A stretch of DNA of 39,547 bases from a virus, in IMG/VR virus record IMGVR_UViG_3300009192_000025, positions 1 to 39,547 of that record. One strand, written 5' to 3'. The notes below the pieces were generated by a model, which was given only the letters and a program-made list of their open reading frames with translations, was not told the DNA's origin and searched no databases. This document shows, one piece after another, positions 1 to 39,547 of the stretch (its first letter is position 1; the number at the start of each line of letters is the position of its first letter). The translations under genes were made by a program, and so were the position numbers.

Positions 1-771
1 ATGTTTGAAAATCTCTCTCAGGCCACAAGCTTTGTGAATGCTGCTGTTGTTTTCTTAGCAGCTGTGACTGCTATATATTTATTTTTCGAAAAAAAGAAGC
101 TTGATGTTCATGCCTTTTATTCTACACGCTTAGAAAGCTATAAATCTACTCACATGCATGAGCTAGTCCTTGTTAACAATAAAAATAACCATATCCCAAT
201 ATACAGCGTGAACATCGTATTCAACAATGAATTATTCTTGGAGGTGTGTTCCTTTAACCCACCCCAAATTATTGCTCCTTATGATGCTAAGAGCTTATCA
301 CCCAAACAATACAGCAAACTAACAATCAACAAAGAAGACTTCGACCTTTATGACAATATAAAAAATGATAGTGGAGAAATATATATCAATACCGGCACTC
401 GTCTATTAAAATGCAAGACTAAACCCCTTAAAGACACAAGATCAAAATTTACGGAAATAGAAAAGAGAACTATTACTTACAACACGATAGTGCTTACTGA
501 AAGAGTTAAGTACGTAATCAATTATAATAACGAGGGTAATCTATCAAGAATATTGGTCATAGATCACCATGGCTTCTTCCAAGAGGATAACCCATTTTCT
601 TTTAATAGGATAGAAAAAGAGCATTTATCCCCTGAAAGGATACAACCCATTTTGGACCAAGCTTTTCTAGACAAAAGCTTACATTATATGTGCATGGAAT
701 TTAATAACTTCAGGGAAGGAGTAATGTTTACAGGGCCAAATAAAAAGCGAGACAACAAGATTAAGCGTTAA
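1..771 (+). CDS. Membrane-anchored protein of unknown function (moron-like)
   Basis: 256 aa, starting with ATG at the first base of the window. One hydrophobic segment lies at about residues 12-28 (VNAAVVFLAAVTAIYLFF), followed by KKK, so the protein is probably anchored with its mostly beta-rich remainder in the cytoplasm. No catalytic motif was recognised. The gene is strikingly AT-rich compared with the roughly 60+% GC phage body and runs opposite to the late genes, at the far end of the prophage from the integrase. That is a usual place for lysogenic-conversion genes, so a host-affecting or exclusion role is possible but is inference only. It could also be host flank if the attachment site lies between it and the tail genes. 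Confidence 0.75.
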   Translation: MFENLSQATSFVNAAVVFLAAVTAIYLFFEKKKLDVHAFYSTRLESYKSTHMHELVLVNNKNNHIPIYSVNIVFNNELFLEVCSFNPPQIIAPYDAKSLSPKQYSKLTINKEDFDLYDNIKNDSGEIYINTGTRLLKCKTKPLKDTRSKFTEIEKRTITYNTIVLTERVKYVINYNNEGNLSRILVIDHHGFFQEDNPFSFNRIEKEHLSPERIQPILDQAFLDKSLHYMCMEFNNFREGVMFTGPNKKRDNKIKR

Positions 772-789
772 TTTTATGTTAATGAATTG

Positions 790-826
790 ATATCATCGGT
801 AAGAGTTATTACTTTACCGATGATAT
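790..826. terminator. 13-bp perfect inverted repeat between convergent genes
   Basis: Arms ATATCATCGGTAA (790-802) and TTACCGATGATAT (814-826) flank an 11-nt loop in the space between the 256-aa gene (+) and the cold-shock gene (-). There is no long T-run on either side, so it may be a weak bidirectional terminator or a protein-binding palindrome. Confidence 0.45.
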
Positions 827-889
827 AGCATCATTACTAGCTCACGTCATTTCTAGCTACTACTAGATCTCGGTTGCATCCGATCTATA

Positions 890-1309
890 TCATCGCATTA
901 AGTTGAACAACACAAACAAAAGTAGCAAGAAGCCAATGGCCCCTAGAAATCTTCCAAAAGCACTTGTAGATCTAAAATCAGATATTTGAGCCGCACAGAA
1001 AGGGCAAACTGACCTTTCTGGTTCACCACGGTATACAATTAAACGAGGGACTACCTTTTTCTTACAATCGGGGCATGCCACTCTATCATCTCTAACCTTT
1101 CCGCTTGGTCTTGATTTTTCAATGATAACAACGCTAGTGGCTCTAGGCCCTTTATGGCCTCTTGCAGAGTTAAACTCAACTATATCTCCAATTGACGGTA
1201 AATCACTACCTTGAATGCCCTGCACATTAAAGTAATGATCTTGCTTGTCGTCAGAAGTAATAAACCCGTAGCCTTTGTCTAGGCTAAACCACTTAACAGT
1301 CCCTTGCAT
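890..1309 (-). CDS. Cold-shock domain protein with zinc ribbon and C-terminal membrane anchor
   Basis: 139 aa. Residues 1-66 form a cold-shock domain (MQGTVKWF start, KGYGFIT at 12-18 as RNP1, HYFNV at 25-29 as RNP2), expected to bind single-stranded RNA or DNA. Cys79/Cys82 (CPDC) and Cys102/Cys105 (CPFC) make a zinc ribbon. Residues 119-137 (FLGAIGFLLLLFVLFNL) are a single membrane helix at the C-terminus, so the nucleic-acid-binding part is probably tethered to the inner membrane. The start is supported by a strong GGAGAGAGGGT ribosome site. The gene lies after the last tail gene and has an AT-rich upstream region, so it probably has its own promoter. Base composition is more AT-rich than the tail genes. 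The family assignment is firm; the phage role is unknown. Confidence 0.88.
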   Translation of the reverse strand: MQGTVKWFSLDKGYGFITSDDKQDHYFNVQGIQGSDLPSIGDIVEFNSARGHKGPRATSVVIIEKSRPSGKVRDDRVACPDCKKKVVPRLIVYRGEPERSVCPFCAAQISDFRSTSAFGRFLGAIGFLLLLFVLFNLMR

Positions 1310-1378
1310 ACCCTCTCTCCAAATCCTTTGTGAAGATGATATTTTTTATTTCAACAGACACTAATACAACAACATTAC

Positions 1379-1600
1379 TTAAACTTCAATTGTCACCACC
1401 GGCAGGCTCGGAGCCACGCCAGTGATCTGGTCCCCCTCCACGTAGACCATGCCACCCACCTGGGCATCGCCCTGGCAGGTGCGCACCCCGCCCCCTACCA
1501 GATCCACGCGAACGCGCGAGCCGCTGACGCTGATCACCTCGCCCACCTGGCGCGGCGTGGTCGGCAGCAACGCCAGCAGGCGGCGATATGGATTGGCCAT
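1379..1600 (-). CDS. Small beta-rich tail-module protein
   Basis: 73 aa. I chose the ATG at 1600 (MANPYRR) because AAGGAGG precedes it at good spacing; an in-frame start further upstream (1633) has no such site. The middle (GEVISVSGSRVRVDLVGG) looks like a short OB- or SH3-like beta barrel. It is the last gene of the tail operon, directly after the large hub-like protein, so it is probably a small tail-tip or baseplate component. No family is recognised with certainty. Confidence 0.7.
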   Translation of the reverse strand: MANPYRRLLALLPTTPRQVGEVISVSGSRVRVDLVGGGVRTCQGDAQVGGMVYVEGDQITGVAPSLPVVTIEV

Positions 1601-1642
1601 GCTATCCCCCTCCTTTGCTTGAACTGATACCACACGACGCCA

Positions 1643-3727
1643 TCACAGATGGAATCTCTGCAGCTCGATAGACTGGCGCACGTTCAGGGCACGCCCCTGC
1701 AGGCTGGCGCTGACGCTCACGCCACGCGAGACACCACGCCAGCCATCGCACTCGATCATCATGCCAGGCAGCAGCAGGCCGCCCAGAGAAGCCGCCAGGG
1801 GCATCTGCAGGCTCTCGGTGCTCTGGCGTAGGGTAGCGGCCAGCTCAGCGATCCCACGCGACTGGGCCGGTGCCTGATCGGTGATCAGGGCATCCACCAC
1901 GGTGGGTGCCAGCTGATCGCCGGCGGTGCCCTGCCGGATGATCTGAGCCTGGATGCCGCCGGTGTCGCCATGGAGCCAGACGGCATTGCGAGCATCACCT
2001 GGCTGCTGATCGCTGCCCAGCTGGGTGATGATGTCGCGCGGCACCGCCAGATCGACCTCGGCCTCAGACCAGCGCCAGGGCGCTGCCTCGAAGCGCGGCG
2101 CGACGATGATGGTCTGATCCTGCTGGTGGGCCTGCACATAGCCGCCGGCCGCCTGGGCGATCCGCGAGATGGCGTCGATGGGCGCGAGGCTGTCATAACT
2201 CCACGCGCCGGCGGGCACCACCCAGTCAGTCATGCGCCAATCCAGTGACCAGCCCTCTGGCAGCTCAGCACGGGCGAGCTGCGAGGCAGTGGCATGGCTG
2301 TCCTCGGTGTAGCTGCGCGCGGTGGCGTAGGGCGCGCCCAGGTACGCCGCGAGCGAGCGGCCGCTGATGGTCACGCTATGGCTCTGCCAGCTCTCAGAGC
2401 GTCGCCAGCCATCCACCAGGCACCGCCACTGCTCGCCATTGATCTCGGCCATCACCTCCACCGGCTGGCCATCGGTGCCAGTCACCAGCGCTTGAGCGTC
2501 ACGCCCTGCCAGGCCGGCAGAGAATGACCATGCCCAGCTGTCAGCGTCGATGCTGAGCGTCATCTGGGTGGCCGGCAGCTCCAGGCCATCGGAGAGGCGC
2601 ACCAGGCGCGCGGAGTTTTGCACGATATAGAGCCTTTTGACGGGAATGGTCGGGGTGGGTATCTCACACGTCAGACCGAACTGCAGCACCCACGGGGCGC
2701 TCGGCATGGCGTGGCAGAATTGCAGGGTGGTGGTGCCCTCCACCGGCTCGAGCACCGGCGTCTCAGGCGGATCTGGCGGCAAGTCGATGCCAGGCGGTGG
2801 CCGGCGGGCCTGCTCCCAGGGCACGCGCCAATCGTCGCCGGTGGTGCGCCCCTGCTGATAGGGCACATCCATCGTCACCGGCTCGAGGGTGCGGGCCTCC
2901 TCATAGCGCGAGCGCCGGCGGGCATCATTGCGGGGCGGGTGCTGATAGCCGCTCGAGCGAGCAGCGGCGATGCCCTGCCCCTGCTCCCATACCGGCCGCG
3001 AGGATCTGCCCGCGCGGGGCAAGCTCAGCCATGCACTGCCGCTGAGGGTGCCCAGGATGCGCTCGGCCTGCTCCCACCGCGAGCCACTGATGGCATCGGT
3101 GCGGGGCCGTGCCGACCACTGGCCGCCCTGGCTGGCCGCAAGCGTTGCGCCCTGCTCGAAGCCTGACGCGGTGGCCCCATAGGGGCGAGCCGGCTGCTGC
3201 CAGCGCGTGCTGCCCTGGGCCTCGAGCGGGACCGCGTTCTCGAAACGGGCACCGGCACTATCTGATGGCCCACGAAAGACGTTGATCTCGCGGGTCAGCG
3301 CGACATCGACCACCGCCGGCGCGCCCAGCGTAGCCACCAGCGAGATGTCGATGCCATGCTCGAGCCGGATCTCTGCCATCACCGGCGGCGTGGTCGCCTC
3401 CAGACTTAGCGACTGGATCAGATCGAGCTGCGCCCGCACAGTGGCGGCCGGCATCACCAGGCTGGCCGCGATCTCGATGGCTCCACCCTGGGCGAGTCGA
3501 GCATCGAGGGATGGCGGCGTCAGCTGGGCATCGAGCACCAGCTCGCGCGGCAGCTCCACCGCCTCAGTGGCACCGCCAAAGCCAAGCACGACATTGCCAC
3601 CCGCCGGCGGTGCGTAGTCACCGGCGAACAGCAGCAGCAAACCAGGATCACCCCCCAGGCGCAGCTCGAGCGCTCGCGCATTCCAGGGCGCAAGACCCTG
3701 GACAAACTGCAGCCTGATCTCTCTCAC
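1643..3727 (-). CDS. Large tail-tip / hub-like protein with 14-residue aromatic repeats
   Basis: 694 aa with a GTG start (GTG AGA GAG) after a GGGGGCACC ribosome site, 8 bases after the previous stop. The N-terminal ~150 residues are beta-rich. Residues 162-317 are a low-complexity array of units of mostly 14 residues, each beginning with Trp, Tyr or Phe (WEQA, WEQG, YEEA, YQQG and similar), with abundant Arg/Gly/Ser. Residues ~330-694 form a globular part ending in IELQRFHL, and its style (hub-like strands, Trp-rich core, LLPGMMIECDGW) resembles phage tail hub or gp27-like proteins. Its place near the 3' end of the tail operon fits a tail-tip protein. The hub assignment is inference; the repeat is seen directly. 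Confidence 0.75.
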   Translation of the reverse strand: MREIRLQFVQGLAPWNARALELRLGGDPGLLLLFAGDYAPPAGGNVVLGFGGATEAVELPRELVLDAQLTPPSLDARLAQGGAIEIAASLVMPAATVRAQLDLIQSLSLEATTPPVMAEIRLEHGIDISLVATLGAPAVVDVALTREINVFRGPSDSAGARFENAVPLEAQGSTRWQQPARPYGATASGFEQGATLAASQGGQWSARPRTDAISGSRWEQAERILGTLSGSAWLSLPRAGRSSRPVWEQGQGIAAARSSGYQHPPRNDARRRSRYEEARTLEPVTMDVPYQQGRTTGDDWRVPWEQARRPPPGIDLPPDPPETPVLEPVEGTTTLQFCHAMPSAPWVLQFGLTCEIPTPTIPVKRLYIVQNSARLVRLSDGLELPATQMTLSIDADSWAWSFSAGLAGRDAQALVTGTDGQPVEVMAEINGEQWRCLVDGWRRSESWQSHSVTISGRSLAAYLGAPYATARSYTEDSHATASQLARAELPEGWSLDWRMTDWVVPAGAWSYDSLAPIDAISRIAQAAGGYVQAHQQDQTIIVAPRFEAAPWRWSEAEVDLAVPRDIITQLGSDQQPGDARNAVWLHGDTGGIQAQIIRQGTAGDQLAPTVVDALITDQAPAQSRGIAELAATLRQSTESLQMPLAASLGGLLLPGMMIECDGWRGVSRGVSVSASLQGRALNVRQSIELQRFHL
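2777..3244 (-). repeat. Coding repeat: 11 tandem 14-15-residue units in the tail-tip protein
   Basis: Units start at residues 162 (FENAV), 176 (WQQPA), 190 (FEQGA), 204 (WSARP), 218 (WEQAE), 233 (WLSLP), 247 (WEQGQ), 261 (YQHPP), 275 (YEEAR), 290 (YQQGR) and 304 (WEQAR). Spacing is 14 residues except two units of 15. Units tend to alternate between a Pro/Arg type and an E-Q/E-G/A type, giving a 28-29-residue higher-order repeat. Confidence 0.85.
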
Positions 3728-3735
3728 GGTGCCCC

Positions 3736-4137
3736 CTAGCCCTCAGCGAATACCATGCGGCTGATCCGCGTCAGTATCCCTCGATAAATCGTCGTTGAGC
3801 TGATGGTCACGTCAGCGCCTGATCCCTCGATGCCGACATCCAGATCCATCACCCAGGCACCCTCGCCATCGACCAGGCGCGCCCAGGTGGCCTCGCCATC
3901 AGCATCGGCCATCACCTCCTCGAAGGCTGCCCCCGTCAGGACGCCACCAGAGAGATCGGCGGCGAATGGCTGGGGCACCTCCAGCGTGGCCAGTGCCACC
4001 TGATCGGTGACGGCAGCACCAGGTGATGGGCGGGTGCCGGAGTACACAACGAATGACGCCGGCGAATCGCCGGCATCTATCGCACCGGCGATGGCCGCCA
4101 GGCGCGCATCTTTCACGCTTGTCGAGAAGCTGATCAC
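3736..4137 (-). CDS. Tail-module protein of unknown function
   Basis: 133 aa (MISFSTSV start). It belongs to a style of small beta-rich prophage structural proteins with the pattern 'ARLAAIAGAIDAG...YSGTRPSPG...LATL...WARLVDGEGAWVMD' that I have seen near tail-fibre genes; the function is not established. The start overlaps the stop of the LamG protein by four bases (ATGA, 4134-4137), indicating translational coupling. It is likely a virion or fibre-associated protein. Confidence 0.8.
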   Translation of the reverse strand: MISFSTSVKDARLAAIAGAIDAGDSPASFVVYSGTRPSPGAAVTDQVALATLEVPQPFAADLSGGVLTGAAFEEVMADADGEATWARLVDGEGAWVMDLDVGIEGSGADVTISSTTIYRGILTRISRMVFAEG

Positions 4138-5819
4138 GGGGCGTCCTCCACCTCAGAATGCACATTGTCTGACACGACAGCGTTTTGCTGCAGGGTGTGA
4201 TCGAAGGCCATCACATAGAACGCGCGGCGCGGGTCTAGGTCCGTGAAGCGGTATTTGCCCTCGGCATCGCTCCACGTCTCGCGCACGATGCGGCCAGTGG
4301 CGCGCTCATGCACCCGCACCCGCCGGCTGACGGGTTGGGCCTGGATGTCCAGCACGGTGCCGGCGATGACGCCCATGCGCGCCGGATCTGAGACACCGCC
4401 AGTCGGCGTGCCATTGGCACCACTGCCATCGACTTGATCAACGTGTGACATGTCTTCCCCTGCCGTTGCCTCCACCATCTGATCGCTCATGCCTCTGCTA
4501 TCAATCGCGGACGGATTGGGCGCCGGCACGGCGGCGGTGGTATACCCTTGCGGATTGGGGCGCGCGAGTGGCCGCATCGACTGCTTGGGCACCCTGGCCT
4601 CTGCCAGCATGCCGAAACGGGCCGTTAGCGCAAGCACCTCGCTCTCAGTCAGCAGCCGGTCATAGGACGTGAACGCCCCAATTGCGCCAATAAATCCATC
4701 AGTGCCGGTGTCAGGGTTTGCACCGATGGCGACCTTCGTGGCCTCAGAGTCTGAATTGCCAAACGCCGCATTGCTATCCGACAGCACCCCATCCTCATAA
4801 ATACTGACAACGCCATCACCCACCAGCAGTACAAGAAAATGCGGCTTGCCATCGCGTTTCAGCCGGTGATTGAGATAAGCGTTATTGTTGGCCCCTGCCC
4901 CCACCTCGTAAAAGGTATAGAGGCGAGCAGATACATCAACGCGCCACGAATAGTAGTTACTGGCCACGTCCTCACCAGGGCTGCCCAGCGTGACCAGATT
5001 GGAAAAGCCGTCGTGGCCGATAGCGTCCATGCGATAGAGCATGGCAATGGTGTGGTTTTTGGTCTTGATCATGGCGGGGTTGCTGTCACTTCGCAGCATG
5101 GCCTCACCATCAAACGCCATGGCCGGCACGCCGCCCAAAGTAGTGGGCGTCGCACCGATGATCTCAGCATCAATGCCCCCGACCTGATCGACCACTTTGC
5201 CACCGGCCACGATGCTCATGTCATACGCCGCGATCTCGCCGCCTAGCCCACCAATCGCCCAGCTTGAGCGAAAGTCGCGCACCGCAAGGGTCATGGCCGC
5301 CTGATCTTGCTCGGGCCTGGTCAACGCCTGGTCATACCCGCGAACATCGACCACGCGCAGATCAGCCGCGAGAGCCTGAGAGATGGTCAGTGTTTCGAGT
5401 GGCATGGCAGCCGCCGGCCTCTCGATACCTTCTCGCCCATCAAGCGCCACGCCGATGCTTGCCCCGTCATGCGTGATAAACACGGTGTGATAGTAGCCAG
5501 GATAAAAGCCCTGGGCTTGCACGCGCTCGCCGGATATGACAAGCCAGAGGCTATCCGCATCGGTCTCCAACGCGATGCCGCTATCTCCCAAGTCAAGGCG
5601 CGCGCCGCCCCCTGCTGACAGCATCCAGACCTCGAGCGTCCAAGGTGCCACCAGATCCATCGGGAATGAGGCGCTAGCACCGGACACGGCCAGATCAAGC
5701 TCTCTGCCTGCCTCGAGCATCTGGCTCGGCGTCCAGTCACCCAGCGCCTGCTGAGCGGTAGAGCCGCCCAGAACATCCACTAGATCGCCATCTAGCGGGT
5801 AATGGTGTGTGAGTGCCAT
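4134..5819 (-). CDS. LamG-domain tail fibre/adhesin with carboxypeptidase-regulatory-like C-terminus
   Basis: 561 aa, preceded by GGAGGT at ideal spacing. Two concanavalin/LamG-type jelly-roll regions can be followed: residues ~1-190 (ALTHHYPLDGDLVD start, LEVWMLSAGGGARLDLG) and ~200-400 (MAFDGEAMLRSD, IAMLYRMDAIGHDG, GFIGAIGAFTSYDRLLTESE). A disordered linker follows. Residues 482-561 form a CarboxypepD_reg-like beta domain (GVIAGTVLDIQAQPVSRRV, GKYRFTDLDP). Such domains bind glycans or serve as modular spacers, so this is probably a receptor-binding or side-fibre protein at the tail tip. It is coupled to the neighbouring genes on both sides. Confidence 0.82.
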   Translation of the reverse strand: MALTHHYPLDGDLVDVLGGSTAQQALGDWTPSQMLEAGRELDLAVSGASASFPMDLVAPWTLEVWMLSAGGGARLDLGDSGIALETDADSLWLVISGERVQAQGFYPGYYHTVFITHDGASIGVALDGREGIERPAAAMPLETLTISQALAADLRVVDVRGYDQALTRPEQDQAAMTLAVRDFRSSWAIGGLGGEIAAYDMSIVAGGKVVDQVGGIDAEIIGATPTTLGGVPAMAFDGEAMLRSDSNPAMIKTKNHTIAMLYRMDAIGHDGFSNLVTLGSPGEDVASNYYSWRVDVSARLYTFYEVGAGANNNAYLNHRLKRDGKPHFLVLLVGDGVVSIYEDGVLSDSNAAFGNSDSEATKVAIGANPDTGTDGFIGAIGAFTSYDRLLTESEVLALTARFGMLAEARVPKQSMRPLARPNPQGYTTAAVPAPNPSAIDSRGMSDQMVEATAGEDMSHVDQVDGSGANGTPTGGVSDPARMGVIAGTVLDIQAQPVSRRVRVHERATGRIVRETWSDAEGKYRFTDLDPRRAFYVMAFDHTLQQNAVVSDNVHSEVEDAP

Positions 5820-6977
5820 TTATACCTCCTGCCAGCGGTCCAGACGCCACGCCATCAACGTCTCCTTGCCGGCATTCCCGCGACTGGCCGCCAGGCGAAA
5901 CATGACGGGCACACCATCCATCTGGGGCAGATTGTCTATCACTGCCTTGTCGTACCCTGCCCCCGTATGGAGTGGCTGCAGCATCCCTGGCATCGAGCCA
6001 CGCACGCCGCCTGACTCAATGACCAGCATCTCGCCCTGCGCCACATAGAATCCATTGTCCTGCGGATTCGGGTAGCTGATCAGGCTACCGATGCGATCCC
6101 CGACACCCTCCAGCGCCCAGCCCACCGAACCAGGCAGCTGATGCCAGGCGCGCGCGATACTCATCTCAACAGTCGAGCCAAAGTAGGGAAGCGCACTATA
6201 AGTCTCGTAAGTGTCTGAGGTTGAGGACCATGTGCCATCCTGCAGCCCCGCGACCACACAATGATATGCATCGCCTGGGCGCACCGTCTTAATGTCACCC
6301 CAGACGAATACCCCGTGCTTACCCTGGCCGCCATAGCGGTTGAGATAGAACATCGTCAGACCATCCCCCAACAATGCCCAGTCTCGCGTCGTCTCCTTTG
6401 CGGAATACGGCCATTGCCGTGACGCGGCCACGGTATACGTGTCGATGTCGGTCATCTCTTCAATGAGGCTGACGCGCGCCTGACGGCCGGCGTTGCTGCT
6501 ATGCCCTCCCCAGGTGCCATTCTCCACCATCATCATCACCTCGGTGGCGCGCTCGCTGGTACGCTTGAACACTGCACGATGATTGCCGGCATCCTCTGCT
6601 GCGATCTCCCACCCACCTACGGGAGCCGTCTTGATCTCGACCAGCTCGCCGGTCGCCTCAGTGGCAGCGGGTGCGGTATCGAGCGCGAAGCGCACCCAGT
6701 CGCTGCCGATGGCAGTCACGCGATGCTCGCCATTGTAGCCAGCCTGGTCTGCGCCGCTGATGGCGATCACCTGCCATTTGAGATAGCCGTGGCCGCTGCC
6801 CACGCTCGCGGTGGCTTGCTGGGCGGCGCTGTCATACGTCAGCGAGGCGACAGGCTTGGTATTGAAGCCGGTCACCAGGCAGGCTTTTAGCAGCTCGATC
6901 AGCGCGCCATATTGGTCGCCATTCTCGGGACTGCCGCCCATGTCACTGCTGAACCACTTCACGGGAAAATCGGCCAT
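5820..6977 (-). CDS. Tail fibre/tip structural protein
   Basis: 385 aa. Start MADFPVKWFSSDM at 6977 with GGAGACG upstream; a longer form would need a TTG start. The N-terminal motif (KWFSSDMGGSP...GALIELLKACLVTGFN) is typical of a class of siphovirus structural proteins that sit next to fibre genes. The rest is beta-rich (HRVTAIGSDWVRFALD, GGWEIAAEDAGNHRAVFKR). No enzyme motif was seen. It directly follows the giant 1125-aa protein in the operon, so it is a likely tail-tip or central-fibre component. The specific role is unknown. Confidence 0.78.
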   Translation of the reverse strand: MADFPVKWFSSDMGGSPENGDQYGALIELLKACLVTGFNTKPVASLTYDSAAQQATASVGSGHGYLKWQVIAISGADQAGYNGEHRVTAIGSDWVRFALDTAPAATEATGELVEIKTAPVGGWEIAAEDAGNHRAVFKRTSERATEVMMMVENGTWGGHSSNAGRQARVSLIEEMTDIDTYTVAASRQWPYSAKETTRDWALLGDGLTMFYLNRYGGQGKHGVFVWGDIKTVRPGDAYHCVVAGLQDGTWSSTSDTYETYSALPYFGSTVEMSIARAWHQLPGSVGWALEGVGDRIGSLISYPNPQDNGFYVAQGEMLVIESGGVRGSMPGMLQPLHTGAGYDKAVIDNLPQMDGVPVMFRLAASRGNAGKETLMAWRLDRWQEV

Positions 6978-7000
6978 CTTGAACGTCTCCAGAAACAAGG

Positions 7001-7023
7001 CCGCCCAGCGAGTGGCTGGGCGG
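7001..7023 (-). terminator. GC-rich hairpin, possible weak intrinsic terminator
   Basis: Arms CCGCCCAGC (7001-7009) and GCTGGGCGG (7015-7023) with a 5-nt loop. On the transcribed minus strand the stem is followed by CCTTGTTT, a short interrupted T-tract. It lies between the 1125-aa and 385-aa tail genes. Confidence 0.5.
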
Positions 7024-7063
7024 TTGAGGGATAGGGGTAGAGGGTTGCGCCAGCCGCATGCGG

Positions 7064-10000
7064 TCAGGCGTTGGCGTTGCCACGGATCTGCAGCCTAAAG
7101 CTGTCTTGCTGGCCGCTGGCCGGCCCCTGCAGGATCACGCGCGCCAGCCACATGGGGAAGCTCGCGCCGATGGTCGAGAAGCGAATCACGTTGCCATTCA
7201 CCCAGCCGGCCCCAAAGCCGCCCGCCTTGAGCGTCCAATAGGGTACGCCCTGATTCGGGTTGGTAGGCGACGTGTCCTCATTGATATTGCCCACGCCGAT
7301 CTCGCCCACGGTGCGGCCAATGATTCGGAAATTGGTAGCGCTGGTGAAGATCAGCGCCCAGTCCTCAGTGATGGCCCCGCGATTGGTGATGATCGGCGGG
7401 TAGGTGGTCACGTTGTACTCGGCCAGGGTGCCATCTGCGCCATCGTTGTCGTCTTTGCTCCAGTCTCGATCCCAGCTCGAGAGATCGAAGAAGTCAGCCA
7501 CGCGCGCTTGCAGATCGCCGGCCACCATCGCGGCGCTGACCAGCGTATCGCCGGCGGGGTAGTCGTGGCTCAGATTGCCCTTGAGCGTCAGCGCCCCCGA
7601 TAGATCCACGTCACCCACCAGCAGCATGTCCTCGACACGGTGCAGGGCGTACCAGGGTTCGGGGTGGGTGGCCGTGTCAGGCGCGGCGAGCTGCACGGTG
7701 CCGGCGTCGAGGTCTGCACTGTACTGGGTGGCCGGCACCTCCTCGCCGGTGGCGTCCTCCACCACCAGACTGGCCAGCCGCGAGCGGCCAACATCCAGCG
7801 TGGTGCCGCCACCGATCCCCAGCGGGAACGGGGCGCGGCCGGTGTGATGCACCACCACCACGCCGCCGGCGCGATAGATGGGCACGCGGCCATCGCTAGG
7901 CAGGCGCACAGGGTCGATGCCGATCAGCTCAGCCTCGAGCGGCAGCGTGGTCAGAATGACGGCATTGAAACGGGCGGTGCTCGGGATCACCTGGGTGGGC
8001 CGCCAGATCATGCCGGCGTCATCCACAGCCGTGGCGTCGTACCAGGATTCGGCGCGCTCGGCAGCGCTCAGGCTGTCATTGCTGACCAGCTTGCCGAAGG
8101 TCACGCGCACCACCCCCGTCTCGAAGCTCACGCTGCCTGACATCTCGTCACCCTCGATCTCGCCAGAGAGTGCCGCCTGGCCGGTAATCGAGCGGCCGTC
8201 GAGCGTCGTGGCCTGGATCAGCAGACCACCCACCTGCAGCGGCGAGCCTGGCGTGCGGAAAAACGCCTCATCGAGCGTCCAGGTGCCGAAGGTGCTCACC
8301 AGGGTTTTGACGGTGATGGTGGCGCTGGTGCCGCTCGGCCAGTCAGTGATGCGGGCATCGCCGGTGCCATAGTCGATGGTGCCCGCGAGAACGCCGGCCC
8401 CGTTGCTGGTCACGCTGCGATAGAGACTGCCCTGGCGGTCGATGAACGTATCGCCTCGGAAGATGAACGACAGCGTGCCAGGCACGACGCTATCTTGCAG
8501 CAGGGGCATCAGCTCGACATCGAGCGGGGCGAGATCCTGGGTGATGGTGTGGGTGGTCGGGGCGGCGCTGTCCAGCTGGCTGGTCAGCCAGACGCTCGAA
8601 CCATTCTCGAAAACGTCGCGCTTTTCTTTGCTGCCCCACTCGCGGTGCGTGGCGTCGCCATCATCCCACTCGCTGACCTCGCGGATCTTCTCGACCTCGA
8701 AAGTCACCGCGCCGGTGGCGTAGTCAATGCTCCCCTCCCAGCCGCCACTAAAACCACCCTGCCCATCATCGGTGATGGTGTAGGTGACATCGGCCTCGCC
8801 GCCATTCTGCTCGACAGTCTCCCAGGTGCCGGTGCGCGGGCTGCTGCGCGACTCGCTCTCGCTGCTCGACCAGGTGCGCACCACCGACCAGGTGATGGCG
8901 ACGCTACCAGGACGCACCGGCGCATCGCTGATGCTGAGGCTGACCAGGCCGGCCCCGTTGGCAGACGGCAGGAATTGCTCGGTTTTCGGTGCCCCGTAGT
9001 CATATTCGATCTCGACCTGGGTGCTGGCATCTGGGAAGGCATCGCCATTGAACTCGACATACGCCTCGCCAGGCTGGGGCGCGCCACTGCCGTCGGCATA
9101 GCCATAGACCACGCGGCCGGTGGCTGCGCCGCTGAGGCTCCCCAGGCCATCATCGGTGGCCGTCTTCTCGCTGCCGCCAGAGATCCAGCGCACGGTAACG
9201 CTGCCAGGCATCACGCCGGCGTGATCGAGCACGAACGTCATCCAGGGTTTGTCGATGGTGGCCTGGCCGGCGCGGTCCTCATAGTGGGCCGGCGTGCCCC
9301 AGCTGAACAGCACCGAACTGCCGACATCCGGCAGGCCGCCCAGCGTCACGCTGACAGATCCGGTGGCGTAGTCCACGCGCCCCGCCCCGCTGCCGCTGAG
9401 ATCGCCATTGGCGTCATCGTCGCGCAGCTCATACCACTTGCCCAGCGAGCGATACGCGATCACCACGCTACCAGGTGCCGGCAGCGGGTCCAGGCGGCTG
9501 ACATAGGTGAAGCCACGATTATTCAGCTCGATAGCGATCTGGGTGGTGCTGGCGATCTGCGCCACCTCGAAGGTCGAGCCACCGCTGCTGACACTGATGG
9601 TGGCCGTGCCGCCCACCTGCACATCGGTCACCGCCTGCTCGGTGGTGGTGGCCGGCACAAGCGGCGCATAGGTGCTGGCCACGGTGACGCTATTGGCCCC
9701 GAAGGTGGCCGGCTGGGTCAGGGTGCTGACGCCATAGTAACGGGCGGCATCGGTGCTCTGCCCTTCGCGGATCACGGTATCGGGGTTGAGGGTGCCAGGC
9801 TTGGGCTGCACGCCATAGACGCGCTGGCGCAGCGCGGTGGATAGCCCCAGCGTCAGCACGCGACGCTCGAACGTCTGCACGTTGCTGCCGTTCTCATACT
9901 CAAACGTTCTGATCTCGTGGTCGATCTCTGAGATGCGCACATATTGGACCTCGCCGGCGGCATCGCCCTGCTCGGTCATCAGCGCCAGCACATCGCCCAG

Positions 10001-10441
10001 ATCGGGCAGCGTAGCCTCTGGCATCTGGAAAGTGATGATGCTGCGCTGGCCGGCCAGCTGATCGCCCAGCAGCGTCATGCGCGAGGTCGCGCCGGCGGTC
10101 ACATAGCTCTCGACATAATCGCGGGACTCGGCACGCTCATCAGATGGCGAGCCGGTATCGAACATCACCACGCTGACATTCGGATCAGCCGGCACCTGGT
10201 CAATGATCGCGTGCGCGCCGAAATACTGGGCGGTGTTGTCGGTCAGTACGCCGGCACCCACCTTGCGCAGAGAGGTGCGCCCCGCTGCGCGATCAAGATC
10301 AGAGATGTCATCAAAGATGTCATTGCTCGCGCCATCGGTCACGGGGCGGCCAGTCAGCCGGCCACCGCCATCGGCGTTATCGGTCATGCGCTCAGACTGC
10401 AGGATGCGGATGTCGCCGCTATGGATAGTGTTGTCGGCCAT
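7064..10441 (-). CDS. Giant multi-domain virion/tail protein with tandem beta modules
   Basis: 1125 aa, the second-largest protein in the window, with GAGGAAAGATA before the ATG. After a ~270-residue N-terminal region come repeated beta-sandwich-like modules sharing the core 'PGSV/T...D-D-G-x-L-S-G...G-x-V-D-Y-A-T-G': about residues 320-384, 410-484, 508-588, 652-714, and a diverged copy at ~755-790. The C-terminus (about 930-1125) is a distinct domain. This architecture fits a central fibre or tail-tip protein between the tape measure and the adhesins. No catalytic motif is visible. Structural role: fairly sure; exact part: not known. Confidence 0.8.
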   Translation of the reverse strand: MADNTIHSGDIRILQSERMTDNADGGGRLTGRPVTDGASNDIFDDISDLDRAAGRTSLRKVGAGVLTDNTAQYFGAHAIIDQVPADPNVSVVMFDTGSPSDERAESRDYVESYVTAGATSRMTLLGDQLAGQRSIITFQMPEATLPDLGDVLALMTEQGDAAGEVQYVRISEIDHEIRTFEYENGSNVQTFERRVLTLGLSTALRQRVYGVQPKPGTLNPDTVIREGQSTDAARYYGVSTLTQPATFGANSVTVASTYAPLVPATTTEQAVTDVQVGGTATISVSSGGSTFEVAQIASTTQIAIELNNRGFTYVSRLDPLPAPGSVVIAYRSLGKWYELRDDDANGDLSGSGAGRVDYATGSVSVTLGGLPDVGSSVLFSWGTPAHYEDRAGQATIDKPWMTFVLDHAGVMPGSVTVRWISGGSEKTATDDGLGSLSGAATGRVVYGYADGSGAPQPGEAYVEFNGDAFPDASTQVEIEYDYGAPKTEQFLPSANGAGLVSLSISDAPVRPGSVAITWSVVRTWSSSESESRSSPRTGTWETVEQNGGEADVTYTITDDGQGGFSGGWEGSIDYATGAVTFEVEKIREVSEWDDGDATHREWGSKEKRDVFENGSSVWLTSQLDSAAPTTHTITQDLAPLDVELMPLLQDSVVPGTLSFIFRGDTFIDRQGSLYRSVTSNGAGVLAGTIDYGTGDARITDWPSGTSATITVKTLVSTFGTWTLDEAFFRTPGSPLQVGGLLIQATTLDGRSITGQAALSGEIEGDEMSGSVSFETGVVRVTFGKLVSNDSLSAAERAESWYDATAVDDAGMIWRPTQVIPSTARFNAVILTTLPLEAELIGIDPVRLPSDGRVPIYRAGGVVVVHHTGRAPFPLGIGGGTTLDVGRSRLASLVVEDATGEEVPATQYSADLDAGTVQLAAPDTATHPEPWYALHRVEDMLLVGDVDLSGALTLKGNLSHDYPAGDTLVSAAMVAGDLQARVADFFDLSSWDRDWSKDDNDGADGTLAEYNVTTYPPIITNRGAITEDWALIFTSATNFRIIGRTVGEIGVGNINEDTSPTNPNQGVPYWTLKAGGFGAGWVNGNVIRFSTIGASFPMWLARVILQGPASGQQDSFRLQIRGNANA

Positions 10442-10452
10442 TATCTTTCCTC

Positions 10453-10487
10453 AAAAAAAACGCCATGAAGCTTAAGCTTCATGGCGT
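10453..10487 (-). terminator. Strong intrinsic terminator built on a 28-bp perfect palindrome
   Basis: 10460-10487 is a perfect palindrome with 14-bp arms (ACGCCATGAAGCTT) and no spacer. On the minus strand it is followed by eight T residues (10453-10460 read as A8 on plus). It terminates the AT-rich two-gene cassette just before the 1125-aa tail gene. Confidence 0.9.
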
Positions 10488-10506
10488 CATAAAGTAATTG
10501 TAAGAG

Positions 10507-11082
10507 TTAGTAATGAACCCTTTCTGCCAAATAGTAAAGACCATGCAGCGTCGAAATTAACATCTGGCAAGACAAGAAAACAAAAACTGATACAAACAAC
10601 CAAGTGACATATATACTATGAACTAAGTTATTACTCTCATCTAAAAAACCAATGCTTACTGATGCAATACCAAGTATTGAGATAATGAAACTTTCCACAG
10701 TCAAATAAGAAAATAAAAGGCATAAAAACCTACGCCGAGTTAATTTAACATCTATTATATTGTTATTGATCCTAGTATGAATTGAAGGAGGATCTCTTCC
10801 ATCCATAGTTTTATCTATATCCGCACGATTAAAGGTAGCAATAGCTGCTAATGCCGCTATAAAAAAACCAGGCAGTGACTGTACAAAGTCAGCAATACCA
10901 TCTACCAATCTAAATGTAGCCGCCCAATCGTCAACCCAGAATCCTAAGCTCGACAGTACTAGAAGAGCTAGCAAAGTAGGTAATGCCCAGTCATAAAGAT
11001 ACTTATCATTATGGCGAATGAAAACATATGAGATAGGTCGTGATAGCTGATATAGAATACCATTAATGCTTTTCATCTTCAT
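10507..11082 (-). CDS. Four-TM membrane protein of AT-rich accessory cassette
   Basis: 191 aa. ATG at 11082 has GGAG upstream; a second ATG at 11076 is also possible. Four hydrophobic stretches are visible at about residues 31-49 (WALPTLLALLVLSSLGFWV), 66-84, 118-147 and 157-180, with a polar, basic cytoplasmic-looking loop (~85-117, NRADIDKTMDGRDPPS). It overlaps the 3' end of the 325-aa gene by 20 bp, so the two are co-translated partners. AT content is far above that of the neighbouring tail genes. The paired layout (about 190-aa four-TM protein plus about 320-aa soluble protein) resembles in size the Kiwa defence pair, but I see no sequence match to KwaA. Inner-membrane exclusion or defence role: inference. 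Confidence 0.8.
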   Translation of the reverse strand: MKMKSINGILYQLSRPISYVFIRHNDKYLYDWALPTLLALLVLSSLGFWVDDWAATFRLVDGIADFVQSLPGFFIAALAAIATFNRADIDKTMDGRDPPSIHTRINNNIIDVKLTRRRFLCLLFSYLTVESFIISILGIASVSIGFLDESNNLVHSIYVTWLFVSVFVFLSCQMLISTLHGLYYLAERVHY

Positions 11083-12040
11083 AACACTCCAACATCAACC
11101 TAATAGTTTCGTCCTTTGCTTCTGTATATGAAGAACGAGGCCGAGTCGTTAACTCAATATTTTTTGTCAAAATATATGTATTATCAAGTGTTGTCCCATT
11201 CTGATCTACATCAATTTCTTTAGTATGGGTGGCATTTGTCGAATCTTTGAACTTGATTCTTAAACGATCCATTTTGAAATCTCTTCCAAAACCCAATACT
11301 TCGGGAAGGTAATCTTTGTAACGCTCTTGATTAGAAGCTTTTGCTACTTGTACTCTCCATGACTTAAAGGCATCTGGAACATCTACCCCAGCCATACTTG
11401 GTGTATCTGATATAAGCTCAATACTGCTAACAGTGCCATTTTCAATATCTTCAAAAAAAGACTCCTTTACATGCCCTGTTATATCAACCTTAGGGACGTA
11501 TATAGATTTCTTAAGTTGACCATCGACGTCAACCTCTTTCAGAGGGTGATCTTCCTTAAAGGATTCAGGTTCTGACCGCACAGCTCTTTTCAAGAGGCTA
11601 TTGAAAAATGAAATTGCTCTTAGCACTGGAAATCCAGACCCTTTTTCCAAGAGCATAATTGCCGCATCATCATTTTCATTTGGTAAAAAAATGACATGTG
11701 ATGAAGTTTCAGGGCCTTCAGTAGCCTCGTAATCCAATTCTCTCCTACTTTCTGTTACGAAATCTCTGGAGACATGATGCCCGCCATCAGCAACGGTAGA
11801 ATTTACTAACATACAGAAGCCAGCATCTAATTGCTTGATATCTTGTATCCTAAGCTCTCGCCTTTTATTTTGATACAATGTTTTCGTATTATTGATAGAA
11901 AACAAAGACTTCACAATGTCATAAAAACCAGTAACACTAATATGCGATGGAAACTTGGCTGTAGCGCCGCTAGTATTTTTCATTCCATGCACCGTGGAAT
12001 ACATGGAGAAGTCACAAATCATAACTTGGCGCTGATACAT
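11063..12040 (-). CDS. Soluble 325-aa protein of AT-rich accessory cassette, unknown function
   Basis: 325 aa, no transmembrane segment. The region around residues 95-160 (HVIFLPNENDDAAIMLLEK, FPVLRAISFFNSLL) and the C-terminal beta-rich part (FGRDFKMDRLRIKFKD) look like an ordered two-domain protein, but I recognise no family. The ATG at 12040 has AAAGGA almost touching it; internal ATGs (for example 12022 or the MKNTSG start) are alternatives, so the start is uncertain. It is the first gene of a two-gene unit with its own promoter (12086-12115) and terminator (10453-10487), inserted between conserved tail genes. Low GC points to horizontal acquisition. It is probably a sensor or effector partner of the membrane protein (inference). 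Confidence 0.78.
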   Translation of the reverse strand: MYQRQVMICDFSMYSTVHGMKNTSGATAKFPSHISVTGFYDIVKSLFSINNTKTLYQNKRRELRIQDIKQLDAGFCMLVNSTVADGGHHVSRDFVTESRRELDYEATEGPETSSHVIFLPNENDDAAIMLLEKGSGFPVLRAISFFNSLLKRAVRSEPESFKEDHPLKEVDVDGQLKKSIYVPKVDITGHVKESFFEDIENGTVSSIELISDTPSMAGVDVPDAFKSWRVQVAKASNQERYKDYLPEVLGFGRDFKMDRLRIKFKDSTNATHTKEIDVDQNGTTLDNTYILTKNIELTTRPRSSYTEAKDETIRLMLECYEDEKH

Positions 12041-12085
12041 ATCCTTTACTTTCCCTGTACACTCAATGGCATTTATTTAAATATT

Positions 12086-12115
12086 ATTATATTTCATACC
12101 ATCATTTTAAAGCAA
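12086..12115 (-). promoter_or_regulatory. Sigma-70-like promoter of the AT-rich cassette
   Basis: On the minus strand: -35 TTGCTT (12110-12115), 18-nt spacer, -10 TATAAT (12086-12091, perfect consensus). It lies about 45 bp before the first start codon of the cassette, so the pair can be expressed from a silent prophage independently of late transcription. Confidence 0.75.
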
Positions 12116-12133
12116 TGCAACGGTATGGGGAAG

Positions 12134-12535
12134 CTAGCGATACGAAAGAAGCTTTATCTTAAGCAGGTATGGATGATCCGGACCCTGGCCGCCAGCGGCG
12201 AGGCGATAGACCTCGGTGGCCGTGACCGCCTCACCACTGGCACGATCGAACACGCAATCGAAGGTTTGACCATCGCCCCAGATGAGCGTCATGGGCGTGC
12301 CGTCTGGCCGTGGCGTAGCCGCCAGCTCTATGAGGGCCAACGCGGTGGCACGGGTTACCCAAGCCCCGTTGCCACTGGCGAGGGTGATGGGACGCCCTGC
12401 CGCCTGCGCAGACTCCTCGATGATGAGTGCCCCGGTCAGCGTGGGCGTCTGCACCTGGCCGACACTGTGGGACACCAGTTCATCGGTCCACTGGATGTCA
12501 TCGGGCAGAACAATGCCCTCAAGGGTGATCGCCAT
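12134..12535 (-). CDS. Tail-module protein after tape measure (baseplate/tail-tip candidate)
   Basis: 133 aa (MAITLEGIVLPDDIQW). I recognise the general pattern '...L.GALIIEES....GRPITL......WVTRATALAL..LA' of a common siphovirus protein encoded just after the tape measure; its role is likely in the distal tail, but no assay is known to me. GAGAGAAC precedes the ATG. In the ancestral phage it was probably followed directly by the 1125-aa gene; the AT-rich cassette now separates them. Confidence 0.8.
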   Translation of the reverse strand: MAITLEGIVLPDDIQWTDELVSHSVGQVQTPTLTGALIIEESAQAAGRPITLASGNGAWVTRATALALIELAATPRPDGTPMTLIWGDGQTFDCVFDRASGEAVTATEVYRLAAGGQGPDHPYLLKIKLLSYR

Positions 12536-12551
12536 GGCGTTCTCTCAATAG

Positions 12552-12580
12552 AAATGAAACGCCCGCCATCAGCGGCGGGC
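12552..12580 (-). terminator. Hairpin overlapping the tape-measure stop codon
   Basis: GCCCGCC (12561-12567) pairs with GGCGGGC (12574-12580); on the minus strand it is followed by GTTTCATTT. The tape-measure stop codon (12569-12571) is inside the loop. Possible weak terminator. Confidence 0.5.
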
Positions 12581-15500
12581 CGTCGTGCGTGAGGCTTGGG
12601 TCAATCGATCAAGGAAAGCTTCGGCCTCGCTCTCATCCACTCCGTTCAGCGTGACCTGCTGGCCAGCGATGTTGAGGTCCACCGCCACGCGGCGCTGAGC
12701 CTGCACTGACTGGGTGAGCTGGCTGGTACGGTTCTGGGCGTCACGGTTGTTCTCGCGCTGGGTGACCTCGGCCTCCTGCACGTTGCGCTGACGCTCAGCC
12801 TCATCGGCCAAGGCCTGCTGCTTCTCCTGCTCGGACTGGGCGCGGATATCCTCAAGGCGCAGGTCGTGGGCGCGTTCCGCCAGCCGCAGCGATTCCTGTG
12901 CCGCGCTGATGGTCTGAGAATCGCCCAATGCCCGGGCGGCGTTGAGCGCTTCCTGAAGCTCGGCCTGTTGCTGCTGATAGCGCAGTGCCTCCACCTGGGC
13001 GCTATCGCCCTGCAGGCTGGCGAGCTCCGAGCGCAGACTGGCCAAGGTGTCACTCACGCTGTCTGACAGCGACTCGACCTGACTGCGCACCGACTGGATG
13101 GAGCTTTCGAGGCCGGAAAGGTCCGACTCATCGAGCAGGTCGAAGCGGCGTGAGAGGTCATCCATGTCCTGCGAGAGTGCACTGGCTGGCGCCCGCCCTG
13201 CCTCGATCTGGTCGGTCAGCGATTCCACGGCGATCTTCTGCTCGAGGAAGGCGATCTCGGTCTGACGTGACGTGGTGGCGAGGTCCGTCATCCAGGCTGT
13301 GAAGCCGGTGGAGTCGAGACGGGTGGCGAAGTTGTCGCGAAGATCACCGATTTCATGATCCAACTCGGCAATACGGTCCTGCATGCCCTCGATGCCTTCG
13401 GCCTGGGTGTCGATGCCCCAATCAGCCGCGAAGGCCTGATAGGCGGCCTCACTGAGTGACCGCATCTGCTCTTCCGTCTCGTGCAGGGCATTGCTCATCA
13501 GCTGGGCAATGGTCTGGGCACTGCGCGTGACAGAGGCCTCTACCGTCTTGGCCGTGTCGGCAGAGGCCTGCTGCGCCTTGTCTCCCGTGTCCCGGGCTGC
13601 CTTGGCCGTGGCTTCCTGCGCCTCGATCCACTGCGCCTTGAGCGTGCGAGCCCCGGTCACACCATCCTTGACCAGCCCATCGAGAACCGCGCCGAAAGCC
13701 TTGATGCCCTCGTCAGAGCTGATCTGCTCCTTGGCACCGACATAGGCTCGGCTCAGCTCCTTGGCGGACAGCTCGCCGGTAGAGGCAATCTTGGTGAAGG
13801 CATCAATGGCCGAGCGTTCCGCCTCGGTGATACCGGTGCGAATCTCTTCCAGGGTGGTGCCCATGTCCTTGGCCAGGCGGGCACCGGCAGACCTCCACTT
13901 GGTCGCAAGGGCATCCGCGCCGGTCACGCCGTCATTCACCAGCCCATCGACCTGATCCTTGAGGGCGGCGATCCCCTTGTCAGATTTGATCTTGTCCTGC
14001 GCCTTCTCGAAGGCCGTCGCCAGCTGCGCCGCGCTCAATTCACCACTGGCCGCCAGCGTGGCGAAGGCATCGAGGGCTTCCTGCTCGCTGTCTGCAATAC
14101 CACTGGACAGCTCGCCCAGCGAGGTACCGAGAGATGTGGCAGCGTTTTCCAGTGCCTTCTGGCGTTTGGCGGCCGCATCCGCTGCCTGCTTGGCAGTCTT
14201 CTCTTCTTCCTCGGCCTGCTTCTTGGCGGCAATGGCCGCAGCCTCAGAGGCAGCGGCCTGCTTGGCAGCAGACTTGGCGGCTTTCTGCGCGGCTGAATCG
14301 CTGTTGTCGAAGGCGTTGAAGGCATCATTTGCGGCGTCAGCAGCTTGCTGGGCATAGCGCACTGCATCCGCGTTCAAGTCATTCAAGGTGGCACGGGCAG
14401 CCACGGCGCGCGCCTTGGCCTGCGCCACCTGAGCCTCGGATGCCAGCCCCACCATCTCCAGCGCCCTGACCGAAGTAGCCGTCAACTCCAGCACCCAGGT
14501 GGAAGCTGCCGCGACCGCAGCGACCAGCCCCGCGACAACAGATTGCACACCACGGAAGACCGCCGTGAGGGAGTTACCGAGGAATTGCCCGGTATCAATG
14601 ATCGACTGCATGGCACCGCCGATCTGATCGCGATGCTCTATGAAGCTCCGCGCCCACTCACCGCCGGTGCGAATCACACCCCCGATGGCCGTGGCAAGGT
14701 CGTCCAGTAGCCCGGGGTTTTCCGCCAGAGCCTTCTCGAAGTCAGCGGACACCTGATTGACCGCCGGTGACAGCTCGCCCATCAGGCGATTGCTCAACCC
14801 TTGTAGTCGGCCTTGTAGGCGGGTGATGGCGGCATCGGTCGCTTGCAGATTGGCGATCTGCTCGGGGGACATGATCATCCCCACCTCGCTGGCCTCTTCT
14901 GTCAGAGCTCGGAGTTCAGCGGCATTATTGGCAAGCAGTGGCTGCAGGCGTGTGGCATCGTCTGCCAGCGATTCCAGCAGGTTGACCTGAGCCGCTTGGG
15001 GCAGATCCTTCATGGCATCGGCCAGGCGCAACATCATCTCGTCTGGCGCCAGCTCGATCAGCTCCTCGGCCTTGATTCCAAGAGCATCGAGGGCGTCCTG
15101 CGCCTCACCGCCGCCGTTCTGGTAGGCGTCACCGATCTTGTCGGCAGTGTCCTTGAAGATATTGCCGGTCTTGTCGGCATCGATACCGGCACGCTGAAAG
15201 GCGTACTGATAGCCCTGCAGCGCCTGAGTGGAGATACCCAGCGAGCGCGACGTGATATCCAGCTGCTGGGCCATCTCGGCCTGCTGAGCGGTGTAGCGCG
15301 TGGCCCAGCCGACGGCCAGCCCTGCCCCTGCCACCGTGGCGGCGGCAGCACCGGCAGCCCACTGTTTGAGTGAGGCACCCGCTTTCTTGAAGCGGCTTTC
15401 GCTACGCTCGGCTGCCTCTCCGGATTCGCGGGCGGCCGCGGCGGTCTCACGCAAGCCGGATGCCAGCGAGGTCACGTCGTCTTCCAGCTCACGGGATTGG

Positions 15501-16372
15501 CGGGCCAGGCGCTGTTCTTCATCGGCCAGGTTGTCGATGTCCACACCCGCGGCGTGGGCATCCTGCTGCAGGCGCGTGAGCTTCTGGGCCTGAGCCTCAT
15601 GACCGGCGGTCGCCTTGTCGGCTGCCGCGCGGGCTTTGTTGAGGGCCTTTTCCTGCTGCTTCAGTTCACGCTCGACCGGCTTGAGCTCGGCAGTCAGCTG
15701 GGCCGCACTGGCACTGGCGTTCTGCCACTCTTCCTTGGCCTCATCCGTCGCTTCACGCTGCTGCTGCAACTCATCACGCAGACTGCTGAGGCTTTGTGCC
15801 TGGGCATCGTAGGCATCCTTCGCCTGCTCCACGGCACCACTGGCCCGCGACAATGCCTGGCGCTGCTCGTCGGTGGCGTTGGCGCTCCGGCCGATCTCGG
15901 ACTTGAGGTCACGCACACGCTGTGCGGCATCACGCCATGCCTGACGGGCGGCAGTGGTGGCGGTCTGGGCGCCCTTGTAGCTGGTTTGCAGCTGGGTCAG
16001 CGTCTGAGTCTGGGCGACATGCGCCGCCTTGGCGTCGTCCGCCTCTTGCGCGGCCCGCTGTGTCGCCAGCTGCAGCGAGTCCGCACCATTGGCGGAATTC
16101 TCATACGCGGCCTGCAAGCCGTCAGCCTTGTCCACGGCTTCGCGCATGGCAGTCCCGGCGTCATCCACGACCGCCGCGACCTTGTTGATCTGGGTGACCA
16201 GCTTCTGTTGCTGGCCGATGGCCGACATTTCTTCAGACAGGCGCTCGACCTCGGCTGAGGCCTCGCTGCTATCCTGCCCGAGATTGTCCAGCTCGCTCAT
16301 CAGCTTGCCGATGTCTTGCAGCCCATCGACCGCAGCCTGAATGCGCAACTGAATGTCACTCTGATTGGCCAT
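12569..16372 (-). CDS. Tail tape measure protein
   Basis: 1267 aa, the longest gene, in the expected place after the tail tube gene. Residues 1-320 are almost continuous coiled coil rich in Ala/Gln/Glu/Lys. A hydrophobic stretch follows (~332-358, GAAAATVAGAGLAVGWATRY), then the TMP core (GISTQALQGYQYAFQRAGID). Residues ~750-930 hold two 89-residue tandem repeats (DAFATLAASGELSAAQL versus DAFTKIASTGELSAKEL; DGLVNDGVTGA versus DGLVKDGVTGA). A C-terminal coiled coil ends in a small domain (VAVDLNIAGQQVTLNGVDE). It sets tail length and is ejected ahead of the DNA. Assignment is certain. Confidence 0.97.
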   Translation of the reverse strand: MANQSDIQLRIQAAVDGLQDIGKLMSELDNLGQDSSEASAEVERLSEEMSAIGQQQKLVTQINKVAAVVDDAGTAMREAVDKADGLQAAYENSANGADSLQLATQRAAQEADDAKAAHVAQTQTLTQLQTSYKGAQTATTAARQAWRDAAQRVRDLKSEIGRSANATDEQRQALSRASGAVEQAKDAYDAQAQSLSSLRDELQQQREATDEAKEEWQNASASAAQLTAELKPVERELKQQEKALNKARAAADKATAGHEAQAQKLTRLQQDAHAAGVDIDNLADEEQRLARQSRELEDDVTSLASGLRETAAAARESGEAAERSESRFKKAGASLKQWAAGAAAATVAGAGLAVGWATRYTAQQAEMAQQLDITSRSLGISTQALQGYQYAFQRAGIDADKTGNIFKDTADKIGDAYQNGGGEAQDALDALGIKAEELIELAPDEMMLRLADAMKDLPQAAQVNLLESLADDATRLQPLLANNAAELRALTEEASEVGMIMSPEQIANLQATDAAITRLQGRLQGLSNRLMGELSPAVNQVSADFEKALAENPGLLDDLATAIGGVIRTGGEWARSFIEHRDQIGGAMQSIIDTGQFLGNSLTAVFRGVQSVVAGLVAAVAAASTWVLELTATSVRALEMVGLASEAQVAQAKARAVAARATLNDLNADAVRYAQQAADAANDAFNAFDNSDSAAQKAAKSAAKQAAASEAAAIAAKKQAEEEEKTAKQAADAAAKRQKALENAATSLGTSLGELSSGIADSEQEALDAFATLAASGELSAAQLATAFEKAQDKIKSDKGIAALKDQVDGLVNDGVTGADALATKWRSAGARLAKDMGTTLEEIRTGITEAERSAIDAFTKIASTGELSAKELSRAYVGAKEQISSDEGIKAFGAVLDGLVKDGVTGARTLKAQWIEAQEATAKAARDTGDKAQQASADTAKTVEASVTRSAQTIAQLMSNALHETEEQMRSLSEAAYQAFAADWGIDTQAEGIEGMQDRIAELDHEIGDLRDNFATRLDSTGFTAWMTDLATTSRQTEIAFLEQKIAVESLTDQIEAGRAPASALSQDMDDLSRRFDLLDESDLSGLESSIQSVRSQVESLSDSVSDTLASLRSELASLQGDSAQVEALRYQQQQAELQEALNAARALGDSQTISAAQESLRLAERAHDLRLEDIRAQSEQEKQQALADEAERQRNVQEAEVTQRENNRDAQNRTSQLTQSVQAQRRVAVDLNIAGQQVTLNGVDESEAEAFLDRLTQASRTTARR
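13592..14125 (-). repeat. Two tandem 267-bp (89-residue) coding repeats in the tape measure gene
   Basis: Unit 1 is 14125-13859 and unit 2 is 13858-13592 on the minus strand. Both keep the order 'SG/TGI...DAF...GELSA...KSDKGI/SSDEGI...DGLV-D-GVTGA', with the sequence between diverged, so the duplication is old at DNA level. Confidence 0.8.
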
Positions 16373-16392
16373 CGTGTCGTGCTCCGGACATG

Positions 16393-16416
16393 AAAAAGCC
16401 CGCCAGATGGCGGGCT
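16393..16416 (-). terminator. Intrinsic terminator between tail genes
   Basis: On the minus strand AGCCCGCC-ATCT-GGCGGGCT is followed by TTTTT: a perfect 8-bp stem with a U-tract, between the 63-aa gene and the tape measure gene. Near-identical hairpins occur at 27910-27933 and 28496-28522. Confidence 0.85.
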
Positions 16417-16443
16417 AGGTGGTGCAACTCACAGCAGGCAGGC

Positions 16444-16635
16444 TCAGACCTTGCCCGCCTTCTTCAGTCGATCCAGCTGGCGCACCTCGAGGGTGAGGGA
16501 GTCGCCGGCGGCATACTCCTTGCCGCCGTGGCGGTGCGCCTTCCTGAGCTTGACGCTCACCGAGTCGGTGGGCTTTGCCTCAGTGCCGGGCTTGGACTCA
16601 GTGCCAGTCTTGCCCGTAGCAGTCTTGTCGGTCAT
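16444..16635 (-). CDS. Small tail-module protein (possible chaperone-position protein)
   Basis: 63 aa. A Lys/Thr-rich N-terminus is followed by a compact motif (KAHRHGGKEYAAGDSLTLEV...QLDRLKKAGKV) that I recognise as a common small phage protein found near tail genes, with no established function. GGGAGCAAGCC precedes the ATG. It is the only gene between the tail tube and tape measure, where G/GT tail assembly chaperones usually sit, but it is much shorter than those and I see no slippery frameshift site leading into a longer product. Confidence 0.8.
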   Translation of the reverse strand: MTDKTATGKTGTESKPGTEAKPTDSVSVKLRKAHRHGGKEYAAGDSLTLEVRQLDRLKKAGKV

Positions 16636-16647
16636 GGCTTGCTCCCG

Positions 16648-17394
16648 TTAGCTGTACATGGTGGCGGTGTAGGCGGCGCCCTTGCCCGGCGGCACCACCA
16701 GCGAGCCGGACAGCTGCCCGGTGATGAACTCGGTGCCCATCAGCTCGGTGGCCTGGTCCGCCGACAACACGGCACGGAAGATCTCGACCCGGGTACGCTT
16801 GCCGGTGGCGAGATTGATGCCATCCACCAGGATGTAACGCGGCTTGGAGATCTCGGTATCCCCCATTACGCGATGGCCGGTGACCGCCTCGGTGTCGTAA
16901 TCCACGGTGACATCGCCTGCCGCGGCAGCGGTACGCGCCTTGATGAGGCCGGCACTCAGGTTGATGTCGCAGTCAGCCGTGACATCGGTAGCGTCCTTGG
17001 TGACCACGACACTGCCCGCGGCCAGCGAGGAATGCGGCAGCGCCGCCCAGGCCCCTTCCGTCAGGGTCAGCGCCTCACCGGTCACGCTGTCAGCTTCAGC
17101 ATCGGCAAGCTCTGCCGTGCCGCCAAGCGTCTCCGCCAGCATGCTGGCCGGCATGGAATCGAACTGGATGGTGACACTGGCCGAATCGCTGGGCAGGTTG
17201 ACGGCATCCAGCGCCTGGCCGTAGTTGTCCTTCTGGAAGGAAGGGCGAGAAATGCGGTTCACGCTGGTCGGCGTGATGCTCAGGGACGGCACGTTCATCG
17301 GGCCATTCAGGGCGCCGAACTTGCCGTCGGCATCCACCTCGGCCATGAAGATGTCGCCAGACATGATCAGGCCTGTGTCTTTGAAGTCAGCCAT
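16648..17394 (-). CDS. Major tail tube protein
   Basis: 248 aa, with GAGGTAACTC before the ATG. Position between the tail terminator and tape measure, size, and a beta-rich sequence (SLSITPTSVNRISRPSF, SDSASVTIQFDSMP, VTVDYDTEAVTGHRVMG, QLSGSLVVPPGKGAAYTATMYS) fit the siphovirus tail tube family. It polymerises around the tape measure into the tail tube. There is no immunoglobulin-like extension. Assignment is good on context and style. Confidence 0.88.
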   Translation of the reverse strand: MADFKDTGLIMSGDIFMAEVDADGKFGALNGPMNVPSLSITPTSVNRISRPSFQKDNYGQALDAVNLPSDSASVTIQFDSMPASMLAETLGGTAELADAEADSVTGEALTLTEGAWAALPHSSLAAGSVVVTKDATDVTADCDINLSAGLIKARTAAAAGDVTVDYDTEAVTGHRVMGDTEISKPRYILVDGINLATGKRTRVEIFRAVLSADQATELMGTEFITGQLSGSLVVPPGKGAAYTATMYS

Positions 17395-17397
17395 GAG

Positions 17398-17838
17398 TTA
17401 CCTCGTGCGGGTGTAGGTGATGGTCACGGGCAGATAGATGGGAAGAATGCGGCTGCCCAGCTCCGCATCATCCAGTTCGGCTTCACCAGTCGTGATGGTG
17501 ACCGCCAGCCCATCGAGCAGCACCTGGCTCTCCGGATAGATGGCGTTGTAAAGATCATTGAGCAGCGCATCCTGACCGGCACGCCCATGCGTCTTGAGGT
17601 CGAGGTAGGCCTCGATCTGAAGGCTGATCGATTCCTTGCGCGTCCCCCGCCCGGCACGGGCCTCCACGTTGCTGGCCAGGCGACGGACATGCAGCAGTGG
17701 TAGCGGGGTCTCCGAGCGCAGGTTGATCTGGATGGCCTCGGTCTCGATATGCGCGATGTCGGTGGCATGGCCATTGGCCGTCGAGATGGCCGCCAGTTGT
17801 GCAACGAAGGCATCGATCACGCGGGTGATGGGCGTCAT
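17398..17838 (-). CDS. Tail terminator / minor tail protein (gpU-like position)
   Basis: 146 aa. Alpha/beta composition with a repeated strand pattern (IQINLRSETPLPLLHVRRL, KESISLQIEAYLDL, LGSRILPIYLPVTITYTRT) as in tail terminator proteins, which cap the tail tube and join it to the head connector. The start codon overlaps the previous stop (ATGA at 17835-17838). It lies directly upstream of the tail tube gene, the canonical position. Confidence 0.82.
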   Translation of the reverse strand: MTPITRVIDAFVAQLAAISTANGHATDIAHIETEAIQINLRSETPLPLLHVRRLASNVEARAGRGTRKESISLQIEAYLDLKTHGRAGQDALLNDLYNAIYPESQVLLDGLAVTITTGEAELDDAELGSRILPIYLPVTITYTRTR

Positions 17839-18413
17839 GTAGCTCTCTCCTTGGCCAGGCGAGCGAGGAAGCGTTGCTGGAGGTCGAAGGCGACCTGCTT
17901 GCGCAGCTCGCCATTCACCTGATGATTCCAGTGGTTCTTGAGGGTCCAGCCGTTGGCACGGGTGAGGCGACGCTGGCTGCCCTTGCGGTAGCGCACCAGC
18001 GGTGTCTTGCTGCCGCCCTTGGGATTGACGAAGCCATAGACCCGCATGCGCTGGCCGCCCTTGCGAATCCAGATACTGGCGCGGGTACCAGTGCCATCCT
18101 CCACCTCGGTGCGGTACTGCCAGAACTTGAATGGCACCGGTGAGCGGCTGAGCGTGAGGCTGGCGCTGGGCTTATCCTTGCTGGCCTTCTCGACCGTGAT
18201 GCGCGAACGCACCGCCGTCGGCCTGACCTTGCCATCGGCGCTGATGTCATCGATGAGCTGCTTGCGGGTCGCGGATGCCTGCTCATTGATGGCCGAGGTC
18301 ATCGCGCGGCGGGTGGCCGCGGGTAGCGCCTTGAACTCCGCCAGGCTTTCGGTCAGCCCCTCGATGGCCACGCCCTTGGGCAGCCGTGAATTCTGGCCGC
18401 GCTTGCGAGCCAT
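17835..18413 (-). CDS. Minor tail protein (gpZ/HK97 gp10-like)
   Basis: 192 aa, very basic. Pattern: KGVAIEGLTESLAEFKALPAATRRAMTSA at the N-terminus, then TRKQLIDDI, and a beta region with RVYGFVNPKGGSKTPLVRY. It resembles the lambda Z family of minor tail proteins, which act at the head-proximal end of the tail. It sits between the head-tail adaptor and the tail terminator, and is coupled to the latter by a four-base overlap. Confidence 0.82.
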   Translation of the reverse strand: MARKRGQNSRLPKGVAIEGLTESLAEFKALPAATRRAMTSAINEQASATRKQLIDDISADGKVRPTAVRSRITVEKASKDKPSASLTLSRSPVPFKFWQYRTEVEDGTGTRASIWIRKGGQRMRVYGFVNPKGGSKTPLVRYRKGSQRRLTRANGWTLKNHWNHQVNGELRKQVAFDLQQRFLARLAKERAT

Positions 18414-18424
18414 GTAGCCTCCTG

Positions 18425-18970
18425 TCAGCGAGGGATGGTGAACAGCTGCACGCTGATGCCGTCATCACTGCCTTCCACGATGCCTTCGATCTCGAGCGCC
18501 AGGCCGGCGATGTGAATCCTGTCGCCGGGTTCCGGCCACGGCCAGCGCAGCTCCGGCTGCAGCACCTCGACCACGTTGCGGGCCTCATTGGCCTGGCCGA
18601 TGAAGATGTTCTGACGGTGCAGCCATGCCTGAATGGGATAGGCCTCACCACTCATCGGCTCATACTCGGCCACCACGCCTTGCAGGCGACGCGCGGCAAT
18701 CTCGACCATGCTGCGTGCCGGGTCGAGAGATTCGATGATGAACAGCACCCCATCGCGGCGACGGATGATCTGGCCTGCCGCCAGCTCGGCGCGGGGCCGC
18801 ATACGCACCAGCGTGGAAGATGGGGCACGGATACCCGCCTGCTCTTCTCGCCCGGCACTCTTGGGCTCCACGAATTCGGCCCAGACCTCACGCAAGGTGG
18901 GCCAGCTGGGCGGGTGCCCGGTGCGGCTACCCAGCAGGGTGACGCGATGACGAAGCTGTCCGGCGCGCAT
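18425..18970 (-). CDS. Head-tail adaptor (head completion) protein, extended
   Basis: 181 aa from the ATG at 18970 (MRAGQLRHRV), which has GAGGTGACT directly upstream. Residues ~1-105 match the style of the phage head-tail joining family (MRAGQLRHRVTLLG, REVWAEFVEPKSAGREE, RRRDGVLFIIESLDPAR). Typical members are about 105-115 aa, so the last ~70 residues (IFIGQANEARNVVEVLQPEL...ISVQLFTIPR) are an extension. The order connector - adaptor - Z - terminator is the usual one. Confidence 0.85.
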   Translation of the reverse strand: MRAGQLRHRVTLLGSRTGHPPSWPTLREVWAEFVEPKSAGREEQAGIRAPSSTLVRMRPRAELAAGQIIRRRDGVLFIIESLDPARSMVEIAARRLQGVVAEYEPMSGEAYPIQAWLHRQNIFIGQANEARNVVEVLQPELRWPWPEPGDRIHIAGLALEIEGIVEGSDDGISVQLFTIPR

Positions 18971-18977
18971 AGTCACC

Positions 18978-19307
18978 TCATGCGAAGTGGTAATGGGTGT
19001 AGTGATCGACCAGGGCGCCCACGGCCATGGGAACCTCTGAGGTGATGGTGCCGATGACCACGGCTTCGCGAGTCTCGTACCAGTGGCCGATCAGCAGCAG
19101 CATGGCGGTGGTGATGTCGTCATCGATGACCAGCGCGTGCTCATCCCCTTCTGCCGGGATGGCGTCGTGGGTTTCATACAGCGTGCGCCCCGTGCGTCCT
19201 TCAATGACGCGACGGGCCGCATTGGAATAGGTCTCCAGGAGCTGATCGTCCTCGGAGAAGTCCGGCTCCGGCCGGACGTGCAGCTTGATGATGTCCAGCT
19301 CGAGCAT
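18978..19307 (-). CDS. Head-tail connector protein (gp6-like)
   Basis: 109 aa from ATG 19307 (MLELDIIKLHVRP), which has GAGG about 7 bases upstream; the ATG at 19313 (MPMLEL) is an alternative but its ribosome site is too close. Helical pattern DFSEDDQLLETYSNAARRVIE...ALLLIGHWYETRE is the signature of the HK97 gp6-type connector that docks under the portal ring. It lies immediately after the capsid gene, as expected. Confidence 0.88.
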   Translation of the reverse strand: MLELDIIKLHVRPEPDFSEDDQLLETYSNAARRVIEGRTGRTLYETHDAIPAEGDEHALVIDDDITTAMLLLIGHWYETREAVVIGTITSEVPMAVGALVDHYTHYHFA

Positions 19308-19338
19308 GGGCATGCCTCATGGGGTTGGCCCCAACAGG

Positions 19339-19364
19339 CAAGGGCCGCACGATGGCGGCCCTTG
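19339..19364 (-). terminator. 10-bp perfect hairpin after the major capsid gene
   Basis: CAAGGGCCGC (19339-19348) pairs with GCGGCCCTTG (19355-19364), loop 6 nt. There is no U-tract on either strand, so it more likely protects the 3' end of abundant capsid mRNA or modulates read-through than terminates. Confidence 0.45.
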
Positions 19365-19384
19365 TGTCAGGTAGTGGGTGAGAA

Positions 19385-20620
19385 TCAGGCTGCCTTGCCG
19401 GTCAGCGCCTTGATGGCGGCGGTGTCCTGCAGCACGCAATCGAAACGGTGAAAGGCGAGGAAGGCTGTCTGGTCGAATTCGGCATAGCGCTCGACCAGGC
19501 GCTTGAGCGTCATGTAGTTGATGCGACGGATCACGAACTGCTGGAAGTCACCGGCGAACATGAATTTCTTGCTCGCGGCCATGTCTTCGAAGCCCTGATC
19601 AATGAAGTAGGACTGACCGAGTACCGTGGATGGCGCCAGGCCCGCGACGGCCGGCAGCCACAGCGGGCGACCCTGGCCATCTTCCATCTCGGTGATCTTC
19701 TGCAGGGTGTTGTCGTTGAAGCCCAGACGGAAGTTCGCCGCGCGACGGTACGCCGGATCAATGCTGTGGATCAGCTTGGTGATGTCTTTCCAGTCCAGGC
19801 TGGCCGCAGCGGCTGCCGCCACGGTGCCAGTGACCGAGGTGGCGAGGCCCTTGGGCTGCTGGGGAGTGCCGGCACCGGTACCGCTCACCAGGTACTTGGC
19901 TTCGGCGCGACCGATACGGGAGCCGATGCGCGAGGCAAGGAAGCCCTCGATGTCGAAGGCCGAGTCCTGCAGCAGCTCGTTGGAGACACGGATGACCTTG
20001 GAGCTCAGCTTCTTGGCGCCGAGGTTCTGGATGCCGAACTCGACATCCTTTTCACTGGCGGCGGTGTTCTCGCCCAGCAGCTCGCCCTCTTCCCCGGTAC
20101 CGTCAGACACCGGCCATTCGATGGTGGCGCCATCGGAGGTATTCAGGATCTGGGCGACCGAGGCCAGCCCGCCATAGTCCTGCATGGACTCATGGATGCG
20201 GTTGAGCATGGTGGTCGGGACGGTGTAGCCGCCCTTGTCATTCTCGCCCGCTGCCTGAGCTCGCATCTCACGCATGATCGCGCGTTGCTCCTTGCTCATG
20301 TTGCCCATGCCTTCACGCACGAAGGCATCAAAGGCCGCAGCACGCTGCTCATCCACACTCGGGCCCTGGGACTGCCCAGCTTCCGGCGTCTGAGACTGGC
20401 CGCGCAGCTCCTCTTCGTTGTCACGCACGAAGCGCTGATCTGCATCGCGCAGGGCTTCTTCGCGATCGATCTTGTCCTGCAGGCCATCCAGCTCGCTCTT
20501 CATGGACTGCCACTGGCTGCGCTGCTCATCCTTCCATTCGGTGTCACCGGCATCTTCATGCATCTTGCGCATGTCCTTGGCGACGGCCGCGTACTTCTGC
20601 TTCAGTTCAGAGAGTTTCAT
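19385..20620 (-). CDS. HK97-family major capsid protein
   Basis: 411 aa, GGAGGCTAC before the ATG. Residues 1-~105 are a charged coiled-coil delta/scaffold-like domain (KLSELKQKYAAVAKDMRKMH) expected to be removed by the neighbouring protease. The mature part shows HK97 hallmarks (GGYTVPTTMLNRI, GATIEWPVSDGTG, KLSSKVIRVSNELLQDSAF, FLASRIGSRIGRAEAKYLVSG, GLATSVTG, TLLGQSYFIDQ-like ending). It self-assembles into the icosahedral capsid. Assignment is certain. Confidence 0.97.
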   Translation of the reverse strand: MKLSELKQKYAAVAKDMRKMHEDAGDTEWKDEQRSQWQSMKSELDGLQDKIDREEALRDADQRFVRDNEEELRGQSQTPEAGQSQGPSVDEQRAAAFDAFVREGMGNMSKEQRAIMREMRAQAAGENDKGGYTVPTTMLNRIHESMQDYGGLASVAQILNTSDGATIEWPVSDGTGEEGELLGENTAASEKDVEFGIQNLGAKKLSSKVIRVSNELLQDSAFDIEGFLASRIGSRIGRAEAKYLVSGTGAGTPQQPKGLATSVTGTVAAAAAASLDWKDITKLIHSIDPAYRRAANFRLGFNDNTLQKITEMEDGQGRPLWLPAVAGLAPSTVLGQSYFIDQGFEDMAASKKFMFAGDFQQFVIRRINYMTLKRLVERYAEFDQTAFLAFHRFDCVLQDTAAIKALTGKAA

Positions 20621-20635
20621 GTAGCCTCCACGGGC

Positions 20636-21238
20636 TCAGGCATTGATGAGTTCAAGGAAGCGCTCGCGGGCGCGGCGCTGATTGACGGCACGCTGCGTGA
20701 TCTCTCGGAGTTCATCGCAGCGAGCTTGGAGCGACCGCTTGGCGGCGCCCGCATCGGGGTAAGCCGGATAGGTCACAGGGGACACATCCAGCAGGCGGCT
20801 GAATCGGTGGATGGTGCGCACGATGACGCCGTGCTCGTCCTCGCCCCACTCGTCACCATCGGGGGCGACTCGGAAGGCGAAGCTGGAGCCGGTGATGTCG
20901 CCCCGTGCCAGCGGCGCCATGACCAGATCACGCACCGACTGGGTGTCGGGTGGGTCGATCTCATAACGCAGGCCCTCTTCATCCACGGACAGCGACAGCG
21001 TGTTGCTGAGGGTGCGGCCGAGCACGAAGTTGGGGTCATGGTTGAACAGGGCGCGCACGTCATCGCCCAGCACGTTGTCGAATGCACCGGGGGCGATCTG
21101 CTCCTTGAACATGCCCATGATCATTTCGCTGCGCTTGTTGAAGACGGCGCCGTGACCAATGATCCGCAACGGCTGCCCTTCTTCGCCCGCTTCGGCGCGG
21201 ACCTCGCACGTCAGGGCGCGCTTTTCTGTCTCACTCAT
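20636..21238 (-). CDS. HK97-family prohead protease
   Basis: 200 aa. Catalytic features of the U35/S78 family are visible: His67 in ALFNHDPN and Ser118/119 in GDITGSSFAF, plus the substrate-side motif RIIGHGAVFN. It cleaves the capsid delta domain and itself during maturation. The start overlaps the portal stop by four bases (21235-21238), giving translational coupling. Confidence 0.95.
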   Translation of the reverse strand: MSETEKRALTCEVRAEAGEEGQPLRIIGHGAVFNKRSEMIMGMFKEQIAPGAFDNVLGDDVRALFNHDPNFVLGRTLSNTLSLSVDEEGLRYEIDPPDTQSVRDLVMAPLARGDITGSSFAFRVAPDGDEWGEDEHGVIVRTIHRFSRLLDVSPVTYPAYPDAGAAKRSLQARCDELREITQRAVNQRRARERFLELINA

Positions 21239-22455
21239 GATGTGGAGTCCTCGGGCGAGGGTGACTGGCCCAGCTGACTGGCTGGGGTGGCGTTGACGCT
21301 GATCAGCATCTCGCTGAGGCCATCGCGTGGGTTCATGTCTTCCAGGGCGCGGACTTCGTTGCGATCCATCCAGCCATCGGTGATGGCCTTGTGATAGAAC
21401 TCGGCACGCTCCGTGGGGGTGCCGCGCAGCAGCCCGGCGAGGTTGAACTTGGCGTAGTAGCCAGCCCGACGCTCGGTGGGCGTGAAGATGGCGCGGTTGA
21501 TCTCCTGCTCCCAGTTGATGACCCAGGGCATCATCGTGTGCCGCACGAACTGGATGGCCTGCTCGGAGATGTTCGAGAAGGTGGCCTTGTCCAGGTCGTT
21601 GATCATGTGCGCTGGCACGTTGAAGATGCCGGCCACCTCGGAGCGGTTGAGCTTGCGTGTCTCGAGGAACTGGGCGTCCTCCGGCGCGATGGTGATCGAC
21701 TTGTAATCCAGCTGTGCGGGGAGCATCAGCGTCTTGTTCTCGGACTGGCGCAGACTGGCCACGGCCTTGGCCCAGGTCTCCTTGAGGCGATTCCAGCTGT
21801 CGGCGTTCAAGCTGTCCTTGACGGTGACAAGCCCGGTCGGGCGCCCGCCTCCCTCGAAGAAATCCTTGCCGTAGCGCTGGGCCGCCAGCCCGAGACCAAT
21901 GGTCTCGGCGTGCTGGCGCACCACGCTGACGCCGGTGCGATCGTGCGAGCCGAGTGCACGAACGTGGATCATGTCCTCGGTCGCAACGGCGCGTGAGCCA
22001 TCCTCATCGGTGACGGCATATAGCCAGCGGTTGCCGCGCTTCACCGGGCTGCAGTTCCACGGGCAATGGCGTTGCAGGGAGACGGCATTGCCCCGCGCAT
22101 CCCGAACCACCTCGGTGTAGCCATTGCCCCAGCCAAGCACGTGGGACTGGGCCGTCTCGCGCCACTTGTAGCTGGTCTGCCAGTCGTTGGGCTCGTCATG
22201 CAGCAGCTGATACGCGGGGTGGTCCGTGGCGGCGGTGATGACGCCGTTCTGCTTGCGCATGACGTGCAGCGGCAATTGCGCCAGCGAGGATGACAGCACG
22301 TAGATGCAGGCGTAGACCGCGCCAAGCGTCATGGCGCTCTGCTGGTTGACCGTGATGCTGGAGTCGCCATGCAGATAGTCCGCCAGCGTCTGACCGGTGA
22401 GCGGTGTTGCCGGGTTCTCGACCGAGCGGGTGGAGAACAGTTGATCGAGAATCAT
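21235..22455 (-). CDS. HK97-family portal protein
   Basis: 406 aa. Typical phage portal sequence: LGAVYACIYVLSSSLAQLPLHV, PNDWQTSYKWRETAQSHVLGWGNGY, FLETRKLNRSEVAGIFNVPAHMI, EQAIQFVRHTMMPWVINWEQEIN. It forms the 12-mer DNA channel at one capsid vertex and binds terminase. The C-terminus after GLSEMLISVN is short. It overlaps both neighbours by a few bases. Confidence 0.96.
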   Translation of the reverse strand: MILDQLFSTRSVENPATPLTGQTLADYLHGDSSITVNQQSAMTLGAVYACIYVLSSSLAQLPLHVMRKQNGVITAATDHPAYQLLHDEPNDWQTSYKWRETAQSHVLGWGNGYTEVVRDARGNAVSLQRHCPWNCSPVKRGNRWLYAVTDEDGSRAVATEDMIHVRALGSHDRTGVSVVRQHAETIGLGLAAQRYGKDFFEGGGRPTGLVTVKDSLNADSWNRLKETWAKAVASLRQSENKTLMLPAQLDYKSITIAPEDAQFLETRKLNRSEVAGIFNVPAHMINDLDKATFSNISEQAIQFVRHTMMPWVINWEQEINRAIFTPTERRAGYYAKFNLAGLLRGTPTERAEFYHKAITDGWMDRNEVRALEDMNPRDGLSEMLISVNATPASQLGQSPSPEDSTS

Positions 22456-22616
22456 GAGGCCCCCTTGCGCATGGCGCGTGCGCCGAGCAGTGCCAACACC
22501 AGTAGCAGGCTGCCACTGACCATCAGCGCGTCCGCGAGGCCGAATCGCAGGTACAGGCCGCCCGTCAGGCTGGCGAAGCCGGCCAGCCCGAGGGTGTCGA
22601 ACAGTAGGTTTCGCAT
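22452..22616 (-). CDS. 54-aa two-helix membrane microprotein between terminase and portal
   Basis: 54 aa (MRNLLFDTLGLAGF...ALMVSGSLLLVLALLGARAM). The terminase stop and this ATG are separated by one base (TGACATG), and its stop overlaps the portal start, so it is tightly coupled in the packaging operon. Two short hydrophobic segments are present (about residues 6-22 and 30-46). Small hydrophobic proteins at this position are common in HK97-like phages; function unknown. A longer in-frame reading exists but would run deep into the terminase gene. Confidence 0.75.
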   Translation of the reverse strand: MRNLLFDTLGLAGFASLTGGLYLRFGLADALMVSGSLLLVLALLGARAMRKGAS

Positions 22617-22617
22617 G

Positions 22618-24327
22618 TCACATGACCAGGAAGTCGTCGTCTGAGAGGGAGTCGAGAAGGCTGGGTGGCTCGACATCGAGGGTGATGGCACGCCCCAACG
22701 CCATGAGCAGCGCGATGATGCCGTCGATCTTGTTGTCGGCGGCTTCCTTGCGCGGGTAGATGTTCTCTTTGGCGTCGGCCTTGGCGACCACATTGCTGGC
22801 CATCCAGGTGAGCAGCGGGTCAGCCGGGTGCGTGAAGCGACCGCCAGTGACGGCGGCCTCCATCTCGCGCATGGCGGGGCTCATGTTCTGGACCGTGTTG
22901 CGGTACTCGATGACCGGCGCGCCTTCCTGCATCAACTGATGGGCGAGCTGGGTGGCTCGCCACGGATCGTAGGCGACTTCCTGCACATCGAAGCGACTGG
23001 AGAGATCGAGGATGTCTTGCCGGATGACCTCGAAGTCGAGCTCCTCGCCATCAGTGATGATCAGGTGGCCGGAGTTGACCCAGCCCTCATAGGCAGCGCG
23101 GTTGCTGCTGGCGCGCTCGATTGCGCCTTCCGGCAGGTAGCTGCGCACGAAGGCACGCCACTCGACCTTGGCGTCTTCGCGCACCTTGCGGAAGATCAGG
23201 CCGATGGCGGCGATGTCGGTCTTGCTGGCAAGGTCAACGCCCAGCCAGCAGGGCTCGCCCTCCATCTGGTCCAGCGACATCGAGTCATCGCCGGCCGCCA
23301 GCCAGGTGGCCATGTTCAGCCAGGCGCTGCGTGCCGAGACCCAGACATCAAGGTGCTTGGTCAGAAAGGAGTTCTGGCGGCTGGGATACTGGATGGCATC
23401 GCGCTGCGCCTTGAGCAGGAATTCCTCGCTGACGCTGACACCGAAGTTGGGGTTGGCCTTGCGCAGCACGTCCGGTGACTGCCAGTCGTCGCCCTCATCG
23501 ATGGTGTAGATCAGCGCGAAGAGTTCAGGGTTATCAACCACACCCTCGAGCATCTGCTGCGCTTGCCGGCGCTTGTCGTAGCAAGGGCCAGCGAGGTTGA
23601 AGCCGGCAGTGGTGATGATGAACATCAGCGGCTGATCGCGGGCCCCCATGCCGGTCAGCATGGTCTCGTAGAGGCTGGGAGATTGGTGCTCGTGGAACTC
23701 ATCGACAATGGCGCAGCTGGGACTCGAGCCGTCGCCCGGGTCACCGATCATCGGCTCCAGGCGGGAGCCGTCACCGGGGATGCTGATGTTCTTGGCCATC
23801 ACCTCAATGCCGGCGGCGCTGACCAATGCCGGCGATTTCTGCAGCATCAGCTTGGCGGGCCGGAAGACCTCCCAGGCCTGCTTCTCTGTGGTGGCACCAC
23901 AGTAGACCTCGGCGCCGTATTCCCCATCGGCGGCCAGCATGTAGGTGGCCACGCCCGCGGCGATCACTGACTTGCCGTTCTTGCGCGGTACCTCGATGTA
24001 AGCCTCACGATAACGACGCTGCCCACTGCGCTTGCTCATCCAGCCGAACAGCACACTGAAGATGAAGAGCTGCCAGGGCTCGAGGGTGATCAGCTTGCGC
24101 TCGCGTGCCCACTTGCCCTTGGTGTGAGGCAGCAGCTGGATGAAGGCGCATGCCCGCTCGGCGGCGTCACGATCGAACCGATAGGGAAAGGCGCGCGTCT
24201 TGGCCGCCTTCTGTTCATCGACATGACGCTGGCAGGCAAGACGGACCCACTTGCAAGCGGGTATCCGGCCAGCCACCACGTCCCGAGCGTACTTGTTCGC
24301 AGCATTGACGTTGGGATAGCTGGCCAT
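22618..24327 (-). CDS. terL: Terminase large subunit
   Basis: 569 aa, full length for the Terminase_1/HK97 family. The ATPase has a Walker A-like PRKNGKS at 114-120, Walker B CAIVDE at 205-210, and IITTAGF as motif III. The C-terminal RNase H-like nuclease carries GVDLASKTD and a late acidic site (NKIDGIIALLMALGRA). It powers DNA packaging and cuts the concatemer. It follows the small subunit with a 6-bp gap. Confidence 0.97.
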   Translation of the reverse strand: MASYPNVNAANKYARDVVAGRIPACKWVRLACQRHVDEQKAAKTRAFPYRFDRDAAERACAFIQLLPHTKGKWARERKLITLEPWQLFIFSVLFGWMSKRSGQRRYREAYIEVPRKNGKSVIAAGVATYMLAADGEYGAEVYCGATTEKQAWEVFRPAKLMLQKSPALVSAAGIEVMAKNISIPGDGSRLEPMIGDPGDGSSPSCAIVDEFHEHQSPSLYETMLTGMGARDQPLMFIITTAGFNLAGPCYDKRRQAQQMLEGVVDNPELFALIYTIDEGDDWQSPDVLRKANPNFGVSVSEEFLLKAQRDAIQYPSRQNSFLTKHLDVWVSARSAWLNMATWLAAGDDSMSLDQMEGEPCWLGVDLASKTDIAAIGLIFRKVREDAKVEWRAFVRSYLPEGAIERASSNRAAYEGWVNSGHLIITDGEELDFEVIRQDILDLSSRFDVQEVAYDPWRATQLAHQLMQEGAPVIEYRNTVQNMSPAMREMEAAVTGGRFTHPADPLLTWMASNVVAKADAKENIYPRKEAADNKIDGIIALLMALGRAITLDVEPPSLLDSLSDDDFLVM

Positions 24328-24333
24328 TGAGTG

Positions 24334-24813
24334 TCATCGCTTGTTACCACCCAGCAGCTCGGCGAAGGGGTTGGCGGCATCCTTGGACCCGGGCACGGCC
24401 AGGCGTGCTCGGCTGGATGGGTCGAGACCGAGTGCGCTGCCGAAGGTCGTCATCTGACGGGCCGCCTCATTCTTCGCGGTCAGAGCTGGGTTCTTGATGG
24501 GGGCACCGGTGGCAGGGCTTTCCAGCACCAGGCCGCATTGCTGGATCTCGACCACGGCCTGCCGCCAGGTGGCGTAGGCATCGCAGTAGGCCTCAAGCTG
24601 ATGCAGGTCAGAGCGCGTCAGGATCTTGGAGCCGACCAACCAGGGCGCGAGCTTGTCCCAGGCATCGCGGCCGATCTCGCACAGCCAGTCGGGTGCCGGC
24701 GGGGCTTCATCGAGCGCATCGCCCTCGGGCTCGTCATGGTTGATGGCACGCTTGCCGGCGTTGCCCTGCACCGCCTTCAAGTGGCTTGGTTTGGGCTTGC
24801 GACCTCGTGTCAT
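24334..24813 (-). CDS. terS: Terminase small subunit, P27 family
   Basis: 159 aa from ATG 24813 (MTRGRKPKPSHLKAVQGN), with AAGGATTCTC upstream; upstream in-frame starts lack a site. The RGRKPKPSHLKAVQGNAGKR N-terminus is diagnostic of the P27/phiE125 small terminase family. It recognises the packaging site and delivers DNA to the large subunit. Confidence 0.95.
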   Translation of the reverse strand: MTRGRKPKPSHLKAVQGNAGKRAINHDEPEGDALDEAPPAPDWLCEIGRDAWDKLAPWLVGSKILTRSDLHQLEAYCDAYATWRQAVVEIQQCGLVLESPATGAPIKNPALTAKNEAARQMTTFGSALGLDPSSRARLAVPGSKDAANPFAELLGGNKR

Positions 24814-24936
24814 CTGAGAATCCTTCGCGCTAGGCTGATTTTTCAATTTCGCGGGTGTGAGAATGAAACGTAACGGAACGGTGGCCGCCCCCAAAGGTGG
24901 TAGAGATTGCACCCCCTCCCCCTCTCAGGGCCTGCC

Positions 24937-25299
24937 TCAGTCGCCTGATCTGGCCGCCAGTGCCTCGCTTGCCGTCTTGGCCTGATGGCAGGCCTTGCAG
25001 ATCGCTTCGAGGTTGTCAGCGGCGTCTGTGCCGCCCTGAGCCTTACCCACAATGTGATCAACTTCAGTAGCTGGCGTGATGCGGTTCATGCGCTCGCATG
25101 GCTGGCAGAGGTAGCGATCACGCTTGAGAATCGCGTTTCGCAGTCGCCGCCATGGCCGACCACCTCGGCCTTGCCCACCTCGCTTACTCTTGCCCCAGTT
25201 GATAGCGCGATCGGCATGCGCCTCGCAGTACCCGTGAGAGGCAGTTGTCTTGCCACCACACATGGGTGCCTTGCAGGGTCGCGGTGGTTTGATAGGCAC
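24937..25299 (-). CDS. HNH endonuclease (packaging-associated)
   Basis: 120 aa. HNH core: EVDHIVGKAQGG with His82, DNLEAIC, and CKACHQAK (Cys101/Cys104/His105), plus structural CQPC (65/68) and N-terminal Cys9/14/25. It lies directly upstream of terS/terL. In HK97-like cos phages such an HNH protein works with the terminase to cut cos, so cos packaging is likely here (established for the family; inference for this phage). Confidence 0.93.
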   Translation of the reverse strand: MPIKPPRPCKAPMCGGKTTASHGYCEAHADRAINWGKSKRGGQGRGGRPWRRLRNAILKRDRYLCQPCERMNRITPATEVDHIVGKAQGGTDAADNLEAICKACHQAKTASEALAARSGD

Positions 25300-25406
25300 A
25301 CAAAGCCCTCAACATGTAAGTCGATAGTCAAATTTATTATTATTGATGCAACTAATTTAGTGCACCAAAATTGACATGATGTATCTACAGGAGAAGAAAG
25401 ACCGAG

Positions 25407-25616
25407 ATGACGGCTCCTAGCAGCATCCGCGTGGTCATCAGAGGCAACCAATGGGGCGTGAAGCGAGAGGGAAAAACGCAGTGTATCAGGTGCTTTACAA
25501 CACAATACGATGCGATTGATTACGCCCGCGGCCTCGCGGCCCGACTGGGAACCAAGCTCGTAATTGAAGCGAGAGGCGGAAACATTGTTGATAAACACTC
25601 ATCATTACTACAGTAA
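25407..25616 (+). CDS. DUF2188-family small protein
   Basis: 69 aa. Matches the DUF2188 pattern: 'VVIRGNQWGVKREGK' then 'AIDYARGLAARLGTKLVIEARGGNIVDK'. Function of the family is unknown. AGGAG lies 13 bases upstream of ATG, with a weak promoter candidate TTGATG (25343-25348)/CAAAAT (25366-25371). It is read against the late operon, alone between the HNH and Rz1 genes, with two related genes nearby. Confidence 0.8.
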   Translation: MTAPSSIRVVIRGNQWGVKREGKTQCIRCFTTQYDAIDYARGLAARLGTKLVIEARGGNIVDKHSSLLQ

Positions 25617-25662
25617 GAACTACACATATAGCGAACACGGCTTTCGATAGCAGGAGCCTTTT

Positions 25663-25854
25663 ATGATGCTCGAGCTATATCTCAATCGCTGCTCTGACGG
25701 CTGGGCATTAAGTCGTGAGCTCGAGGATGTACCTCACATTACATTTGAGCAGGAAGACGAATCCCGCGAGTAAGCAAAGACTCTCGCTCATCTCTAGGGC
25801 TACAAGCTCTATGTCATCTACGGCGGAGGGAACGGGCGAGATCGTGTGCTCTAA
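25663..25854 (+). pseudogene. DUF2188-like gene interrupted by two in-frame stop codons
   Basis: ATG at 25663 follows AGGAG (25652-25656). One frame encodes MMLELYLNRCSDGWALSREL... up to TAA at 25771-25773, continues AKTLAHL to TAG at 25795-25797, and then GYKLYVIYGGGNGRDRVL to a final TAA at 25852-25854. The three segments together make a coherent ~61-residue DUF2188-like protein (GWALSRE at the start, 'AKTLAHL-GYKLYVIYGGGNGR' at the end), so two point changes have apparently broken it. If only the first part is made, the product is 36 aa. A recoded or read-through gene is a formal alternative. Confidence 0.65.
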
Positions 25855-25859
25855 CTGAA

Positions 25860-26159
25860 TCACTCATTCGCCACGTCTTCTGGACCATCCGCCAACCGTT
25901 CGAGGATCGAGGCTGTCGCCGTGCGGTCAGCATTGAAGCGCCGGCGCTGGGACTCATAGTCGGCCAGCAGGCTGAGCAGATCACGGTTGGATGTCACTGG
26001 CCGGTCAGGGGCGGGCAGTGAATTAAGCAGGTAGCTCGGCACTTCGGGTGTGCACTGCCACTCAGTGGGCATCACCACTGGCTTGCTCTCGAAGGCGCTG
26101 CAGCCACTCAGCAGCAGCGTCAGGCACAGGCCGGTCAGCCCAACCCCCAGTCGGCGCAT
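25860..26159 (-). CDS. Rz1-like o-spanin lipoprotein (complete copy)
   Basis: 99 aa from ATG 26159 (MRRLGVGLTG), GGAGAG upstream. The lipobox is LLLSGC (Cys20 after lipid cleavage), so it is an outer-membrane lipoprotein. Proline-containing periplasmic part: PTEWQCTPEVPSYLLNSLPAPDRPV. It pairs with Rz to fuse the inner and outer membranes at lysis. Unusually, its 5' part overlaps only a remnant of Rz; the complete Rz gene lies 482 bp away, beside a truncated second copy of Rz1. The C-terminal ~50 residues are helical and charged. Confidence 0.88.
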   Translation of the reverse strand: MRRLGVGLTGLCLTLLLSGCSAFESKPVVMPTEWQCTPEVPSYLLNSLPAPDRPVTSNRDLLSLLADYESQRRRFNADRTATASILERLADGPEDVANE

Positions 26160-26216
26160 CGTCTCTCTCCATCCGGCGTGCAGCTGCCCGGGCAGCCAGA
26201 ATTGAACGGTCATCGA
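26053..26216 (-). repeat. Copy A of the duplicated Rz/Rz1 overlap (~164 bp)
   Basis: About 96% identical to 26535-26698 (offset 482 bp), with a handful of mismatches near 26143-26152 and at the end. In the Rz frame copy A still encodes the Rz C-terminus (DRSILAARAAARRM ... QASGDAH, stop at 26062-26064) but has no start for it, so here Rz is a remnant while Rz1 is complete. Confidence 0.9.
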
Positions 26217-26241
26217 GCGCACCTCACTTCAACAGCGACCC

Positions 26242-26271
26242 CTGATAATACACTTTGGTATTAGATACAAT
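26242..26271 (+). promoter_or_regulatory. Candidate promoter for the DUF2188-like gene between the spanin copies
   Basis: -35-like CTGATA (26242-26247), 18-nt spacer, -10-like TACAAT (26266-26271), about 44 bp before the ATG at 26315. It reads opposite to the late genes. Confidence 0.5.
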
Positions 26272-26314
26272 ATTCAGGCTTCAAGAGGCTTGTTCATTTA
26301 TCTAAGGGCTGCAC

Positions 26315-26497
26315 ATGCCGCATACCATCATGGTGGTCGCCAAATCGGGCGCATGGTTAGTAAAAAGTGATGAGAAGAAGACCGACACTAGGTTATTTAC
26401 CAATCAGAAGAGCGCCATTGAGTTTGCCAGGAGACTCGCCAAAGACAGAAGAGGAGAGCTAGTCATTCAAACCAAGGCCGGTAAGATTGGACTGTAA
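26315..26497 (+). CDS. DUF2188-like small protein inside the spanin duplication
   Basis: 60 aa: 'IMVVAKSGAWLVKSDEKK' followed by 'KSAIEFARRLAKDRRGELVIQTKAGKIGL', the same strand-helix-strand layout as DUF2188 proteins. AAGGGC precedes the ATG. It lies on the strand opposite to all lysis genes, in the ~318 bp that separate the two copies of the Rz/Rz1 overlap, and has its own promoter candidate. It is more AT-rich than the lysis genes. Function unknown. Confidence 0.75.
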   Translation: MPHTIMVVAKSGAWLVKSDEKKTDTRLFTNQKSAIEFARRLAKDRRGELVIQTKAGKIGL

Positions 26498-26527
26498 ATA
26501 GCAAGCCAAACCGGAATGCAACACCCA

Positions 26528-26641
26528 TTACACACACTGCCACTCAGTGGGCATCACCACTGGCTTGCTCTCGAAGGCGCTGCAGCCACTCAGCAGCAGC
26601 GTCAGGCACAGGCCGGTCAGCCCAATCCCCTGTTGGCGCAT
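26528..26641 (-). pseudogene. Truncated Rz1 copy embedded in the Rz gene
   Basis: From ATG 26641 (MRQQGIGLTG, lipobox LLLSGC) the frame matches the complete Rz1 up to PTEWQC, then leaves the duplicated segment and ends at TAA 26528-26530 after 37 residues. It keeps the signal and lipobox but lacks the periplasmic spanin region, so it is probably non-functional, or makes a tiny lipoprotein. Confidence 0.8.
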
Positions 26642-26698
26642 CGTCTCTCTCCATCCGGCGTGCAGCTGCCCGGGCAGCCATGATTGAACGGACATCCA
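26535..26698 (-). repeat. Copy B of the duplicated Rz/Rz1 overlap (~164 bp)
   Basis: Direct-repeat partner of 26053-26216. In this copy Rz is complete and Rz1 is truncated, the reverse of copy A. Confidence 0.9.
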
Positions 26699-26969
26699 GG
26701 GTGCGGCTGGCTTCGCGTGCCTCCAATGCGACGGACAATCGCTTCATCTGATTGCCGTAGTGCAACGCCATCAACTCGAGCCCGCGGTTGACTGCCTTCT
26801 CGGTGGATAGCTCAGCCTTGAGGTCATTGGCTTGCTGCTCGGCCTTGGTCGCCTCATAGGTCTTCATCGCCCCCCAGCCCAGCACCACCGCCATCAGGAT
26901 GACCTCGACCTTCACACCTGATATCAGCTTGCGGCCCCATGCCCACGCGGTCGTGATCAGTGCAGCCAT
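26544..26969 (-). CDS. Rz-like i-spanin
   Basis: 141 aa. N-terminal inner-membrane anchor (residues ~18-36, VKVEVILMAVVLGWGAM), then a long periplasmic coiled coil (EATKAEQQANDLKAELSTEK ... QMKRLSVALEAREASR) as in lambda Rz, ending QASGDAH. It overlaps the holin stop by 13 bp (26957-26969). Its 3' end is in the duplicated segment and overlaps a truncated Rz1. The functional partner is expected to be the complete Rz1 at 25860-26159. Confidence 0.88.
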   Translation of the reverse strand: MAALITTAWAWGRKLISGVKVEVILMAVVLGWGAMKTYEATKAEQQANDLKAELSTEKAVNRGLELMALHYGNQMKRLSVALEAREASRTLDVRSIMAARAAARRMERDDAPTGDWADRPVPDAAAEWLQRLREQASGDAH

Positions 26970-27310
26970 CGTCCCAGCACCTTATCGAAGATGGCGTCAG
27001 ACTTGGCACGCAGCCACTCGACACCGAGGAAAGCGATCGCGGCCCCGATGGCCACGGCCATGTCCTGATCCAAGCCGCCCCAGTCCAGCAGCGGCTTGAG
27101 CGCCAATGTCAGGCCACCCACCAGGGTCGCCTCGAGCAATGATTTGTAGAAGCGGCCACCGGCATGCAGGCCGCGCAGCAGCGCGATCACGAATGACAGT
27201 CCCGCTGCATAGAGGTTGGCTTGATATGGCTGTAGCCACTCCAGCAGCATCTGCCATGTCGATGGGTCGCGGTGTGGCATATCGGCGGGCTCGTGGTCGT
27301 CATCATGCAT
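26957..27310 (-). CDS. Holin, lambda-family type
   Basis: 117 aa, CAGGAGGCCAT before ATG. After a polar N-terminus (HDDDHEPADMPHRDPSTW) there are three hydrophobic segments: NLYAAGLSFVIALLRGL (~51-67), ATLVGGLTLALKPLLDW (~82-98) and MAVAIGAAIAFLGVEWL (~104-120 of the pattern), ending in a basic tail. This matches the lambda-type phage holin family that opens the inner membrane for the endolysin. It is placed between endolysin and Rz. Confidence 0.88.
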   Translation of the reverse strand: MHDDDHEPADMPHRDPSTWQMLLEWLQPYQANLYAAGLSFVIALLRGLHAGGRFYKSLLEATLVGGLTLALKPLLDWGGLDQDMAVAIGAAIAFLGVEWLRAKSDAIFDKVLGRWLH

Positions 27311-27354
27311 ATGGCCTCCTGAGTCGGTAGGCCCTGCGTAGTTCGTCGTTATCG

Positions 27355-27891
27355 TTATACGATGTGGCCGCCAGCACGCACGTACACGCCCAGCAGCTCA
27401 TCGGTATCAAGCTCACGCTGGCCATACCCTGCCCCCGGCAGGCTCGCCCAGATGCGCCGGCAAGCATGGGTGGCCTCAGCGATGCGCCCGTCATACACCA
27501 GTTCCAATGCCCGGCACTGGCGGATCAACTGTTTGGCAGCTTCATCCTGCGAGGCCGGCGAGAAGTCCGGCAAGTGGAAGCGCTTGGCCAGGTCATCCCA
27601 CGTCCCTACCAGGAACTGGTATCGGCCAGCTGCCGTGCTGTGGATGTTGTACGACTTCAGCCATACCGACTGGCGGGGGTGATCATCGAAGCCATCGAAG
27701 GTCTTGCCACCCACCAAAACGTCATAGCCCTCGATCGAGCTGAAACGTGGCGTGCCCTCGGCATAGGCAATGGTGTCCAGGAAGGCCGCCAGATTGCTGG
27801 CGTCATCAGCTGCCGGATCAACAGGCGCGTCAAAGCCCACCAGCTCGACCTCATCGAGCCAGTGCGCGGGGGCATGTGCAGGCATGGGCAT
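27355..27891 (-). CDS. GH104 endolysin (lambda R-type lytic transglycosylase)
   Basis: 178 aa from ATG 27891 (MPMPAHAP); a start at 27939 is possible but weaker. The sequence closely follows lambda R: FLDTIAYAEGT with catalytic Glu45, EGYDVLVGGKTF, DDHPRQSV, HSTAAGRYQFLVGTWDD, DFSPASQDEAAKQLI, IWASLPGAGYGQ. It cleaves peptidoglycan to a 1,6-anhydro product. There is no signal peptide, so release depends on the holin. The N-terminus is ~25 residues longer than in lambda R. First gene of the lysis set. Confidence 0.95.
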   Translation of the reverse strand: MPMPAHAPAHWLDEVELVGFDAPVDPAADDASNLAAFLDTIAYAEGTPRFSSIEGYDVLVGGKTFDGFDDHPRQSVWLKSYNIHSTAAGRYQFLVGTWDDLAKRFHLPDFSPASQDEAAKQLIRQCRALELVYDGRIAEATHACRRIWASLPGAGYGQRELDTDELLGVYVRAGGHIV

Positions 27892-27909
27892 CACCGGGAA
27901 GCAGATACG

Positions 27910-27933
27910 AAAAGCCCCGCCAGATGGCAGGGC
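27910..27933 (-). terminator. Intrinsic terminator just before the endolysin gene
   Basis: On the minus strand GCCCTGCC-ATCT-GGCGGGGC is followed by TTTT (27910-27913 as A4). It stands between the two small unknown genes and the endolysin and resembles the hairpins at 16393-16416 and 28496-28522. Confidence 0.8.
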
Positions 27934-27954
27934 ACGCAAATCACATGGAACACA

Positions 27955-28161
27955 CTACGAATATCGCCTGAGGGAACGACCGTACTTCAGCGCTGCCTTA
28001 GCTAAGTCATGAGTGAGCAGTGTAAATTCACATTCCTCGACGACAACATCCAAGTCTATTCCCATGTCGTCACACGCAATGCATAGAGACTCGCCAAGAG
28101 GCCTTGAATCGCCCCTTTTGGCCATCTCTACATGAGTCACGCAAATGATGTCATCAAGCAT
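27955..28161 (-). CDS. Small acidic protein of unknown function
   Basis: 68 aa from ATG 28161 (MLDDIICVTHVEMAK). The start lies inside the end of the preceding gene (8-base overlap), so the two are coupled. Acidic, with two Cys (CIAC), no membrane segment. Together with its partner it occupies the space between the late promoter and the endolysin; such leading late genes are often non-essential accessory genes. No family recognised. Confidence 0.68.
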   Translation of the reverse strand: MLDDIICVTHVEMAKRGDSRPLGESLCIACDDMGIDLDVVVEECEFTLLTHDLAKAALKYGRSLRRYS

Positions 28162-28408
28162 GGCCGCCCTTAGAGGAAAGAATCCGATTGATATCTCTCG
28201 CTTTCTCCAGCCTGCGCACAAGCTCCTCCTCGTGACAGGCCGAATCTGCTATGTCACTCGTCAGCCCTACGTGTCTATAGCGTTCGAGTAGCTCCGGGAA
28301 GGTGAGCTCGTCCCTGTTTCGCTCTTTATTTAGCAAAGCCCCTAGAACCAGAAGCTCCGAAGGGTCAGCCTTAGCTCTTTCAACGAGTCCAACGTCTATG
28401 TGATTCAT
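28154..28408 (-). CDS. Small helical protein, first gene after the late promoter
   Basis: 84 aa, AGGGGATAGC before ATG. Charged, predicted helical (LVERAKADPSELLVLGALLNKERN, EEELVRRLEKARDINRIL). No family recognised. It is translated with the 68-aa gene that overlaps it by 8 bases, and is separated from the candidate late promoter by a tR'-like terminator. Confidence 0.7.
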   Translation of the reverse strand: MNHIDVGLVERAKADPSELLVLGALLNKERNRDELTFPELLERYRHVGLTSDIADSACHEEELVRRLEKARDINRILSSKGGHA

Positions 28409-28495
28409 GCTATCCCCTGCTCAGAGTGCCCCATCAGCGAGAATGAGCCATATCGGGGGAGAAGAGCCAAGCTATCTATCAACGAGATATAAACC

Positions 28496-28522
28496 AAAAA
28501 GCCCCACCAGATGGCAGGGCTT
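28496..28522 (-). terminator. tR'-like terminator ~40-65 nt after the late promoter
   Basis: On the minus strand AAGCCCTGCC-ATCT-GGTGGGGCTT is followed by TTTTT. The 10-bp stem includes two G-U pairs. It would end a short leader RNA from the promoter at 28569-28597 unless read through, as lambda tR' does. Confidence 0.8.
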
Positions 28523-28568
28523 CGAAATAAACGGTGATCCAGAGACGCAGGAATCACACAGTAACTGA

Positions 28569-28597
28569 ATCGTACCCTCAAACCCTCGATTTTGCAA
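28569..28597 (-). promoter_or_regulatory. Candidate late promoter (PR'-like)
   Basis: On the minus strand: -35 TTGCAA (28592-28597), spacer 17 nt, -10 TACGAT (28569-28574). It lies just after the 185-aa gene and before the tR'-like terminator and lysis genes, exactly where lambda places PR'. Confidence 0.55.
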
Positions 28598-28607
28598 CAT
28601 GTGGTAG

Positions 28608-29165
28608 TCAGGCAGCCATTTCTACTTGAGAAAGCACTATATGTAGTAGTGAATTGCGACCACGAGATGCCGAACATTGCATCGACTTGACTGACTTGAA
28701 CGGCGCCACCTTGACCGCCCCGGTCACCCAGCCCAACCGTGCCAGTATCGCCACCTGCGCCGCCACGGCCTGCGATTGGGTCATCATTCGGGGGGACTGG
28801 CAACCCTGCACCGGCGGAATCGCATAGGCCGCCAGCAGTACCGCCATACGCTGTCGATCACTCAGACGTGACAACAGCGCTGCTGCCATCGTCCGCCACT
28901 GGCTTTCCTGCTGATAGCGCTCTGCCGCCTTGCCGACGTGATCCACCAGGCCCGTGCACTCACCACGCCCTTCCCCCATGCCGCCCACCGATGACACCTG
29001 ATGCCATCCGGCATTCTGATGGCGCAGCCCGGTGCGATACTCGATCTCCTCCTCGAGCAGCTCATCCAGAGCATGCGCCAACGCCTGCTGACGCCTCACG
29101 CTCTCCGGCAGCTTCTCGATCAGGCGGAGTGTCTCCGCCAGCCCCATATCCTCGATCCGCTGCAT
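28608..29165 (-). CDS. Unknown protein in the position of late antiterminator Q
   Basis: 185 aa. No recognised domain. N-terminal half helical and charged (LAETLRLIEKLPESVRRQQALAHAL, EEEIEYRTGLRHQ); middle MAAALLSRLSDRQRMAVLLAAYA; C-terminal half MMTQSQAVAAQVAILARLGWVTGAVKVAPFKS could hold a helix-turn-helix. It is the last gene of the early right operon and is followed within 15 bp by a promoter candidate and a terminator, the lambda Q-PR'-tR' layout. Role as late regulator is inference from context only. Confidence 0.75.
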   Translation of the reverse strand: MQRIEDMGLAETLRLIEKLPESVRRQQALAHALDELLEEEIEYRTGLRHQNAGWHQVSSVGGMGEGRGECTGLVDHVGKAAERYQQESQWRTMAAALLSRLSDRQRMAVLLAAYAIPPVQGCQSPRMMTQSQAVAAQVAILARLGWVTGAVKVAPFKSVKSMQCSASRGRNSLLHIVLSQVEMAA

Positions 29166-29200
29166 GTCCTGCCCTCCTGCTCCGGGTTACTACGTGAGCG

Positions 29201-29737
29201 CTATGCCGTTGCCTTGCGCCACTCACTGCCATGCGGCATCACCTCCGGCTCACCAGCCACCACTGTCTCGGGCCAGCTCGCATAGGCCACCAGCACCGCC
29301 TTGGCCTCATCCACGCCTTTGGCCAGCACCGCCAGATAGCCATTGCCCTCCATCTTCTCAAGCCATTCGCGCTGGCTGGCCGAAAAATCGGCACTGTGAG
29401 GCGGTGCTGCTTTGAACTCGATGTAGAGCCCGTGATACCCACCGCGGGCCGTGGCCACCACCAGATCACTGACACCGGCACGAACGCCCTGGGCCTTGAG
29501 GTCGGCAGCCGTCTTCTTGTTGCGCTTGCCGCCGTTGGGGACGTGATAGGTGACATCCTCTAGCAGCACCCCCACCTGCTCCCCGCGTCGCTGCTCGCCT
29601 TTGAGCCAACGGATCAGCACCTTTTGCTCGTTGCCCTCGCGGTCGATGCGTGGCGCCGACTTGCGGGCTTGGCCGGCGGTACGATTCGGCGACTTGCGGG
29701 CCGCCACCTTGGCGGAAGGATGTGTTGCCCAGCTCAT
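29201..29737 (-). CDS. VRR-NUC domain nuclease
   Basis: 178 aa. After a basic ~35-residue N-terminus comes a VRR-NUC fold: HVPNGGKR (66-72), ADLKAQGVRAGVSDLVVA with Asp91, and GGYHGLYIEFKA with Glu107/Lys109 as the PD-(D/E)xK active site. Phage VRR-NUC proteins act on branched DNA in recombination or packaging; here it takes the place of the nin-region resolvase. ATGA overlap with the upstream gene. Confidence 0.93.
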   Translation of the reverse strand: MSWATHPSAKVAARKSPNRTAGQARKSAPRIDREGNEQKVLIRWLKGEQRRGEQVGVLLEDVTYHVPNGGKRNKKTAADLKAQGVRAGVSDLVVATARGGYHGLYIEFKAAPPHSADFSASQREWLEKMEGNGYLAVLAKGVDEAKAVLVAYASWPETVVAGEPEVMPHGSEWRKATA

Positions 29738-30021
29738 TCAGATCTCCTTTGCGCCGACTGCCAACGTCGAAAGTTGACAATGATTCGTGGCAGCATCTGG
29801 CCAGATCGCTTGCTCTTGTCCATCTCGGCCAAGGACGAAACACCACACGCCTTGCAGAGGAAATCCACGCCATCCTCATACTGATGAGTCCCATCCGGGA
29901 TGGTGTTCTCATCAAGCTTGTAGCGATGCCGTTTGGCGTGATCGAGAAACAACAAAAACCCCTCAGCAGCCAACAGCATCTCGGCCATCTGGGCATACTT
30001 GCCCTTTGTGATTGCCATCAT
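29734..30021 (-). CDS. Nin-region protein of unknown function
   Basis: 95 aa from ATG 30021, whose ATG overlaps the previous stop by four bases and has GGAGCAGG upstream; a start at 30033 is possible. Contains MLLAAEGFLLFLDHAKRHRY and DGVDFLCKACGV with one CxxC pair, ends basic. No family recognised. Coupled to the VRR-NUC gene by ATGA. Confidence 0.72.
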   Translation of the reverse strand: MMAITKGKYAQMAEMLLAAEGFLLFLDHAKRHRYKLDENTIPDGTHQYEDGVDFLCKACGVSSLAEMDKSKRSGQMLPRIIVNFRRWQSAQRRSE

Positions 30022-30203
30022 CCTGCTCCCCATATCCGACCACCCTTGGCGTTGTAGTGTGGCCTACCTAGGGCAATGCAGCGCTTGCACGTCCCCAGGC
30101 ACCCCGCCAGCTGATGGACGGCCACGCGCCTACCACAGGCAAAGCAGCGGCGCAGGGCTGAGCGATTCGGCCGCTTGAAGCTACCAGCGGGGCGATAGCT
30201 CAC
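30018..30203 (-). CDS. Small four-cysteine zinc-finger protein
   Basis: 61 aa, very basic. CFAC (20-23) and CLGTCKRC form a likely zinc-binding treble (Cys20, Cys23, Cys39, Cys42 approximately). Overlaps the neighbours by four bases (30200-30203) and four bases (30018-30021). Resembles in size and place the small zinc proteins of lambdoid nin regions; no firm family. Confidence 0.75.
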   Translation of the reverse strand: MSYRPAGSFKRPNRSALRRCFACGRRVAVHQLAGCLGTCKRCIALGRPHYNAKGGRIWGAG

Positions 30204-30556
30204 TGCAACACCCCCAACATATCCGGCTGACGTTTTACCGGTGCCAGGCGGATCAGGCGGTATTCATGCGCAGCACTGTCTCCACGTCGGCGGCTCTCCA
30301 CGATCAATCCATGCTGGCGTCGTAGATCTCGTAGGCGGGCACTGATGGCTGCCTCACTATCCAGTCGATCGAAGCGCTTGCGGATCTCGGCAGCCAGCTC
30401 ATGCAGCATCAGCCACGAGCGCGATTCACTGAGTGCCAGATAGGTACGGCCCAGCTGACAAGCTGGATTGTCCAGCGTCGCACGTCGTGGCCGTGGGGGT
30501 CTGCCAATGCTGGCACCGGTAGTGGTTATGAGTGCCTGATGTTCATGGTTATCCAT
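30200..30556 (-). CDS. Winged-helix DNA-binding protein (predicted)
   Basis: 118 aa. Residues ~40-105 read as a winged helix: WLMLHELAAEIRKRFDRLDSEAAISARLRDLRRQHGLIVESRRR, with RLIRL as the wing-side strand. The N-terminus (GRPPRPRRATLDN) is basic. It lies straight after the P-like gene with an 8-base overlap. Could regulate early genes or assist replication; the target is unknown. Confidence 0.78.
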   Translation of the reverse strand: MDNHEHQALITTTGASIGRPPRPRRATLDNPACQLGRTYLALSESRSWLMLHELAAEIRKRFDRLDSEAAISARLRDLRRQHGLIVESRRRGDSAAHEYRLIRLAPVKRQPDMLGVLQ

Positions 30557-31376
30557 GTGCTAACCCTCCCCGCATCATCTTCAGTGCCTGGGCAGGTGTA
30601 ATGCCTGCCAGTTCACCCGCTGTTTTACGGGCCTTCTCCTCCCCCGCCATGGCGGCACGTTCTGCCGGCGACAGCTGGCCGTCATGTCCAATCGCCGCTT
30701 GCGGCTTGAGGTCATCACCCCGGGCGTATCGCTCCACCACCTGCTGGTAGTACACGCGGAAGGCCCGTTCATGCTTGTCCATGCGCTGATAGCTGGCCGA
30801 GGCCATGCCGTGAAGATCCATGTGCTCACCCGCAGCGGCGATGGCCTCATGCGGGTACGGCTTTCCGGTGAAGGCGTGGTCCTGCAATGCCTGCCAGGCG
30901 GTATCGAAGTCCGGCAGGCCCAGCCCCTCGGGAGTCATCTGGCATAGCTCGGCGAACTGCATGGCGCTGTCAGGCGGGAAGGCGTTGCCACGCTGTTGAA
31001 GTGACTTGGCCGTGCGGGCTTTCTCGGCCTGCAAGCCACAGCGCAGGTGCTGGGCGCTCAGGTGGCTCAGGGCCGCCAGCCACTCGCCTTCCACGTCACA
31101 GCTCACCCACTGGCCATTCTCTTCAGTGCCCCAGCCCATCTCACGGCAGCGACGGTGCCAATGGGCGCCGTGCAACTGGGCCAAGCGATCGAACAAGGCA
31201 TCCACCGCCTTCTGGCTCACCCGTGGCAGGTCATCACATCCACTTGCCATCGATGACATCGCCGGACGGCGGCTGGCCTTCGGCTTGTTCACGGCGGCGC
31301 TGCTCAATGAGTGCACGCCCTTCAGCGGCTGAGAGTTTCGAGTTACGGATTGGACCAGTTGAGCGACGGCTTCCAT
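30549..31376 (-). CDS. Lambda P-like replication protein (helicase loader)
   Basis: 275 aa. I chose ATG 31376 (MEAVAQLVQSV) because it has GGAGGT at ideal spacing, although it lies 143 bp inside the O-like gene; ATGs at 31259 and 31250 would shorten the overlap but lack a site. P-like features: VDALFDRLAQLHGAHW, AFPPDSAMQFAELC (compare lambda P FLPSPGQFVAWC), and the C-terminal AERAAMAGEEKARKTAGEL. It would recruit host DnaB to the O-bound origin. Confidence 0.82.
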   Translation of the reverse strand: MEAVAQLVQSVTRNSQPLKGVHSLSSAAVNKPKASRRPAMSSMASGCDDLPRVSQKAVDALFDRLAQLHGAHWHRRCREMGWGTEENGQWVSCDVEGEWLAALSHLSAQHLRCGLQAEKARTAKSLQQRGNAFPPDSAMQFAELCQMTPEGLGLPDFDTAWQALQDHAFTGKPYPHEAIAAAGEHMDLHGMASASYQRMDKHERAFRVYYQQVVERYARGDDLKPQAAIGHDGQLSPAERAAMAGEEKARKTAGELAGITPAQALKMMRGGLAHG

Positions 31377-32133
31377 GGGTACCTCCAGCGTTGCGTGCAT
31401 TGTTGTTCGATGAAGTGTTGGCGTTCTGGCTCATGCGGGCCTGACGGGCCGCTTCTCGCTTGCGGTTCTCACTCACCCAGCCCGCGAACTTGGCGCACCA
31501 GGCATGATGCGAATGCCTCCGACCGGGCTGATCCGCGAAGTGCGCGGTGAAGTCCGCCAGCTCGCCCTGATCCCATGTCAGCGATGGATCACCCCGGCGC
31601 ACTGTTTCCGTCTGCCAGTGGGTGGCATCCGGCTGCCAGTCCAACGTCATCGATACCTGACGGGCACCACCAGTCACTGGCGGCTGGCTGTTGTCAGCCT
31701 GCTGGGCGGCATTGGCAAAGATGGGATGTTCAGCTTGGGGAGGTGCGGTGGCGGGCTCGGCAGGCGGCTCTTCCTCATCGTTACCGGCCATCAGCGCCTC
31801 GAGCTCTTCCGGTGACGGTTCATCGGCGGCTTGCGGTTGCTGCTGGTCATCACCCATGGCAAGGCGATAGAAGTTCGAGGTCTGGCGTCCAGAGGGTGTC
31901 TTGCGGGCCACAACCGTCATGACCCCTTGCTCGACCAGAGCCTCAATCGCGCGCTGCACCGTACGCATCGAACAGGCCATCTCATCCGCCAGGCGACGAA
32001 CGGACGGCCAGCACACGCCCTGCTCGTTCGCGTAATCGGCCATCAGCAACAGCAACAGACGCGGGCCCGCCTTGATCGACTCCGGCATCTCGGGCATCAC
32101 CTCACGCGCCCAGCTCATCGCATGCAGGCTCAT
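31234..32133 (-). CDS. O-like replication initiator with DnaT-type C-terminal domain
   Basis: 299 aa. Residues ~20-100 are a replication winged helix (PRLLLLLMADYANEQGVCWPS, VRRLADEMACSMRTVQRAIEALVEQG). An acidic/proline linker follows. Residues ~165-225 match a DnaT-type ssDNA-binding domain: LDWQPDATHWQTE, ADFTAHFADQPGRRHSHHAWCAKFAGWV. It should bind the phage origin and load the primosome with the P-like protein. ATGA coupling to the upstream gene. Confidence 0.88.
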   Translation of the reverse strand: MSLHAMSWAREVMPEMPESIKAGPRLLLLLMADYANEQGVCWPSVRRLADEMACSMRTVQRAIEALVEQGVMTVVARKTPSGRQTSNFYRLAMGDDQQQPQAADEPSPEELEALMAGNDEEEPPAEPATAPPQAEHPIFANAAQQADNSQPPVTGGARQVSMTLDWQPDATHWQTETVRRGDPSLTWDQGELADFTAHFADQPGRRHSHHAWCAKFAGWVSENRKREAARQARMSQNANTSSNNNARNAGGTHGSRRSTGPIRNSKLSAAEGRALIEQRRREQAEGQPPSGDVIDGKWM

Positions 32134-32390
32134 GCCTCACCTCCCGCCAACTCCAAGTGACGTGCCGCACGCGCCCGGTGCCACTTCTTGCCGCCCAGCT
32201 CATCGCCCTGGTCACCTCTGCGGGCAGCGATAATGGCATTGCACTCGTGCCAAGTGGCATAGGCTTCGTGGTACTCACGGGCCCGCACCGGCTGCTCATG
32301 GCGGATATCTTCTCGCTGAGCAACATGACGACTCGCGCGAGCCATCTCGGCTTCAATACGTGCCGTGCTCATGCTTGCCGTTATCGTCAT
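32130..32390 (-). CDS. Small helical early protein, unknown
   Basis: 86 aa, helical and Arg/His-rich (ARASRHVAQREDIRHEQPVR, EYHEAYATWHECNAII). It is linked by ATGA overlaps to both neighbours (32387-32390 and 32130-32133), which supports that it is real. No family recognised. Confidence 0.72.
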   Translation of the reverse strand: MTITASMSTARIEAEMARASRHVAQREDIRHEQPVRAREYHEAYATWHECNAIIAARRGDQGDELGGKKWHRARAARHLELAGGEA

Positions 32391-32707
32391 GCCATTACCT
32401 CGTCGCCCTTGGCAGCCATCCCCAGCGACAGGCGTTCATAGCGTCCTGCCTCGCTCATGTGGTGGTCGATCGATAGGGTTCGGCGGGCATCTGCCTGAGC
32501 CGACTCACCCTGCCCCTTGCCGCATTCCAGCAGGGCCACCACAGCCAGGTGGTGTTGCATGCTCATGCGCAGGTCGATCACGCCGCCCACACGCTCACGC
32601 TTCTCGATCATCACCGCCAGCCGATAGGTCTCGGCCTTGAGGGATTCACAGCTCCAACCCCGATAGCTGGTTAACATCTGCCTGGCTTCACTCGTCTTGA
32701 TCGTCAT
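32387..32707 (-). CDS. Small early protein, unknown
   Basis: 106 aa from ATG 32707 (MTIKTSEARQMLTSY), GGGAG upstream. Predicted helical with a basic middle (AETYRLAVMIEKRERVGGVIDL). Second gene of the PR operon after the CII-like gene. No known domain. Confidence 0.74.
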   Translation of the reverse strand: MTIKTSEARQMLTSYRGWSCESLKAETYRLAVMIEKRERVGGVIDLRMSMQHHLAVVALLECGKGQGESAQADARRTLSIDHHMSEAGRYERLSLGMAAKGDEVMA

Positions 32708-32789
32708 GCCATACTCCCTTGGCATTTTGAGATGCATTCCCCCGTACTGGTTTGGTCGCCTTCGGGGGATTTTCGTATCTGGTGCCCGG

Positions 32790-33284
32790 TTACCGGCTCA
32801 CCACTTTCAGCGGTTTGCGCATCGCCTGCAGCTGACCCATCAGGGTGCTCATCTGCTGCTCAATGGCCTTGTGCTGCGCCTCAAGCTGCGCCGCCTCTTC
32901 CTCGTCAACCTCGCCATCCGCAATAGCCGCCTGAATCAGCGCCGCCATCGCGCCCTGGCCCTGCTGGGCAACCAGCACTGACGCGAACACGTCCCCACGA
33001 CTTACCTCGCCCTGCTCATAACGCGGCACCGCCACCATCCCCAAGTGATCGAGGAACGGGGCGATCAGACGCATTTGGTGCTCGCGATCTACGTTCCAGA
33101 AGATCCCCACCACATCGATCAGACGCATTGGCATGGGATCGTCCTCGGCCACCCGGCGGTAAAGCGACTTCACTGACATACCGATATCGCTTGCCAGCAC
33201 CTTTGGGCAGCACTCGAAAACCACGTCATGCACCGCATCCAGATAGGTATCCATGTCACGCTCGGGGGCTGTATGGCTGTCCAT
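32790..33284 (-). CDS. CII-like regulatory protein (CP76 family)
   Basis: 164 aa, GGAGAG before ATG. N-terminal HTH-like part VLASDIGMSVKSLYRRVAEDDPMPMRLIDVVGI (~35-67) and a C-terminal coiled coil (EEEAAQLEAQHKAIEQQMSTLMGQLQAMR) match the CII/CP76-like phage regulator family. It follows cro, the lambda cII position, and may decide lysis versus lysogeny by activating cI or int. Confidence 0.85.
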   Translation of the reverse strand: MDSHTAPERDMDTYLDAVHDVVFECCPKVLASDIGMSVKSLYRRVAEDDPMPMRLIDVVGIFWNVDREHQMRLIAPFLDHLGMVAVPRYEQGEVSRGDVFASVLVAQQGQGAMAALIQAAIADGEVDEEEAAQLEAQHKAIEQQMSTLMGQLQAMRKPLKVVSR

Positions 33285-33346
33285 GGTGAATCTCTCCGTG
33301 TTCGTTCCGTTTAAGCCGATATGGGCGGCGGGCTATGCTGTGGATG

Positions 33347-33577
33347 TCAGGCGGTATGCTTGCTGGGCATGAAGCGGTTCCGAATGTCCGAAGCCTCAAA
33401 CACAGCAGGTGAAAGCCTTGCGATGGCCTCTGCATGACTGGTTTCGCCGGTGTATTCCGTTCTTGGCAGGCAACCCCTCTCGATCCACTTGTAGACGGCA
33501 CGAATTGAAACGCCGCATGCCTTGGAAACCGCCCCCACACCTCCTGCCTGCTCGACCAGTTCGCGCAAGGAGTTCAT
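33347..33577 (-). CDS. cro: Cro-like repressor (YdaS type)
   Basis: 76 aa from ATG 33577 (MNSLRELVEQAGG), AAAGG upstream. HTH at residues ~11-33 (GGVGAVSKACGVSIRAVYKWIERG), typical of YdaS/Cro antitoxin-like regulators. Divergent from cI across an 81-bp control region and first gene of the PR operon. In frame upstream extension runs into the operators and is not credible. Confidence 0.9.
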   Translation of the reverse strand: MNSLRELVEQAGGVGAVSKACGVSIRAVYKWIERGCLPRTEYTGETSHAEAIARLSPAVFEASDIRNRFMPSKHTA

Positions 33578-33592
33578 TTGTTTGCCTTTGAA

Positions 33593-33634
33593 TATGTACC
33601 GAAAGTACATAATAGACATGTACTGAAAGTCAAA
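33593..33634. promoter_or_regulatory. OR-type operators between cro and cI
   Basis: 33593-33611 is a perfect inverted repeat TATGTAC-N5-GTACATA. 33618-33634 is a degenerate second site, ATGTAC-TGAAA-GTCAAA. Both sites share ATGTAC plus a GAAA spacer. A TTGACT box on the minus strand (33627-33632 region) could be the PR -35. The same half-site recurs at 34581-34632. Confidence 0.7.
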
Positions 33635-33658
33635 GCAAGTCCAATCATCATTGGACCC

Positions 33659-34390
33659 ATGGTTCATACACTGTCTGAACGGGATGAGTTCGCCTCCCGC
33701 CTAAAGAAAGCACTTGCCGAACAGGGCATCCCTGATCGCGGCCAAGGCGTACATCTAAAAAATCTCACAGGCGTCACCCCCAAGGCCGCCAGCAAATGGC
33801 TCAATGCTGAGTCAATGCCGGGACAGTCCAAGCTAGTGCTGATCGCCAAAGGGCTAAACGTGCGTGCGGAATGGCTGAGGTTCGGAACCGGACCAATGAG
33901 AGAAAACAGCAAGAATGAGCTGGTTTTTCATGAAGCCGAGTTTGTGGATGGAGACGCCCCACTCCGAGAGGATGAAGTTGAAATCCCCTACTTTCGGGAA
34001 GTTGAGATGGCCGCGGGAGATGGCCGTACCCAGGTGATCGAAAATCACGGAGCGTATATGCGCTTCAGCCTGCCGCGCCTGGCCCGAGCAGGTGTAGATC
34101 CCAAGCAGGCCGCCTGCGCCACAGTCACGGGCGATTCAATGGAGCCAGCCATTTTCGACGGCTCCCCCATCGGTATCGACAAGAGTTGCCGTCACATCAT
34201 CGACGGCAAGATCTACGCACTGGATCACGGCGGCATGCTGCGCGTGAAGCGACTCTATCGCCTGCCCTTGAACCGTATGCGCGTGGTCAGCGATAACCAC
34301 ATCGAGTATCCGGAAGAGGTCTATACCATAGGGGACCCCGACGCCCCGAAAATCATCGGCCGTGTCTTCTGGTGGGAAGTGTTTGCCTAA
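33659..34390 (+). CDS. cI: CI-type LexA-like repressor with S24 autoprotease domain
   Basis: 243 aa from ATG 33659; an upstream in-frame extension would cross the operators. N-terminal HTH (GVHLKNLTGVTPKAASKWLNAE, ~30-51) binds operators. Auto-cleavage site Ala119-Gly120 (EMAAGDG), catalytic Ser160 (TGDSMEP) and Lys197 (GGMLRVKRL) are intact, so it should be inactivated through RecA after DNA damage. The prophage is probably SOS-inducible. Confidence 0.95.
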   Translation: MVHTLSERDEFASRLKKALAEQGIPDRGQGVHLKNLTGVTPKAASKWLNAESMPGQSKLVLIAKGLNVRAEWLRFGTGPMRENSKNELVFHEAEFVDGDAPLREDEVEIPYFREVEMAAGDGRTQVIENHGAYMRFSLPRLARAGVDPKQAACATVTGDSMEPAIFDGSPIGIDKSCRHIIDGKIYALDHGGMLRVKRLYRLPLNRMRVVSDNHIEYPEEVYTIGDPDAPKIIGRVFWWEVFA

Positions 34391-34545
34391 CGAAACCCTC
34401 TCGCGCACGCGTAACCAGAGAGAGTGGTTCTAATAGGTAGGTTCTAGGTACGACGCTGGTGTCGCCCTCCCCCTGACACTGGCGTCACCCTCCCTCCTCC
34501 GCCCTCGTTTCTGCCTATCGGCTAAATTCCCTTCTAGATAATCAG

Positions 34546-34568
34546 CCGCTCCTCGGAGCGGTTTTTTT
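34546..34568 (+). terminator. Intrinsic terminator of the cI transcript
   Basis: CCGCTC-CTCG-GAGCGG followed by seven T (34562-34568). The 34391-34545 stretch before it holds no credible gene. Confidence 0.9.
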
Positions 34569-34580
34569 GTACCCTAAATT

Positions 34581-34632
34581 CAAATATGTACTATTGGTAC
34601 TTGACCAATACTGAACCACTAGTACATATTTG
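34581..34632. promoter_or_regulatory. OL/PL-type operator-promoter region
   Basis: Perfect 13-bp inverted repeat CAAATATGTACTA (34581-34593) and TAGTACATATTTG (34620-34632), with a second nested palindrome TTGGT-ACTTG-ACCAA (34594-34608). The ATGTAC half-site is the same as in the cro-cI region. A promoter TTGACC (34601-34606), 18 nt, CATATT (34625-34630) overlaps it and points into the rightward early operon. Confidence 0.7.
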
Positions 34633-34685
34633 TTTCACATCGACACGGCACATCGCCGTCGTCACTGACTGGATTGGAGCAGCCC

Positions 34686-34961
34686 ATGACCGACACGGCC
34701 CGCAAGCATCGTTCAGCCATCACCCTCGCCGTCATCGTCGGCGGTCTGGTCACGCTCGCCAGCCTCACCCAGCAGACTGATGGTCCGCGCCAGCTGTCCG
34801 CCAGCGAAGCCGAATACTGCGAGATGACCGCCATGTGGCAGGAAGACGCCAAGGCCGGTTTCGCTGAATCACAACGCCGCGGCTGGCCGGACTTCCATGG
34901 CAATGCCGCCAGCCTCTGCTCCCCTCAGATTACGCATGGTCAGCAGCTTGCCAGTCGCTGA
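34686..34961 (+). CDS. Small single-TM early protein
   Basis: 91 aa from ATG 34686 (MTDTARKHRSAIT), GGAG 6 bases upstream. Residues ~12-28 (ITLAVIVGGLVTLASL) form an N-terminal signal anchor; the remainder is polar with Cys near SEAEYCEMTAMW and ASLCSP, which may form a disulphide if periplasmic. First gene after PL. No known family. Confidence 0.74.
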   Translation: MTDTARKHRSAITLAVIVGGLVTLASLTQQTDGPRQLSASEAEYCEMTAMWQEDAKAGFAESQRRGWPDFHGNAASLCSPQITHGQQLASR

Positions 34962-35169
34962 TCGGACCTCGCCCCACGGCCAGCAGGTGGTGCCAGTGGG
35001 ATTGCGAGCATAACCACCCGCAGGTAAGGCGCCGGTTCCTCCCTTGCGCTAGCGGCCTTACCCCCGACACCTGGGCAAGTGGTGTGACAGCTGGAGAGAC
35101 AGCGCTTATCAGAGGGCACCGGCGCTACCGGTATCGCCTGATGAGCCCCGAACCGCCGGGCAATGCGGC

Positions 35170-35182
35170 TGCTCTTTAACAA
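35170..35182 (+). promoter_or_regulatory. rrn-type boxA antitermination element
   Basis: TGCTCTTTAACAA, identical to the core of the enterobacterial rRNA boxA, which binds NusB/NusE. It is upstream of two tandem terminators and the ssb operon. Confidence 0.8.
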
Positions 35183-35372
35183 TCAGGCATGCCCAGCCAG
35201 CCCGTAGCGCTAGACACGCGAGAGGCCGCTGGGAGTACGCCGCCCAGGGCTGTCGAAATACTGGGAATGGTATGGGGCTTTGCCAATGGCAGAGCCCACC
35301 CGAGAGTGCAATGGCAAGCCTTCGCAAAGCGCGACCGCTTCCCGATGCCCTTTCCCTGCAGTGCCTGTGCTT

Positions 35373-35400
35373 CCCCGTCACGTCCCTGACGGGGCCTTTT
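35373..35400 (+). terminator. Intrinsic terminator 1 of the ssb leader
   Basis: CCCCGTCA-CGTCCC-TGACGGGG followed by CCTTTT. Confidence 0.85.
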
Positions 35401-35438
35401 GGCACTCCCCTTTTTCATCGTGTCTCTCGGCACACCTT

Positions 35439-35464
35439 GCCCACCTTAATCGGTGGGCCTTTTT
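35439..35464 (+). terminator. Intrinsic terminator 2 of the ssb leader
   Basis: GCCCACC-TTAATC-GGTGGGC followed by CTTTTT, 63 bp before the ssb start codon. Confidence 0.85.
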
Positions 35465-35527
35465 GTGCTCACACGCCAGTCTCTACTGGGGGCTGACCTG
35501 TGCGCTCAACCACTCAAGGAGACCAGC

Positions 35528-36073
35528 ATGGCCCGCGGCATCAACAAGGCGATCCTGATCGGCCATCTCGGCCAAGACCCAGAGGTGCGCTTCACTCCCA
35601 GCGGCTCAGCCGTGGCCAACCTCAGCATCGCCACCACTGACAAGTGGCGAGACAGGCAGACCGGCAACGTCCAGGAACGCACCGAATGGCATCGGGTGGT
35701 GCTGTTCAACAAGACCGCCGAGATCGCTCAGCAGTACCTCAAGAAAGGCGCTCAGGTGTACATCGAAGGGCGCTTGCAGACTCGCAAGTGGACGGACCAG
35801 CAAGGCATCGAACGCTACAGCACCGAGATCGTCGCCAACGACATGCAGATGCTCGGCGGTTCCGGAGGCGGGCAACCGTCCCAGGCACAGCGTCCGCCAG
35901 CTCAGCAGGGCTATCAGCAGCCACCCCAGCAGCAAGGCGGCTACCAGCAACCGGCGCCCGCCAGTACGCACCACGGTGTAGGTCAGCCACCTACAGGCCA
36001 ACATCAGCCGAACAATTTCGGGGCTCCGCCAGCCGGCAGCTTCGATGACTTTGATGACGAGATCCCGTTCTAG
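35528..36073 (+). CDS. ssb: Single-stranded DNA-binding protein
   Basis: 181 aa from ATG 35528, AAGGAGACC upstream. OB fold at residues 1-~112 ([62 protein letters not shown]), then a Gln/Pro/Gly-rich linker, ending in the canonical acidic tip [10 protein letters not shown] that binds partner proteins. Protects ssDNA in phage replication and recombination. Full length, typical of gammaproteobacterial SSB. Confidence 0.98.
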
Positions 36074-36076
36074 GGA

Positions 36077-36181
36077 ATGACCATGATTCACCCGCTACTC
36101 ATCGCCGCCACTTGCCTGGCGGCTTTCTTTTGCCTGCTCGCCGGTGGCTGGCTTGACACACTGCTCACCAAGGAAGACTGA
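36077..36181 (+). CDS. 34-aa single-TM microprotein
   Basis: Encodes MTMIHPLLIAATCLAAFFCL followed by LAGGWLDTLLTKED; start 3 bases after the ssb stop, TAGGGA serving as ribosome site. One membrane helix covers most of it. Its stop is one base before the next ATG, so it fits the tightly packed operon. No homologue known to me. Confidence 0.6.
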   Translation: MTMIHPLLIAATCLAAFFCLLAGGWLDTLLTKED

Positions 36182-36182
36182 C

Positions 36183-36797
36183 ATGACCCGCGATCAACTG
36201 ATGGAAAGCCTGCTGCACCTCCCCCACCCGTGGCCGCGACCCGAGACGGAATGCAGCCTCCCGACCGATAACGGCCACGGCGATCTCGAGGGTTGGATCA
36301 AGGGCCCGACCAACAACGAATGGCACTACGCATGGATCGGCGCCCATGAGCGCCGAATCGTCATTACCCGGGAACAATGGGAAGAGGTGCTGCTGGCCCG
36401 TGTGGAGCGTCTCGAGCAACAGGCCGGCGATGAAGCTGGCCTGAAGCAGCCGGATGCAGTCGATCCAAATGAATGGCATGGGGATGACGACCTGCCCCCA
36501 ATAGGAGCGGCGGTGAGTTTCGATACACCTGATGGCGATATTGCCGTGGCCACCGTCATCGGCCACGCGCTAGTAGGCGCCAACATTGTGATCGAGTCCG
36601 CTGGACGCGGTGTCGAGGTGCGGCACTGTTCAGAGCTTAGCCCCGCCCGCTCCGATCGGGAGAAGGCAATAGAGAGCATGAAGCAGATTACCAAGGCCGC
36701 CGCTGACGCTCATAAGCGCGAGCTGCACGGGGCACTGTCGGAAGAGTACCTATTGGGAGCGCTCTACGACGCAGGCCATCGCAAGGTGAAGTCATGA
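36183..36797 (+). CDS. Early-operon protein of unknown function
   Basis: 204 aa from ATG 36183, AAGGAAG upstream. N-terminal part with WIKGPTNNEWHYAWIGAHERRIVITREQWEEVL looks folded; the middle (PPIGAAVSFDTPDGDIAVATVIGHALVG) is a small beta unit; C-terminal helix (DREKAIESMKQITKAAADAHK). No known family. Overlaps the methyltransferase start (ATGA). Confidence 0.78.
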   Translation: MTRDQLMESLLHLPHPWPRPETECSLPTDNGHGDLEGWIKGPTNNEWHYAWIGAHERRIVITREQWEEVLLARVERLEQQAGDEAGLKQPDAVDPNEWHGDDDLPPIGAAVSFDTPDGDIAVATVIGHALVGANIVIESAGRGVEVRHCSELSPARSDREKAIESMKQITKAAADAHKRELHGALSEEYLLGALYDAGHRKVKS

Positions 36798-37708
36798 ACG
36801 TCATCGACCTCTTCGCCGGTGCCGGTGGATTCAGCACCGGCGCCAGCATGGCCGGCTGTAACGTGGCCTGGGCTGCAAACCACTGGCCGGATGCTGTCGA
36901 GTGGCACAGCCGCAACCATCCAGACGCAGCGCACATCTGCCAGGACTTGCATCAGGCGGATTGGAGTCAGGTGCCCGCGCATGACCTGATGCTGGCGTCA
37001 CCCTGCTGCCAAGGCCACAGCAAGGCGCGGGGCAAGGCCAGCGGTAACCCTCAGCACGATGCCAGCCGCTCGACTGCCTGGGCAGTGGTATCGGCTGCCG
37101 AGTATCACCGCCCGCCAGCCATCCTCGTGGAGAACGTCCCCGAGTTCCTTGATTGGCAGCTCTACCGCCCCTGGGTGCTGGCCATGCAGGCACTGGGCTA
37201 TGCCGTCAGCCCACATGTGGTAGACGCCGCGGATCTCGGCGCCCCGCAGAATCGTATCCGCATGTTCCTGGTACTCACCCAGTCCGTCCAGCCACTCAAG
37301 CTGAACCTGCCGACACTCGATCACCTGCCGGCCGCCAGCTTCATCGACTTCGAGGGAGGCCGCTGGCAGCCCATCGAGAAGCCCGGGCGAGCCGCCGCCA
37401 CCCTGGAGCGAGTTCGCGCTGGCCGTGCCACCCACGGCGACCGCTTCCTGATCAGCTACTACGGGAACACCAAGACAGGGCGCTCGCTGGATCGCCCCAT
37501 CGGCACCATCACCACCCGTGACCGCTGGGCCATCGTCGATGGCGACCGCATGCGCATGCTCAGCCGGTGGGAGTGCCGGTCGGCCATGAGCTTCCCCGAT
37601 ACCTACCAGCTACCGGACAACCATCGCCTCGCCGTGCACCTGCTCGGCAACGCAGTCTGCCCTACCCCGGTCAGCCACATCATCAAGGCGCTGCAGCAAA
37701 CAGCGTGA
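36794..37708 (+). CDS. C5-cytosine DNA methyltransferase (orphan)
   Basis: 304 aa. Motif I DLFAGAGGFSTG (5-16); motif IV SPCCQGHS with catalytic Cys72 (the usual PPCQ is PCCQ here); motif VI ENVPEFLDW (113-121); motif VIII QNRIRMF (152-158); motif X VHLLGNAVCPTPVSHII near the C-terminus. No restriction endonuclease lies next to it, so it most likely protects phage DNA from host restriction. The target recognition region (~200-250) is short, so the site cannot be predicted. Confidence 0.94.
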   Translation: MNVIDLFAGAGGFSTGASMAGCNVAWAANHWPDAVEWHSRNHPDAAHICQDLHQADWSQVPAHDLMLASPCCQGHSKARGKASGNPQHDASRSTAWAVVSAAEYHRPPAILVENVPEFLDWQLYRPWVLAMQALGYAVSPHVVDAADLGAPQNRIRMFLVLTQSVQPLKLNLPTLDHLPAASFIDFEGGRWQPIEKPGRAAATLERVRAGRATHGDRFLISYYGNTKTGRSLDRPIGTITTRDRWAIVDGDRMRMLSRWECRSAMSFPDTYQLPDNHRLAVHLLGNAVCPTPVSHIIKALQQTA

Positions 37709-37721
37709 GTGTGAGGAGTCT

Positions 37722-38042
37722 ATGCGTCAGGTATCGCAAGCATCGTGGGAGCCGCCAGCGCATGGGCCATGCCCGCAATGCGGTGGCAGCGGCACATTTC
37801 GAGGCGTCTTCCATATCTCCCCATGCGCCCATTGTCACGGTACCGGGTACGCCGCAGAAGATGGTGAAGCACTGCCACTGGAAGACCTGATCGTGATGAT
37901 CAGCCAACGACGAGATCACTGGCGCCGCAAGTACACCTTGGTGATGCAGGTGCCCGGTGTGCAAGACGCGATGGCCAATCATGCCGCCGCGCAAGAAGAG
38001 CAGGCCCTGGGCTACAGCTCGGGCCGTTATCAAGGTGACTAG
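37722..38042 (+). CDS. DnaJ-type zinc-finger protein
   Basis: 106 aa, GAGGAG before ATG. Two CxxCxGxG repeats (CPQCGGSG at ~17-24, CAHCHGTG at ~35-42) form one zinc centre as in DnaJ. The C-terminal half is helical (LEDLIVMISQRRDHWRRKYTLV). There is no J domain. Common as a small early phage protein; function unknown. Confidence 0.82.
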   Translation: MRQVSQASWEPPAHGPCPQCGGSGTFRGVFHISPCAHCHGTGYAAEDGEALPLEDLIVMISQRRDHWRRKYTLVMQVPGVQDAMANHAAAQEEQALGYSSGRYQGD

Positions 38043-38055
38043 ACAGGAGATGATC

Positions 38056-38289
38056 ATGACAGACACAGCCACACACCAGCCGCTGCGCTTCCTCCGCACC
38101 CGTGAAGTCTGCGAGAAGATAGGCCGCAGCCGCTCATCACTCGAGAAGCTGCTTGTGAAAGATTCCAACTTCCCGCGCCCCATCAAGGATGGCATTGGCC
38201 GGGCATCGACCAACTATTGGTACGAGCATGAGGTTGAAGCATGGATGAGCCAATGGGCTACGCAGTTACGTCCCGCTGACGACGCTTGA
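38056..38289 (+). CDS. AlpA-family excisionase/regulator
   Basis: 77 aa from ATG 38056, AGGAG 6 bases upstream; ATG 38050 is too close to it. AlpA/MerR-like HTH: RFLRTREVCEKIGRSRSSLEKLL with a wing NFPRPIKDG...NYWYEHEVEAWM. Next to the integrase it most likely acts as directionality factor or regulates int. Its 3' end overlaps the convergent integrase gene by 32 bp. Confidence 0.9.
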   Translation: MTDTATHQPLRFLRTREVCEKIGRSRSSLEKLLVKDSNFPRPIKDGIGRASTNYWYEHEVEAWMSQWATQLRPADDA

Positions 38290-39502
38290 ACTTGTCCCGC
38301 TTGGCCTTGGTCATGCCGACTTCCAATGCCTCAAGGTAGTCGGCATACCACTGCATCATCTTCCGTCTCTGCTCAAGGTACGACGCCTGGTTGTACACGC
38401 CCTCCAACCCGATCGGCTTGTGCGCAAGCTGCATCTCCGTCCACTGTAACGGCCATCCATGCTCACTCAGCAGCGTCTTGGCCGTGTGGCGGGCTCCATG
38501 CCCCGTCATCCTCTCCTTATACCCTGCATTCGAGAAGCAGCGATTGATCGCAGCATCCGACAGTACAGGTAGCTTTGCCCCCTCCCCAGTGAATACATAC
38601 TTCGATCGTCCAGAAAGAGGACGCATCTCTTCAAGTGCTTGCAGTGCTTGACGACAAAGTGGCACGACATGATCGCGGCGCATCTTCATCTTTTCCGCGG
38701 GGATATGCCACGACTTGCCCTTGATCTCGGTCCATTCCATCCATCGCACCATGCCTGGCCGCGATGCCGTCCACACGACCATCCAAGCAGCCAAGCGAGT
38801 AGACCGGCGGCTGGTTGTCATACGCAGCGCACGCAGAAAGTCTGGTAGATCTTCTTCCAGTAGATGAGGACGAGGCTTGGAGACAGGTGCCGGCGCCGCA
38901 ACGTCCAGCAGGTTCGAAGCCGGGTTGTTCTCGCAATAGCCGTGAGCAATGGCGAAGTCGAAGATCCGGCGCAGAAAAGCCCGGGACTTCTCGGCAATAT
39001 TGAAAGCCTTGCGGGCCTCAATGCCTTTCTGAACGCGCACGCAGTCAGCCCGTGACACATCAGCAACTGCCATATCTCCCAGTGCAGGCAACGCATCATT
39101 ATCGAGCCAATGCCTCATCTTGGTCAGCGTCTTGGCCGATCTCCCCTGCATCTGCTTGTGCTCGTACCACTGCTCCGCGACAACCCCAAAGGTCCGGACA
39201 CCACCGCCCCCTCTAAGGTGCTCCCGGGGATCAATGCCGTCGGCTACCAGCTCGGCAATCTGAATAGCTTGAGCTCGCGCTTTCTTGGCCTTGGTGTCCG
39301 GGTAACCCCCTACTCCCATGAACGACCACTTTTGCGTGATCGGGTGTTTGTAGCGAACCTCCCAGCGCTTGCGGCCAGTTGGCGACACGACGAAGTAGAG
39401 ACGGTCCAGGCCATAGGCCTCACGATACTCACGCGCTTCTGGCTCGAGGGTAGACAACACGGTGTCTGCAAGCGGTCGCCGCTTGATAGCATCACGCTTC
39501 AT
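38258..39502 (-). CDS. int: Tyrosine integrase, P4 type
   Basis: 414 aa from ATG 39502 (MKRDAIKRRPLAD), which begins where P4-type integrases usually begin; the frame stays open to the last base (ATG 39547), but that extension is encoded by octamer repeats and is doubtful. N-terminal DUF4102-like arm-binding domain (DRLYFVVSPTGRKRWEVRY, SFMGVGGYPDTKAKKAR). Catalytic residues Arg248 (TASRPGM), His335 and Arg338 (GHGARHT), His361 (LAH) and Tyr370 (GVYNQASYLEQRR) are all present, so it should be active in integration and excision. Confidence 0.96.
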   Translation of the reverse strand: MKRDAIKRRPLADTVLSTLEPEAREYREAYGLDRLYFVVSPTGRKRWEVRYKHPITQKWSFMGVGGYPDTKAKKARAQAIQIAELVADGIDPREHLRGGGGVRTFGVVAEQWYEHKQMQGRSAKTLTKMRHWLDNDALPALGDMAVADVSRADCVRVQKGIEARKAFNIAEKSRAFLRRIFDFAIAHGYCENNPASNLLDVAAPAPVSKPRPHLLEEDLPDFLRALRMTTSRRSTRLAAWMVVWTASRPGMVRWMEWTEIKGKSWHIPAEKMKMRRDHVVPLCRQALQALEEMRPLSGRSKYVFTGEGAKLPVLSDAAINRCFSNAGYKERMTGHGARHTAKTLLSEHGWPLQWTEMQLAHKPIGLEGVYNQASYLEQRRKMMQWYADYLEALEVGMTKAKRDKFKRRQRDVTA

Positions 39503-39537
39503 GTATGGTGCCCATGTATGGTGGAACCTCACCATAC
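39503..39537. repeat. Octamer repeats at the integrase start (possible arm sites/operator)
   Basis: GTATGGTG occurs at 39503-39510 and 39516-39523 (direct, 13 bp apart) and inverted at 39530-39537 (CACCATAC) with a 6-bp spacer. No copy of a longer core was noticed at the left end, so an attachment core is not shown. Confidence 0.55.
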
Positions 39538-39547
39538 ACCACACCAT

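Follow-up and report, generated by a model that had tools for sequence, protein, structure and literature searches.

The lysis cassette of a temperate phage related to prophages of Cobetia-type bacteria has very probably been entered by an accessory gene of the DUF2188 family, with a duplication of the spanin gene overlap turning an overlapped spanin pair into a separated one. The DNA analysed is the whole of IMG/VR virus record IMGVR_UViG_3300009192_000025 (39,547 bases, henceforth referred to as the window), in which a repeat search found two direct repeats of 165 bp each that are 96% identical and offset by 482 bp. Both copies carry the overlap of the spanin genes Rz and Rz1, and between them lies the DUF2188 gene, here called D1. 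An earlier note on this DNA had described the two direct copies at this offset with an opposite-strand DUF2188-like gene between them; both observations held, the repeat length of about 164 bp given there being corrected to 165 bp. Because no further exact repeat of at least 24 bp occurs anywhere in the 39.5-kb record besides the Rz/Rz1 overlap pair, the repeat pair is far beyond chance. On the minus strand the genes are arranged in the order endolysin, holin, Rz, copy B of the overlap, D1 region, copy A, Rz1, a variable interval, HNH endonuclease and terminase (Table 1). The window phage encodes an integrase, a CI-like repressor and a CII-like activator and is temperate; one of the prophages closest to it is found in the chromosome of Cobetia amphilecti N-80.

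Table 1. Position of the features in and around the lysis cassette of the window.
Feature	Position	Strand	Evidence or remark
HNH endonuclease, downstream neighbour ahead of terminase	24937..25299	-	PF01844 E 2e-13
D2, second DUF2188 gene, Rz1-HNH interval	25407..25616	+	PF09954 E 2e-13
D3, third DUF2188-type gene, pseudogene in the window	25664..25855	+	tblastn 63% over 62 aa; ORF lists; sequence
Rz1, outer-membrane lipoprotein spanin, LysC-like, 99 aa, complete	25860..26159	-	PHROG 456 Rz-like spanin E 2e-7
Overlap copy A	26053..26217	-	start and ribosome-binding region of intact Rz1; remnant of Rz 3' end
D1 leader, AT-rich, 43% G+C	26218..26314	+	base composition; one promoter-like match CTGATA-18-TACAAT
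D1, DUF2188, 60 aa	26315..26497	+	PF09954 E 7e-12; PADLOC PDC-S16 E 3e-13
Truncated Rz1 in copy B, 37 aa	26528..26641	-	ORF list; compared with intact Rz1
Overlap copy B	26535..26699	-	3' part of intact Rz and start of truncated Rz1; 96% identical to copy A
Rz, inner-membrane spanin, 141 aa, complete	26544..26969	-	PHROG Rz-like spanin families E 1e-4; adjoins holin
Holin (Phage_holin_3_1)	26957..27310	-	PF05106 E 7e-21
Endolysin	27355..27939	-	PHROG 90 endolysin E 9e-45

Both Rz and Rz1 match PHROG spanin families, and the position of Rz in the lysis cassette, in the order endolysin-holin-Rz, fits a two-component spanin. Rz is 91-96% identical across related loci, and a hydrophobic stretch, VILMAVVLGWGAM, spotted by eye, may be its N-terminal transmembrane segment. 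The full Rz1 begins with an ATG at 26159 within a longer open reading frame (25860-26222), and its match to the LysC family PF23793 (E 8e-4) falls under the curated Pfam cut-off. The truncated Rz1 in copy B has retained the signal peptide and the lipobox LLSGC, which the full Rz1 also has, and has lost the remainder, its stop codon lying just beyond the repeat. In copy A, the other frame carries a remnant that corresponds to the last 51 residues of Rz (91-141; 94% in tblastn). The open reading frame coordinates thus agree with what had been claimed from first inspection, namely that one copy holds a complete Rz and a truncated Rz1 and the other a complete Rz1 and a remnant of Rz, so that each of the overlapping genes keeps one whole copy and the two now stand apart. 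With intact Rz and intact Rz1 no longer overlapping, the spanin architecture of the window is a separated one.

Related phages without the insert show what the locus looked like before. A single simple Rz/Rz1 overlap with no gene inside is present in 11 related lysis loci (L002, L003, L004 with its near-copy L005, L006, L007, L008, L010, L020, L027, L028 and L072). Alignment with such relatives was the check that the earlier note had named, and it came out as predicted there: compared with L008 and with L003, the window has gained exactly 482 bp, seen as one gap with no other of at least 20 bp, and no gene-less relative carries two copies of the overlap. When the flanks of the insert were joined, a gap-free alignment of 1892 bp to L008 was obtained (94.45% identity), in which the full, overlapping Rz and Rz1 genes reappear. 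In more distant Halomonadaceae, Rz1 starts inside Rz at 26 of 27 further Rz/Rz1 loci; the lack of overlap at the remaining locus (L067) is only apparent, as the Rz assigned there is a weak match interrupted by a stop codon, which leaves the other 26 as the scorable loci. Because all 11 close and all 26 scorable distant Halomonadaceae loci overlap, sequence comparison places the simple overlap as the ancestral state and the two-copy state as the derived one. Searches of GenBank phage records with the lysis region returned short or distant matches only, and with Rz1 a single distant spanin, that of Halomonas phage vB_HmeY_H4907.

D1, which lies on the opposite strand to the lysis genes, scores 45.8 bits against PF09954, where the gathering cut-off is 22. 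It also matches, over residues 1-58, the PADLOC candidate phage defence family PDC-S16, for which the library shows no curated cut-off; since PDC-S16 is a candidate family, ‘defence gene’ is for D1 a lead only. The G+C content of the insert is 46%, compared with 60.5% for the whole record. A scan of the D1 leader for promoter-like sites found one where 0.8 are expected by chance, which is no better than chance, and scans for terminator-like sites found none downstream of D1 and none on the lysis strand within the insert. No relatives of D1 or D2 were found among GenBank phage records, and an IMG/VR search with D1 returned only one further carrier of the arrangement (L009). Between the window and this second carrier, D1 has a dN of 0.18 with saturated synonymous sites and the D1 protein is therefore under purifying selection. 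The predicted D1 structure (pLDDT 76) has the order beta-beta-beta-alpha-beta-beta, and a Foldseek search with it gave no match at E 0.001 or better. Neighbours of the model in VIA-align, which included an anti-CRISPR protein and YegP, had Z scores of at most 5.9 and were set aside as too low to use.

The second carrier (IMG/VR 2751185720) has the same layout as the window, with Rz, overlap, opposite-strand DUF2188 gene, overlap and Rz1 in succession. A sequence 100% identical to it is present in the bacterial genome G018 (L029) and was counted as the same prophage. The D1 proteins of the two carriers are 70% identical and are sisters in a tree of Halomonadaceae DUF2188 proteins (support 98/98). 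In L009 the duplication reaches further on both sides, including about 16 bp more of Rz1 on the Rz1 side (shuffle p 0.001) and about 25-30 bp more on the Rz side (p 0.003 to 0.012 against L008; not seen against L002). Misassembly often goes back to direct repeats, and an assembly artefact had been named in the earlier note as something that could undo the claim. However, an artefact or a chimeric contig is hardly credible here, as the layout recurs, with a D1 protein that is 30% different and with differing junctions, in an independent record and in the genome G018, and as each copy in the window has private substitutions. Because a divergent prophage shares the arrangement with a diverged D1, we consider an assembly artefact to be excluded for practical purposes.

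Compared with the single-copy sequence of L002, copy B of the window differs at three sites and copy A at four, none of which is shared, and L002 is close to the common starting point of both copies. The mismatches between the copies had been put down to either time since duplication or recombination between related phages, a choice that is resolved in part by the finding that each copy has its own three or four changes from L002. In the doubly coding part of the repeat (positions 58-155), the copies of both phages together contain six substitutions: four leave the protein of the retained gene unchanged and alter that of the lost one, two alter both proteins and none does the reverse. All possible substitutions in this part comprise 70 that are silent only in Rz and 79 that are silent only in Rz1. 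The direction of the copy-specific substitutions is suggestive and not significant, with four discordant sites and a probability by chance of about 1 in 16. In the 58 bp of copy A upstream of the Rz1 start, a stretch relieved of coding for Rz, L009 has 10 changes, six of which alter Rz, and the window has three. Judged by these substitutions, the pattern fits decay of freed sequence, with Rz using copy B and Rz1 using copy A.

The interval between Rz1 and the HNH/terminase genes (25300-25855 in the window; also in L002, L004, L010, L027 and L028) differs in gene content from phage to phage and is a hot spot for accessory genes. It contains D2 and D3 in the window, a KilA-N protein in L004, and low-G+C genes of 225, 215 and 106 aa in L002, L010 and L027, respectively. 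D2 and D3, two more DUF2188-type genes beside Rz1, had gone unmentioned in the earlier note. D2 is found in the same place in L003, L004, L005 and L008 and, like D1, matches PDC-S16; D3 is interrupted by two in-frame stops in the window and is open in L003, L004, L008, L009 and L028. What sets D1 apart from the genes of the hot spot is its point of entry, which lies one gene higher up and called for a duplication.

We next consider whether the two carriers go back to one event. Because D1 is far more diverged between them than the other genes, with saturated synonymous sites compared with a dS of 0.05 to 0.34 in holin, Rz, Rz1, HNH endonuclease and terminase small subunit, one simple vertical history is insufficient: either the cassette is older than its surroundings and its flanks were renewed by phage recombination, or related cassettes came more than once. 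We favour a single origin of the two carriers, which we hold to be about twice as probable as separate ones, on the grounds of the same site and strand, the sister proteins and the similar 3' flank. That two different DUF2188 genes entered the same hot site independently, with the overlap duplicated each time, is possible though doubtful. Such independent gains would suit the contrast between D1 and its flanking genes in synonymous divergence, as well as the D1 leaders, which do not align, the difference of about 16 bp between the Rz1-side junctions, and a likeness just upstream of copy A that is not significant in most shuffle tests. However, the carriers share strand and site, the extents of their duplications overlap, their D1 proteins group as sisters among the Halomonadaceae DUF2188 proteins, and the 3' flanks of D1 resemble each other as far as the junction (shuffle p 0.0065). 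Taken as tests for a common origin of the inserts, the shuffle tests support the 3' side and are weak on the 5' side.

A purely local origin, in which a unit of overlap, Rz1, D3 and D2 was duplicated in tandem and Rz1 through D3 was then deleted from the first unit, would make D1 a diverged copy of D2. This sequence of events yields the order and strands that are observed, D1 and D2 are both DUF2188 genes, and duplication followed by deletion was proposed for other spanin pairs by Kongari et al. (PMC6139136). We nevertheless consider it unlikely, since D1 and D2 do not form a supported group in the tree, their leaders have no visible similarity and their identity of 38-44% is far under the 96% of the repeats. 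Repeats of 165 bp at 96% identity are ample for homologous recombination, and both states of the locus are found in close relatives. The copies might for this reason be kept as a switch, whereby recombination excises D1 and restores the overlap and the population alternates between the two; this is very improbable, as the repeats are associated with neither a recombinase nor site specificity, as excision of D1 would be a permanent loss, and as a single gain explains both states in different phages equally well. An improbable variant is that the overlap copies act as homology arms through which the DUF2188 cassette can be lost, regained by relatives with a single overlap, or swapped for another allele. 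If true, this would explain why D1 has diverged far more than its surroundings, and an accessory cassette would be spreading through the one place in the genome that is bound to conservation in two reading frames.

Returning to the favoured account, we propose that a ‘moron’ gene of the DUF2188 family entered a temperate Cobetia-type phage just behind the stop codon of Rz, within the overlap, and that the rearrangement would have left the overlap on both sides of D1, separating the pair with neither protein lost. Copy B would then supply the C-terminus of Rz, and copy A the ribosome-binding region, start and signal peptide of Rz1. We infer that one or two illegitimate joins, or else a tandem duplication and a subsequent deletion, produced the two copies. 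Because loss of the Rz C-terminus or of the Rz1 start would presumably abolish lysis, only variants with a complete Rz and a complete Rz1 could lyse, and both copies would have been kept. The selective part of this mechanism is supported by work on lambda, in which lysis is abolished by nonsense changes at residues 151 and 152 of Rz, a protein of 153 residues (PMC5295617), and in which a synthetic separated Rz-Rz1 pair revealed no functional advantage of the embedded form (PMC6139136). In the window phage, both spanins are probably made and functional, the late transcript would read through D1 into Rz1, and D1 may have a promoter of its own that is active in the lysogen, and may help the host, perhaps in defence. 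Recombination between the copies could remove the repeat, and the two-copy state may be unstable.

Spanin genes may be embedded, overlapped or separated, and families that include two of these forms are few (PMC6139136); the present case is a variant of the already known transition from overlapped to separated. The nearest parallel is T5 and Shivani/phiR201 (Kongari et al. 2018, PMC6139136), where, as here, a gene lies between spanin genes that overlap in a relative (about 700 bp). The two cases differ in the intervening gene, a GIY-YIG endonuclease encoded on the same strand in Shivani and an opposite-strand DUF2188 gene in the window, and in the fate of the overlap: the window keeps both copies, whereas in Shivani the i-spanin has had its end replaced and the o-spanin its first residues. 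We looked for a duplicated overlap in Shivani and found none: the match to T5 is split there, and of the 70-bp overlap of T5 at most 15 bp is present on both sides. Duplication of the locus has also been invoked for the change of architecture between the Jersey and FSL_SP-031 spanins (PMC6139136); as published, that is a hypothesis for a change from separated to overlapped with no surviving duplicate, in contrast to the two surviving copies reported here. The arrangement resembles, in a natural form, the ‘decompression’ by which phage engineers remove overlaps from genomes, although in phiX174 (PMC11527146) the decompression was engineered and the old start codons were disabled, whereas the present one arose naturally and the truncated Rz1 retains its start. 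With morons, D1 shares a position between genes that are adjacent in relatives (as seen from the exact 482-bp gap to L008 and L003), a lower G+C content and the opposite strand. Descriptions of morons do not usually mention a duplicated target. A search of the literature, covering open papers, found no report of duplicated spanin overlaps, and this is to our knowledge the first case in which a duplicated overlap survives on both sides. Seven papers name DUF2188, though in neither title nor abstract. How gene overlaps become separated is usually guessed from the end states; here an intermediate survives, together with both overlap copies, the intervening gene, relatives that still have the ancestral overlap and another example in which decay has gone further. 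This suggests that duplication is a natural route by which overlapping genes can be decompressed, and the two freed single-frame copies allow the relaxation of double coding to be watched. It also adds a candidate defence gene to what is found in the lysis cassette of Cobetia-type prophages.

Some further features were observed in the related phages. The 225- and 215-aa genes (L002:5599-6276 and L010:5598-6245, both on the minus strand) have a G+C content of 30-33% and lie directly behind Rz1; they matched no family above the Pfam cut-off and nothing in PADLOC. Another DUF2188 gene is located in L002 (6940-7134, minus strand), just after a match to the start of the terminase small subunit. In several of these phages, the last residues of Rz1 differ with the neighbouring insert.
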